Of a stretch of DNA of 50,523 bases, positions 1 through 50,523 are shown piece by piece (positions within the stretch are counted from its first letter, which is position 1; each line of letters starts with the position of its first letter). The notes beneath the pieces are model-generated. The model was given only the letters and a program-made list of their open reading frames with translations. It did no database searches and was not told the origin of the DNA. The stretch spans positions 1 through 50,523 of the forward strand of contig VEQR01000015.1 of the NCBI GenBank assembly GCA_018883125.1, read 5' to 3'. The translations under genes were made by a program, and so were the position numbers. The stretch comes from Candidatus Kapaibacterium sp. GTDB taxonomy: Bacteria > Bacteroidota > Ignavibacteria > Kapaibacteriales > Kapaibacteriaceae.

Positions 1-812
1 ATGTTACCGGCATTGAGATCGGGGAAGATCATAACGTTTGCCGTGCCGGTAAGGGGCGAATCCGGTGCCTTCCTCCGGGCTACATCCGGCACAAATGCCG
101 CATCGAACTGCAGCTCGCCGTCAGCCGAAACGTTGGGATGCTTGGCGTGAAATCGATCATACGCTGTGCGAACACGATCAACCGATGGGTGAGCTGCACT
201 GCCCCTTGTCGAAAAGCTCAGGAATGCTACTCGAGGCTCGTCGCCGACGAGTCGACGATAGTTTTCCGCGGCCGACCATGCGATGTCAGCCAGTTGTTCT
301 GAGCTTGGCTCAGGAACAACGCCGCAATCGGAAAAGAAAAGGTGCTTGTCGGGCCAGGCCATAAGAAAGAAGCTCGACACAACCGATGTATCCGCAGCCA
401 TGCCAACGGTCCACAGTGCGGCCCGCACTACATCTGGCGTTGATGACAAGGCGCCGGCTACCGCGCCGTCAACTCGGGCATCGGCAAGAAGCGTTCCAGC
501 GGCATAGAGTGGATCAGCAGCGAGCAGTCTGGCATCCTCGGCTGCAAGCCCCTTTCCGGAGCGCCGCTGCATGATATGCTCATACGTGCGCTGCTCGCAA
601 TTGTGCACATGCAGTGCATGCACACCGTCTGCTGCGAGATCGTCCAAGGCTGATTCGTCAAGCTGGGAAGAACCGGTAACCAGCACCGGATGGCAGATAC
701 CGCGCTGCGCGCACCAGCGAGCAGCGGTTTGCACGCGAGGGTCGGCGGCATCGGCGAAGGCAATACGCCGGGGTCTGCTCGACGCTGCTTCAACGAGCCG
801 ATCGGCGATCAC
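1..812 (-). CDS. pta: Phosphate acetyltransferase (C-terminal end outside the window)
   Basis: Phosphotransacetylase, which interconverts acetyl-CoA plus phosphate with acetyl-phosphate plus CoA in the cytoplasm. The reading frame stays open for 270 codons and runs off the left edge, so roughly the last 60 residues of a usual ~330-residue single-domain enzyme are missing. Conserved family stretches are visible: AGALSSTPDVVRAAL, EPRVAFLSFSTRGS and, at the edge, MIFPDLNAGN. I chose the GTG start at 810-812 because it overlaps the TGA of the upstream lipoprotein gene (GTGA) and gives the normal N-terminus; the only earlier in-frame codons belong to that gene. No acetate kinase is visible in the window. 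It is the last visible gene of the trhO operon. Family call is firm; the full length cannot be judged. Confidence 0.9.
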   Translation of the reverse strand, partial: MIADRLVEAASSRPRRIAFADAADPRVQTAARWCAQRGICHPVLVTGSSQLDESALDDLAADGVHALHVHNCEQRTYEHIMQRRSGKGLAAEDARLLAADPLYAAGTLLADARVDGAVAGALSSTPDVVRAALWTVGMAADTSVVSSFFLMAWPDKHLFFSDCGVVPEPSSEQLADIAWSAAENYRRLVGDEPRVAFLSFSTRGSAAHPSVDRVRTAYDRFHAKHPNVSADGELQFDAAFVPDVARRKAPDSPLTGTANVMIFPDLNAGN

Positions 813-1825
813 CGCGCTATGCCTAATGCTGACGTGGCAGGGGAGGTAACACTGACAGTAGCCGTGCGCGCGTCGCCATTGACGTTGTAGACGGCAAGCC
901 CCGTGCGTGAACCGCCTAGCTGAGCCAGGATCTCGGCACGTGCCTCGTTGTAGGCTAGCGACGTGATGTTATCGGGCTGCATCGTTGTGACGCGGTTTCG
1001 CGATCGTGTACCGATGCGCATGAGTCCACCTGTACTCGATACAAATGCAAGCTGTGTTGAAGTAACGATGAGTCCAGTCGGACGAAGTTGAACCGCTGTT
1101 GTGCCCCGCGTTGTGAGCTCCAGTGGTGCGCTGATTGCCCGCGTGGTTGCAGTGAGAAACTGGATCGCGGCAGCACTTGGCGGACCCGAGGTTACCTTGC
1201 CCGCACCCATCGAAACGATGCAGAACACGGCATTAGCAGGATCCGCTGTAACAAACCATGGCACTGCGGATGTTGCCACGATTGCTTCAACGTCCATTGT
1301 TCGAGAGTCGATGATGGCCACAGAGTTCGTATCTGGGAGCGTAACGCACAGCTGATTGCCATTGGCATCGATGTTCATCGGACGGCTTGGCATGCTGATC
1401 GTGCGGGCAACGGAACCGACCGTCAGATCGATCACCTTTACGGCCCGCTCTGAAGGGATCGTTGCAAACGCGGTGGTCGCATTTGCGAAGGCGATGGACG
1501 ATGCCGAAGCGGTGCCCAGATCAATGGTGTCCACCGCGCGAAGTGTATCTGCATCGAAGATCACGATCCACGGACGCTGGCTGTGCAACAGATAGACGCG
1601 CTCGCGGAACCGCTTCAGCTGGTGCAACGCGGAGTCCGCTGCATCAGACCACACCGTGGCGGTGGCGCTCTGATCCGGCACGTCTGTTACGACAAGGGAT
1701 CCCTGTGCATTGGTCATCAAGAGACGCCATCCATCGTCGAATGAGTCGATGAATGGCTCTTCCGGAGTGCAGGCAACCAGCGTTGCGGCAACAAGGATGA
1801 TCAGTGCAAGGGGGCGAGTGTTCAT
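809..1825 (-). CDS. Lipoprotein with YVTN-type beta-propeller repeats
   Basis: A 338-residue protein with a lipoprotein signal: a hydrophobic N-terminus ending in LVAC, with Cys19 as the likely lipidated residue, followed by TPEEPF. The mature part shows repeated blades of the type 'VKVIDLTVGSVARTISMP' and 'NSVAIIDSRTMDVEAIV', typical of the YVTN/surface-layer beta-propeller fold (WD40-like). It therefore probably sits in the outer membrane and binds a partner protein or ligand; no enzymatic motif is seen. The ATG overlaps the stop of the purine nucleoside phosphorylase gene (ATGA), and its own stop overlaps the start of pta, so it is translated as part of a metabolic operon although its role there is unclear. 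Function unknown. Confidence 0.75.
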   Translation of the reverse strand: MNTRPLALIILVAATLVACTPEEPFIDSFDDGWRLLMTNAQGSLVVTDVPDQSATATVWSDAADSALHQLKRFRERVYLLHSQRPWIVIFDADTLRAVDTIDLGTASASSIAFANATTAFATIPSERAVKVIDLTVGSVARTISMPSRPMNIDANGNQLCVTLPDTNSVAIIDSRTMDVEAIVATSAVPWFVTADPANAVFCIVSMGAGKVTSGPPSAAAIQFLTATTRAISAPLELTTRGTTAVQLRPTGLIVTSTQLAFVSSTGGLMRIGTRSRNRVTTMQPDNITSLAYNEARAEILAQLGGSRTGLAVYNVNGDARTATVSVTSPATSALGIAR

Positions 1826-2646
1826 GAGATATGCTCGATAACGTCAGTGACAAGCGTCGTAAGAATTGGTTCGGCTTTGGCTGCCGCCTCAAGGACGTGC
1901 TCAAGATGCACAGGTTGTAGTGAATCGGGAAAGCACTCGTCGGTGATGATGCTTATGCCGAGCACATCCATGTGCATGTGCCGCGCAACGATGCACTCCG
2001 GTACGGTGCTCATTCCAACCACGTCGGCACCAATCAGGCGCAGGAACCGATACTCAGCGCGGGTCTCAAGGTTCGGACCAGTGACAGCTACGTAGACACC
2101 TCGGTGGACCTTCTGGGCACGGGCAAGGGCGCAACGCTCGGCGATCTCGAGGAGGCGACGTGAGTATGGTTCACTCATGTCCGGGAATCTCGGACCCAGA
2201 GCCGGCTCATTGGGTCCGACGAGGGGATTATCACCGAGGAGGTTGATGTGATCATCAATCAGCATCAGATCTCCGCGACGGTAGAGCGGGTTCATGCCAC
2301 CGCATGCATTGGAAACTATCAGCGTTTTCACGCCGAGCATCTTCATCACCCTAACGGGGAAGGTGACCTGCTGAAGCGAATACCCCTCGTACTGATGAAA
2401 CCGACCCTGCATCACCATGACGCTCTTGCCGCTGATTGTTCCGAACACAAGACGTCCGGAATGTGATTCAACGGTGCTCGTTGGGAAGTGCGGGATGGTC
2501 TGATATGTGATCGTGTGCGATATCTCCATCCGATCCACCAGTGCGCCAAGCCCCGTACCAAGAATGATCCCGATCGTTGGGGTTGCATCGGTATGCTTAC
2601 GGATCTCGGCAACGGCCTCATCGATATGCTGAAGGAGCTCACTCAT
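1822..2646 (-). CDS. Purine nucleoside phosphorylase (trimeric PNP/MTAP family)
   Basis: A 274-residue cytosolic enzyme for phosphorolysis of purine nucleosides to free base and ribose-1-phosphate in purine salvage. Family motifs in order: IILGTGLGAL near the N-terminus (phosphate site), GRFHQYEGYS, NACGGMNP and the long signature VAVTGPNLETRAEYRFLR followed by VGMSTVPE. The base-recognition stretch reads SIITDECFP, with Asp where human PNP has Asn243 (LITNKV). In this family that swap may widen specificity toward 6-aminopurines (inference). The start is the ATG at 2646, whose ATGA overlaps the trhO stop; an upstream in-frame ATG at 2733 would add 29 residues encoded inside trhO and is rejected. 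Second gene of the trhO operon. Confidence 0.92.
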   Translation of the reverse strand: MSELLQHIDEAVAEIRKHTDATPTIGIILGTGLGALVDRMEISHTITYQTIPHFPTSTVESHSGRLVFGTISGKSVMVMQGRFHQYEGYSLQQVTFPVRVMKMLGVKTLIVSNACGGMNPLYRRGDLMLIDDHINLLGDNPLVGPNEPALGPRFPDMSEPYSRRLLEIAERCALARAQKVHRGVYVAVTGPNLETRAEYRFLRLIGADVVGMSTVPECIVARHMHMDVLGISIITDECFPDSLQPVHLEHVLEAAAKAEPILTTLVTDVIEHIS

Positions 2647-3644
2647 GCGGACTGTGCGGTGGTGGTGAAGGTAGATGTTGATTCTCGAGGGGGCTGCCCT
2701 GGGTACCACGGACGATCGGGGGCATCCATACATGCAATCGAACAGGCACTGTTGAATTGATGCTCGCAGGGCTCACAGGCAAGGTGCTGCAAGTGGCATC
2801 GGTAGTTTCGGCAGTTGACGTAGCGTTCCGTTGCTTCGCCGCAATGATGGCAACGCCCTACAACTTTGCGATCATCTGTGTGATTGATCTCAACCGTTAC
2901 GCGTTCATCAAACACATAGCAGAGACCATCCCAGAGAGCCCCCTGAGTTTGCGGATCCTTACCGTAGGTGACGATTCCACCGTCAAGCTGGTAGACTTCT
3001 TTGAAGCCATCGCGGATCATGAATGAGGTAAGCTTTTCGCAACGGATTCCGCCCGTGCAGTACGTCAGGATCGGCTTCTCCCGTGCATCGGCTAGATGCG
3101 TCCGGATCCACTCAGGGAATTCGCGGAACGACTCCACGTTCGGACGAATCGCACCGCGGAAGTGACCGACGTCGAATTCGTAATCTGTGCGCCCGTCAAG
3201 GATGATAACGTCTCCGCGTTCAATGAGCTCTTTCCATTGCACAGGATTCAGCCGTTTACCGGTGATCTCATTGGGGTCAGACGGAAGGTCGGCACGGAAC
3301 GTCACGAGCTCCTGTTTCACCCGAACAAACAGCTTGCGGAATGCATGCTCCTGAACCTCGTCCACCTTAAATACCATTGAGGCAAAACGCGGGTCTGATG
3401 AGACGACGCGACGATATTCGTTACATGCCTCTGCGGGACCGGAGATCGTGCCGTTGAGCCCCTCTGTTGAGACAAGGATACGCCCCTTCACGCCAAGTGA
3501 CTCGCAGAATTGCCGATGTTGCTCGGCAAATGCTTCCGGGGTATCGATGTGAACAAACTGATAGTACAGGAGTACGTTGTACACTGGAGTTCCAATGGAG
3601 TCGTCAGGAAAAGTCACGTGCAAATCTACGCCCCAGACAACCAT
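2643..3644 (-). CDS. trhO: tRNA uridine(34) hydroxylase, rhodanese family (TrhO/YceA)
   Basis: Homologue of TrhO, which makes 5-hydroxyuridine at the wobble position of tRNAs with O2. The N-terminal domain starts with YNVLLYYQFV (about residues 22-31) and contains GRILVSTEGLNG. A rhodanese domain follows, with the catalytic-loop Cys196 in CTGGIRCE. A Cys-rich C-terminal region (CHHCGE, then CRNYRCH, CEPCEHQF) is also typical of the family. Coordinates use the first ATG (333 residues). A GTG at 3582-3584 (313 residues) matches the usual family N-terminus better and lies about 35 nt downstream of a TAGATTTG promoter element at 3621-3628 on this strand, so the shorter form may be the real one. 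First gene of a four-gene operon, divergent from the TPR gene. Confidence 0.9.
   Translation of the reverse strand: MVVWGVDLHVTFPDDSIGTPVYNVLLYYQFVHIDTPEAFAEQHRQFCESLGVKGRILVSTEGLNGTISGPAEACNEYRRVVSSDPRFASMVFKVDEVQEHAFRKLFVRVKQELVTFRADLPSDPNEITGKRLNPVQWKELIERGDVIILDGRTDYEFDVGHFRGAIRPNVESFREFPEWIRTHLADAREKPILTYCTGGIRCEKLTSFMIRDGFKEVYQLDGGIVTYGKDPQTQGALWDGLCYVFDERVTVEINHTDDRKVVGRCHHCGEATERYVNCRNYRCHLQHLACEPCEHQFNSACSIACMDAPDRPWYPGQPPRESTSTFTTTAQSA
3621..3628 (-). promoter_or_regulatory. Putative -7 promoter element (TAGATTTG) for trhO
   Basis: TAGATTTG on the minus strand matches the Bacteroidetes-type TAnnTTTG element. It lies inside the annotated 5' end of trhO, so transcription from it fits the GTG start at 3584 rather than the ATG at 3644. 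No clear TTTG -33 box is seen. It is one arm of a perfect 10-bp inverted repeat (3621-3630 with 3662-3671). Confidence 0.4.
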
Positions 3645-3663
3645 TGCGTGAGGGAGCAGTTCG

Positions 3664-3671
3664 TAGATTTG
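3664..3671 (+). promoter_or_regulatory. Putative -7 promoter element (TAGATTTG) for the envelope operon
   Basis: TAGATTTG matches TAnnTTTG; a TTG at 3644-3646 lies 17 bp upstream. Transcription would begin near 3677, giving a leader of about 35 nt to the ATG at 3713 and arguing against upstream in-frame ATGs (3467, 3674) as the TPR-protein start. Mirror-image copy of the trhO element. Confidence 0.5.
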
Positions 3672-3712
3672 CGATGCAGCATTTCAGGAAGAATGGGGTA
3701 AGACTATATCGC

Positions 3713-6700
3713 ATGGTGATCATACGAATCACGATGATCATGGGGGTGTGTGCTCTCGTTGCGTTTCAGGCACGAGGGCAGGATCTTCTTGCTCCACCCG
3801 TGCCGAGCGTCCACATCGCTCAGCAGTCCCATCGATTTCTTGACCAGGCACTGCTGCAGCGTTCACTGCAGGAACTTCGTCGATTCAGCGCCGACTGGAA
3901 TCGTACATCCTCGGGTGATCGCATCTGGCTTGACCGCGCAGAGATTGACCGTCGGCGAGAGAACCGCCTTGGTGCGTCGCGCCGGCTGACAGATTTCACC
4001 GACAGGCGCTCTGCCTCGCCCCTTGCCCCAATGGCCATGCTGGAGCGGGGGTTCATGGCCCTTGAGGATGGCGACCATGCCACGGGGGCAGAACTCTGTG
4101 GACTGGCTGCAAGCATGGCGCAGCAAGCGAAGGAACTTCGTGGCGACTCAGTGTACGGGAGTGTCTTGCAGCTTGCTTCATTTTGGGAGGCCACATCGCG
4201 AGCGCATCGTGGTGAGTTAGAGAAGGCTTTGGAAGGATACCAGCGTGCCACCGCGGGCGATGATGATCTTGCCGCACAGGCACGATTTGCCATTGGACAG
4301 GTGTACGAACAGAATGGGCAGGACGCCGAAGCATCTGCTGCCTATGGTGCCGTTTGGACGAATCATCCCTCGCATTCGCTGGCGATATCCGCACGTGTAC
4401 GACAGGCCGTCATCGCCCTTGGAAAACGGCAAGCCGTTCGATCAATCGATCTTCTTAACGGCATAGATACAGCGATGGCCGCATACCTTCGGGCGCGCAG
4501 TGAAGGAGCCACTATCGATTCGGTTGCCGTGGACCTCGTTCCGGTTGTGCGAGCACAGGCCCTTGCACAGGCCGGACTTCATCAGCGTGCCATTGACACC
4601 TGCAATGCATTCCTTGCGCGTCGTCCATCATCGGCGTTTCGTTGGGTGATGCATCTTACTGCCGGCTATTCTCACCTGCATCGGAATAAGCCTGATTCTG
4701 CGCTACGCCATTATGACCCGATCATCGGTGGCGACGCCGAAGAGGCCTCTGATACAAGGTATCAGGCGCTGCTGTATCGGGCACTCTGTCTGAAGCGGCT
4801 CGGCCGCGCCGATGAGGCAGAGAAGGAGTTCTCCGCACTTTCGATGCAAGGGGGCTATCCATACAAGGCTCAGGCTCTGATCGAAGTTGGTCAGGCTCAG
4901 TACGAGCGCGAAGAGTACGAACGATCTGTACGGTCTCTCGAGCGGGCAGAACGTGAGGCTCAGGACGCTTCAACAATGTTGCGTGCGCAGATCCTGCTAT
5001 CAAGCGCCCAGATGCACCGTCAGCAGTGGGCAAAGGCCGCATCAATCCTGGAGCGGGCAGAGAAGATCGCTACCGAAGCGCGCGAGGAGCTGGTTCCGAT
5101 GCGTCAGCGATACCTTGCCGATGCCCGTCTGCATCGTGGGATCTGCTTTGTGCAGTCCGGTCAGGCTAGGCAGGCCATTGCGGCGTTGACGGATTTTCTG
5201 GGAAATCATCCGACCGACGCTCGGCGAGATGAGGCTACTTTCTGGCTTGCCGAGGCTATGTACAAAGAAGACCTCCTGAAGAACGCCCAAGAACTCTACG
5301 AAGAGGTCGTGCGTCGATACACCGCCAGCAGCCGTCGTGAAGAAGCCATGTACGGACTTGCCTGGACGCATTTCCGTCGTCGGGACTTTGACCGTTCCTC
5401 GAAGGTGTTCGGTGAGCTGCTGTCAACGTATCCGGCGTCCAGATACGCAACAGAAGCGATGGTCCGCCGCGCTGATGCATTGTACATCGCCAAGCAGTTT
5501 GCCTCGGCCGCACGTCAGTACGAACAGGCTGCGCGCCGCGGAGGTGGACAGGAAGAGGCGCAGTATGCGGCATATCAGGCAGGGCAGTCCGCCTACCGGG
5601 CTGGAGAGCTCGCCCGAGCCGTTGAACTCATGCGGGATTTCGTGCAGCGATACCCGAAGAGCCGTCTTTCTGATGATGCACTCTACCTTGTGGGGTGGAT
5701 TGCTTTTCAGCAGCAGGACGATGCTGCTGCGGTGTCGGAGTTTGAGCGTCTGTTGTCGGCGTATCCTGACGGGGACCACGCTGTGCGTGCGTTGTATACG
5801 ATGGGAGACGCCTACTTCAACCTCGGTAACACCGATGCCTCGATCGCGACATACCGTGATGTGATGAGCCGTTTCCCGTCTCACCCCCTTGCCACGGAAG
5901 CGGCAAAGAGTCTGCAGGATGTGCTCGTTGGACAGGGTCGTACCGATGAGGCGATCGTGGTGCTTGATACGCTGATCCGCTCCAATCCATCCTCGCTGGC
6001 GGCAGAGGAATTTGCCTGGCGAAAAGCAGAAATCTTCTACTCAGGAAAGAACTACGCGTCCGCTGCCGGTGAACTGCAGGCGTACATGAAGACGTATCCA
6101 TCAGCGCAACGCAACGATGAAGCACTCTATTTGCTTGGGCGCACGTACCTGACAATGAACGACGTTGCGCAGGCACGTGAGGCATTTTCGGCTATTCCCG
6201 CGCGAGATGCGAAGAGCCGATTCGTCGTCAGCTCGATGATGGATCTCGCCGAGTACTTCACAAAGTCTGCCAACATGTCGTCGGCCGATTCGATCTACCG
6301 CATCGTACTCAAGTCGTATAAAACCGATACCGTTGCCGCATCGCTAGCCGGCTACGAATTGGCCGAGCATGCACGTCTTCGCGAAGACACAGTATCTGCC
6401 ATCACGCTCTACCAGCAAACGGCGGACGTCTATCCGGCAAGTGAGTATGGGGCTCAATCGCGCTACAAACTTGCGCAGCTGCATCGTCGGGCCGGACGGC
6501 TTGACAGTGCACGATTCCACCTGAATATGCTCGCTCAGCGAACCGATGCGCCCCTGATCGTTGCCAACGTTCTGTATGACCTGGGTACGTCGTTCATGCG
6601 CGAAAAGAGTTTTGAAACGGCAGTAACGTATTTCGAGCGGGTGCGTGATGACCACGCTGGAATTGAAGACTGGTACACGCTGTCGATGCTCTCGTTAGGG

Positions 6701-6832
6701 GAATGTTATGAGGCGCTGAACCGTCGTGGAGATGCATCGCAGACCTATCAGACAGTGCTTACACTCCGTCCGGATGATGACTATGGAAAGACGGCGCAGA
6801 TGCGCCTGAAGAGGCTGGGAGGTCGGCGATGA
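3713..6832 (+). CDS. Large tetratricopeptide-repeat envelope protein
   Basis: A 1039-residue protein made almost entirely of tandem TPR-like helical pairs after an N-terminal signal sequence (MVIIRITMIMGVCALVAFQA, cleavage probably near ARG-Q). Typical repeat segments include ALYLVGWIAFQQQDDAAA, ALYTMGDAYFNLGNTDAS and AMYGLAWTHFRRRDFD, with the Ala/Gly/Tyr/Pro spacing of YbgF/BamD-type TPRs. The likely role is a periplasmic or outer-membrane scaffold. The ATG at 3713 was chosen because it gives a signal peptide and lies downstream of the TAGATTTG promoter; the open frame continues upstream to 3467 but overlaps trhO. Its stop overlaps the ATG of the beta-barrel gene (ATGA), so the two are translationally coupled. 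No enzymatic domain is seen; the partner is not known. Confidence 0.85.
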   Translation: MVIIRITMIMGVCALVAFQARGQDLLAPPVPSVHIAQQSHRFLDQALLQRSLQELRRFSADWNRTSSGDRIWLDRAEIDRRRENRLGASRRLTDFTDRRSASPLAPMAMLERGFMALEDGDHATGAELCGLAASMAQQAKELRGDSVYGSVLQLASFWEATSRAHRGELEKALEGYQRATAGDDDLAAQARFAIGQVYEQNGQDAEASAAYGAVWTNHPSHSLAISARVRQAVIALGKRQAVRSIDLLNGIDTAMAAYLRARSEGATIDSVAVDLVPVVRAQALAQAGLHQRAIDTCNAFLARRPSSAFRWVMHLTAGYSHLHRNKPDSALRHYDPIIGGDAEEASDTRYQALLYRALCLKRLGRADEAEKEFSALSMQGGYPYKAQALIEVGQAQYEREEYERSVRSLERAEREAQDASTMLRAQILLSSAQMHRQQWAKAASILERAEKIATEAREELVPMRQRYLADARLHRGICFVQSGQARQAIAALTDFLGNHPTDARRDEATFWLAEAMYKEDLLKNAQELYEEVVRRYTASSRREEAMYGLAWTHFRRRDFDRSSKVFGELLSTYPASRYATEAMVRRADALYIAKQFASAARQYEQAARRGGGQEEAQYAAYQAGQSAYRAGELARAVELMRDFVQRYPKSRLSDDALYLVGWIAFQQQDDAAAVSEFERLLSAYPDGDHAVRALYTMGDAYFNLGNTDASIATYRDVMSRFPSHPLATEAAKSLQDVLVGQGRTDEAIVVLDTLIRSNPSSLAAEEFAWRKAEIFYSGKNYASAAGELQAYMKTYPSAQRNDEALYLLGRTYLTMNDVAQAREAFSAIPARDAKSRFVVSSMMDLAEYFTKSANMSSADSIYRIVLKSYKTDTVAASLAGYELAEHARLREDTVSAITLYQQTADVYPASEYGAQSRYKLAQLHRRAGRLDSARFHLNMLAQRTDAPLIVANVLYDLGTSFMREKSFETAVTYFERVRDDHAGIEDWYTLSMLSLGECYEALNRRGDASQTYQTVLTLRPDDDYGKTAQMRLKRLGGRR

Positions 6833-8466
6833 AAAAGCACATGCTGATCTTGGTTATTCTCGCGATTCTGGGGCCACTTGCCATGTGGGCCCAGACGCCC
6901 CCCACACAGCCGGGCACACAGCCAGGTTCACAGCCCAATGCACCGCTGGAGCTCCCGGATTTTCTCGTTACCGGAAAGGCTCTTGTTGATGTTGCATCAG
7001 CAGCCAAACACGTGCCGACGCGTCCACCGACGTTTACGTTGGCGGAGCTTGATTCGCTGAATCCTACGGAAAAGCTGCCGCCACCACTTGCCTCGCGTCG
7101 ACCCTTGCCGCTGTTCATGCGCAAGGACGACTATTCGCCGGGCTATGTTGATGTTTCCGGCGGAGCCTACCTAACGCCGTCGTTGCAGGCCGGTTACTCA
7201 ATGCGTACCGGTGGATATACGCTCGATCTGGCCGGTGGCATCGAGCATTCGCAAGGGTGGGTGGACGGCTCGGGATACACCACGGCGCAGGCGCGACTCA
7301 ATTCATCCTATGTGGCTCCGGAGAAGTTTATCTTCTTCGGCAAGGGGCTCACCGAGACCGATGTGCAGCTTCGGCATCAGGCGTATTCGCTATATGCCGA
7401 TACGGCCGGCATGGGGGATAGGTCCTCATTGAGTCTGCTGGCGGGGGTGCAAACGGAGGCGAAGATTGAAAACGTTGATGTGATTGGAACCTTCGGTTGG
7501 ACGAACATCGGGCTGACGACATCAGATGGCGATACGCAGGGGAATGGTTCGGCGTCCGACAACGCGATCACAGCCAATGTATCGTGCGCCTGGTCCGGAG
7601 GTGGGGATCGCTCAACTGTCGATGTTGACCTGCGACTTCAGTCTCTCAACGGCAACTCCTACTCGTTCATTGAAGCACAGTATGGTCGTGGGTGGAAAGC
7701 CGGTGCATGGACCGTTGGTGTTTCTGCTGGACCGCAGATCGGCTGGACGACGGCAAATGAAACCCGCCCTGGCCTGATGGCACGCGCGTCGGCCCAGAAC
7801 GTGCTGTCGCCCAACTCTACTCTTCGTCTTGAACTGTCATCCGGAATGAGACCAACCTCGTTCGCGGACCTCTTCCGGATGAATCCCTATCTCGGCGATT
7901 CGGTTGCCGTGGACCATGCGTATGACTTGGTCGACGCCCGTGCGCTTATCACTTGGCAACCGTCAGTAGCAACGTCCCTTCTTGCCACCGTTGGAGCTCG
8001 GTCAACAGCTCGTGAGCGGACATGGGAAGACGGTAACCGCGGAACGTTCATCGTTTCGTATCGTCCGGTAACGGCGCTCTGGGCGTCAGTTGAGGGATCG
8101 TATTCAGTCTCGCCCCGTGACCTCATCTATGGAGAGATGCAGTTGATGATGACGTCAACCGATTCGGGCCGCGTGCAGACCTACGTTGCCCCGATCCAGG
8201 TAGCGATGGGCTATGAACGCCAGTGGACTGCTGATGTTCGGTCACGGGTCTCGATTGCCTATGTTGGTCAGCGGTGGGCGGACGTCCGAAACACGCGCGT
8301 CATTGATGGATTTATCGACCTCCGCACCACGGTCACGTATTCTGTTAGCCGGGTTATTGATGCCGAGATTCACGGGGAGAACCTTGTGAACAGTAGCGTC
8401 TATCTCTGGAATGGGTATCGGGGCCGAGGTATCTTTGTACGTCTTGGACTTCTTTGGAAGATGTGA
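6829..8466 (+). CDS. Outer-membrane beta-barrel protein, TonB-receptor-like without plug
   Basis: A 545-residue protein with a clean signal peptide (MKKHMLILVILAILGPLAMWA) and a Pro/Gln/Gly-rich linker. A short motif LELPDFLVTG resembles a TonB-box/carboxypeptidase-like lead-in. About 430 residues of alternating amphipathic strands follow (for example YTLDLAGGIEHSQGWVD and SRVSIAYVGQRWADVRN). The C-terminus GRGIFVRLGLLWKM has the aromatic/hydrophobic pattern of an outer-membrane beta-signal. No 120-residue plug domain is evident, so it is more likely a barrel partner of the TPR protein than a classical TonB-dependent transporter. The ATG overlaps the TPR-gene stop; the SPOR gene begins 3 nt after its stop. 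Substrate unknown. Confidence 0.72.
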   Translation: MKKHMLILVILAILGPLAMWAQTPPTQPGTQPGSQPNAPLELPDFLVTGKALVDVASAAKHVPTRPPTFTLAELDSLNPTEKLPPPLASRRPLPLFMRKDDYSPGYVDVSGGAYLTPSLQAGYSMRTGGYTLDLAGGIEHSQGWVDGSGYTTAQARLNSSYVAPEKFIFFGKGLTETDVQLRHQAYSLYADTAGMGDRSSLSLLAGVQTEAKIENVDVIGTFGWTNIGLTTSDGDTQGNGSASDNAITANVSCAWSGGGDRSTVDVDLRLQSLNGNSYSFIEAQYGRGWKAGAWTVGVSAGPQIGWTTANETRPGLMARASAQNVLSPNSTLRLELSSGMRPTSFADLFRMNPYLGDSVAVDHAYDLVDARALITWQPSVATSLLATVGARSTARERTWEDGNRGTFIVSYRPVTALWASVEGSYSVSPRDLIYGEMQLMMTSTDSGRVQTYVAPIQVAMGYERQWTADVRSRVSIAYVGQRWADVRNTRVIDGFIDLRTTVTYSVSRVIDAEIHGENLVNSSVYLWNGYRGRGIFVRLGLLWKM

Positions 8467-8469
8467 CCT

Positions 8470-9489
8470 ATGGACCCAAAAGATCCCGTATGGGACGATG
8501 ACGACAGCTCAACAGAGAGCGACGGTTTTCATCCTCAGAGTATGCCTCCCAAGGAGAGTGAACCGTCTGTTACCGTACCACCCGAAGACTCGGATGATTC
8601 TCCGCAGGCCCCGAGCCCTCTGCCTCCTCCGCCAAGTGAACGAGTTCGTGTTGAGCCGGTAGACAGTTTTCGACGTCCGGCGGCAGGGGGCGGACGCAGT
8701 GCAGCAGGCTCTCGAGATCGTCGTGACCGCAGCTCTACGTCGATGGTGGTGATCGCACTGATGCTCTTTCTCATCAGCGTCATCAGCATCGGAGTGTATT
8801 TCTTCTCACGCCAGGCTCGAGATGAAGCCGGCGGCGATGGTGCCGAGACGGTGGAGTATATCGACCAGAATGATCAGGGTAGTGCTTCAGTGACCGATGG
8901 CGCAGCGCAAGCAGCGGCTTCGCAGGAGCAAGCAGATAGTGCAGCTGACACGGCACCACCACCACCGCCTCCCGGAGCACCGGCTACTGCGGCGCTCCCC
9001 TCACAAAAGAACACACAAGCACCTTCCGCGCAAAAGTCGCCCGAACGTGATGTTGCTTCCGCAACAGTACCGCGAAGCGTTCCTCAGCCGGAGCCCACTC
9101 CCGAGCCGGCCGCCAAGCCATCGCCGAAAGCACCTGTTGAGCCTGCCAAGCCAGCCCCCTCGAAGGATATAGTAAAGCCGCAGCAACCGTCTCTGAACAC
9201 CTCGCCCACGCCTCGTGCGAATCCTCAGTTGAAGACCACCAAGGGGAACAACGCTGGCGATGCGCAGTGGGTGATACAAGTTCATTCGAGTCAGTCCGTC
9301 GATGACGCCGATGAATGGCTGCAGCAGTTACAATCGCGCAACGTCGGTGACGGCCGTATCGAACCCGTTACCCGGCAGGGTAAGGTCTGGTATCGTGTGC
9401 GCTTCGGACGGTATGCCAGCCGTGAAGAGGCTGAGCAGGCAGCGCTGCAACTGGGGTATCGTAATGCCTGGATCGATAGGGTTCGATGA
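8470..9489 (+). CDS. SPOR-domain membrane protein
   Basis: A 339-residue single-pass inner-membrane protein. An acidic and Pro-rich cytoplasmic N-terminus (about 1-90) leads to a transmembrane helix (MVVIALMLFLISVISIGVYF, about 91-112). A long low-complexity Pro/Ala/Lys periplasmic linker follows (about 115-260), then a C-terminal SPOR domain (about 262-339: WVIQVHSSQSVDDADEWLQQ and WYRVRFGRYASREEAEQAA). SPOR domains bind denuded peptidoglycan glycan strands at division sites, so the protein probably links the envelope module to the septum or cell wall. The start is the first ATG, 3 nt after the barrel stop; the stop overlaps the next ATG. Domain call is firm; the exact role is inferred. Confidence 0.85.
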   Translation: MDPKDPVWDDDDSSTESDGFHPQSMPPKESEPSVTVPPEDSDDSPQAPSPLPPPPSERVRVEPVDSFRRPAAGGGRSAAGSRDRRDRSSTSMVVIALMLFLISVISIGVYFFSRQARDEAGGDGAETVEYIDQNDQGSASVTDGAAQAAASQEQADSAADTAPPPPPPGAPATAALPSQKNTQAPSAQKSPERDVASATVPRSVPQPEPTPEPAAKPSPKAPVEPAKPAPSKDIVKPQQPSLNTSPTPRANPQLKTTKGNNAGDAQWVIQVHSSQSVDDADEWLQQLQSRNVGDGRIEPVTRQGKVWYRVRFGRYASREEAEQAALQLGYRNAWIDRVR

Positions 9490-10235
9490 CCAGACACGCT
9501 GATCAGCCGTCGATAAGTATTCGTCTTGCTTGGAGCCCCAATGTTGCCCGTGGCTTCGTGGGAGCACTCATTATCATGGCCATGATACTTGGCATGATGA
9601 CCTGCACACGATTCGACGCGGATCCGATCGTAATGCCGAAAACCGCTCCGGTCACACTTCTCGTGCTCGGAAGCGGTGACGGAACAGGAATGCGCAAGGG
9701 AAATCTGACGGCAGAAGGTGCCGCCCAAAAGGGGGCGGAAAACAAAGACCCGTTGGTTGACGCAGCGAAAAGCAGTGGGGCGTCCAAAACGCCAACGTCA
9801 GATCCCGCACTGGCCTCCAAGTTCATCCCCAAAGATCAGGCCGGTAAAGGTGGAAAGACCAACGATGAAGCATCGTCAGACGTTGCCATCGGATCGGCAA
9901 AAGGTAGTGACCAAGGCACCGGTCTGGGTGAATTGGGCGTGGGAAGGGGCAAGGGAGACGGATTCGGAGATATTGATTGGGGTGGTGGCGGCAATCGGAC
10001 AGTTGTGACGAAGGTGATCCCGACATTTCCACCCGGAGTGCTTGACACCAAGGTCAAGATCCGATTCCGCGTGGCGTCAAATGGTTCGGTCACTACGGCA
10101 TGGCCTGAAAAGAAGGGTGGCAGTCGCCTTGTTGAGCAAGCCGCTATTCAGGCGCTGATGCGCTGGAGATTCAATCGACTCGCAACAGAAACCGAAATGG
10201 AAGGCGTAATCACCTTTATGGTCAACTACCGATGA
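9486..10235 (+). CDS. TonB-like energy transducer protein
   Basis: A 249-residue protein with an N-terminal transmembrane helix (about residues 24-43, FVGALIIMAMILGMM), a Gly/Lys/Asp-rich linker (residues ~60-155) and a C-terminal TonB_C domain (about 160-249). The domain shows KVKIRFRVASNGSV, VEQAAIQALMRWRFN and the terminal VITFMVNYR strand. TonB proteins carry proton-motive energy from ExbB/ExbD to outer-membrane receptors; no exbB or exbD lies in this window. The linker is Gly-rich rather than the Pro-rich linker of classical TonB, which is unusual. It overlaps the SPOR gene by ATGA and the next small gene by ATGA. Its barrel partner may be the product of 6829-8466 (inference from context). 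Confidence 0.8.
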   Translation: MTRHADQPSISIRLAWSPNVARGFVGALIIMAMILGMMTCTRFDADPIVMPKTAPVTLLVLGSGDGTGMRKGNLTAEGAAQKGAENKDPLVDAAKSSGASKTPTSDPALASKFIPKDQAGKGGKTNDEASSDVAIGSAKGSDQGTGLGELGVGRGKGDGFGDIDWGGGGNRTVVTKVIPTFPPGVLDTKVKIRFRVASNGSVTTAWPEKKGGSRLVEQAAIQALMRWRFNRLATETEMEGVITFMVNYR

Positions 10236-10414
10236 GCGCTCAACTCCTTGCCATCGCATCCGAGCTACCGCAGGGTATGCAGATCGTTATCGTTTTGCTG
10301 CTGATCGGACTCATCCTGTCGATCGTCAAGAAACTCGTCAAGATTGCTGTGTTGGTCACGATACTAATCGTTCTCATCTTTGCCATCCGTCTGCTGATGG
10401 TATCAATGCCGTAG
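10232..10414 (+). CDS. Small two-helix membrane protein
   Basis: A 60-residue hydrophobic protein with two likely transmembrane helices: IVIVLLLIGLILSIVKKLVK, then the helix rich in Val/Ile/Leu around VLVTILIVLIFAIRLLM. They are separated by a short Lys-containing turn. I recognise no family. It is likely real because its ATG overlaps the stop of the TonB-like gene (ATGA), as elsewhere in this operon, and because the composition is consistently hydrophobic. It could be a small accessory subunit of the envelope module. A 40-nt gap follows before UDP-glucose dehydrogenase. Confidence 0.6.
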   Translation: MSAQLLAIASELPQGMQIVIVLLLIGLILSIVKKLVKIAVLVTILIVLIFAIRLLMVSMP

Positions 10415-10454
10415 CAGGCTCGACGTAACCACATTGCGGTAAGGGAAAGCATTC

Positions 10455-11792
10455 ATGTCGCACAAGGTCGCAGTCATTGGCACTGGATATGTTGGTCTGG
10501 TAACGGGCGCTTGCCTTGCGGACGTTGGTAACGACGTCCTCTGCATCGACGTTGACCCGTCAAAGATCGAGCGTCTGAAACGCGGAGAGGTTCCGATCTA
10601 TGAACCTGGACTCGACGTTGTTCTTAATCGGACCATCCGTGAGGGTCGTATCCGTTTTTCGCTCGATCTTGTTCTCGCTGTAAAAGAGTGCGACATTCTG
10701 ATGTTGTGCCTCCCGACACCACCAGGCAAGGATGGCCAGGCTGATCTGGAGATGGTGATGTCGGCCGCGCATCGTGTGGCCGAACTGCTGAACGAGCTGG
10801 ACATTCATCATCCTCGCATTGTCGTCAACAAAAGCACCGTGCCAGTTGGAACGGCGGCGCTGGTTCAAGGGATATTCGATAGTGTCGCACCCGCTCGCCG
10901 GGTAGACGTTGTAAGTAACCCCGAGTTTCTCCGCGAGGGATTTGCCGTGGAAGATTTCATGCGTCCAGACCGCATCGTTGTGGGCACCAGCAGCCCCCTT
11001 GCCGCAGAGTGGATGCAGAGCTTGTATCGACCCTTTACCGATCGGGGGGCAACGCTTCTAGTGTTCGATGAAAAGAGTTCGGAGGTGACCAAGTATGCTG
11101 CCAATTCCTTCCTTGCAACCAAGATCTCGTTCATGAACGACCTTTCGGAGTATTGCGAAGCCGTTGGTGCGGATATCGAGAATATTCGCATTGGTATCGG
11201 AATCGATCCCCGAATTGGAAGTCGATTTCTGTATGCCGGTATCGGCTACGGCGGTAGTTGTTTCCCCAAAGACGTTAAGGCCATCATCCATGCGGCCGAG
11301 CAGACGGGAACGCCGCTCGAGGTTATCAAAGCGGCCAAAGTTGTGAACGACCATCAAGTGCGCCGCTTTACCGGACGCGTAGTTGCCCGCTTCGATGGCG
11401 ATCTCTCGGGCAAGCGCGTTGCGCTGTGGGGACTTGCCTTCAAACCCGATACCGATGATGTCCGTGAAGCGCCATCATTTGTGATCATCGACCGGCTTCT
11501 CTCGGAAGGGGCTGAAGTTGTCGCCTTCGATCCCGAGGCACGTGAAACCACGCACCGCGTGATCGGAGACCGCATTACGTACGCCGACGATGCCTACAGC
11601 GCGCTCAGCGGGGCTGATGTTCTGATCATTGCTACAGAGTGGCAGGAGTTCCGCGATCCTGATTTTGCTCGCATGCGCAAGGAGCTATCAGCACCGATAA
11701 TCTTCGACGGTCGAAACATGTTCCATCCGGACGACATGCGGGAACGGGGCTTTGAATATCACTCAGTTGGCAGAGCATCCGTAACCCAGTAA
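10455..11792 (+). CDS. UDP-glucose 6-dehydrogenase
   Basis: A 445-residue NAD-dependent enzyme oxidising UDP-glucose to UDP-glucuronate, a precursor of acidic exopolysaccharide or capsule. The N-terminal Rossmann domain opens with KVAVIGTGYVGLV (GxGxxG) and an acidic ribose-binding CIDVD. The substrate-binding region includes NPEFLREGFAVEDF, and the catalytic Cys269 lies in GYGGSCFPKD. The C-terminal UDP-binding domain has LWGLAFKPDTDDVREAPS. Length and motif order match the UDP-glucose/GDP-mannose dehydrogenase family. An AAGGGA ribosome-binding site at 10441-10446 fits the ATG. It may be co-transcribed with the envelope module (40-nt gap, no promoter seen). Confidence 0.95.
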   Translation: MSHKVAVIGTGYVGLVTGACLADVGNDVLCIDVDPSKIERLKRGEVPIYEPGLDVVLNRTIREGRIRFSLDLVLAVKECDILMLCLPTPPGKDGQADLEMVMSAAHRVAELLNELDIHHPRIVVNKSTVPVGTAALVQGIFDSVAPARRVDVVSNPEFLREGFAVEDFMRPDRIVVGTSSPLAAEWMQSLYRPFTDRGATLLVFDEKSSEVTKYAANSFLATKISFMNDLSEYCEAVGADIENIRIGIGIDPRIGSRFLYAGIGYGGSCFPKDVKAIIHAAEQTGTPLEVIKAAKVVNDHQVRRFTGRVVARFDGDLSGKRVALWGLAFKPDTDDVREAPSFVIIDRLLSEGAEVVAFDPEARETTHRVIGDRITYADDAYSALSGADVLIIATEWQEFRDPDFARMRKELSAPIIFDGRNMFHPDDMRERGFEYHSVGRASVTQ

Positions 11793-11800
11793 TGGGCGGG

Positions 11801-13363
11801 TTACTTCTTCCCGCGTCCGACAAAACCACGTCCGCGCAGAGAGCGGAAGGTGCGCAGCTGGCGGCGTGTGCGCCAAGCCCGCACGAGCTTGAGCCAGAGG
11901 ATCCGAAGAAGCAGTCCGAGAGACATCTTGGATGCGACGCTGCTGCTATCGAGCATGTTGCGCAGCTGTACCCGCTCCAGTTCACTTATGGGCATATCGT
12001 CACTGCCTGACGTTGGTTTGTTGAGGATGTGGTCAAGCATTTTTTCGAGCTCCTTGGCAGCATCCTCGAATCGGCTTGCATCGATCTTGTTGTAACGCAT
12101 CAACAGAATCAAGTGATCGTAGAGGATGGCCGCTCGCTTTATGTCCTCCACCTGACGTTCTGAACGCAGAGCTGCCAATAGCGACTCGGCAAGTTCTTCA
12201 AACTGCGCTACCTTCTCTTCGGGCAGCGAAAACATCTCCTGCGCCTCGATATCATCAACATTCACATACACCGTGCTGAGCCGGCGGATCTCGTCCCCGT
12301 AATGTTCAGCCAGGGTAGCCCCGTATCGACTTGTGAGTTGATTGATCTGCTGCTGCAGGTGATTGATCTGTGAACGGAGCGAGTCCTGACGCATTTTACC
12401 CGATGCGGCCCCGAGCTGACTCTCGAGGTCACGACGATGCGTAAAGAGCTCTCGGATCCGCACCGCCTCGGGAGAATTCGATGATGCCACCATCCCTTCA
12501 ACGACCACACTATCCACCTGCAGCCGGGCACTGCCGATCTTCACGGTATTGATGGTGATCTGTCCACCGAGTTGCGATCTTAGATGATCCAGGTCGATAT
12601 GGGCCACGCCATCGGTGACGACGAGAATCTGGGCATGACTCAGCTGACTCTCATGGGCGATATCGTCGATGGCCGTCTGCAGGGCCTTCTGCAGCACCGT
12701 GCCGTTACCAACGGCCTTGATGTGCATAACGGTGCTGATAAGGTGCTCGTAGGATGGAATGTCCCGCGCCGTTATCAGCTCACCGATCTGCAGATCAAAC
12801 GTTCGGAAAAAGATCGTACCCAGTTCACGCTGATTCTGGCGAAGAAACAGATAGACAATGGCCTTCGCCAGATGGATCCGGTAGTGATGCTGCATCGAGT
12901 TCGAGGTATCGAACAGGATGTAGACCTTCTGCTTGCGATCGTCGGGAGCAAATCGGTCGGACTCAGTTTGGTAGGCAAATGTGCGGGCCTGCTTCGGGCG
13001 TGGCATCCAGAGCGAGCGCTCGGCAAGCTTGCGAAGAAAGACCATTTCCGGCAGAAGGTGCTGAGCCGGATAGATGTATCGGATCTCACTTACCGATGTG
13101 ATAAGGTCGGCCTCGTATTCCTTCGCTTCCGGCACATGCGGAACCACGATCGTGTCAATACTGTCTCGCTCGGCTAGCGGGTCGTTCAGTTCAAGGATCG
13201 GAGCGAGTGCCCTGGAAATGGCATGAGACGTGTCCTCCAAGATTCTTGCGATCTCGTAGATGATCGTGAACTCATCTGGCAGGTGCTCCTCAACGGTGTC
13301 AAAGAAGCCAAACTCCTCCATCTGGGAAAAGAACGACGATGTCTCTAGGACGGAGCGCGACAT
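11801..13363 (-). CDS. VWA-domain protein paired with a MoxR-type ATPase
   Basis: A 520-residue soluble protein without signal peptide or transmembrane helix. The von Willebrand A domain (about residues 146-280) has a complete MIDAS: Asp152-x-Ser154-x-Ser156 (FDTSNSM), Thr222 (GNGT) and Asp251 (VVTDG). An all-helical region of about 145 residues precedes it, and a helical, coiled-coil-prone region follows (about 290-470, for example RSQINHLQQQINQLTSRYG). It ends in a basic tail rich in Arg and Lys. The ATG at 13363 starts one base after the stop of the MoxR gene, so the two are surely co-expressed. The pair resembles RavA/ViaA, a chaperone-like system for metal-enzyme or complex assembly; the target here is unknown. 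An upstream ATG at 13426 lies inside moxR and is rejected. Confidence 0.85.
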   Translation of the reverse strand: MSRSVLETSSFFSQMEEFGFFDTVEEHLPDEFTIIYEIARILEDTSHAISRALAPILELNDPLAERDSIDTIVVPHVPEAKEYEADLITSVSEIRYIYPAQHLLPEMVFLRKLAERSLWMPRPKQARTFAYQTESDRFAPDDRKQKVYILFDTSNSMQHHYRIHLAKAIVYLFLRQNQRELGTIFFRTFDLQIGELITARDIPSYEHLISTVMHIKAVGNGTVLQKALQTAIDDIAHESQLSHAQILVVTDGVAHIDLDHLRSQLGGQITINTVKIGSARLQVDSVVVEGMVASSNSPEAVRIRELFTHRRDLESQLGAASGKMRQDSLRSQINHLQQQINQLTSRYGATLAEHYGDEIRRLSTVYVNVDDIEAQEMFSLPEEKVAQFEELAESLLAALRSERQVEDIKRAAILYDHLILLMRYNKIDASRFEDAAKELEKMLDHILNKPTSGSDDMPISELERVQLRNMLDSSSVASKMSLGLLLRILWLKLVRAWRTRRQLRTFRSLRGRGFVGRGKK

Positions 13364-13364
13364 G

Positions 13365-14684
13365 TCACGGCCGCTCCAGACGCTGCAGTTCCCGTTCCAC
13401 GGTGATGAGCGTCGATTGCAGGGCAAGTTCTACAGAATGCTTCAACTCGCGGACCTCATCACATACCGGCACAAGGTCCACAAGGAACTGCTCAAGGATC
13501 TTACGATTCTGATCCTGCGGCTGCTCAGCACCGAACCTCTCTTTGATCCACTCGAACAATGTCCGCCGCACTGGAGCATCGGCAAACTGAGACAGGGGGC
13601 GAAGCATCTGTGCAGGGTTCTCTTTGATCTCCTGCAACAGGTGCGAGTAATCAAGCAGCATGGTCACCTGATCAAATCCGCGCGATGCCGTCAGCGAATT
13701 CAAAACGGTTGTATAGGCTTTCTTGAAGAGGGCGATCTCTTCCGGAAGTCCAACCGTTGAGAAAATGAAATAGAGTCGGCTTGCATCGTCGTGGACCACG
13801 TTGCTTCGCCCCTTGAGAAGGGCCAGCGCGCGAAGAAGATCGAGCGATTTGGCCTGCGTGCGTGGGGAGATGTAAAAGTCCTTACTACTGCCGGACTTGA
13901 CCTGCTCATGGAGCTGGCGGTTGCGCAGGAACTCGAAGTGACGAATCACGATGTTCGTGAAATACAGCATTTCGTTGGAAACACTGATGGATAACTCGCT
14001 GCTCCGACCTGTGATGATCTGATGCATGTGGTGCAGACGCGCAAAGGAGATGCGCTTTGTGGGCTCTGCAGTTTTACCACCGTGCAAGAGATACCGCTGC
14101 GATATCTGGTATTGCACAAACGGATCTTTATCCGGGAGAATCACGGCCTTGAACAGAAACCGATCCAGCAGGGCCTCGGTCACCTCGCTCACTCGCAGAT
14201 AGTTCGTGGCGGCGATCACTGAGTGAAGGGGCGAACTAACGTCCTGGAGTCCGCGAAGCAGGCGTCGTTCATTCAAAAGCGAAAGCAGTGCACGCAGGGT
14301 AAAGTCGTTTGCATCAAAGATCTCATCGATGAAGCCAAACTCGCTTTCGACAAGTGAGCCCTTTGTATTGTGAATGATCCGGCCCGACTTCAGTTGCTCA
14401 AGATCGAGTCCACCGAAGAACGTGTCCGGCTGCTGCTCCTTACTTGCCTGAACGCGGAAAAGGCGAGCTCCTTCGAACATCGAAAAGATCTGTTCGGCAA
14501 GCAGTGATTTGCCAACACCCGTGCGGCTCTGCAGCAGAAGATGCTCGGCGGTGAGCAGGGCACAGAACGCCTGCTCGATGACCTCTTCGCGATTGATGAC
14601 CCGCTGACCGATGAACCACGCGGCATCTTTCAGCTCCTTAGCGATCTCTTCAATGGATCCGGACGTGGCACGTGCCTGCCCCAT
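13365..14684 (-). CDS. MoxR-family AAA+ ATPase (RavA-like)
   Basis: A 439-residue AAA+ ATPase. Walker A is SRTGVGKS (residues 53-60), Walker B FGFIDE with Asp120/Glu121, sensor 1 ATN (159-161) and an Arg finger in LLDRF (about 172-176). The MoxR-type sequence SGRIIHNTKGSLVESEFGFIDEI is split only by normal spacing. The C-terminal ~200 residues form a helical lid and extension as in RavA. Such ATPases work with a VWA partner to remodel or mature protein complexes, and the VWA gene follows directly. The start is ATG 14684, where the family N-terminus begins; the same frame stays open to 15206 but that part is antisense to uvrC. Divergent from uvrC with an 81-nt intergenic region. Confidence 0.88.
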   Translation of the reverse strand: MGQARATSGSIEEIAKELKDAAWFIGQRVINREEVIEQAFCALLTAEHLLLQSRTGVGKSLLAEQIFSMFEGARLFRVQASKEQQPDTFFGGLDLEQLKSGRIIHNTKGSLVESEFGFIDEIFDANDFTLRALLSLLNERRLLRGLQDVSSPLHSVIAATNYLRVSEVTEALLDRFLFKAVILPDKDPFVQYQISQRYLLHGGKTAEPTKRISFARLHHMHQIITGRSSELSISVSNEMLYFTNIVIRHFEFLRNRQLHEQVKSGSSKDFYISPRTQAKSLDLLRALALLKGRSNVVHDDASRLYFIFSTVGLPEEIALFKKAYTTVLNSLTASRGFDQVTMLLDYSHLLQEIKENPAQMLRPLSQFADAPVRRTLFEWIKERFGAEQPQDQNRKILEQFLVDLVPVCDEVRELKHSVELALQSTLITVERELQRLERP

Positions 14685-14710
14685 AACACACTCCCTTGTT
14701 GGTGCTACGA

Positions 14711-14718
14711 CCAATATA
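14711..14718 (-). promoter_or_regulatory. Putative -7 promoter element (TATATTGG) for the MoxR-VWA operon
   Basis: TATATTGG on the minus strand is one mismatch from TAnnTTTG and lies 26 nt upstream of the MoxR ATG. It is a weak call because no -33 TTTG is evident. Confidence 0.3.
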
Positions 14719-14750
14719 GCAACAGCGCCAGCCCAGCATTGCATTTGCCG

Positions 14751-14758
14751 TAGTTTTG
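14751..14758 (+). promoter_or_regulatory. Putative -7 promoter element (TAGTTTTG) for uvrC
   Basis: TAGTTTTG is an exact TAnnTTTG match and ends only 7 nt before the uvrC ATG, with no room for a ribosome-binding site. If used, the uvrC mRNA would be leaderless or nearly so. Confidence 0.45.
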
Positions 14759-14765
14759 CGCTCTC

Positions 14766-16637
14766 ATGAAAGATGCCCAAAACGATCCGAACCGCCATCG
14801 ACTGCAGTCCCAGGCCGACAGCATGCCAACGCGTCCGGGGGTATATCTGCATAAGGATGACGAGGGGACGATCATCTATGTGGGCAAGGCCAAGAACCTG
14901 CGAAACCGCGTTCGCTCCTACGTTCAGGAGGGGCGTCCGGTAGACGCCAAGACGGCTGCCTTGATGCGCAAGATCCACGACATCGAATTCATCGTCACCG
15001 ATACCGAGGTTGAAGCACTGATCCTCGAGAATACGCTCATCAAGCAGCATAAACCCAAGTACAACATCCTGCTCAAAGACGATAAGTCGTATCCGTTCAT
15101 CCGGATCACCAAGGAGCCTTTTCCGAGGGTGTTCAAAACGCGTCAGGTGATCAAGGACGGCAGCACGTATTTCGGCCCCTATACCGATGGTACATATCTG
15201 TACCATCTTCTCAAGACCTTGCGCTCGGTCTTTCCGTTACGGTCGTGCGACTTTCCGCTCACAGAGCAGGGTATTGCTGAACACCGTTGGAAGCTCTGCC
15301 TTGATTATCACATCAAAAAATGCGACGGCCCGTGCGAAGGTCTCATTTCTGCGGTCCGTTACAACGATTATATCCGTCAAGCAACGCAGATTCTGCAGGG
15401 GCGCACCAAAGAGCTGGAGGCGCAGCTCAACGAGCGGATGCACGAGCTGGCAGAAGATCTGCGATTCGAAGATGCCGAGGTTGTACGCCAGCGTTTGGAA
15501 CGACTTCGGTCGTACTCATCTAGGCAGAAGGTTCTGACCTCTGATAACCGCGATCAGGACGTGTTTGCCCTTGCCCGATCGGAGGCCACAGCCTGCACGC
15601 TGGTGCTGACCATCCGTGACGGAAAACTCGTTGGAAAGCGCCACTACATCATCACTGGCGTTCGGGAACGGACCGACGAAGAGCTACTGGCAACCACGAT
15701 CGAACGCTGGTATATTGACGCAGACTCGGTTCCTGACCAAGTGCTGCTGCCATTCGAGATCGAATCTGCTGACGTTGTTGCCGAATACCTGCACACGCGC
15801 CGTGGCGGGCATGTGGAGGTAACAATTCCTAAGATCGGCGACAAGCGTAAGCTTGTAGCCCTTGCTGAACAGAACGCCGACGTGCTCCTCAAGGAAGTCC
15901 TTTCGCAGCAGGCTGCCAAAGATCAGACGGTGTCAAAGGCAGTCCTGGCCCTGCAAAAGGATCTGCGCATGGATCGCCTGCCGAGGCGTATCGACTGCGT
16001 TGATAACTCCCACATGCAGGGAACGGACTACGTATCATCGGTGGTGGTATTCATCGATGGCAAGCCACGGAAGTCTGAGTACCGACACTACAAGCTTCGT
16101 ACCCTTGCCGGCAACGACGATTTTGAAGCAATGAAGGAAGTCCTCTCGAGACGCTTCGCCCCTTTCGATGAGAATGGTCAGCCCCGCGACGTTGTCTATC
16201 CCGACCTCTTGGTCATCGATGGAGGAAAGGGGCAGCTGTCACATGCCATGGAGGTGATCGTTGCTCTCGGGCTGGAGGGGAAGTTCGTGGTCGTGGGGCT
16301 TGCCAAGCGCCTCGAAGAAGTGTTCGTGCCCAAGAGTAGCACGCCACTCTATATGCCGAAGACCAGTGCCAGCCTTCGGCTCTTGCAGCAGGTGCGTGAT
16401 GAGGCCCACCGCTTTGCCGTGCGATATCACCGAATCCTGCGAACGAAGAGAACCTTGCAAACCGAGCTCACATCCATTGCTGGCGTCGGCCAGAAAACTG
16501 CCACATCGCTGCTCACAACACTGGGGTCCGTCGAGGCCGTACGCGGGTCGTCGGTCGAACAACTCATGTCGATTGTGACGCGCGCTCAGGCGGAGAGTAT
16601 CTATGCCCACTTCCATCCAGTGCAGGACGCCGGATGA
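14766..16637 (+). CDS. uvrC: Excinuclease ABC subunit C
   Basis: UvrC makes both incisions in nucleotide-excision repair after UvrAB has located damage. Of 623 residues, the N-terminal GIY-YIG nuclease (about 18-100) has GVY at 25-27 and IIYVGKAK from residue 36. The UVR motif (about 200-235) contains RFEDAEVVRQRLERL. The RNase H-like 5' nuclease half contains RIDCVDNSHMQGTD, and YPDLLVIDGGKGQLSHA follows. The C-terminal helix-hairpin-helix is IAGVGQKTATSLLTTLG. The length matches the family. The start at 14766 is preferred over the Met at residue 20, because the family needs about 15-20 residues before PGVY. The stop overlaps the start of the GH13-like gene (ATGA). Confidence 0.97.
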   Translation: MKDAQNDPNRHRLQSQADSMPTRPGVYLHKDDEGTIIYVGKAKNLRNRVRSYVQEGRPVDAKTAALMRKIHDIEFIVTDTEVEALILENTLIKQHKPKYNILLKDDKSYPFIRITKEPFPRVFKTRQVIKDGSTYFGPYTDGTYLYHLLKTLRSVFPLRSCDFPLTEQGIAEHRWKLCLDYHIKKCDGPCEGLISAVRYNDYIRQATQILQGRTKELEAQLNERMHELAEDLRFEDAEVVRQRLERLRSYSSRQKVLTSDNRDQDVFALARSEATACTLVLTIRDGKLVGKRHYIITGVRERTDEELLATTIERWYIDADSVPDQVLLPFEIESADVVAEYLHTRRGGHVEVTIPKIGDKRKLVALAEQNADVLLKEVLSQQAAKDQTVSKAVLALQKDLRMDRLPRRIDCVDNSHMQGTDYVSSVVVFIDGKPRKSEYRHYKLRTLAGNDDFEAMKEVLSRRFAPFDENGQPRDVVYPDLLVIDGGKGQLSHAMEVIVALGLEGKFVVVGLAKRLEEVFVPKSSTPLYMPKTSASLRLLQQVRDEAHRFAVRYHRILRTKRTLQTELTSIAGVGQKTATSLLTTLGSVEAVRGSSVEQLMSIVTRAQAESIYAHFHPVQDAG

Positions 16638-18490
16638 AGCCGGCATTGGAACGACTCCGCGACGAGCTTGCCCGACTCGATCGATTCCCGCCAACGCCCT
16701 ACCGCGTTCCTGGCGCATGGGTAGGAGATGAGTCGTACCGCATGGAGGCTTCGGCTGCGAGATACTTCCTAGGTGTTCTTGATGAGATCCTTGCCATGCC
16801 TCCGGTAGAGGTGCAGCGCACCTCGTCCACGGGAGTGATCTACAATGCGCTGGTTCGTCATGTAACCTCGTATGACCACGGACCCGATGCACGTCGGGTC
16901 GGATGGCGCACCACGGGAACGTTTCTCAAGATGATCGCAATCCTACCATATCTGCGATCGATCAACATCGGAACGATCCTGCTGCTTCCCATCAACGAAC
17001 TCGGCAGCGTTGGTCAGAAGGGTACTCACGGCTCGCCCTACAGCGTGCGGAATCCCTTTGCCATTGAGCCGGGGCTTTCAGAGCCCCTTATCGAGCTTAC
17101 AGCGCAGGAGCAGGCGCAGGCATTTGTGGAAGCGGCCCATCGTATGGGCATGAAGGTCATCACGGAAGTGGTGCTCCGCACGGCTAGTCTCGACAGCGCA
17201 CTTGCCGAGGATCATCCGGAATGGTTTTACTGGATCCATGCCGACAAGGCCGACACATTCGCTGCTCCGGTGTTCTCTGAAATTCAGTGCGCGGACATCA
17301 TCGCTCAGGTGGAAAGGGGCTCACGGTCTCAGCTGCCGGAGCCGTCTCTGGAGTACCAACGTCAGTTCGCCGGGACCCCGATTCAGCGTCACTGCGACTC
17401 ATCGGGTTGGATTGGCACTATGGCCGATGGCCAATTTGTCCGCATTCCTGGGGCGTTTGCCGACTGGCCTCCAGACGATCCGCAACCCGCATGGTCGGAT
17501 GTGACATACCTTCGGCTGCATCATCACCCAGACTTCCCGTATATGGCCTATAACACCATTCGCATGTTTGACGAGCGGTTGGATTCTGCGGACATGGAAA
17601 ACACCGGTCTGTGGAATATGATCGCAGCGATCATCCCAACACAGATGCGAACACTCGGAACAGATGGGGCGATGATCGACATGGGGCATGCGCTTCCGTC
17701 ATCGCTTCGACAGCGGATCATTTCGGAGGCACGGCAGCAGAACCCCGATGCCGTAATGATCGAAGAGAACTTTCATCTTGATACTGCATCAGCACGGGAC
17801 GGCTTTACGATCGTCACCGGATATCTGCCATTTGACGGATATAGTGCCGACGGGTTGCGGCGGTTCGTTGATCGTATCGCAGCTTCAGATGTGCCGATCG
17901 GCTTTATGGGGTGGGGCGAGTCTCACAACACTCCACGACTTGCCTCTCGGATCGATCAGCGGGCCTGTGCATCCGTATGGATGTTTATGAGTTTGTTCCC
18001 GAAGTCAGCGCCCTGCATCGCTGCTGGTATGGAACTTGGCGAGACGCGACCGATGAACACAGGGCTTGGGTTTACCCAGGAGCAGATCGCCCAGTGGCCC
18101 GCCACTGAGCTGGCGCTTTTTAGCGACGTACCGCTGGACTGGGATGGAGGTGTGGAGAATCTCGCGCAGTTCCGCAGCGCGCTCTCTAGGCGTCAGTCGC
18201 ACGATATCGTTCGTTACTTCACCGATGAGGACCGGGTGGATGCTTTGAAGTGTGATCATGATGCCATCGTAGCGTTTCATCGTCAGGCCCACGGCTCATC
18301 ACGTGGACTTGTTGTCCTGCTGAACCTTTCCAGCGAAACACTGCATGTATGTGTGGACCTTCAGCATACAAACATCCGCGCCATCGCGGTAGAGCCTCGC
18401 TGTTCAATGCAGGGAAAGATGCTTTGGTGTGATGTGCCGGCGTATGCGATCTGCTATGTTCCCACGCACTGTGTCGGGAATGGGAGCTAG
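16634..18490 (+). CDS. GH13 alpha-amylase-like protein with altered active site
   Basis: A 618-residue protein of the alpha-amylase (GH13) fold related to GlgE/maltosyltransferase-like members. The barrel strands are clear: INIGTILLLPINELGS, MGMKVITEVVLRTAS followed by EDHPEWFYWI, TDGAMIDMGHALP, AVMIEENFH and GWGESHNTPRLAS. The nucleophile position (Asp349) and an acid (Glu377/378) are kept. The nearly invariant Arg two residues before the nucleophile is Met347, and the conserved region-IV His-Asp is His431-Asn432. It may therefore be catalytically impaired, or a glucan-binding or transferase variant. No signal peptide. Translationally coupled to uvrC by ATGA, with no obvious functional link. 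The TAG overlaps the holB stop on the other strand (shared CTAG). Confidence 0.7.
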   Translation: MKPALERLRDELARLDRFPPTPYRVPGAWVGDESYRMEASAARYFLGVLDEILAMPPVEVQRTSSTGVIYNALVRHVTSYDHGPDARRVGWRTTGTFLKMIAILPYLRSINIGTILLLPINELGSVGQKGTHGSPYSVRNPFAIEPGLSEPLIELTAQEQAQAFVEAAHRMGMKVITEVVLRTASLDSALAEDHPEWFYWIHADKADTFAAPVFSEIQCADIIAQVERGSRSQLPEPSLEYQRQFAGTPIQRHCDSSGWIGTMADGQFVRIPGAFADWPPDDPQPAWSDVTYLRLHHHPDFPYMAYNTIRMFDERLDSADMENTGLWNMIAAIIPTQMRTLGTDGAMIDMGHALPSSLRQRIISEARQQNPDAVMIEENFHLDTASARDGFTIVTGYLPFDGYSADGLRRFVDRIAASDVPIGFMGWGESHNTPRLASRIDQRACASVWMFMSLFPKSAPCIAAGMELGETRPMNTGLGFTQEQIAQWPATELALFSDVPLDWDGGVENLAQFRSALSRRQSHDIVRYFTDEDRVDALKCDHDAIVAFHRQAHGSSRGLVVLLNLSSETLHVCVDLQHTNIRAIAVEPRCSMQGKMLWCDVPAYAICYVPTHCVGNGS

Positions 18491-19629
18491 ACTCGCGTGC
18501 GTGCCTGAAGGAACGTGGTGCGCAGTTCCATCATCGTGGTGAGCATCACGATAGGCGGGGGAACAAACCGGTCGATATCACGCACGGCCCGTTCAAGGGC
18601 TTGATAGGCCGCATCAAAATCGGCAGCAGCAAAAGAAGAGGCAAATCGTTCAAGGGGCTCCTGCTGATCCACGTTCAGGATGCGGGCCGATGAGCCCCCT
18701 GCCACCAGGGCATAGGCATCTCGAAGCCATAGAAGCAGGGCATTGCACACGGCAATGCATCGAGCGCGGTCACGCGTGCCCGTGATCTCATGCACTGCTG
18801 CCGTGAGCGCCGGACGCATTTCCTTGCCACGCAGAGCCGTGCGGAGAAGGTCAATCGCGCCATCTCGGATGCTGCGAACATCATCAGAAAGAAACGCCTC
18901 GGCGGTGATGACGTCGCCCTGCGAAAGCGACGCAGCGATCTGGGCTTCTGAACGGTCATGATTACCACGGCTGACAAGGGCATCGGTGATCGTTGATTCA
19001 TCCAATGCTGGCACGGTGATCACCTGGCAGCGCGAAATGATCGTCTGCAGCAGCCGATCGCGTCTAGATGTCGTCATGATGATCGTCGTATCGCCATGGG
19101 GTTCTTCTAACGTCTTGAGAAAGGCGTTGGCTGTACTGACGTTCATATCCTCGGCGTTGGCAATGATCGCAATACGACGTCCACGCTGCGTCATCGACAG
19201 TGAGAGCTGACGATTCAGCTCGCGGATCTGCACGATGCGGATTTCGTTGGCATTCTCCATCCGCGTTGGTGCGTAGCCATTAAGCGCCAACTCTCGCGCA
19301 AGGTCGTAGAGTCCGTCGATCCATTCCTTGCGGAGCTCATCAGCCCCCTCCAATTTTCCTGTCGGCAGGGCAGAAACAATGCTGATGTTGGGATGCTGCA
19401 TCGTTCGTGCCTGGGTGCAGGACTGGCACGATCCACATGGAGCGATTGACGGACCATCAATCAGAGGCTGGTAACAGTTGACCGTGCGCGCAAACTCGAT
19501 CGCCAGGGCCATTGTCCCGAATCCATCGTTTCCGCTCAGCAGAATGGCCTGGGGGATGCGGCCCTGCACGATGCATCGCTGCAGGATCTCCTGCACGGTG
19601 TCTTGGCCGATGACGCTGCTCCATTTCAT
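18487..19629 (-). CDS. holB: DNA polymerase III clamp-loader subunit delta'
   Basis: A 380-residue AAA+-fold clamp-loader subunit that helps load the sliding clamp. MKWSSVIGQDTVQEIL is the standard N-terminus. A degenerate P-loop is at SGNDGFG (32-38). The zinc module has Cys52, Cys65, Cys68 and Cys71 (PCGSCQSC). The sensor region ANAEDMNVSTANAFLKTLEE and the SRC motif (SRCQVITVP) are the delta'/gamma signature. The ATG at 19629 is chosen because the family begins there; the frame is open to 19713 but would overlap the response-regulator gene. Head-to-head with that regulator across 34 nt, and convergent with the GH13-like gene. The C-terminal collar is divergent, as usual for delta'. Confidence 0.9.
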   Translation of the reverse strand: MKWSSVIGQDTVQEILQRCIVQGRIPQAILLSGNDGFGTMALAIEFARTVNCYQPLIDGPSIAPCGSCQSCTQARTMQHPNISIVSALPTGKLEGADELRKEWIDGLYDLARELALNGYAPTRMENANEIRIVQIRELNRQLSLSMTQRGRRIAIIANAEDMNVSTANAFLKTLEEPHGDTTIIMTTSRRDRLLQTIISRCQVITVPALDESTITDALVSRGNHDRSEAQIAASLSQGDVITAEAFLSDDVRSIRDGAIDLLRTALRGKEMRPALTAAVHEITGTRDRARCIAVCNALLLWLRDAYALVAGGSSARILNVDQQEPLERFASSFAAADFDAAYQALERAVRDIDRFVPPPIVMLTTMMELRTTFLQARTRV

Positions 19630-19663
19630 GGCGGCGAAGATACGCCCCGTCGTATTTTGCCGC

Positions 19664-20365
19664 ATGCGGATTCTGGTAATTGAAGACGAACGCAAGGTTG
19701 CGAGCTTTATCAAGCGAGGTCTTGAAGAGGAGCGCTACATCGTGGAAACGGCAGCCGATGGCGAAGCTGGACTTAATCTTGCCCTGAACAACGTCTTTGA
19801 CGCTGTGGTTCTGGACGTTATGCTGCCAAAACTCGACGGGTATTCTGTGTTGCGATCCATTCGCGAGGAGGGCCTTGCCGTGCCGGTGATCATGCTCACG
19901 GCGAGGGGAACCACGGAGGACCGGGTTCAAGGACTTGACCTTGGTGCGGATGATTATCTGGCAAAGCCATTTCACTTTGAGGAGCTTGCTGCGCGTCTGC
20001 GGTCTATCCTGCGTCGATCCTCCACAGAGAAGACAACAAAGCTCCAATGTGCAGACCTGACCCTTGATCTGGTTACGCACTATGCATACCGGGCCGATAA
20101 GGAGATCGAGCTGACCACCAAGGAGTATGCCCTGCTGGAGTACATGATGCGTAACAAGGATCGCATCCTCTCGCGCTCAATGATCATGCAGCACGTCTGG
20201 AAGCACGACTTCGATCCCGAGTCAAACATCATCGATGTCTACATCAAGCGCGTACGGCAGAAGATCGAACGTCCGGGGCAGTCTCAACTTATCCACAGCA
20301 TTCGCGGCGTCGGCTATCGCATGCGCGAAAGCGGTCCGGCTGAACCTCCATCCGATGATGAGTAA
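19664..20365 (+). CDS. OmpR/PhoB-type response regulator
   Basis: A 233-residue DNA-binding response regulator. The receiver domain (1-120) has the acidic pair in IEDE, the phospho-acceptor Asp51 (VVLDVMLP), Thr79 and Lys101 (LAKPF). The C-terminal winged helix (about 128-228) contains ELTTKEYALLEYMMRNKD and IIDVYIKRVRQKIE. No histidine kinase gene is adjacent, so its sensor is elsewhere. The start ATG 19664 gives MRILVIEDE, the canonical start; the frame is open from 19478 but that part is antisense to holB. TATTTTG ends 4 nt before the ATG, so the message may be leaderless. The 3' end overlaps the MazG-like gene. Confidence 0.93.
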   Translation: MRILVIEDERKVASFIKRGLEEERYIVETAADGEAGLNLALNNVFDAVVLDVMLPKLDGYSVLRSIREEGLAVPVIMLTARGTTEDRVQGLDLGADDYLAKPFHFEELAARLRSILRRSSTEKTTKLQCADLTLDLVTHYAYRADKEIELTTKEYALLEYMMRNKDRILSRSMIMQHVWKHDFDPESNIIDVYIKRVRQKIERPGQSQLIHSIRGVGYRMRESGPAEPPSDDE

Positions 20366-20687
20366 ACCCTTGCACCCCCTCTGCACCGAGCTCCAATCGG
20401 TGGTCTCCACCAATGTTGTGTCCGTGCAGAAGGCCTTTGATGCCTACCAGAACGAGTGTTTCACAGCACGTCCACCCGAGTTCTTCTGCCTCGAACTCTG
20501 CGGCGAAGCAGGAGAGTTGGCCAATCTTGAAAAAAAACTCTGGAAGGGGGCCAGCATCCCCATGGACCGCGTGAACGACGAAGCCGCCGACGTGTTCATC
20601 TCCCTGATGAACTATGCAAATGCCCGCGGGATCGATCTTGCATCGGCCGTTGCCGATAAACTATCGAGGATTCAGACGTCGAAATGA
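20355..20687 (+). CDS. MazG-like nucleotide pyrophosphohydrolase
   Basis: A 110-residue protein of the all-alpha NTP pyrophosphatase (MazG-like) superfamily. Metal-binding motifs are visible: the helix CLELCGEAGELANLEKKLWKG with the E-x-x-E pattern and, further on, NDEAADVFISLMNYANARGI with the E-x-x-D pattern. Such enzymes hydrolyse non-canonical or excess nucleoside triphosphates. The start is ATG 20355 or the immediately following ATG 20358; both lie within the last codons of the response-regulator gene, so the two are coupled. The frame upstream of 20355 is in the regulator and is not used. Its stop codon TGA is also the first three bases of the octamer repeat array. Confidence 0.78.
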   Translation: MMSKPLHPLCTELQSVVSTNVVSVQKAFDAYQNECFTARPPEFFCLELCGEAGELANLEKKLWKGASIPMDRVNDEAADVFISLMNYANARGIDLASAVADKLSRIQTSK

Positions 20688-21028
20688 CGGAGAGACCGAA
20701 TGACGGAATGACGGAATTACGGAATTACGGAATGACGGAATTACAGAGTTACGGAATTACGGAGTTACGAAGTTACGGAGTGACGGAGTGACGGAGTGAC
20801 GGAGTGACGGAGTGACGGAGTGACGGAGTGACGGAGTGACGGAGTGACCGAATTACGGAATGACGGAATGACGGAATTACAGAATTACAGAGTTACGGAA
20901 TTACGGAATTACGGAATTACGGAATGACGGAGTGACGGAGTGACGGAGTGACGGAGTGACGGAGTGACCGAATTACGGAGTGACGGAATGACGGAATTAC
21001 GGAGTGACGGAATTACGGAGTGACGGAG
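20685..21028 (+). repeat. Array of 43 tandem 8-bp repeats
   Basis: A 344-bp array of exactly 43 octamers in unbroken register, consensus T[GT]ACGGA[AG]. The first unit begins with the TGA stop of the MazG-like gene. Two homogeneous TGACGGAG runs (8 units from 20781, 5 units from 20925) are separated by mixed units TTACGGAA, TGACGGAA and TTACAGAG. A mixed block headed by TGACCGAA recurs at 20845 and 20965, 120 bp apart, which suggests block duplication. The forward strand carries a TGA or TAC-phase stop every few codons in all frames, so it is non-coding. Octamer length excludes a protein-repeat explanation. Origin or function unknown. Confidence 0.97.
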
Positions 21029-21034
21029 CAGGTA

Positions 21035-21076
21035 GGTAAAAGAAAAACGGTATCGGTCCGTGGACCAATGCCGTTT
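21035..21076 (-). terminator. Rho-independent terminator of rpmG
   Basis: Arms at 21045-21059 and 21062-21076 form a 15-bp stem with one wobble pair and one mismatch around a 2-nt loop. On the minus strand it is followed by TTTCTTTTAC, as expected of an intrinsic terminator. It separates rpmG from the octamer array. Confidence 0.75.
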
Positions 21077-21113
21077 GTAGAATGTTTGCGTTGTAGATGC
21101 GGGGATGGATCCC

Positions 21114-21293
21114 TTAGCGAATCTCGCGGTGTACCGTATGACGACGCAGGAACGGATTATACTTCTTGATTTCCAAGCGTTCCGTGGTGTTCTGCTTGTT
21201 CTTCATCGTTGTGTAGCGCGAAGCTGGCTTGCCTTCCTTCTTTGCTTCTGTGCATTCCAACGTGATGATGACGCGGGCGCCCTTCTTTGCCAT
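21114..21293 (-). CDS. rpmG: 50S ribosomal protein bL33
   Basis: A 59-residue ribosomal protein of the large subunit near the E site. The translation starts [19 protein letters not shown] and ends with [17 protein letters not shown], matching bL33 throughout. Only one Cys is present, so this is the zinc-free (C-minus) type. The ATG at 21293 has a good AAGGAG ribosome-binding site a few bases upstream. A strong promoter lies about 80 nt upstream and an intrinsic terminator follows, so it is probably a monocistronic unit. Too short to be obvious from a long-ORF list, but unmistakable by sequence. Confidence 0.97.
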
Positions 21294-21370
21294 TGCGAGT
21301 CTCCTTGTGGGTTAGGCCGCCTCGCTCGTGAGGGGGACGCTAAACCGTTGATTGACATGAGTATAGAAAA

Positions 21371-21402
21371 CAAAACTACGGTGCCGATGGGGAAAATCCA
21401 AA
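21371..21402 (-). promoter_or_regulatory. Promoter of rpmG: TTTG - 20 bp - TAGTTTTG
   Basis: On the minus strand TTTG (21399-21402) is followed after exactly 20 bp by TAGTTTTG (21371-21378), the full Bacteroidetes-type -33/-7 promoter. The leader to rpmG would be roughly 70-75 nt. It sits in the 138-nt gap between lon and rpmG; nothing else is seen there. Confidence 0.7.
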
Positions 21403-21431
21403 CACAGGCACCGGTTTGGTTGCTGGATGGA

Positions 21432-23921
21432 CTAGCGGCTCTTGCGCCCTTTGGGGGGTGCCTTCTTTGCGACACCGGCCGTTGAGGGGTCGACGAAAGC
21501 CACGCGGGCAGCCTCGTCGGCGTGCGACACAAAGACAATCGTCAGGCCGTTGGTGACCTCTGCGGCAAGTTCCTGCACGTCCTTCCGGTTCTCTTCCGGA
21601 ACAAGCACAGTCGTCATGCCTGCACGCTTGGCTGCAAGGAGTTTTTCGTTCAGTCCTCCAATGGCAAGCACGTTGCCCCTCAGGGTAACCTCACCGGTCA
21701 TGGCAACATCTCCCCGCAGGGCGCGTCCGGTGGCTGCCGACAACAGCGCCATGGTCATAGTGATGCCTGCCGATGGACCGTCCTTCGGAATAGCCCCCTC
21801 GGGCACGTGCACGTGAATCTGCCGATCCTTGGCGAACATCTCATCAAGCCCGTACTGCGCATAGTTGCTGCGTAAGTACGAAAGCGCGGCCATGGCCGAC
21901 TCCTTCATCACCTCGCCAAGTTTGCCGGTAAGTGTCAGACGTTCGGCACCTGGCATGATGGTGACCTCCACCGGCAACGTGTCGCCACCCATTGAGGTCC
22001 ACGCAAGCCCCATGGCAACGCCGACCTTGTTGCTGAGTTCTTCGGCCTTGCTCTTGAACTTCGGTGCTTTCAGCATGGATTCGACGGATTTCTCGTCGAT
22101 GACCCATTTCTTTGATCTTGTCACTGTTTTGAACGTCTTGCTCGCGCGGATATCTCCGGTAAGGGGCTCAGAAGACTTCTTACCCACGGCGTCTACGATC
22201 TCCATTGCGAGCTTGCGCAGGATGCTAGCTACTTCGCGCTCGAGATTGCGCACGCCGGCCTCCCTGGTGTACTCGCGGACAAGCTTCAGCAGCGCGTTAT
22301 CGGTAAACGAAATGTTGAGTCCGCCAAGACCATGCTTCTCGAGCAGTTTCGGAACGATATACTGCTTTGCGATCTGAACCTTGTCTGGCTCGAGGTAGCT
22401 CGAAAGCTCTATCACTTCGAGTCGATCAAGCAGCGGAGCAGGGATGTCGTACTTGACGTTGGCCGTAGCAATGAAGAGGACGTTTGACAGATCGTAGTCG
22501 ACCTCCAAGTAGTGGTCGCTGAATGTGGCGTTTTGCTCCGGATCCAGCACTTCCAACAGGGCGGCGCTTGGATCGCCACGGAAGTCCATCGACATCTTGT
22601 CGATCTCATCGAGCAAGATCACGGGATTGTTGCTGCCGGCGCGCTTCATCGACTGAATAATCTTGCCCGGCATCGCACCGATGTATGTGCGGCGGTGACC
22701 ACGGATTTCGGCTTCGTCGCGAACGCCCCCTAACGAAAGCCGCACAAAGTTGCGTCCAAGTGCACGGGCTATCGATTTGGCTAGAGATGTCTTACCAACC
22801 CCCGGAGGGCCAACAAAGCACAGTATTTGTCCACGCACATTGCCAACGAGATTGAGCACCGAAATGTACTCGAGGATGCGCTCTTTGGGCTTCTTCAGGT
22901 CATAATGATCGGCATCGAGAATTCCGCGCACATGGTCTAGGAGAAGATTGTCGTCGGTATGGTTCTGCCATGGTACGTTGGCGATCCACTCAAGCCACGT
23001 GCGGTTGACGCCATACTCGGGCGACATCGACGGGGTACGCTTTAGTCGGTCGAACTCCTCGTGGACTTTTGTGCGAACAGCTTCCGGAAGCTCGACGGTG
23101 GCTAGCTGGTCGGCAAGTTTCGATAGCTCAGGTCCTCCGTCATCTTCTTCACCCAGTTCCGACTGCAGAGCTCGGATCTGTTCCTGGATGAAGTACTTCC
23201 GCTGCGACTTCTGGATCTGATCCTGCACCTTACTGTCGATCTCTACTTCCAGGCGCTGCATTTCGATCTCAGCAGTGAGAAGCTGCACCAGCTCGTAGTA
23301 CTGTGACCGCACATCTGGCGCATCAAGGATCTTCTGCTTGGCATCTACTTTCTGCGGGATGTTTGCCGCTGCATAATAGAGCTTGCGGATGGGATCCTCG
23401 AGATTCTGGAAGGCGCCAAGAACCTCAGGGGGCAGGTTGCGATTGTCCTTAACAAACTCCTCAAACAGTTCTGTTGCGTGACGCACCAGAGCGGCCAGAT
23501 TCCGGTCCGACATGTCGGCATGTGCTGGCAGCGTCTTAATGCCAACCTCGAGGAATGGCTCGGTACGGATAGTCGAAGTGATCCGTCCAGGCACGGTGCC
23601 TTCCACCAGAACCTTGAGCAGGTTGTTTGGCAGGCGCATCACTTGGAGGATCTTGGCAACCGTACCCACCGAATGGATGTCGTCGATCGTTGCATCCTCT
23701 GTTGAGGGCTGCTTCTGCGCCACCACGAAGATGAACTTATCGCGTTCCATCGCCTCGGCAACAGCTTTCAGCGATGATGAGCGGCCGATCAGGACCGGGA
23801 AAATCATGTGGGGGTAAATCACGATATCCCGCAAGGGGAGCACCGGCAGGTTGTCCAGTGCTGTATTTGTTCGGCGGTCGGCTTGCTCGATCGAATCGAG
23901 CACGTCTGATTGGTCGTTCAT
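21432..23921 (-). CDS. lon: ATP-dependent Lon protease
   Basis: An 829-residue homo-oligomeric AAA+ protease degrading misfolded and regulatory proteins. The N-terminal LON substrate-binding domain begins LPVLPLRDIVIYPHMIFPV (about residues 24-42). The ATPase shows Walker A GPPGVGKTS, Walker B VILLDEIDKM and IATAN. The C-terminal protease carries the Ser717-Lys760 dyad (KDGPSAG and GGLNEKLLAAKRAG, 43 residues apart as in other Lon proteins). A basic tail KKAPPKGRKSR ends the protein. The start is ATG 23921; an in-frame ATG at 23981 would include the promoter element. Divergent from infC, each with its own TAnnTTTG box. Confidence 0.97.
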   Translation of the reverse strand: MNDQSDVLDSIEQADRRTNTALDNLPVLPLRDIVIYPHMIFPVLIGRSSSLKAVAEAMERDKFIFVVAQKQPSTEDATIDDIHSVGTVAKILQVMRLPNNLLKVLVEGTVPGRITSTIRTEPFLEVGIKTLPAHADMSDRNLAALVRHATELFEEFVKDNRNLPPEVLGAFQNLEDPIRKLYYAAANIPQKVDAKQKILDAPDVRSQYYELVQLLTAEIEMQRLEVEIDSKVQDQIQKSQRKYFIQEQIRALQSELGEEDDGGPELSKLADQLATVELPEAVRTKVHEEFDRLKRTPSMSPEYGVNRTWLEWIANVPWQNHTDDNLLLDHVRGILDADHYDLKKPKERILEYISVLNLVGNVRGQILCFVGPPGVGKTSLAKSIARALGRNFVRLSLGGVRDEAEIRGHRRTYIGAMPGKIIQSMKRAGSNNPVILLDEIDKMSMDFRGDPSAALLEVLDPEQNATFSDHYLEVDYDLSNVLFIATANVKYDIPAPLLDRLEVIELSSYLEPDKVQIAKQYIVPKLLEKHGLGGLNISFTDNALLKLVREYTREAGVRNLEREVASILRKLAMEIVDAVGKKSSEPLTGDIRASKTFKTVTRSKKWVIDEKSVESMLKAPKFKSKAEELSNKVGVAMGLAWTSMGGDTLPVEVTIMPGAERLTLTGKLGEVMKESAMAALSYLRSNYAQYGLDEMFAKDRQIHVHVPEGAIPKDGPSAGITMTMALLSAATGRALRGDVAMTGEVTLRGNVLAIGGLNEKLLAAKRAGMTTVLVPEENRKDVQELAAEVTNGLTIVFVSHADEAARVAFVDPSTAGVAKKAPPKGRKSR

Positions 23922-23947
23922 GGGTTGCGATGACGTAGTAGGGGTCG

Positions 23948-23955
23948 CAAAATTA
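23948..23955 (-). promoter_or_regulatory. Putative -7 promoter element (TAATTTTG) for lon
   Basis: TAATTTTG on the minus strand fits TAnnTTTG and ends 26 nt before the lon ATG. No clear TTTG -33 box and no heat-shock CIRCE element is seen upstream. Confidence 0.5.
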
Positions 23956-23986
23956 CACGCCCGCTGGAATTGACAGTACACGGGTG

Positions 23987-24017
23987 TTGGCGTAACCCGT
24001 GGAAACTCCTATATTTG
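23987..24017 (+). promoter_or_regulatory. Promoter of infC operon: TTGG - TATATTTG
   Basis: TTG at 23987-23989 is followed after 20 bp by TATATTTG (24010-24017), an exact TAnnTTTG match. Transcription would start near 24023, leaving a leader of about 38 nt to the TTG start of infC. Confidence 0.65.
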
Positions 24018-24060
24018 CGGTCTTCACATTCGTCCACGTCCACTTTTCCAGAAGGTTTGT

Positions 24061-24714
24061 TTGAGGCGCCCGTACATACCGCCGCAAGGTCCACGCATCG
24101 AAACTCAGCGGAAGCACAAGATCAACGAAGAGATTGGAGCTCCTGAGCTTCGCGTTGTTGATGCAGCAGGAGCCCCTTTGGGGATCCTCACACGCAAAGA
24201 CGCACTTCGCGTTGCCAGTGAGCGCGAACTGGATCTTGTGGAGATTGCTCCGCAAGCCAACCCACCAGTCTGCAAGATCATCGACTACGGTAAGTTCATT
24301 TATGAACAGCAGAAGCGTGAGAAGCAGCAGAAGAAGACGCAGGCACAGACGACGCTGAAGGAAGTCCGCTTCAAGGCGGGAACCGACACGCATGACTTCG
24401 ACTTCAAGACTCGTCATGCGAGGGAGTTCCTCACTGAAGGACACAAGGTTAAGGCCACGGTCATGTTCAAGGGTCGCGAGATCCTTCACAAGGAACTTGG
24501 CGAGGTCCTTCTCCAGCGGTTCATCGATGCCTTGGCGGATGTGTCGAAAGTTGACCAGCCCATGAAAATGGAAGGCCGTTTCCTTGGTGTTCTGCTTGCT
24601 CCGGAGTCAAAGAAGATTCCGAAGAAGAAGGCCGCTGAAACTACCGACCAGCCCCCAGCCACTGCAGCAAGTGCTGCAGCGGCTCCACCACCAGTTGCAG
24701 AATCGAACGTATAG
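24061..24714 (+). CDS. infC: Translation initiation factor IF-3
   Basis: A 217-residue IF-3, which keeps ribosomal subunits apart and proofreads initiator tRNA. The N-domain has [17 protein letters not shown] and [18 protein letters not shown]. The C-domain has [25 protein letters not shown] (split here only by description), [12 protein letters not shown] and [17 protein letters not shown] non-conserved Ala/Pro-rich tail of about 35 residues follows. The start is a TTG at 24061 preceded by AGAAGG five bases upstream. No ATG fits, which agrees with the rare start codons IF-3 genes use for autoregulation; an in-frame ATT at 24028 is an alternative but lies almost at the predicted transcription start. 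First gene of infC-rpmI-rplT. Confidence 0.95.
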
Positions 24715-24725
24715 GAGGAACAGAT

Positions 24726-24923
24726 ATGCCAAAGATGAAGACAAACTCGGGAGCTAAGAAGCGCTTTATGGTCACCGGTTCTGGTGCCATCAAGCGTCAG
24801 AAGGCCAACCGCAGTCACATCCTGACGAGCAAGTCGCGCAAGCGTAAGCGCAATCTGCGCAAGGACACGCTCGTCGATGCCAGCAACATGAACAACGTGT
24901 TGCACTGTCTGGCAATGCGCTAA
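24726..24923 (+). CDS. rpmI: 50S ribosomal protein bL35
   Basis: A 65-residue basic ribosomal protein with the bL35 signature [20 protein letters not shown], an Arg/Lys-rich centre and the [16 protein letters not shown] ending. A strong AGGAGG overlapping the infC stop region serves as ribosome-binding site. The infC-rpmI-rplT order is the conserved one in bacteria. Confidence 0.97.
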
Positions 24924-24960
24924 GCTGCAGCCGAGCAGGGCAGGAACATATTCACTCATC

Positions 24961-24992
24961 GTCGATCAGGGACAAGCCGTTCTCCTGACGAC
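24961..24992 (+). other. Hairpin just upstream of the rplT ribosome-binding site
   Basis: GTCGATCAGG (24961-24970) pairs with CCTGACGAC (24984-24992), forming a 9-bp stem with one bulged A and a 13-nt loop. It ends about 8 nt before the AAGGAG of rplT. It could be a translational control site such as an L20 target (inference); no known consensus was matched. Confidence 0.35.
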
Positions 24993-25012
24993 ACAACTCA
25001 AGGAGTCTTGAC

Positions 25013-25354
25013 ATGCCACGCAGTGTCAATAAAGTAGCGGCGCACCAGCGGAAGAAGAAATACTTCAAGCTCGCCAAGGGCTACTGGGGCGCACGGTCCA
25101 AAGTTTGGACAATTGCCAAGCACCACGTTGAGAAGGGTCTGCAGTATGCCTACCGCGACCGTCGCAACAAGAAGAGAACATTCCGCTCACTGTGGATCAT
25201 TCGTATCAATGCCGCCGCTCGCGCCAACGGTACAACGTACTCGCGGTTGATGCACGGCCTGAAGCTTAAGAACATCGGAATCAACCGGAAGGTCTTGGCA
25301 GACATTGCCATGAATCATCCTCAGGTGTTCACAACGCTGGTGAAGTCTCTCTAA
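25013..25354 (+). CDS. rplT: 50S ribosomal protein bL20
   Basis: A 113-residue ribosomal protein that binds 23S rRNA early in 50S assembly. The full-length match is clear: the N-terminus [19 protein letters not shown], then [36 protein letters not shown] and a C-terminal [12 protein letters not shown]. An AAGGAG ribosome-binding site lies a few bases upstream of the ATG. In several bacteria bL20 represses its own operon; the hairpin in front of this gene might be the site. A strong GC-rich hairpin 45 nt after its stop probably ends the transcript. Confidence 0.97.
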
Positions 25355-25402
25355 GAGCACAAACAGTTCGGGACGCTTACGTGCTCCCTATCACATCGAA
25401 AG

Positions 25403-25432
25403 CGGCGACGGCGAGACTCCTCGCTGTCGCCG
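25403..25432 (+). terminator. Hairpin ending the infC operon, just upstream of pheS
   Basis: CGGCGACGGCGAG (25403-25415) pairs with CTCGCTGTCGCCG (25420-25432), 13 bp with one G-U pair and a 4-nt ACTC loop, followed by TTGTCGTT. It probably terminates infC-rpmI-rplT. The T-run is weak, so read-through or attenuation into pheS is possible. Confidence 0.55.
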
Positions 25433-25446
25433 TTGTCGTTCATGAC

Positions 25447-25453
25447 TATTTTG
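25447..25453 (+). promoter_or_regulatory. Putative -7 element (TATTTTG) abutting the pheS start
   Basis: TATTTTG is one spacer base short of TAnnTTTG and lies 4 nt before the pheS ATG, the same layout as in front of the response-regulator gene (19653-19659). It would give a leaderless mRNA. Confidence 0.35.
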
Positions 25454-25457
25454 CACC

Positions 25458-26486
25458 ATGTCGCTCCAAGAAGAACTCCAACAACTGCGCCGAACAATCG
25501 ACGATGAATCTCGAACAATTGCATCGGCTCAGGACGCCGAAGCCTTCCGGCTGCGTCACCTTGTAAAGAAGGGTACCATACAGGCCTGCGTCGAACAACT
25601 TCGTTCAGTCCCTAAAGAGCAGAAGCCGCAGATTGGTAAGCTTCTCAATGAGGTCCGAACGCTGGCCGAATCGATTCACGCTAATGCCGTTGCAACGTAT
25701 GCTGCTGCCTCTGCCGTCAAGGCAATGGATGTTACGCTTGCCGGACGTGGAGTGCGTCCGGGGGCGATGCATCCGATTACGCAGACTGTTGATCGCCTGG
25801 TCGGGATCTTCGCATCAATGGGATTTGATGTGGCTGAAGGACCAGACATCGAGGATGATGCTCACAACTTTGAGTATCTGAATTTTGCGCCCGATCATCC
25901 GGCTCGGGACATGCAGGATACATTCTTCGTTGATGCAAGCGAGCGGTCCGACATTCTTCTTCGCACACATACCTCGTCCGTGCAGGTTCGAGTGATGCAG
26001 CAGATGAAGCCCCCTATCAGATGCATCATGCCTGGGCGCGTCTACCGCAATGAAGCCGTCAGCGCTCGTTCCCTTGCAGAGTTTCATCAGATCGAGGGAC
26101 TCTACATCGATAAGGGTGTAAGCATGGCCGATCTCAAGGGCACCATCATGGCCTTTGCACGGCGGTTCTATGACGAGAATGCCGAGTTTCGATTCCGCAC
26201 TTCATTCTTCCCATTCACCGAGCCAAGCTGCGAGGTCGATATGTCCTGCTTCCTGTGCAAGGGGCAGGGCTGCCGCATCTGCAAGCACTCCGGATGGTTG
26301 GAGATCTGCGGCGCTGGGATGGTTCATCCGAACGTTTTGCGTGCCTGCGGGATCGATCCGGACGAGTATTCTGGATTTGCCTTCGGATTTGGCGTTGAGC
26401 GCGTAGTGATGATGCTCACCGGGATTGACGATATCCGCATGCTCTACGAGAACGATGTCCGAATCATTGGGCAGTTTGCTCCATGA
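25458..26486 (+). CDS. pheS: Phenylalanyl-tRNA synthetase alpha subunit
   Basis: A 342-residue catalytic subunit charging tRNA-Phe, working as an alpha2-beta2 tetramer. The N-terminal coiled coil (about 1-90) binds tRNA. The class II core begins MHPITQTVDRLVGIFASMGF, with motif 2 in GRVYRNEAVSARSLAEFHQIEGL (quoted in outline) and motif 3 FGFGVERVVMML. A CxxC-x4-CxxC insert (Cys264, 267, 272, 275) looks like a zinc knuckle and is known in several pheS lineages. pheT is not adjacent, so the beta subunit is encoded elsewhere. The stop overlaps the next ATG (ATGA), coupling pheS to an ABC ATPase. Confidence 0.97.
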   Translation: MSLQEELQQLRRTIDDESRTIASAQDAEAFRLRHLVKKGTIQACVEQLRSVPKEQKPQIGKLLNEVRTLAESIHANAVATYAAASAVKAMDVTLAGRGVRPGAMHPITQTVDRLVGIFASMGFDVAEGPDIEDDAHNFEYLNFAPDHPARDMQDTFFVDASERSDILLRTHTSSVQVRVMQQMKPPIRCIMPGRVYRNEAVSARSLAEFHQIEGLYIDKGVSMADLKGTIMAFARRFYDENAEFRFRTSFFPFTEPSCEVDMSCFLCKGQGCRICKHSGWLEICGAGMVHPNVLRACGIDPDEYSGFAFGFGVERVVMMLTGIDDIRMLYENDVRIIGQFAP

Positions 26487-27166
26487 TCGTCCGTGCACGG
26501 GGTGTAACGAAGTCCTACCACGGAGCGGATGCCGCCCCAACCTCTGTTCTGAAGGGGGTGGACCTTACGGTTGACGCCGGCACGGTGATTTCTATCATGG
26601 GGCCAAGTGGGGCAGGGAAGAGTACACTACTGCATCTACTTGGTTCGCTCGACACGCCGGACGATGGATCGATCGAGATTCTGGTCGATGGTTCATTGGT
26701 CGACCTCAACAAGCTTACTGCAAGTGCACTTGCCCGCGTGCGATGCACTTCCATCGGCATCGTTCACCAGTTCCACCATCTCCTCCCCGAGTTTACGGCC
26801 ATCGAAAACGTTATGATGCCCGCCCGCATTGCCGGCAATAGCGTGCGTGAGTCCCGAGAACGAGCGCGCCTGATGCTTGAGAAGGTGGCACTGGGGCATC
26901 GTTGTGATCATCTGCCGGCCGAGCTTTCAGGGGGCGAGCAGCAGCGAGTGGCCGTAGCCCGCGCACTGATAAACTCACCAATGCTGGTTCTAGCTGATGA
27001 GCCGACGGGAAATCTTGACTCTGCAAATGCTCATCAGGTGAGTGACCTATTGATCGACTTGGTGCGACAGCAGCGGGCAGCCTGCATCATCGCAACGCAT
27101 AGTGCTGAGCTTGCTGCACGTGCTGACGTGCGGTTGGCAATGACCGATGGAATGGTTGTTGTATGA
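26483..27166 (+). CDS. LolD-like ABC transporter ATP-binding protein
   Basis: A 227-residue ABC ATPase of the LolD/MacB/FtsE group. Walker A is [11 protein letters not shown] (from residue 40), the signature is [15 protein letters not shown] and Walker [12 protein letters not shown]. The Q-loop region reads [20 protein letters not shown], very like LolD, the ATPase that powers lipoprotein release for transport to the outer membrane. No LolC/E-type permease is adjacent, so it either joins a permease encoded elsewhere or serves the small membrane protein that follows. The ATG overlaps the pheS stop, and its stop overlaps the next ATG. Confidence 0.85.
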
Positions 27167-27528
27167 TGAGTACCCGTCATATCAGTACACTTTTGGTCTT
27201 ATATGGTGTGTTTCTTCTGGTGAGCGGTGCTCTCGGGTACTACCTCACGCGTGAGCACAGCTCGTCTGCCGTGTTTAACGGCAGTTTATTCGGAGCTCTG
27301 CTCATCATGCTCGGTGTGCTTCACCGGATGGGACGTATGTGGACTCTGCCGGCGAGTATCTCGGCGACGGTGATCTTCTCGCTAACGTTTCTTTGGCGAG
27401 GTGTGCTACAATGGTCCCACGTTGTCGGTGGTGAGCCCGACAGGCTCGGCATTGCTGTGCTGCTGAGCACAATGGCACTGGTCAGCACGGCAACGTCAGT
27501 TGCACTGCTGCGATCATATCGTCATTGA
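27163..27528 (+). CDS. Small four-helix membrane protein (possibly TMEM14-like)
   Basis: A 121-residue protein with about four transmembrane helices: residues ~6-27, ~37-55, ~61-80 and ~98-117. A Gly-rich stretch GALGYYLTREHSSSAVFNGS recalls the TMEM14/UPF0136 family, but the match is only suggestive. It starts with ATGATG overlapping the LolD-like stop, so co-expression is near certain. It is too small and lacks the large periplasmic domain to be a LolC/E permease. The 3' end overlaps the rimO stop on the opposite strand by 7 nt. Confidence 0.65.
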   Translation: MMSTRHISTLLVLYGVFLLVSGALGYYLTREHSSSAVFNGSLFGALLIMLGVLHRMGRMWTLPASISATVIFSLTFLWRGVLQWSHVVGGEPDRLGIAVLLSTMALVSTATSVALLRSYRH

Positions 27529-28805
27529 CCGAGGGCTGTGCCGAAAAGGTCGAACTCGGCAGCATCCTCAATCTCAACGGTAACGAAGTCGCCAACCGCA
27601 AGAGGCACGTCAGATCGAACGTATACCTCATTGTCAACTTCGGGAGCATCGGCTTCGCTGCGTCCCCGCCATTCACCCGAGACCTCCTCTTCAATGAGCA
27701 CGCGCAGAGTCTTTCCGATGCGCATCTGGTTCGCATCGTACGAGATCTGTCGCTGCGCTTCCATGATCCGGGCGCGCCGCTGCTCTTTTACCTCTGTTGG
27801 AATGGGATCACCAAGGATGTAGGCATAGGTGTCATCTTCCTGCGAATAGGTGAATACGCCAAGACGCTGGAATCGCTGCTGCGTGATAAACTCCTCGAGT
27901 TCATCAACGTCAGCCTCTGTCTCTGAAGGATAGCCAACGATAAAGGTACTCCGCAGGACAATGTCCGGCACAGTCTGACGGATCTCATCGAGAAGTTCTT
28001 CCGTCGTCCGCCGCGTGATGCCCCGTCTCATGTTCTTCAGCACTTGCGTTGAAGCATGCTGCAACGGCATATCGAGGTAGGTGCAGATGTTGGGCGTGTC
28101 TCGGATCACCGTGAGCACATCCTTCGGGAAGTGCGACGGATACGCATACATGCATCGAATCCATTCGGCACCACTTTCGCCCGCAAGACGCTCAAGCAAT
28201 GTGGCGAGTGACCGCTTTCCATCGATATCCATGCCGTAGTAGGTCAGATCCTGCGCTACCAGAACCAGCTCCTTAGCCCCTTGGGCAACAAGAGAGCGAG
28301 CACTTGTGAGCAGTGTGTCCGGATCAATGCTGCGGTGCGTCCCACGCATCACCGGAATTGCGCAGAACGAGCATGGATGGTCGCACCCTTCGGAGATCTT
28401 CAGGTAGGCATACGGTACGGGGCTTGTTAGGATCCGCTCGCCAAGCAGGGTGTACTTGAGATCCGGAGAGATCGCCTTGATGATCTTCTCATAGGCCTCG
28501 GTGCCGAAGAAGTGGTCCACTTCGGGGATCTCCCGTCGCAGATCGTCGCCGTAGCGTTCGCTGAGGCATCCAGCTACTACAAGCTGTTTGAGCTTGCCGC
28601 TACTGCGAAGTTTGGCGGCCTCAAGGATAGCGTTGACGCTTTCCTCCTTGGCTTGGTCGATGAATCCGCAGGTATTGATCACCAGCGTATCGGCATCGTC
28701 AACATCAGCGGCTAGTTCAAGGGAATTGGCCTTCAGGTGTCCGGCCAATGTTTCGCTGTCGACGGTATTCTTACTGCATCCCAGCGTCAGGATGTGAACC
28801 TTCAT
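27522..28805 (-). CDS. rimO: Ribosomal protein uS12 methylthiotransferase
   Basis: A 427-residue radical-SAM enzyme adding a methylthio group to the conserved Asp of ribosomal protein uS12. The N-terminal UPF0004 domain binds one [4Fe-4S] cluster through Cys10, Cys46 and Cys80. The radical-SAM cluster is bound by Cys141, Cys145 and Cys148 (CDHPCSFC). RimO-type features are LGCSKNTVDSE and VAQDLTYYGMDIDG, which separate it from the tRNA enzyme MiaB. A C-terminal TRAM domain follows (about 365-427). The ATG overlaps the coaD stop (ATGA). Last gene of the long minus-strand run. Confidence 0.95.
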   Translation of the reverse strand: MKVHILTLGCSKNTVDSETLAGHLKANSLELAADVDDADTLVINTCGFIDQAKEESVNAILEAAKLRSSGKLKQLVVAGCLSERYGDDLRREIPEVDHFFGTEAYEKIIKAISPDLKYTLLGERILTSPVPYAYLKISEGCDHPCSFCAIPVMRGTHRSIDPDTLLTSARSLVAQGAKELVLVAQDLTYYGMDIDGKRSLATLLERLAGESGAEWIRCMYAYPSHFPKDVLTVIRDTPNICTYLDMPLQHASTQVLKNMRRGITRRTTEELLDEIRQTVPDIVLRSTFIVGYPSETEADVDELEEFITQQRFQRLGVFTYSQEDDTYAYILGDPIPTEVKEQRRARIMEAQRQISYDANQMRIGKTLRVLIEEEVSGEWRGRSEADAPEVDNEVYVRSDVPLAVGDFVTVEIEDAAEFDLFGTALGQ

Positions 28806-29281
28806 GCAAACTTCTCTTTCAGGCGCTCGGCAACGATCGGCGGAACGAACTCTACGAGTTCACGATGATACCGGCCAAGTTCGCGGATGATACTTGAGTT
28901 GAGGTACGTATACTTTTCGTGTGGCATCAGGAAGATCGTGCTCACATTCGGTTGCAGTTTCCTGTTCATCAGGGCGATCTGAAACTCATACTCGAAATCA
29001 GTCACAGCCCGCAAGCCCCGTACGATAACGATGGCTTTCGATTGCTCCGCATAGTCCACAACGAGGCCTGAGTGGAGGGTTACCTCGACGTTTGAGAGGT
29101 GACGCAGCGATTCAACAGCCATCTCCAGGCGCTCACCCTCGTCGAAAAGGGGCGTCTTCTTACTGTTCCGGGCAATGACCACTGTTACGCGATCAAACAT
29201 CTGGGCAGCACGTTCGATAACATCGACGTGTCCCATGGTGATCGGATCGAACGACCCCGGATAAATGGCGTGCTTGCTCAT
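28802..29281 (-). CDS. coaD: Phosphopantetheine adenylyltransferase
   Basis: A 159-residue nucleotidyltransferase making dephospho-CoA from 4'-phosphopantetheine and ATP. The T/HxGH motif is TMGH (15-18) after AIYPGSFDP. VRGLRAVTDFEYEFQIALMN and a C-terminal ...LNSSIIRELGRY segment match the ISSTxVRE region. The start is ATG 29281; an ATG at 29290 would add three residues not found in the family. It follows rsmD by 11 nt, the usual rsmD-coaD order in many bacteria. TAAGTTTG immediately upstream includes the rsmD stop codon and may be chance. Confidence 0.96.
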   Translation of the reverse strand: MSKHAIYPGSFDPITMGHVDVIERAAQMFDRVTVVIARNSKKTPLFDEGERLEMAVESLRHLSNVEVTLHSGLVVDYAEQSKAIVIVRGLRAVTDFEYEFQIALMNRKLQPNVSTIFLMPHEKYTYLNSSIIRELGRYHRELVEFVPPIVAERLKEKFA

Positions 29282-29292
29282 GGCCTGCAAAC

Positions 29293-29853
29293 TTACGCCA
29301 CGGGCCCGACACGCTGGAAGATATCAACCACGCAAGCGCCCCCTGAACCATGCCACACCGCGCGGAAGCGCTCTGTGGGCACAACGTATTCCTGGTCACC
29401 ATGCTCGAGTACTACGAGCGCATCGTCCGAGAGAAGTGGTGATTCTTCGAGGATACCAAGAATGCTGTTGCAGTGTCGCAGTGCGTATGGGGGATCGGCA
29501 AACAGAAGCTGAATACCATCGACGGTTGCATTGCGCAGATAGGCAAGGCAATCAGTGCGGACGATCTGCACGCGCTCGCTGACGCCCAGATCCATAGCTA
29601 CAGCTCGCAGGTGACGGCAGATCTGCACGGACGAATCGACCATGATGGTTGATTGTGCGCCACGGCTCAGTGCCTCCCAGCTGAGGATACCGCTTCCGGC
29701 ATACAGGTCAAGAACGCGGGCCGTTTGAAGGGTCAGGTTTCCCTCGAGAACGTCAAAAATCGACTCGCGAATGCGGTCCATTGTGGGACGTGTAGCGTCT
29801 CCCGGGGGGGAGGGGATTACCGTGCGCTTCAGCTCGCCGCCGATGATTCGCAT
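29293..29853 (-). CDS. rsmD: 16S rRNA (guanine966-N2)-methyltransferase
   Basis: A 186-residue SAM-dependent methyltransferase modifying m2G966 of 16S rRNA. It shows the family start MRIIGGELKR followed by TRPTMDRIRESIFDVL. The SAM-binding loop is DLYAGSGILSWEALSRGA (49-66) and the catalytic motif DPPY is at 120-123. Length is normal. It begins 3 nt after the stop of the upstream unrecognised gene, and coaD follows. Confidence 0.95.
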   Translation of the reverse strand: MRIIGGELKRTVIPSPPGDATRPTMDRIRESIFDVLEGNLTLQTARVLDLYAGSGILSWEALSRGAQSTIMVDSSVQICRHLRAVAMDLGVSERVQIVRTDCLAYLRNATVDGIQLLFADPPYALRHCNSILGILEESPLLSDDALVVLEHGDQEYVVPTERFRAVWHGSGGACVVDIFQRVGPVA

Positions 29854-29856
29854 TGG

Positions 29857-30678
29857 TCAGAAGGGCGTCTCGACAAGCACATTGGCCATGATCGGCGCAA
29901 CGACGTGAGCGCGGGCGATGATGCGGCCAGATGTTGCGGCATCAAGTGTTGATGTTACCAGACGAAACGGCTGAAATCGGGCGGCTTTTACACCGGCCTG
30001 CTTCAGCGTTGTTTTTGCGGCATCGGCCATGGCCGCCGTTAGGTGGTCGCCGAACAGGAGAACATGACTCACCGCCAGTGCAAACCGTTGACGCAATAGC
30101 GCCAGTTCGCCAAGCACGGAAGCTTCGATCGTGAGATCCGAGGAAGCCGGCTGCACCCCAACGAAAAGGGGCTCATGGTTCTCACCAATGACCGCTGTGA
30201 TGAGCCGATCACCTCGGCGTCCATGAATCATCCATGTATGGGGCTGGGCGGGTGTGCTGGCAAGGGCCACGTCGATATCTGCGCGGACGTCAGAGACCAC
30301 CCGGCAGTGCTGACCGAAGATTGAACGGATCGCCTGCACGGACTGCGCATCCACACATACGATCGAGGTCCACTGGGAATCCTGTGACGTTGCAATACGG
30401 CATTCAACATCTACCACCGGAGCTCGGTCACCATGCAGACCGCAGATCTGCTCAAGCTCAAACTCCAGCCGGGCCCCCTGCTCATCATTGGAAGATGTCG
30501 GATAGCCGTGAACGAACCAGGAGTCCGCGGCAACAACAACTGCATCAATGGGCTCCAGCTCCTGCAGTGACGCAGACGGCTCAAGCTCGCAGTAGTCGGT
30601 TAGGCATGGACGTTCGCCATCAAGTGACCACGTTGCCAGAAGAGTCCGCTTGGGATGAAGATAGAGAGTTCGGGGCAT
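29857..30678 (-). CDS. Unrecognised protein, possibly actin-fold (DUF3822-like)
   Basis: A 273-residue cytoplasmic protein without signal peptide or transmembrane helix. I do not recognise it with certainty. In the Bacteroidota a DUF3822-type protein of this size commonly lies next to rsmD and coaD, and the alternation of beta-rich segments (LYLHPKRTLLATWSLDGE, AVVVAADSWFVHGY, THTWMIHGRRGDRLITAVIG in outline) would fit such an actin-like, PilM/GspL-related fold. No catalytic motif is obvious. The ATG at 30678 is preferred over one at 30702, which overlaps the preceding gene and adds MCRKFTAL. The call rests on gene context. Confidence 0.5.
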   Translation of the reverse strand: MPRTLYLHPKRTLLATWSLDGERPCLTDYCELEPSASLQELEPIDAVVVAADSWFVHGYPTSSNDEQGARLEFELEQICGLHGDRAPVVDVECRIATSQDSQWTSIVCVDAQSVQAIRSIFGQHCRVVSDVRADIDVALASTPAQPHTWMIHGRRGDRLITAVIGENHEPLFVGVQPASSDLTIEASVLGELALLRQRFALAVSHVLLFGDHLTAAMADAAKTTLKQAGVKAARFQPFRLVTSTLDAATSGRIIARAHVVAPIMANVLVETPF

Positions 30679-30691
30679 GAGTGCCGTGAAT

Positions 30692-31195
30692 TTACGGCAC
30701 ACTGATATACGGGCGAATCTTCTCGAGCGTCTTCTCGCCGATTCCCTTCACGTCCAACAGGTCCTCGGCGGAGGTGAACGCCCGAACGCGGCGCCGATCT
30801 ATGATCCGTTGCGCCATGGCGGGACCGATGCCAGGAATGAGCTCCAGCTCCCGTGAGGAGGCCTTGTTGACGTTAATCGGAGTTCGGGGAAGGGGCTTGC
30901 CGGAGGACGATCCACCGGGCGTTGATGCTCGATTCGAGCTCGGTTCACTCATTACCGTGGGGGTGGAATCCATGCGGCCACGAACCATCTCGTGCTGCTC
31001 TTGTTCCCGACGGGCGAGAGTATCAATCAGAGATGCGATAGCTTCATGATCATGCAGCTCCGTGCTACCGATCAAAGGGGCTATGTACTGACCAATCGAT
31101 CCAAGAACGATCAGAGCCGTAAAGAGGCCAACGAACGAAGCTTCGCTTCGAGTCACATGCAGGTGTGACTGTAGAGTGTTCAAGAGATGTCGCAT
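30692..31195 (-). CDS. Membrane-anchored helix-hairpin-helix protein (ComEA-like)
   Basis: A 167-residue protein. A short cytoplasmic N-terminus is followed by one transmembrane helix (about 21-43, FVGLFTALIVLGSIGQYIA), a Ser/Pro/Gly-rich linker and a C-terminal double helix-hairpin-helix domain (107-167). That domain contains INVNKASSRELELIPGIG and GIGEKTLEKIRPYI. This layout is that of ComEA, the periplasmic DNA receptor used in natural transformation, though HhH proteins of this size also have unknown roles. No other competence gene is in the window. It follows dnaJ by 26 nt. Confidence 0.82.
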   Translation of the reverse strand: MRHLLNTLQSHLHVTRSEASFVGLFTALIVLGSIGQYIAPLIGSTELHDHEAIASLIDTLARREQEQHEMVRGRMDSTPTVMSEPSSNRASTPGGSSSGKPLPRTPINVNKASSRELELIPGIGPAMAQRIIDRRRVRAFTSAEDLLDVKGIGEKTLEKIRPYISVP

Positions 31196-31221
31196 CCGGT
31201 ACCTTTCCGGAGGCGGACGAT

Positions 31222-32367
31222 CTACGAGAACGCCTCCTTGACTTTTGAGAAGAAGCCCGACGATGTTCGCTGATCAGGGGGCGTGAAGTTCTTTGCGTTA
31301 CGAAGCGACTCCATCACCTTCCGTTCATCTGAGGTCAGCTTTGTCGGAATGTGAACGTTGATTTCAATCAGCTGGTCACCGCGTCCTCGGCTGTTCAGGT
31401 GCGGGATGCCCTTACTTTTCAGGCGAAGCGTCGAGCCCGGCTGAGTTCCGGGTTCAACATCAAGCTCTGCTTCTCCTTCAAGCGTTGGAACAGTTACCGT
31501 CCCTCCGAGTGAGGCCGTCGGCACGTCTATGGTCATGTGCATTATCACGTCATCTTCGTGACGCTCAAAGAGCTCATGCTCGATTTCTTCCATCACCACG
31601 ATGGCATCGCCGGCTTCGCCGCCACGACGTCCTGCGTGCCCCTTGCCAGTGACGGACAGATAATTCCCCGTGCGAACACCCGCAGGAATCGTGACCTTCA
31701 CCGATGATTCACCTTCAATGCGGCCTTCACCTTCGCAGCTCTTGCATCTGTCGCGCAGGATCTCACCGCTGCCGCTGCACTGGGCGCATGGAGCAATGTT
31801 GATGAACTGCCCGAAGACGCTGCGGGAAACCTGCCGCACTTCACCCGTGCCCGAGCAGGCCGTGCACGTTGCATATCCGCTATCGGAGCCGGCTCCGCTG
31901 CCGGAACAGGTCGAACAAGTGCGGTAGTGCCGGATCTTGATCGTCTTGTCCACGCCCGTGGCGATCTCTTCCAGCGTCAACCCCAGACGCACCCGCAGGT
32001 CAGCACCCGGCTCTTTACGTGAGCGGGGGCCACGCGAACGCTGACCGCCACCGAACATGTCGCCAAACATGGACTGACCGAAGATGTCTCCGAAAGCGCT
32101 GAAGATATCGTTGACATTGGTGTAGTTCCCATAGGACTGGCCACCGAGTCCTGCCTCGCCATACTGATCGTACCGGGCGCGCTTGTTCGGGTCACTCAGC
32201 ACATCATAGGCCTGAGCTGCTTCCTTGAACAGGGTCTCGGCATTGGCATCGTCCGGATTCCGATCCGGATGATACTTCATGGCAAGTTTCCGATAGGCGG
32301 ATTTGATCTCGTCGGCCGTGGCAGACTTGGAAACGCCGAGAACCTCATAGTAGTCGCGCTGTGCCAT
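31222..32367 (-). CDS. dnaJ: Chaperone protein DnaJ
   Basis: A 381-residue type I J-protein stimulating the ATPase of DnaK. The J-domain (1-68) has the HPD motif at 33-35 (YHPDRNPDD). A Gly/Phe-rich region (about 75-115) contains [11 protein letters not shown]. The zinc domain has four CxxCxGxG repeats ([32 protein letters not shown]). A C-terminal substrate-binding region follows. The start overlaps the grpE stop by one base (TGATG). dnaK is not in the window. Confidence 0.97.
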
Positions 32368-32900
32368 CAGGAACCTGACTCCGTATGGGCAGGAAGTCCT
32401 GCCGAGGTGATGACCTTTGCGTGACGCAGCACGCGGTCGTGAAGCTGATACCCTCGCATGACCGGTGCAACGATATGTCCCTCTGGATGCTCCTCGGAAG
32501 GGGCATGCATCAGCGACTCATGGAACTCAACATTGAAGGGCTGCCCGGGTTCTGCCTCAACAACCTTTACACCGGCCTCATCAAAAATCTGACAGGCCTT
32601 GGCATAGATCATCTCGATTCCTGTACGAAGCGCTTGGGAATCGCTAGTTGTTGCGGCCGCTTCTACTGCAGCATGAAGGTCATCAAGCACTGGCAGCATC
32701 TTTGTGATGATGTGCTCTGATGCACGAAGGTGAAGCTCTTGCTTTTCCAGTGTCGTGCGTCGACGCATGTTCTCGAGATCAGCAAGGCGGCGTGCTGCAA
32801 GGTCTTTCCACTCTTCTGATTCTCGCTGCGCACGCTCAAGATCGGATTCGATCTCGTGTGGCGCCTGCGGGTTGGTGTCGTCGATGTCGTGTGATGTCAT
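32367..32900 (-). CDS. grpE: Nucleotide exchange factor GrpE
   Basis: A 177-residue cochaperone that exchanges ADP for ATP on DnaK. A long N-terminal coiled coil (about 18-75, [21 protein letters not shown] then [11 protein letters not shown] in outline) leads to the conserved C-terminal beta-domain with [21 protein letters not shown] and [18 protein letters not shown] (outline). The ATG at 32900 was chosen; a TTG four codons upstream is possible but unnecessary. Between hrcA and dnaJ, as in many heat-shock operons. Confidence 0.95.
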
Positions 32901-32969
32901 ATGTGGGTACAACTATCCGATGTGAGACGTGGTTAGAACGGTCAGGTGCGCATGACGAATTCGTCGTCG

Positions 32970-34064
32970 CTATGGTGTGCTTTGTCCGAAGGTTCTGCTG
33001 AGTACCCCCGACATCAGCTGTACGATGCCTATCATCCGACCATAGTCCATGCGGCGTGGACCGATTACCCCCAGCGTACCACGTGCTGTGCCGGCACGGT
33101 AGGTGGACGTGATGAGCGAATAATCATGCAGTTCAACATTGGGGATCTCGTTGCCGATGCGCACGGTAACGCCGTCGCCTGCGGCCGAGGAGCCAAGCAG
33201 GTGAACCACGACATCTTCGTTTTCGATAAGCTCGATGATACTTCTTAGGCGCTCTGGGGATTCATACTCTGGTTGTGAGATCAGGTTCGTTGCACCGGAA
33301 ACGTGCACCGTAGCCCCCTGAGGGGTGGTTGCGATGTTGCCGATCTGTTCCACGAAAAGTCGCAGCAGTGCCGGCTCCACACGCATACCGGTAGCATCAT
33401 CAAGTGGTAGGGAGACGATTTCTTGAAGGGGGCGATTCCGCATCCACTCGTTGAGCACGCGGGCGATCTCCAAAACAGATTGATGATCAACGGCTGAGCG
33501 CGTTTCGAGACTTACCGTGCGGACTAGTTCACTATCAAGATCGATGATCACCACGAATCGTTCGCTGCTGAGGGCAACGATCTCAACCGTGCGCACGCGT
33601 GCCTCGCGGAATCGAGGTATCTGGACAAGGGCAAGGTGACGGCTGAGCGACCCGAGTATCCGCGATGCATCGCGCACGATGCTCTCCTTCGGGACGGTGA
33701 GTAGCTCCAGGACGGCATCTTCGGGTGTGCATAGTTCTGCCTGAAGTCGCTCGGTGGTGGCGTCCGTCAGTGAATCAACATAGAACCGGTAGCCAAGGTC
33801 GGTCGGCATTCTACCGGCCGACGTGTGAGGATGGGTGATATATCCACGAAGTTCAAGGTCGGACATCGTATTGCGAATCGTTGCCGGACTCAGCGGCATG
33901 GAGCGTGCAAGAAACGACGAAAGCACCCGTGAACCGACAGGTGTCCCCGTGAGGATATACAGGTGAACAACCGCCTGAAGGATCGTGCGTTCGCGTTCGC
34001 TTAAGTCGTGCTGGGGGGCCGACAAGAATCGAGTCGTGGCGATCATTGGATCACGTGGCAGCAT
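32970..34064 (-). CDS. hrcA: Heat-inducible transcription repressor HrcA
   Basis: A 364-residue repressor that in other bacteria binds CIRCE operators of chaperone operons. The winged-helix N-domain reads LSERERTILQAVVHLYILTG then SPATIRNTMSDLELRGYI and HPHTSAGRMPTDLGYRFYV. A long dimerisation/GAF-like region and the C-terminal YRAGTARGTLGVIGPRRMDY complete the match. The ATG at 34064 overlaps the end of the GH2-like gene by 14 bp; an ATG at 34046 is equally possible. No CIRCE inverted repeat (TTAGCACTC-N9-GAGTGCTAA) was seen in the window. Confidence 0.94.
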   Translation of the reverse strand: MLPRDPMIATTRFLSAPQHDLSERERTILQAVVHLYILTGTPVGSRVLSSFLARSMPLSPATIRNTMSDLELRGYITHPHTSAGRMPTDLGYRFYVDSLTDATTERLQAELCTPEDAVLELLTVPKESIVRDASRILGSLSRHLALVQIPRFREARVRTVEIVALSSERFVVIIDLDSELVRTVSLETRSAVDHQSVLEIARVLNEWMRNRPLQEIVSLPLDDATGMRVEPALLRLFVEQIGNIATTPQGATVHVSGATNLISQPEYESPERLRSIIELIENEDVVVHLLGSSAAGDGVTVRIGNEIPNVELHDYSLITSTYRAGTARGTLGVIGPRRMDYGRMIGIVQLMSGVLSRTFGQSTP

Positions 34065-36645
34065 TCACAAAGAACGATAGAAATGAAAACCCGTGATGCG
34101 TCACGTCAAGCGATACAACCGCCAATGCCAAAAGGACCACGATGAATCCGATACCGATGGAATACACAACTGCCGGGCGTGCGTCGAAGACCACGCTCGT
34201 TGCCCGAAGGATTCGTAGGATAACCCACACCGCAACCGCCAGGATCGTGATCGGCACAAAGACAGACAGCTCGTTTGCCGTGAGGGCTTGGTGCAGCGCG
34301 ATGCCAATAGGCAGCAGCACCAAAACCGGAAGGCTTGACCAGACCACAATGGTGAATGTGTCTCCAAGTGTGATACGCCCCCTGACAAATGCTGCCCCAG
34401 AGCGCAGAAGAAGACAGATCAGCGCGAGTTTGGCCAGAATCAACAGTGACCAGACGAGTGTTGAAAGCTCCGGATTCCACGCAATGAAACGCACGGCTTC
34501 GTAGATGGCGTCACTCGAAACAAGCACATGAAGGATCTGTTCGATCCACGGGTCTACTCTCACGAAATAGAGGAACGAGGCAATTACCAGACCAGCACTG
34601 CCAGAGATGACCAGCGCAAGAACGCCCGTGTGCGCCGTTGAGAGGATGCGTTGGTCTCGAATGTCCGCATAGAAGTTGTACGGGCGCAATAGGGCCCGCA
34701 CGACGTATTCGCGGAACCGACGCGAACGGTTGGCCAAAAGGGCCAGGGCAATGCCGAGGAGGATGCCGGTGGCAATGAAGATGATCGGCGTGGAGAATCC
34801 GCTCTCGCGGGCTTGTAACAGCGGAAGCTTCTCATCGTTGATAAGGGCCTTGTACATCTCGAACGCCACGCGCCGCTGACGATACGTGTCAACCAGTCCG
34901 GACGTGCAGATGTAGGGGTCGTAGTGGTCTGCCAGCATCGTCGGCCGTTCAAGGCGGAAGTCGTTGAAGGTCCAAACGAGAACGCCGGCCAGCTGCGCAG
35001 CACTCGACCACGAATAGAACTTGTTGATAAGTAGTGCCTGGGCTTCATTGGAAAGCGGATCACTGAAGCCGTTCGTGTTTGACGGAGAGACCAGGCCGCC
35101 AAACTCTGCGATCACAGCTGCGGAAGTAAATGCTGACTGACTCCGCGGTTGCAGTCGGAAAATCTGAGAACTGTCTGCCGTTGCAAAGAATCGGGCGATG
35201 ATGATGTCAAAGCCCCCTTCGCTTGTCTCATCAAGTTGGCGTGACGAAACGACCTTATACACGAGTTTGCTTGAGCTGCGGCGCAGGAATTGGCCCATCT
35301 GAAGATGATATCGCGAGACGGTCGATGATTTCTCGTCGAGTCCGTCGCTAAGTCCGATAGCAATCACTGACGGGTGAGAGTCGAGGTAGGTAACCGAGCG
35401 CTCGGCAACATTGCGGAAACGCGTCGACAACTCCTGTTCATCCAGCATGCTTGCCGGAACATCGGCGCAGGGCAGCTCTGCATACACCAGAATGCCATAC
35501 GAATCGCAGAGAGCAAGAAGTTCTGGATGAGGACTGCCGCGAATCACTCGAATGGCGTTGATGCCGAGGGTCTTCATGAGTGACACGTCATACTGCATTT
35601 GCTTTAGGGAAAGCGAAGGGCCAACCACTGGCGCATCTTCGACATAGTCCACTGCATTGATGCGCAGTGCAGTGTCGTTCATGACAACTTTTCGTGCGCC
35701 ATCGATCGTTGCAATGCGTATCGATCGAAAACCGAATGGAACGGAATAGGAGTCAACAACTCGTCCGTCAACCGAGAGCTTGATCTGTAAGTCGTATAAG
35801 TTGGGTGTCGAGGGCGACCATAGGCGGACATTTCCTACCGAGAGCGTCATGGAGGGGACGGTTTCCCGGGACCGGCCGACCGACGATGTTGCACTCGATG
35901 TGCTGACGATCAGGCCGCTTGCGCGTTCGACTACCCGCATTTCAATTGCAAATGGAATTGTTGCATTGGCCAGTCGGTCAGATGCCGACGGAACAGGCCT
36001 GATGCGTTCGATGAGACCACTCATCACTCTGGCTGAAACCGTTACCGTTCCCACACTGCCTTGAATCGACGTACGAAGCCGGACGTTTTCCGTCCAGAGG
36101 TGCGGAGTGCCCACAAGAAAAATCTCTCGAATCACACCAAATGACAGCTTTGGTGCGCTGCGTCCCATACGCTGGACGTTTGCCGCCATCGATGATGTTG
36201 GCGTAATCAGAAGCTCAATCGTGTTATGCCCCGGTTTCAGCACGCCATCGCGGATCCTGATCCCAAACGGTACCATGCCGCCTGGATATCGCATCACAAA
36301 TCGTCCGTTTACCAGGAGTTCAACTCCATCGACGACCCCGAAGAGCTGTAGATGCCAGCTGTTGCTGGCAAGCGTCAGAGAATCGATGCGGAGCGTCTTG
36401 CGAAGCCGCACCGGATCGTTCCCAACGAGGTCGCCCGGGACTGTTGCAGCATCAACGGCAACACCATCTTCGATGCGTTGCCATGAGCCGGCAAGATCGT
36501 AGACTTTTCGACTGTCGCTCGACAGGAAAGGGGCTGCCTTTGACTGTTCTGCGGCATTTATCGGGTACGGTGAAAGGACCATCACAAGCACGATGGCAAG
36601 GATGGAGCAAAAGGTTGATACTGCGGTGCGCTGTAATGCGTGCAT
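34051..36645 (-). CDS. GH2-like protein fused to a multi-pass membrane domain
   Basis: An 864-residue protein. A signal or anchor sequence (about 6-30) is followed by a glycoside hydrolase family 2-like part: a sugar-binding jelly roll (about 45-185, for example DGVELLVNGRFVMRYPGGM), an Ig-like domain (about 186-310, VRLWSPSTPNLYDLQI) and a TIM-barrel (about 315-610). Helix 619-637 and about five more transmembrane helices (672-848) form a C-terminal membrane domain vaguely like Yip1 family proteins. The nucleophile position is kept (Glu514 in VIAEFGG), but the Asn-Glu acid/base pair is Asp434-Gly435 in SVIAIGLSDG, so ordinary hydrolysis is unlikely. The start ATG 36645 gives the signal; upstream ATGs up to 36768 would overlap the sprA promoter region. 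Confidence 0.75.
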   Translation of the reverse strand: MHALQRTAVSTFCSILAIVLVMVLSPYPINAAEQSKAAPFLSSDSRKVYDLAGSWQRIEDGVAVDAATVPGDLVGNDPVRLRKTLRIDSLTLASNSWHLQLFGVVDGVELLVNGRFVMRYPGGMVPFGIRIRDGVLKPGHNTIELLITPTSSMAANVQRMGRSAPKLSFGVIREIFLVGTPHLWTENVRLRTSIQGSVGTVTVSARVMSGLIERIRPVPSASDRLANATIPFAIEMRVVERASGLIVSTSSATSSVGRSRETVPSMTLSVGNVRLWSPSTPNLYDLQIKLSVDGRVVDSYSVPFGFRSIRIATIDGARKVVMNDTALRINAVDYVEDAPVVGPSLSLKQMQYDVSLMKTLGINAIRVIRGSPHPELLALCDSYGILVYAELPCADVPASMLDEQELSTRFRNVAERSVTYLDSHPSVIAIGLSDGLDEKSSTVSRYHLQMGQFLRRSSSKLVYKVVSSRQLDETSEGGFDIIIARFFATADSSQIFRLQPRSQSAFTSAAVIAEFGGLVSPSNTNGFSDPLSNEAQALLINKFYSWSSAAQLAGVLVWTFNDFRLERPTMLADHYDPYICTSGLVDTYRQRRVAFEMYKALINDEKLPLLQARESGFSTPIIFIATGILLGIALALLANRSRRFREYVVRALLRPYNFYADIRDQRILSTAHTGVLALVISGSAGLVIASFLYFVRVDPWIEQILHVLVSSDAIYEAVRFIAWNPELSTLVWSLLILAKLALICLLLRSGAAFVRGRITLGDTFTIVVWSSLPVLVLLPIGIALHQALTANELSVFVPITILAVAVWVILRILRATSVVFDARPAVVYSIGIGFIVVLLALAVVSLDVTHHGFSFLSFFVNAAT

Positions 36646-36752
36646 AGGGCAATGCAATAGGATGCTGCGTGAATCGTGCCACCATGCTGATCTGCAGGTG
36701 GTCGAGCGGAGAAATCTTCTCCGCCGTAGCCGTGCAAAAGTAACTCGACGGT

Positions 36753-36760
36753 TATCTTTG
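36753..36760 (+). promoter_or_regulatory. Putative -7 promoter element (TATCTTTG) for sprA
   Basis: TATCTTTG is an exact TAnnTTTG match 116 nt before the sprA GTG. Just downstream, ATCACGGAG is repeated (36764-36772 and 36774-36782), a 10-bp-spaced tandem in the predicted start region. The rest of the 231-nt divergent gap (36646-36876) shows no further gene. Confidence 0.5.
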
Positions 36761-36876
36761 TCCATCACGGAGAATCACGGAGTCGGGATATTCTCGCCAA
36801 TTGTGACGCCTTGTTGCCGACCTCCAGGGGGGTTGGTCGTCAGTTTTGTTGAACAACCATAGGTGAGTAGCCCACC

Positions 36877-39800
36877 GTGTTCGCTCTGACACGACGAACG
36901 TGGACGACTGTGCTGTGCGCATTAGGCGTTATGGCAGCACCGGAGTGCGTCCTTGCGGAGGTTTCTGCGCTGCCATGGCTGGCGCAGAGCGAGCCCCTGC
37001 ACATCCATGCAATCGGGCTTACAACGGCCTTGTTGGGCTCACTTGTTCCCTCGGCCGTGGTTGATACCGTGCGCCGTGACACATCGATACGAGGTCCGGA
37101 AGGGATCGGGGATCCGACAAACACCGACACACCTGGCTACTTTCCCGATGTTTACATCAATCGTTTCGAGTTGACTCCCGCGCAGCGATCGTATCGATTC
37201 ATCCGTCCACCTTCCGGCTATTCACAGCGCAGCAGCATTGATTCTACGGTGGGAATCGTTACGCTCTGGGAGATCACCGATGGGGCAGACGTCGGTACGA
37301 TGATCCCACTCTCACTGGAAGCGTATCTGGCTCAACGACGCGAGAGCATGATCAGGAAGGCACGCGACTCTTCGCTCCTGAAGTATGAGATGAAGAAGCC
37401 CCTTTCAGCGGCCGAACTCACCAAGCTTATTGACCAGGCAACGAACATCACCATACCGTTGCCGCAAAATCCGCTGTTCGGGATCTTCGGCAAGCCGGAG
37501 ATCTCCATCAATGTAAACGGTGAGGTGAACGTTCAGGCCGGTTGGCGATGGGACTCACAGTCGCTTGGTACTGCCTCCATTGCAGGACAAAATCAATCGG
37601 CACCGATCTTCAATCAGAATATCCAGGTAAATGTTAGCGGTCGTATTGGTGACAAGCTGAGGATGAATGTTGACTGGAACACGCTGAACCAGTTTGAGTT
37701 CAATAACCGATTCAAGATTGGTTTTGAAGGCAATGACGACGATATCGTCAAGCGAGTAGAGTTCGGCAACGTCAATCTTGAATCACAGAGTGCCTTGATA
37801 GGGGGCGGACAGACGCTCTTTGGCGTGCGAGCCGATTTCCAGTTTGGTCCGCTGTTCCTGAAGTCGATTGCCTCACAACGGCGCGGCGAGCGGCAGTTCA
37901 TTAATGCCCGCGGCGGATCGTCTCGCCAGCAGTTCAGCATCCGCGCCTACGATTATGCAAAGAATCACTTTTTCGTCGATACCGCGTATTTCGCGGTGTG
38001 GAAAGAGTACTTCAGGAGTGCTACGCCAGCGCTTTCAAAAGCCGGTTCGGCATTGGTCATCAAAGAAATTGATGTCTGGGAATCGACAACCGACCTCAAG
38101 GAAGTGCAGGCAAATGAGGCCATCGCTTACGACGAGCTGGCCTCGATCCGATATGCTGCAAATGAGCGGTACCCGGCAGGCTTGAAGCAGGCCGAGATCA
38201 AAGCGGGATCCGTTGAACGAGGTCGCTTCGTTAGGCTGGAGCCCCGTCGGTTCGAGGTGGATATGAATCTCGGCACGGTAACGGTACTCAATCTTCGAAA
38301 CGACCGATACTACGCGGTTTCCTATCGGATCGAGGGTCCAACGACATCTGAGCAGGACGATGAGTACGTGGGAACGCTTGCGCGCAACGCCGAGGAAAAG
38401 GATACGATCATTCTCAAGCTCATTGCTCGTCCACAGATGCAGCCAGGCTTTCGCAAGATCTGGAAGCGGATGATGCGGAACCGCTATCAGGTTGGGATGC
38501 CGAACATGAATGCCGTTGATGCCAAGCTCGGCATGTGGTACTATCGCTCGACAAATGACTCGGCTGATGTTCTTGAAGGGGCTCCGGATAAGATCGTCAC
38601 GATCTTCCGTGTTGACCAGGTGAATAACGGGACGGGAGTTGCGCCTCCGGACGGTGTGTTCGATCCTCGTCCGCCGATTTTTAATGCTCAACGTGGTGAG
38701 ATCACCTTCCCAAGCCTTGAACCGTTCCGAGAGGGATTGCGAGATTATTTCGCCGCCAAAGGCAATGCGCAGCTCGCCGAGCAGTACGTGTTTAACGAAG
38801 TATATGATACCACTGAGATCGCCGCTCGTTTGGTAACCGCTAAGGATCGATTCCTCATCGTTGGCGAGGGTACCGGAACATCGATGGGAAGCCGCATCCC
38901 TCTGGCATATCAGCTTGCTCCTGGTAGTGTTCGCGTAACTCTCGATGGAATGGCGCTGCGTGAAGGCGTCGACTACATGGTGGATTACAACACCGGCACG
39001 TTGTCACTCTTGAATCCGCGGGCACAACTGCCGAATGCAAACCTCAACGTTGAGTTCGAGAAGAACGACATCTTTAATCTGACCACGCGAACTTTGCTTG
39101 GTCTGCGGGCAGATATGCGTCTGTTCACTAAGAGACGCATGAACGGATCGGTGGGGATGACGATCATGAACTATGATCAGGCGGCCATCATCGACCGCGT
39201 TCTGCCGGGTCAGGAGCCGAATGCGAACTTCATGATGGGCTTTGATGCCAAGTTCAATGCTGAACTTCCATGGCTTACCTCGGCCCTGAACCTGCTGCCC
39301 GGTATCGACACGAAGGAAAAGTCAACCTTCGCGTTCAACGGGGAATGGGCCATGGTCTCGCCAACACCGAATAAGCGATTCTCCACCGTTGCCAGTGACG
39401 ATGGCAAGGCCGTTGCGTATGTCGATGACTTTGAATCAGCACGGCGCTATCTCGGATTCGGCCTCACTCCAACTACATGGTTGCATTCGTCGGCGGCAAA
39501 GGATACTACGCTCTGGGATGCTGACACCACCGCCCAGAAGTACCGCGGCAAGATGTTCTGGTATCAGAAATTCGTACCGGATGTTCCGCAGGGTGATGTG
39601 TATCCAAATCGTGCTCGTGTGCAGGGACGCAACAACATCAATCCACTGCGCATCGTGTTCAATCCGAACGAGCGCGGGATTCATAATCCGAATCAGGATT
39701 TTGTCGATGAACAGTCCGTTGACTGGAACGGGGCTGACAGTCTCGCACTTCGCGATCAGGCAGCGGCCTTTCAGCGCGATAACCGTCAAAAGGTCTGGGC

Positions 39801-42800
39801 CGGCATGACGCGTCTGCTATCGCCGTTCAACACCAACTTCGATAACGAAAACATCGACTACATCGAGATCATGATGCGCATCGATGGTTACGAGCCGGGC
39901 TCGCGCATGTTTATCGACCTTGGTCAGATCAGCGAAGACATCGTTCCGAATCAAAGGCTCAATACCGAGGATCGTCCACCGGCGAACAATCTGATTGACG
40001 TCGGGGAAGATACCGGCATTGATGGACTCACCGACGAACAGGAGAAGCTTGCCTACCCGGCGCCCCATAACCGAGAAGCAGATCCGGCGCGTGATAATTA
40101 TGTGTTTGATTTCGCAGCAAATCGTGACAATCAGTCTGAGGCGCAGTTCCGTCGCTACAACAACTATGAAGGAAATGCCACACAGTCCGAGTATGGCCAG
40201 TTCCCGGACACGGAGATATTGAATAGGAACAATGGTCAGACCATTTCCCTTGATAACAGTTACTTCCGCTACGAGGTAAAGCTGATTCCCAATCCGTCTC
40301 TGAACTCACAGATCGTCGGTGGTAACCCTGCCAGCGGATGGTATCAGTTCCGCATTCCGGTTCGTCAACCAGACACGATCGTTGGTAACCCTCTGTTTAC
40401 GAATATCCAGTACGCCCGCATTCATGTGCAGGGCGGTACCGTAAAGCTCTCCATCGCCGATTGGGGAGTGGTTGGTTCGTATTGGCTTCGAAACCACCAA
40501 TTCCAGTCTGGCGTGGCTCAAACGGATACGGTAATTCAGGTGGCCTACGTAAATCGCGAAGAAAATCAGGACGCACCGGACTTTTACACCATGCCTCCCG
40601 GTGTGCGGCCCCCGCAGCAGCTGCAGAACCCGGATCCTTATCAGCAGCTGTACATGAACGAGCAGTCGATGGTGGTGCGGACGCGAAATCTGCGCGCCGG
40701 TGAAGAACGCTTCACGGCCCGAATATTCCGTCCATGGGATCTCTTCTTTTACAAGCAGCTCGCATTCTTTATCCACGGTGACAATACCATGCCGGCAGCG
40801 GTAACGCCGGGGTCGACTCCAACGGCGTACTGTTTCATCCGATTCGGGATCGACAGTGCCAACTACTACGAGTACAGACGTCCGATGATTCGGGGCTGGC
40901 AGGATTTGCGCGTAATCATTCAGGACCTAACGGCCATCAAGGAAATCCGCGATAAGTCGCGCATCGATCAGCGTCAGGAGTTTCCTGTGCCGGGAGATCC
41001 GCAGGGCATTTATGCCATCAAGGGTAGTCCGATCATGACCCGAGTTTCGTTTTTTGGATTCGGTGTTGCCAATCCTGCGGAACGCTACCCTAACGAACTA
41101 TCAACCACGATGTGGGTGAATGAGTTGCGAGCAGTAGATCCTAACGCTGACAACGACTGGGCCGCTATTAGTAACGCAACACTCAAGCTTGCCGACGTCG
41201 GTGACATCACCACGGCCGTCAACGTTTCAACGCCCAATTTCCACCGTCTTGAAGAGCGATTCGGGAATCGACTGCATACAACCACGTGGACAACTACCAT
41301 GCAGATGGGTGTTGAGAAGCTCTTGCCGAAGGAGCTCAGGGAAACGAAGATCCCGATCACGTATACCCATGCTGAGATAACGGAGACGCCGCAATTTCAG
41401 GCGCAGAATGATGTCGTTTTGGAAACCGCTGCTATAGCCGCCGCCAATGACACCCTTCGGAAAGGGGCTTCTCAGGATGTTGCTGACGAGGTTGCCGAAA
41501 ATGTCCGCCGCCGGTCGCAACGCGTTCGTGTTCAGGACCAATGGGCGTTGAACGGTCTGCGTCTGGGTATTCCCGTTAAGGCATGGTACATCGACGATAC
41601 GTTCAATAAGCTGACATTTAATTTCTCCTACAGTCAGGAGTTTGAGCGGTCCCAAGTGGTGCAACAACGATTCGATTGGAGATGGCGATTCAAGGTCGAC
41701 TATGCCGTGAATATTGCTCCGAAGTTTTCGGTCTCGCCAATGAAGTTCCTCACGGACGTCTGGGGACTCAAGGCGTACAAGGACGCCAAGATCAACTTCC
41801 TCCCGCAAACGCTTAATGCCAGCGTGAACATGACGCGCGCTCGCACGACCGAGCAGTCGAGGTTCCTTACACAGGCAAGCCCCATTGCCCGAGAGTTCAT
41901 TGCCGATAAATCACTCGGTTTCAATTGGCGTCTGGTCGAAAACGGATTTCTGAGCCCGAGTCTCGACTACAAGGTGAATTCGATCTCAACCTTGGTCCCA
42001 TTCGAACTCGACGAAAATGGCCGTCAGCGAACGGCCGGCGAGCTCCGCTCGCGAATCATCGGTGGAGACGGTGGTCTGATAGACTTTGGAAACGTCAGCA
42101 ACTACACCCAGAACGTTACGCTGTCACTGCGTCCGCGTCTGCCGGATATCGCCGGATTGAATAGATTCTTTGAGACGACTGGTTCGTATACGTCGAACTT
42201 CTCGCTGATGGATCCGCTTCAGGCCGATACCACTCTGCGTGATGTTGTTCGAGAAGCACGATACAATGCCAGCTTCCGCCTTAGTCCGGTCCTTCGCTGG
42301 CGTCAGCTCGGGGCGGAGATCTTTGGTCCCGTTCCAAAGGATAGTGCTGGTTTTGGCCGGATCATCCAAGAGATCATCTTCGGGTTCGAGAATATCACCA
42401 CCACCTTCAATCAGGGTACCAATGCCATCAACAAGGGGGTTCGTGGCACGTCGGGCTTTGATAATTTCTGGACGCGCAGTTTTCTCTTCCGCAGCAATGA
42501 TCCGTCTCTCGGACCAAGTACGGCATATCAATTGGGCCTGATCTCCAATCCGCATGGCGAGATCAATCTCGTACCATCTTCCTCCTTCCCATACTTCGGA
42601 TTCTCAACCTCACCGGGCGTGCGCCCCGTTAATGCCGTGATGCAGGATGATTACTCGCAGAAAAACACGCTTCAGCTTCAGACCAGCAGGCCGCTTTGGC
42701 AGGGGGCTACCCTTGACCTTACAATGAAGACAGACGTCGGATATACGCGAAATCAGCGTGTTGAGACCGATGCGGCCGGCCTGCCAACGTTCACGAACGT

Positions 42801-43686
42801 CGTTAAGCGCCTGACTCTCGAGCGCTCATTCATCAGCTTCCCAAATCTTCCATTCGGACTGTCCAATGACAACGTCGAGCAAGTCGTGCGGCTCTACAAC
42901 GATCGTAAGGCTGTTATTCTAGCGAATCAGGATACAACCAATCGCAACTCGCAGCTCCTTAATGCCCTTGCTGAGTCCTTCCGGGAGGGATTCGAGTCGT
43001 GGCAGTTGTTTAGTGGAGAGATTGCCAGAGCCATGCCGGCCTTGAATTGGACTATCCGATGGGATGGGATCGAAAAGCTCTCAGTATTCAAGGGGCTTGC
43101 ACAGCGGGTGTTCCTTGAGCACGCCTATCAGTCGAACTATACCGAGAACGCCCGTATCAATGATAACGGTCGGTTCATCGAGGTGCAGCAGGTGAAGACC
43201 GGGTTTACACCCCTGGTTGGACTGAATCTTTCCTTTGATGAGCGAAAGCTTAACGGCGTGCTGACGGCAACAGCCCGTTACAGCGTTACCAATACCCATG
43301 GATTTAATGCCTCTGCGCGCGCTGTTATTTCTCAAGAGACTTCGCACGAGCTGCAGATCCAAGCTTCGTACCTGCGTCGTAATGTTCCGCTGAAGATTCT
43401 GGGGATGGATCTGAATAACGATCTCGAGCTCACATTTAATACCCAGGTTCGACGCAACCGGCGAGGTCAATACGATGTGCTGAATTACAAGCCAGGCGGT
43501 GCTGTTGTCGATGGTACAACGCAGATCATCATCGAGCCCCGTGCCCGATATACGATGAGTCAGCGGGTAACGGCATCGGCCTTCTTTAAGTACGAAGGAA
43601 ACTTCAGCGAGGGGGCCGCCAATCCTGGGTTCAGTACCACCCAGGTAGGGCTGGATATCCGGCTATCGATCTCGGGTGGTCGATAG
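36877..43686 (+). CDS. sprA: Type IX secretion translocon protein SprA
   Basis: A 2269-residue outer-membrane protein; the size alone is characteristic. SprA/Sov forms the very large beta-barrel channel through which type IX secretion cargo crosses the outer membrane. Visible family stretches: GDKLRMNVDWNTLNQFEFNN followed by KIGFEGNDDDIVKRVEFGNV, the loop IGGGQTLFGVRADFQFG, and YVDDFESARR (Asp850/851). The N-terminus MFALTRRTWTTVLCALGVMA is a signal peptide with likely cleavage after VLA. The GTG start is the only one that gives it; an AGGTGA site lies about 11 nt upstream. The C-terminus STTQVGLDIRLSISGGR is a barrel strand. Followed by parA with its own promoter. Confidence 0.94.
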   Translation: MFALTRRTWTTVLCALGVMAAPECVLAEVSALPWLAQSEPLHIHAIGLTTALLGSLVPSAVVDTVRRDTSIRGPEGIGDPTNTDTPGYFPDVYINRFELTPAQRSYRFIRPPSGYSQRSSIDSTVGIVTLWEITDGADVGTMIPLSLEAYLAQRRESMIRKARDSSLLKYEMKKPLSAAELTKLIDQATNITIPLPQNPLFGIFGKPEISINVNGEVNVQAGWRWDSQSLGTASIAGQNQSAPIFNQNIQVNVSGRIGDKLRMNVDWNTLNQFEFNNRFKIGFEGNDDDIVKRVEFGNVNLESQSALIGGGQTLFGVRADFQFGPLFLKSIASQRRGERQFINARGGSSRQQFSIRAYDYAKNHFFVDTAYFAVWKEYFRSATPALSKAGSALVIKEIDVWESTTDLKEVQANEAIAYDELASIRYAANERYPAGLKQAEIKAGSVERGRFVRLEPRRFEVDMNLGTVTVLNLRNDRYYAVSYRIEGPTTSEQDDEYVGTLARNAEEKDTIILKLIARPQMQPGFRKIWKRMMRNRYQVGMPNMNAVDAKLGMWYYRSTNDSADVLEGAPDKIVTIFRVDQVNNGTGVAPPDGVFDPRPPIFNAQRGEITFPSLEPFREGLRDYFAAKGNAQLAEQYVFNEVYDTTEIAARLVTAKDRFLIVGEGTGTSMGSRIPLAYQLAPGSVRVTLDGMALREGVDYMVDYNTGTLSLLNPRAQLPNANLNVEFEKNDIFNLTTRTLLGLRADMRLFTKRRMNGSVGMTIMNYDQAAIIDRVLPGQEPNANFMMGFDAKFNAELPWLTSALNLLPGIDTKEKSTFAFNGEWAMVSPTPNKRFSTVASDDGKAVAYVDDFESARRYLGFGLTPTTWLHSSAAKDTTLWDADTTAQKYRGKMFWYQKFVPDVPQGDVYPNRARVQGRNNINPLRIVFNPNERGIHNPNQDFVDEQSVDWNGADSLALRDQAAAFQRDNRQKVWAGMTRLLSPFNTNFDNENIDYIEIMMRIDGYEPGSRMFIDLGQISEDIVPNQRLNTEDRPPANNLIDVGEDTGIDGLTDEQEKLAYPAPHNREADPARDNYVFDFAANRDNQSEAQFRRYNNYEGNATQSEYGQFPDTEILNRNNGQTISLDNSYFRYEVKLIPNPSLNSQIVGGNPASGWYQFRIPVRQPDTIVGNPLFTNIQYARIHVQGGTVKLSIADWGVVGSYWLRNHQFQSGVAQTDTVIQVAYVNREENQDAPDFYTMPPGVRPPQQLQNPDPYQQLYMNEQSMVVRTRNLRAGEERFTARIFRPWDLFFYKQLAFFIHGDNTMPAAVTPGSTPTAYCFIRFGIDSANYYEYRRPMIRGWQDLRVIIQDLTAIKEIRDKSRIDQRQEFPVPGDPQGIYAIKGSPIMTRVSFFGFGVANPAERYPNELSTTMWVNELRAVDPNADNDWAAISNATLKLADVGDITTAVNVSTPNFHRLEERFGNRLHTTTWTTTMQMGVEKLLPKELRETKIPITYTHAEITETPQFQAQNDVVLETAAIAAANDTLRKGASQDVADEVAENVRRRSQRVRVQDQWALNGLRLGIPVKAWYIDDTFNKLTFNFSYSQEFERSQVVQQRFDWRWRFKVDYAVNIAPKFSVSPMKFLTDVWGLKAYKDAKINFLPQTLNASVNMTRARTTEQSRFLTQASPIAREFIADKSLGFNWRLVENGFLSPSLDYKVNSISTLVPFELDENGRQRTAGELRSRIIGGDGGLIDFGNVSNYTQNVTLSLRPRLPDIAGLNRFFETTGSYTSNFSLMDPLQADTTLRDVVREARYNASFRLSPVLRWRQLGAEIFGPVPKDSAGFGRIIQEIIFGFENITTTFNQGTNAINKGVRGTSGFDNFWTRSFLFRSNDPSLGPSTAYQLGLISNPHGEINLVPSSSFPYFGFSTSPGVRPVNAVMQDDYSQKNTLQLQTSRPLWQGATLDLTMKTDVGYTRNQRVETDAAGLPTFTNVVKRLTLERSFISFPNLPFGLSNDNVEQVVRLYNDRKAVILANQDTTNRNSQLLNALAESFREGFESWQLFSGEIARAMPALNWTIRWDGIEKLSVFKGLAQRVFLEHAYQSNYTENARINDNGRFIEVQQVKTGFTPLVGLNLSFDERKLNGVLTATARYSVTNTHGFNASARAVISQETSHELQIQASYLRRNVPLKILGMDLNNDLELTFNTQVRRNRRGQYDVLNYKPGGAVVDGTTQIIIEPRARYTMSQRVTASAFFKYEGNFSEGAANPGFSTTQVGLDIRLSISGGR

Positions 43687-43687
43687 C

Positions 43688-43717
43688 GTGAAACACCCAT
43701 GAAACAAGGTGTTTCTG
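43688..43717 (+). promoter_or_regulatory. Cluster of parS-like half-sites in the parA promoter
   Basis: GTGAAACA (43688-43695), ATGAAACA (43699-43706) and TGTTTC (43710-43715) are spaced about one helical turn apart. GTGAAACA is exactly the right half of the consensus parS palindrome TGTTTCACGTGAAACA. GAAACACC and GGTGTTTC also form an 8-bp inverted repeat. The cluster lies directly upstream of, and touches, the likely parA -33 region. It could be a ParB operator or a weak sprA terminator. Confidence 0.4.
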
Positions 43718-43734
43718 GTAACTGACAGCCTTCG

Positions 43735-43742
43735 TACCTTTG
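43735..43742 (+). promoter_or_regulatory. Putative -7 promoter element (TACCTTTG) for parAB
   Basis: TACCTTTG fits TAnnTTTG; GTTT at 43711-43714 lies 20 bp upstream as a possible -33 box. The leader would be roughly 70 nt to the parA ATG at 43819. Confidence 0.5.
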
Positions 43743-43818
43743 CCGTCGGCGGCGCTGGAATATGCCGCCCGATAATCTCGAAATCGCGCCTCGCCGCACT
43801 CTTGGAGTCTTGAATTCT

Positions 43819-44607
43819 ATGGGAAAAATCATTGCCGTTGCCAACCAGAAAGGTGGAGTCGGAAAGACGACTACGGCCGTGAATCTGGCTGCGTCGCTGG
43901 CGGCCACTGAACAACGCACATTGCTGGTCGATATCGACCCGCAGGCGAATGCATCCCATGGGTATGGTGTAGACACCACTCAGCTAGATAAAACAATTTA
44001 CGAAGTGCTTATCAACCGTCTACCGGTTGAGAACGTCATCGTAACCACGGCAATGCCGTTTCTTGATCTTGTTCCTTCGCACATCAATCTGGTAGGTGCG
44101 GAGATCGAGTTGGTAGAAGTCCCCAATCGCGAGCACCTACTCAAGGGAATCCTTGCGAGTATCAAGGACAAATACGATTACATCGTGATTGATTGCCCGC
44201 CTTCGCTGGGCCTTTTGACGCTGAACTCCCTCACCGCAGCTGATTCGGTTCTCGTTCCGGTACAGTGTGAGTTCTATGCCCTTGAGGGTCTGGGCCAGCT
44301 CCTGAACACGATCTCCATTGTTCGTCGGACCTCGAATCCACATCTCGAAATCGAGGGCGTACTACTGACGATGTACGATTCACGACTTCGCCTGAGCAAT
44401 CAGGTTGTCGACGAAGTACGCCGTCACTTCGAGGACAAAGCTTGTCGTACTGTCATCACACGTAATGTGCGCTTGTCGGAGGCACCTAGCCACGGAAAGC
44501 CGGCACTTCTGTATGATGCGTCAAGCATGGGAGCACAGAACTACCTGGCTCTGGCAACAGAGATCCTCGAGAAGAACGCGGCAACAGCCGGCGCTCTGGT
44601 CGGTTGA
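43819..44607 (+). CDS. parA: Chromosome partitioning ATPase ParA/Soj
   Basis: A 262-residue Walker-type ATPase that moves ParB-bound origin regions along the nucleoid. Deviant Walker A KGGVGKTT (11-18, signature Lys12-equivalent plus Lys16), [12 protein letters not shown] and [14 protein letters not shown] are present. The length is that of chromosomal Soj. The start is ATG 43819 ([10 protein letters not shown]); the frame is open from 43762 but the upstream residues are not family-like. ParB follows after 17 nt. Together with SprA upstream, no plasmid features are seen, so a chromosomal parAB locus is likely. Confidence 0.96.
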
Positions 44608-44624
44608 TTTAAGGAGATAACTTC

Positions 44625-45584
44625 GTGAAACAGGGATTAGGTTTGGGCAAGGGTATCGGAGCACTGATACCGAAGGAATTGATTCGTCCGGACGCAAACG
44701 CACAGCAGCCGATTGTCGCCTCTGATGTAGCTGTTGGTGTAGCCAGTATTGAGATCGCCAAGATCTCCACCAACCCGGTGCAGCCGCGGCATCACTTTGA
44801 TCAACAGGCGCTCGAGGAACTTGCCCAGTCGATTGCGGTGCACGGAGTAATCACGCCAATCACAGTGCGCCGCCATTTTGACGGGTACGAACTCATCAGT
44901 GGTGAGCGGCGCTTCCGAGCCTCTCAGATGGCGGGACTGACGGTGATCCCGGCTCACGTCATCGAAGTTAATTCTGATGCCCAGATGCTCGAGATCGCCA
45001 TCGTCGAGAACGTCCAGCGTGAGGATCTCGATCCGCTTGAAGTTGCTCAAGGATACCAGCGACTCATTGATGACTGTCAACTGACACAGGAAGACGTGGC
45101 TGTTAAGGTAGGGAAGGATCGCAGCACGGTTGCGAACTCTCTTCGTCTTCTCAAATTGCCGCCCGACATACAGGCTGCTTTGCGGAACAGACGCATCAGC
45201 ATGGGGCATGCACGGGCACTTCTGGCCCTGACGACTGAAGGTCGTCAGTTGACCGTACTGCGCGAGATCATCAATCGTGAACTCTCAGTGCGCAAGACGG
45301 AAGCACTGGTGAAGGACCTCGAGCTAGGACGCAAAGACGTCACACGAGCAGGTGGTATTAAGACGAAGACTGGCAAGCCAGCGGGGCCCGCATCGACAAC
45401 GCCAGCCGACAAGTCTTTGCAGACGATTGAGGACTCACTGCGGCAAGTCTTCGCCACACAGGTGCGAGTCCGAATGAAGGCCAACGACTCGGGGTCCATC
45501 GATATCGACTTTTTCTCTCTGGAAGAACTCGAACGTTTGCTTGATATGCTCATGCAAGCGCCTGCTAGCGGTGGGACGCGATGA
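44625..45584 (+). CDS. parB: Chromosome partitioning protein ParB
   Basis: A 319-residue CTPase DNA-binding protein that loads at parS and spreads as a clamp. The CTP-binding motif GERRFR is at 93-98, and the N-terminal IEIAKISTNPVQPRHHFD is typical. The helix-turn-helix (about 137-160) is LTQEDVAVKVGKDRSTVANS. A linker rich in Lys/Thr/Pro leads to the C-terminal dimerisation segment. The start is GTG 44625 with AAGGAG upstream. Its stop overlaps the thioesterase ATG (ATGA). ParB probably regulates its own promoter if the half-sites upstream of parA are real. Confidence 0.95.
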   Translation: MKQGLGLGKGIGALIPKELIRPDANAQQPIVASDVAVGVASIEIAKISTNPVQPRHHFDQQALEELAQSIAVHGVITPITVRRHFDGYELISGERRFRASQMAGLTVIPAHVIEVNSDAQMLEIAIVENVQREDLDPLEVAQGYQRLIDDCQLTQEDVAVKVGKDRSTVANSLRLLKLPPDIQAALRNRRISMGHARALLALTTEGRQLTVLREIINRELSVRKTEALVKDLELGRKDVTRAGGIKTKTGKPAGPASTTPADKSLQTIEDSLRQVFATQVRVRMKANDSGSIDIDFFSLEELERLLDMLMQAPASGGTR

Positions 45585-45994
45585 CGTTAGACGCGCAGAA
45601 ACACGTTACGATGTATCGGGTCCGATACAGTGACACGGACAAAATGGGAGTGGTGTATCACGGTGGCTACTTGCGTCTTTTTGAGATCGGCCGTACTGAG
45701 TTTCTTCGTGACAGGGGGCTTCCGTATAGTGAACTCGAGAACTCGGGCTATATGCTGCCGGTGCTCGAGTCTCACTGCGAGTATCTTCTGCCGGCGCATT
45801 ACGATGATCTGCTTGAGATCCACACAATCGTCGAGCCGATGCAGGGGGCTCGCCTGACGATTCGATACGAGATAACGCGGCAAAGCTCCACACTCGTGGT
45901 AGGTTGGACACGTCACACGTTTGTCCGCTCAGAGACGTTTCGGCCTACGCGTCCTCCGAGTACCTTTCTCGAACTTGTTGGAGAACACACGTGA
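45581..45994 (+). CDS. Acyl-CoA thioesterase, hotdog fold (YbgC/FadM type)
   Basis: A 137-residue 4-hydroxybenzoyl-CoA thioesterase family protein hydrolysing acyl-CoA. The catalytic stretch YRVRYSDTDKMGVVYHGGYL carries the Asp of the DxD-x-x-G-x-x-x-H/Y pattern typical of YbgC. Then come LFEIGRTEFLRDRGLPY and a single hotdog domain. It is linked to parB by ATGA and to the porQ-like gene by GTGA. The specific substrate cannot be told from sequence. Confidence 0.88.
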   Translation: MTLDAQKHVTMYRVRYSDTDKMGVVYHGGYLRLFEIGRTEFLRDRGLPYSELENSGYMLPVLESHCEYLLPAHYDDLLEIHTIVEPMQGARLTIRYEITRQSSTLVVGWTRHTFVRSETFRPTRPPSTFLELVGEHT

Positions 45995-46953
45995 TTCACG
46001 CTCACCACCGTTGGGCTGCGCTGGCACTGTGCATATGTATGGCAACGCTGTCGGCCAATAAATCTCTTGGGCAACAGGGGTTCATCTTCAACTTTTTGCG
46101 CAGTACCATCAGCGCTCGCATGGCTGGGCTTGGTGGGGCCACGGTGGGCGTTACGCAGGACCCGGCAAATGTTGTCATCAACCCTGCCGTTCTCACAACA
46201 GTCGACTCGTCGATGATCACAGCCACATTCATCAAGCATGTGCTCGATATCAATGCCGGTTATGCATCGTATAACACCAATGTAGAATCCCTTGGTGACG
46301 TGGCCGTTACGATCGGATATCTCAATTACGGAACCTTCCAACGCACATCCTCCGTCGGAGATCGCAACGGCACCTTTGGTGCAAATGATCTTGCTGTTTC
46401 GTTTTCTGTGGCGAACGAACTTGATAGTACACTCAGTTATGGTGTTACGGCAAAGGTCCTTCACTCTACCATCCCGGACATGTCGTCAACGGCTGTGGCG
46501 TGTGATGCGGGTCTGCTCTATCGCATTCCGGCAAAACGAACGAACATCGGTCTGAGCATTCTCAACGTCGGCACGCAGCTCAGCACCTACGACGGAACGC
46601 GCGATCGTCTGCCCCTCGACATGAGAATTGGCGTCAGCCACCGACTGCGTGGTCTACCACTTCTCGTCAATGCCTCATTGAATCATCTCTCTGATGACGT
46701 CAGCAACTTTTTCGACAGACTCCGCAACTTTTCGGTTGGGGGCGAGCTGTATCTTGGAAAGGTCGTTCAGGCACGCCTTTCCTACGACAACCGGCTGCGC
46801 AACACCTCGGGCGTCAACATTGCTTCGCAGCTCTCCGGACTCAGCGCAGGACTGGGCCTTCGTCTGCCGAGTCTTTCCTTCGACTATGCCTACAGCGCGC
46901 TCGGAGCCGCAGCGGTTCTGCACCGCGTGAGTATCGTCGTGCCTCTGCGCTAA
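45991..46953 (+). CDS. PorQ-like type IX secretion outer-membrane protein
   Basis: A 320-residue outer-membrane barrel with a signal peptide (AALALCICMATLSANKSLGQ). The mature start FIFNFLRSTISARMAGLGGA and DPANVVINPAVL are typical of the PorV/PorQ/UPF0164 barrel family. LPLDMRIGVSHRLRGLPLL, matching the EPLPFEIQLGVS... pattern, favours PorQ, a T9SS component that helps attach cargo at the surface. The true start is the GTG at 45991 overlapping the thioesterase stop (GTGA); the open frame from 45904 is in the previous gene. Lycopene cyclase follows after 12 nt. PorV is the main alternative. Confidence 0.75.
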   Translation: MIHAHHRWAALALCICMATLSANKSLGQQGFIFNFLRSTISARMAGLGGATVGVTQDPANVVINPAVLTTVDSSMITATFIKHVLDINAGYASYNTNVESLGDVAVTIGYLNYGTFQRTSSVGDRNGTFGANDLAVSFSVANELDSTLSYGVTAKVLHSTIPDMSSTAVACDAGLLYRIPAKRTNIGLSILNVGTQLSTYDGTRDRLPLDMRIGVSHRLRGLPLLVNASLNHLSDDVSNFFDRLRNFSVGGELYLGKVVQARLSYDNRLRNTSGVNIASQLSGLSAGLGLRLPSLSFDYAYSALGAAAVLHRVSIVVPLR

Positions 46954-46965
46954 CCGTCAACGACA

Positions 46966-47691
46966 ATGACCTACCGCGGCTTTCATTATCGCATCACACT
47001 GCCGCTGCTCGCGGCGTGCGTGGCATGTTGGGCATCGACCGGTCTGAACACTGCCGGACTGCTGAGTATGGGGGCGCTGTGTCTTATCGTGGTCGTCTTC
47101 ACATATCCGTGGGATTCATGGGCCGTTCGCAGGGGAGTGTGGGAGTTTCCGGATGATCGGCTTCTTCGTCGCATCGGAGTCCTGCCGATCGAGGAGATTG
47201 CGTTCTTTGTGCTACAAACGTTGCAGGTTTCCTGCCTTACTCTTGCGTTGCTCAGGTGGGGATTGTCCTCGCACTACGCACCTGCGCAGAGCGAAAACGG
47301 AAATGTCATTGGTGCTGGCATCATCCTTCTCGTTGCTGTGCTTGTCCATTTTCTCTCCCGGAGCGCCCGTGCACAACGTCCTGAGCTTACGTATGCATGG
47401 CATCTCGGAATATGGTTTATTCCCCTGATAGGGGCTCAGTGGATGTTCGCCTTCGACATCCTTGCATCATGCGGTGGTGCCATAGCCGCCTCGACGATGA
47501 TCATAGGAACCCTGCTTTCCCTGGCAGATGTCTGGGCTGTGAAGCACGGCATCTGGTTTTTTGATGAACGTCAGATTCTTGGATGGACGCTGCGAGGGAT
47601 ACTGCCCTTGGAAGAGGTGGCTTTCTTCTATCTGACGAGTCTGCTGGTTGCGCAGAGTATCGTCTTGTTCATCCCCGTTTCTCTGAGATAG
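46966..47691 (+). CDS. Lycopene cyclase, fused CrtYc-CrtYd type
   Basis: A 241-residue integral membrane enzyme with about seven helices, made of two repeats. The first has YPWDSWAVRRGVWEFPDDR and VLPIEEIAFFVLQTL (about 45-87). The second has DVWAVKHGIWFFDERQI and ILPLEEVAFFYLTSL (about 188-230). The paired P-[IL]-E-E motif is the hallmark of heterodimeric CrtYc/CrtYd lycopene cyclases and of CarR. The reaction is probably cyclisation of lycopene to gamma- or beta-carotene. No other carotenoid gene is in the window. Confidence 0.88.
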   Translation: MTYRGFHYRITLPLLAACVACWASTGLNTAGLLSMGALCLIVVVFTYPWDSWAVRRGVWEFPDDRLLRRIGVLPIEEIAFFVLQTLQVSCLTLALLRWGLSSHYAPAQSENGNVIGAGIILLVAVLVHFLSRSARAQRPELTYAWHLGIWFIPLIGAQWMFAFDILASCGGAIAASTMIIGTLLSLADVWAVKHGIWFFDERQILGWTLRGILPLEEVAFFYLTSLLVAQSIVLFIPVSLR

Positions 47692-47703
47692 AAAGTACCC
47701 GTC

Positions 47704-49875
47704 ATGGAAAGCCTCCGACTCGATCTTGCCGGCGGTCCGTGGTATGTCTACCTCGGGCTAGCACTGCTTTCGGTTGTCCTCTCAGCATATCTCTATCGAG
47801 TGACGGTGCCTCCTGTGGACAAGGGGATGCGCGGAGTACTTATCGCGCTTCGTTCGATCGGTTTACTTGCTCTGATCCTGGTGTTGTTTGAGCCCCTTGC
47901 CAGATTCCTCCGTAGTGAAACCACCCAGCCGAGAATTGCCATCGCTATCGATGGTTCGCGCTCAATGGCCATGCGTGACAGGAGTCGTAACCGAGCGAAC
48001 GACGTGCGGTCTGCCTCTGCCACTCTGCGCTCTTTGCTCGGGGATGACGCCGATGTCTATGTTTTCGATGAATCGATGCGCACGTTGGTAGGTTCTACTG
48101 ACACGATGCGCTTGGGTGGATATCGAACGGACGTTGGAACGGCCATACGTGCCATTGCCAATGCTCAGGAAGAGGTCGAATACGGTGCTGTTGTTGTCGT
48201 CTCGGACGGTAATCACAATACCGGTGAGCAGCCGCTGTATTCGGCCGAACGCAGTGGGCTTGCTGTCTATACGCTCGGGATCGGCGACAGTGTGCCACCA
48301 ACTGACGTTCGTATGGCAGCCGTAACGGCGCCTGGCGTTGGTGTGGTGAACGAGCCGGTTGCGGTAACATTGGATATCGAGCAGGCGAACATCGATGACC
48401 GAACGGCAACGGTCGTTGTTGCCGACAATGGGACAGCCGTTGCCCGATTGCCTCTGGAGCTACGAAGGGGAGTCTCTCGTTATCAGATCACGCACCGATG
48501 GACTCCGACGTCCGACGGATTGCATGTGATCTCGGCCTCTATTGAGGGGGCTGGCGATGAATTCACTCTCAAGAACAATGCCTCGCAGGCAACGGTGCGG
48601 GTGCGCAAGAACAAGAAGCGCGTGGTGCTCTTTGCCGGTGCTCCGAGCCCTGACGTTGCATTCATTCGTTCGGCGGTTACGCAGGATCCCACGCTTGAAC
48701 TCGTGACCTTCATTCATCGTGAGGGAACGACTTTCTACGAAGGCACTCCGAATGCAGCATCACTGGCAGACGCCACAGCGATCATTATGGTGGGCTTCCC
48801 CACGGCAAACACTCCAAAGAGCGTCGTCGATGACATTGCCGCTCGTTGCCGTCGAGGCGCATCACTCCTGTTCGTGGCATCTCCGGCAACAGATTACACG
48901 AAGCTCGTAGGCCTATCTGAGGTTCTGCCATTCCGCGTCTCATCGAATCGTCCGATCGAAATGACCGTCACGACCGATGTTCCGGCTGTGGCAACTGCTG
49001 ACCCGCTCATGCGCCTTACGGGTGCTGAGAACGACGCGGATGTATGGAACAGTCTGCCGCCGATCTATCGAACGGAACTCTTTGCCGAGCCGGCGCCGGG
49101 GGCAATCGTCCTCTCGCGCATCAAGGTCGGAACGATGGCCATTGATGAGCCCCTTATCATCAAGCGAGATCTTGGGCAGACGCGTTCACTTGCTATCCTT
49201 GGACACGGTATTTATCGCTGGAAGCTCCTTGGACAGGGGCCTGCAACGTCGCGAGGTGCAGCGGGTATCGACGTACTGCAGACGTTTGCGAGCAATTCGA
49301 TCAAGTGGCTAAGCGTGCGTGATGACGAGCGCCGCGTGCAGATTCGCAGCACTCACGAGGCGTATGTTGTTGGCGAACAGATTGCCTTTTCGGCATCGGT
49401 TATGGATCAGTCGTTTACACCTGTGGATGATGCTCAGGTTCGAGTGGTGATCGAAGGGGGGCAGCAGCCGCGGACCATCGAACTGGCAGCTGAGGGAAGC
49501 GGAAGATATTCGGCCCGCATCGGATCACTTCCGCCGGGTCGATACAATTACAGCGGGGTGGCCATGAGCAAGGGGGCAACGATCGGTCGCGACCAAGGAA
49601 CATTTGTGGTCAGCGATATCGGCCTCGAGGAGCAGACCACAACGATGAATGCCTCACTGCTGAGGACGCTTGCACAGCGCACAGGCGGACGATTTGCGAC
49701 CATCGACTCTATCGATGCACTCGTCAATGCGCTGCGCCGGGATCCTCGTCTTCGCCCGGTTGTGCGAACATCCGAACGCGAGCTCGCACTGCACCACCTT
49801 CCATGGATTGTTGCCATTGCGATATCGGCGTTTGCCATTGAGTGGTTCCTCCGAAAGAGGAAGGGGCTGGTGTAG
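47704..49875 (+). CDS. Membrane-anchored VWA-domain protein
   Basis: A 723-residue protein. Two N-terminal transmembrane helices (about 14-32 and 44-64) are followed by a VWA domain with MIDAS Asp83-x-Ser85-x-Ser87 (AIDGSRSM), VVVSDGNHNTG and YTLGIGDS. A large extracytoplasmic region of beta-sandwich character follows, with a GATase-1-like segment around VVLFAGAPSPDVAFIRSAV and ATAIIMVGFPTAN. A C-terminal transmembrane helix (about 700-716, IVAIAISAFAIEWFL) ends it. Proteins of this layout are common in Bacteroidota and often unexplained. Not paired here with a MoxR ATPase. The stop overlaps the glycosylase GTG by one base. Confidence 0.8.
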   Translation: MESLRLDLAGGPWYVYLGLALLSVVLSAYLYRVTVPPVDKGMRGVLIALRSIGLLALILVLFEPLARFLRSETTQPRIAIAIDGSRSMAMRDRSRNRANDVRSASATLRSLLGDDADVYVFDESMRTLVGSTDTMRLGGYRTDVGTAIRAIANAQEEVEYGAVVVVSDGNHNTGEQPLYSAERSGLAVYTLGIGDSVPPTDVRMAAVTAPGVGVVNEPVAVTLDIEQANIDDRTATVVVADNGTAVARLPLELRRGVSRYQITHRWTPTSDGLHVISASIEGAGDEFTLKNNASQATVRVRKNKKRVVLFAGAPSPDVAFIRSAVTQDPTLELVTFIHREGTTFYEGTPNAASLADATAIIMVGFPTANTPKSVVDDIAARCRRGASLLFVASPATDYTKLVGLSEVLPFRVSSNRPIEMTVTTDVPAVATADPLMRLTGAENDADVWNSLPPIYRTELFAEPAPGAIVLSRIKVGTMAIDEPLIIKRDLGQTRSLAILGHGIYRWKLLGQGPATSRGAAGIDVLQTFASNSIKWLSVRDDERRVQIRSTHEAYVVGEQIAFSASVMDQSFTPVDDAQVRVVIEGGQQPRTIELAAEGSGRYSARIGSLPPGRYNYSGVAMSKGATIGRDQGTFVVSDIGLEEQTTTMNASLLRTLAQRTGGRFATIDSIDALVNALRRDPRLRPVVRTSERELALHHLPWIVAIAISAFAIEWFLRKRKGLV

Positions 49876-50504
49876 TGCGGCACAGTCTGCCCGAACACCT
49901 TTCTGCACTTTACGCGGAACGTGCTGACGAGATACGGCGTCGTCTCCAGGACTTTGCATCGGTGCCGAAGCACCAGCGATTCTATGAGCTCTGCTTCTGT
50001 CTTATGACTCCGCAGTCGAGTGCCGTGCATGCCTCGATGGTGCAGACTGAACTGGAGAAGATGGACTTTCTTGCAAAGGGTCAAGACGTCGTCGATGTGC
50101 TTCGAGCTCCCGACAAATACATCCGGTTCCATCATACGAAGCACCGTCGCCTCCACCGTGCCCGTGAGCAATGGTCTGTGTTAGAGGCAGTTCTCGACGA
50201 CTCGACCATCAGCGAGCAGGAGCGCCGCAATTCTCTACGAGAACTCGTCGATGGTTTTGGTATGAAGGAAGCCAGCCACTTTCTGCGCAACATTGGCCAC
50301 AGAGGGCTTGCCATCATTGACCGCCATCTGCTGACGAATCTTGTTACGTGCGGCGTGTATGAAGAGATTCCATCAGTGTCAACAATCAAGCGCTACGAAG
50401 ACGTTGAGCGGAGTTTCACGGCCTACTGCGTGGCCATCGGCATTGATATGGACGAGATCGACCTGCTGTTCTGGTGTGCTCAGACAGGACACATTCTGAA
50501 GTAG
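49875..50504 (+). CDS. N-glycosylase/DNA lyase, Ogg2-type
   Basis: A 209-residue base-excision repair enzyme removing 8-oxoguanine and cutting the abasic site. The HhH-GPD superfamily fold shows FYELCFCLMTPQSSA (substrate-side helix). The hairpin-to-helix segment LVDGFGMKEASHFLRNIG has catalytic Lys131, and Asp149 sits in LAIIDRHLL. The archaeal-type Ogg2 fits better than OGG1 because of the size and motif spacing. The start is GTG 49875, which shares one base with the upstream stop (TAGTG). An ATG-started frame from 49842 lies inside the preceding gene. The 19 bases after the stop hold nothing recognisable. Confidence 0.88.
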   Translation: MRHSLPEHLSALYAERADEIRRRLQDFASVPKHQRFYELCFCLMTPQSSAVHASMVQTELEKMDFLAKGQDVVDVLRAPDKYIRFHHTKHRRLHRAREQWSVLEAVLDDSTISEQERRNSLRELVDGFGMKEASHFLRNIGHRGLAIIDRHLLTNLVTCGVYEEIPSVSTIKRYEDVERSFTAYCVAIGIDMDEIDLLFWCAQTGHILK

Positions 50505-50523
50505 CCAGATCAATGATGAGCCG

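Follow-up and report, generated by a model that had tools for sequence, protein, structure and literature searches.

Five co-directional genes fill positions 3713-10414 (+) of the window, the whole 50,523-nucleotide stretch of Candidatus Kapaibacterium DNA analysed here. With confidence slightly above even, they are read as the Kapabacterial form of a Bacteroidota-wide, Ton/Tol-type machine for transducing force across the envelope, which likely does the job of Tol-Pal and whose arm most likely runs on the genome's only motor. Kapaibacterium is placed in Bacteroidota by NCBI, and the 2.9-Mb genome that carries the window is 99% complete.

In the fuller form of the machine, ExbB and ExbD would use proton flow to move a TonB-like arm. 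The C-terminal domain (CTD) of this arm would grip the tail of a plugless barrel at a TonB-box-like peptide and so pull on the outer membrane. The giant TPR protein would scaffold the periplasm. The SPOR protein would anchor the assembly to denuded (septal) peptidoglycan; in the many lineages with an HU-like domain it would also reach the nucleoid. The output would be an outer membrane that is kept on the wall and drawn inward at division, which is the role of Tol-Pal elsewhere. In Kapabacteria, whose module has neither motor genes of its own nor the HU domain, the arm would most likely use the sole ExbB-ExbD-ExbD motor. Assembly and the division function are inferred; no localisation or knock-out data for the module were found.

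Gene layout and synteny

The open reading frames and junctions were read directly on the sequence, all on the forward strand. The TPR gene (3713-6832) is followed by the barrel gene (6829-8466), the SPOR gene (8470-9489), the TonB-like gene (9486-10235) and a gene for a small membrane peptide (10232-10414). Three junctions are ATGA overlaps (at 6829, 9486 and 10232); the barrel and SPOR genes are 3 nt apart (8467-8469). These junctions and coordinates were verified as an earlier note on this DNA had given them, but its suggestion that stoichiometry is fixed by them does not follow, since gene overlaps do not fix stoichiometry.

Conservation was scored in a uniform HMM table that counts genes on the same strand within 6 kb of the barrel. 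The loci were found via the barrel and chosen to cover families, and the counts are not prevalence figures. In the window's order, as grouped in the genome set used, 21 loci from ten families all have the SPOR and TonB genes and none has ExbB or ExbD. The TPR gene adjoins the barrel in 20 of them, the sole exception being a locus (L040) in which it was not recognised. Since 20 more order loci, from ten families, have the same string, the module is not a product of chance. Among 38 loci from more than 20 families outside the order, TPR is next to the barrel in 31, SPOR is found in 27, ExbB and ExbD in 22 each, TonB in 19, and an HU-like domain, either together with SPOR or in an adjacent gene, in 15. 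The usual order elsewhere in Bacteroidota is TPR-barrel-(HU)SPOR-ExbB-ExbD-TonB.

The earlier note had proposed one trans-envelope machine with a Ton/Tol layout, a proposal that missing synteny in relatives, or membership of the genes in separate known systems, would have refuted. In fact the string is conserved both in the order and in much of the wider phylum, and the genes do not split into separate systems, with exbB and exbD sitting within the same string in relatives. Because the relatives' string includes both motor genes, a single machine of the Ton/Tol type becomes more likely, even though its assembly and function are inferred. The observation that no exbB or exbD lies near the module is correct for the window, but it reflects a lineage-specific loss in Kapabacteria and not a property of the system, since about 22 of the 38 loci sampled elsewhere have both.

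The last gene of the module encodes, as previously described, a peptide of 60 aa with two hydrophobic stretches. Like the barrel, it has no significant Pfam match. Within the order, f1, f2, f6 and f9 are the only families in which counterparts were found, and the peptide is an add-on limited to these.

The component proteins

The TPR giant (1039 aa) is periplasmic and a possible scaffold. Its start is the ATG at 3713, which gives a signal peptide (MVIIRITMIMGVCALVAFQARG, followed by QD) without a lipobox; the mechanically called reading frame begins at TTG 3467. Its many TPRs lie far over the Pfam cut-offs (TPR_6, 185 bits), in keeping with the original description. The YbgF/CpoB model TIGR02795 scores 270.9 bits against a cut-off of 90.1, summed over nine TPR stretches, and the cut-off of the BamD/YfiO model is also exceeded. 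The YbgF/CpoB match is inflated by the repeats and confounded by generic TPR similarity, so that it is no more than suggestive.

The barrel protein (545 aa) was predicted by AlphaFold2, with 55 relatives, to have 22 strands, at a pLDDT of 89 overall that mostly exceeds 90 beyond residue 104, while residues 1-104 are largely disordered. No Plug domain was matched by Pfam in the protein or seen in the model, which bears out its designation as plugless. The best 50 Foldseek matches in the PDB are all TonB-dependent transporters (TBDTs), led by BtuB (E 4e-18), and the barrel profile also matches TBDT sequences of the PDB (E 4e-11). A search with the barrel sequence gave matches in 59 of 60 relatives, with a single copy in most genomes; in a set of 296 genomes drawn from the phylum, 233 match the profile, although some of these matches are ordinary TBDTs. 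Two matches in family f28 (L090 and L091) proved on alignment to be plugged TBDTs and were excluded as module members.

The tail of the barrel carries a TonB-box-like peptide at 6943-6975 (+), around 'LELPDFLVTGK', in which 'LPDFLVTGK' corresponds to 'LPEFIVTGK' in relatives. It resembles the TonB boxes of the genome's own TBDTs, 'EVVVTG/A', which stand directly before the plug. The position of the motif is conserved in alignments, and the strict form [ED]-phi-phi-phi-x-G-[KTRQE] was counted in 31 of 55 tails, compared with a mean of 0.125 and a maximum of 1 in shuffles, a figure that is descriptive only, since the 55 sequences share ancestry. The likeness to a TonB box is one of sequence alone, there are no TonB-binding data, and the contact between the TonB-like protein and the barrel is inferred.

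The SPOR protein (339 aa) has an acidic, Pro-rich cytoplasmic N-terminus, one transmembrane (TM) segment at about residues 87-112, a disordered-looking linker and a C-terminal SPOR domain at residues 266-335. The Pfam match (E 2e-13) supports the earlier identification of the domain. SPOR domains bind denuded peptidoglycan, from which a septal location of the protein is inferred. Both elements of the FtsN/DamX topology, the TM segment and the C-terminal SPOR domain, are present, and the protein is like those division proteins in being a bitopic inner-membrane protein. It differs from them in that the FtsN model scores just 21 bits, where its cut-off is 108, and in that its gene sits in a Ton-type operon. 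Orthologues in many relatives bear an N-terminal HU-like DNA-binding domain, the architecture of the HU-CCDC81-SPOR family of Bacteroidetes, for which a role in chromosome partition has reportedly been predicted. In the Kapabacterial protein, unlike these, no HU domain is detectable at the N-terminus, while the TM segment and the SPOR domain are kept.

The TonB-like protein (249 aa) has a TM segment at residues 18-40, a disordered Gly-rich linker and a TonB CTD at about 188-246, as judged from sequence and model together. As a single sequence it scores 19.7 bits with TonB_C, under the Pfam cut-off of 24.6, while the family profile matches the CTD of E. coli TonB (2gsk_B, the chain solved with BtuB) with an E value of 2.8e-11. 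The modelled CTD has the order beta-beta-alpha-beta, and its nearest solved folds are TonB CTDs (TMt 0.76-0.79), ahead of TolA. On this sequence and model evidence the presence of a genuine TonB CTD is confirmed, and with it the previous reading of the protein as TonB-like with a Gly-rich linker. A search of genome contigs with the protein found only three close relatives, and the nearest records have 77-78% identity.

The motor and alternative readings

An ExbB-ExbD-ExbD-TonB operon is present elsewhere in the genome, with exbB/exbD at G000:C100:46242-47767, and a single ExbB with two ExbDs is also what all other tested genomes of family f1 have. Since this ExbB-ExbD-ExbD set is the only one in the genome, the TonB-like protein must either share it or work without a motor, and the energisation of the arm is inferred. 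Working without a motor would make the Kapabacterial module an unpowered tether, in which an uncoupled TonB-like protein bridges the inner membrane and the barrel while the SPOR and TPR proteins provide wall contacts. Such a tether is unlikely, though it cannot be disregarded. It is favoured by the lack of ExbB and ExbD at all 21 order loci and by changes in the TM segment. The SxxxH motif, with its His at the position of TonB H20, is kept in cluster TonBs of the same class (L073, L075-L078, L080, L131-L133 and L148), almost all of which have exbB/exbD as cluster neighbours. It is absent from the window protein, and its His is nearly lost across the order, where H remains only in L038 and N is found in L033 and L039. 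However, the canonical TonBs of order genomes also lack this His even though their motor is adjacent, and so do the proteins of some other Bacteroidota with an adjacent motor (L083, L136, L138 and L147); the lost His is no proof of uncoupling and was dropped as a mark of it. The covariation is imperfect, since in L038 the His is kept in the TonB-like protein and lost in the canonical TonB. In addition, the juxtamembrane 'NTxRGF' of the TonB-like protein resembles 'NTRKAF' of the canonical TonB, which fits a shared motor. Parallel loss of the His in both arms speaks slightly more for a shared motor than for an uncoupled arm, without settling the matter.

The remaining alternatives concern what the barrel is for. 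A TBDT barrel, a TonB box and a TonB are the toolkit of active outer-membrane transport, and a pore that is unplugged in the model must be gated by something, so the barrel could be powered by TonB to transport or gate one specific cargo, such as a lipid, lipoprotein or nutrient, with SPOR and TPR proteins only positioning it. This is improbable: no conserved association of the barrel with a periplasmic binding protein, an ABC transporter or a SusD-like partner was observed, the SPOR domain points to the septum, and one copy in most genomes, kept across many families, fits housekeeping better than use of a single nutrient. Polysaccharide exporters of the BcsC, PgaA and AlgK-AlgE type also combine a periplasmic TPR scaffold with an outer-membrane barrel, one of 16-18 strands. 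The co-directional UDP-glucose 6-dehydrogenase-like gene at 10455-11792 (+), which follows the module in families f1, f5, f9 and part of f2, could supply the precursor if the TPR-barrel pair were such an exporter. Yet the barrel, with its 22 strands, is related to TBDTs, the cluster genes include no recognised synthase or co-polymerase, and the dehydrogenase gene is kept in only part of the order and was not seen beside the module at the loci examined outside it, while TonB, SPOR and ExbBD are conserved beyond. The dehydrogenase-like gene is probably not part of the machine, and export, rejected because of strand number and synteny, keeps very little probability. Weaker still, to the point of being hardly credible, is a place for the module as an accessory of the type IX secretion/gliding apparatus. 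The match of the TPR giant to PorW/SprE (118 bits) is far under the curated cut-off of 250 and is explained by generic TPR similarity, and the neighbours scanned against Pfam, a minority of the flanking genes, are not T9SS or gliding proteins.

Relation to Ton and Tol-Pal

The proposed force-transducing machine shares features with both known systems. With the Ton system (ExbB-ExbD-TonB and TBDTs) it shares a CTD fold nearer to TonB than to TolA, a TBDT barrel and the TonB-box-like peptide, but its barrel is plugless, its linkage with TPR and SPOR genes is fixed and it has no substrate genes. Its likeness to Tol-Pal lies in the ExbB/TolQ- and ExbD/TolR-type motor beside a TonB/TolA-type arm in relatives, in a TPR protein that may be CpoB-like and peptidoglycan links, and in a distribution complementary to real tol-pal in the phylum sample. 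Unlike Tol-Pal, however, it has no TolB or Pal, its outer-membrane partner is the plugless barrel, SPOR replaces the OmpA-type wall binder, the TPR giant is about four times as long as CpoB, and the window module has no motor genes.

With the Chlorobiaceae genome set aside, none of 34 genomes has Pal above NCBI's curated cut-off for TIGR02802, and none of 22 has TolB above that for TIGR02800; every module-carrying genome tested falls short of both. A complete tolQ-tolR-tolA-tolB-pal-pal-ybgF operon is present in one Chlorobiaceae genome. Contamination as the source of the Pal contig in G179 was ruled out, since all 20 relatives have Pal. In a second panel of 57 genomes, with Chlorobiaceae recognised by the FMO protein and only full-length plugless barrels counted, all 20 Chlorobiaceae have Pal without the barrel, 27 genomes have the barrel without Pal, ten have neither and none has both. 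This pattern is what replacement would look like, with few independent events on the Tol-Pal side: since Chlorobiaceae form a single clade, the complementarity amounts to one or a few events. Replacement is also not strict, because of the ten genomes (in f13, f17, f20, f22, f23 and f41) with neither.

These results agree with a 2025 survey in which Bacteroidetes have no identifiable tol-pal loci and Chlorobiota have documented ones (Williams-Jones et al., PMC12204202). The survey leaves open how Bacteroidota, with no identifiable Tol-Pal, attach the outer membrane and bring it inward at division, and for this question the module offers a specific operon, spread across the phylum, as a candidate for deletion and imaging in genetically tractable species. 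It is possible, though put forward tentatively and at less than even confidence, that Bacteroidota outside Chlorobiaceae both constrict and anchor the outer membrane by a dedicated Ton-derived machine (ExbB-ExbD-TonB, a plugless barrel as anchor, TPR, SPOR and often HU) that displaced Tol-Pal, and that Kapabacteria then lost the motor. If so, a TBDT barrel would serve as a pulling point and not as a transporter, and a line might run from the nucleoid (HU) through the wall (SPOR) to the outer membrane. The earlier note knew of no described system with this gene set. None was found in the literature searched, which left most subscription papers and all preprints outside its scope and held no description of HU-CCDC81 with SPOR, of a plugless TBDT with TPR or of outer-membrane constriction in Bacteroidetes.

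The same survey proposes PorE-type proteins as the tether between outer membrane and wall in Bacteroidetes and states that similar systems are yet to be discovered; SPOR proteins are not mentioned in it (PMC12204202). PorE is likewise a proposed substitute for Tol-Pal in this phylum, but it is a single lipoprotein with CpoB-TolB-Pal folds that is not in the module operon, and the two could cooperate. OmpA-domain proteins are abundant, with 25 Pal-profile matches in the window's genome, and tethering of the outer membrane to the wall therefore does not depend on the module alone.

Variation in the composition of the module

In genome G133 (family f11), the genes for the TPR protein, the barrel, the SPOR protein and the TonB protein are present at locus L129, and neither exbB nor exbD was detected there, which suggests that the motor genes were lost independently in this lineage. 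Genome G178 has two copies of the module (L074 and L102), one consisting of TPR-barrel-SPOR, the other of TPR-barrel-ExbB-ExbD. After ExbD, this second copy continues with a small protein whose transmembrane segment has the SxxxH motif. In G111, a stand-alone gene for an HU-type protein of 93 residues (L079:8228-8509; Pfam E-value 1e-19) is placed between the barrel gene and the SPOR gene.

Sequences flanking the module

A UDP-glucose dehydrogenase-like gene (10455-11792) follows the module in the window, an arrangement that only several of the order's families have. In the relative G014, the TPR gene is preceded by a repeat region (L027:4030-5587), in which a tandem repeat has 4.4 copies of a 311 bp unit with 93% matches, each unit containing one ORF of 68 residues, and is followed by a 27 bp repeat with 7.2 copies.

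Pal, the barrel and canonical TonB

A Chlorobiaceae genome has a complete tol-pal operon (L101:7748-13248) with two Pal genes. Neither Pal nor a full-length barrel was found in G134 and G183 (family f41), in G060, G065, G070 and G075 (family f23), or in G073, G226, G258 and G310. The FMO protein is present in f41, as in Chlorobiaceae. The canonical TonB proteins of the order, which adjoin ExbB-ExbD-ExbD (L093:7907-10646; L109-L123), are without the transmembrane His; the same His is retained in relatives from the same class.
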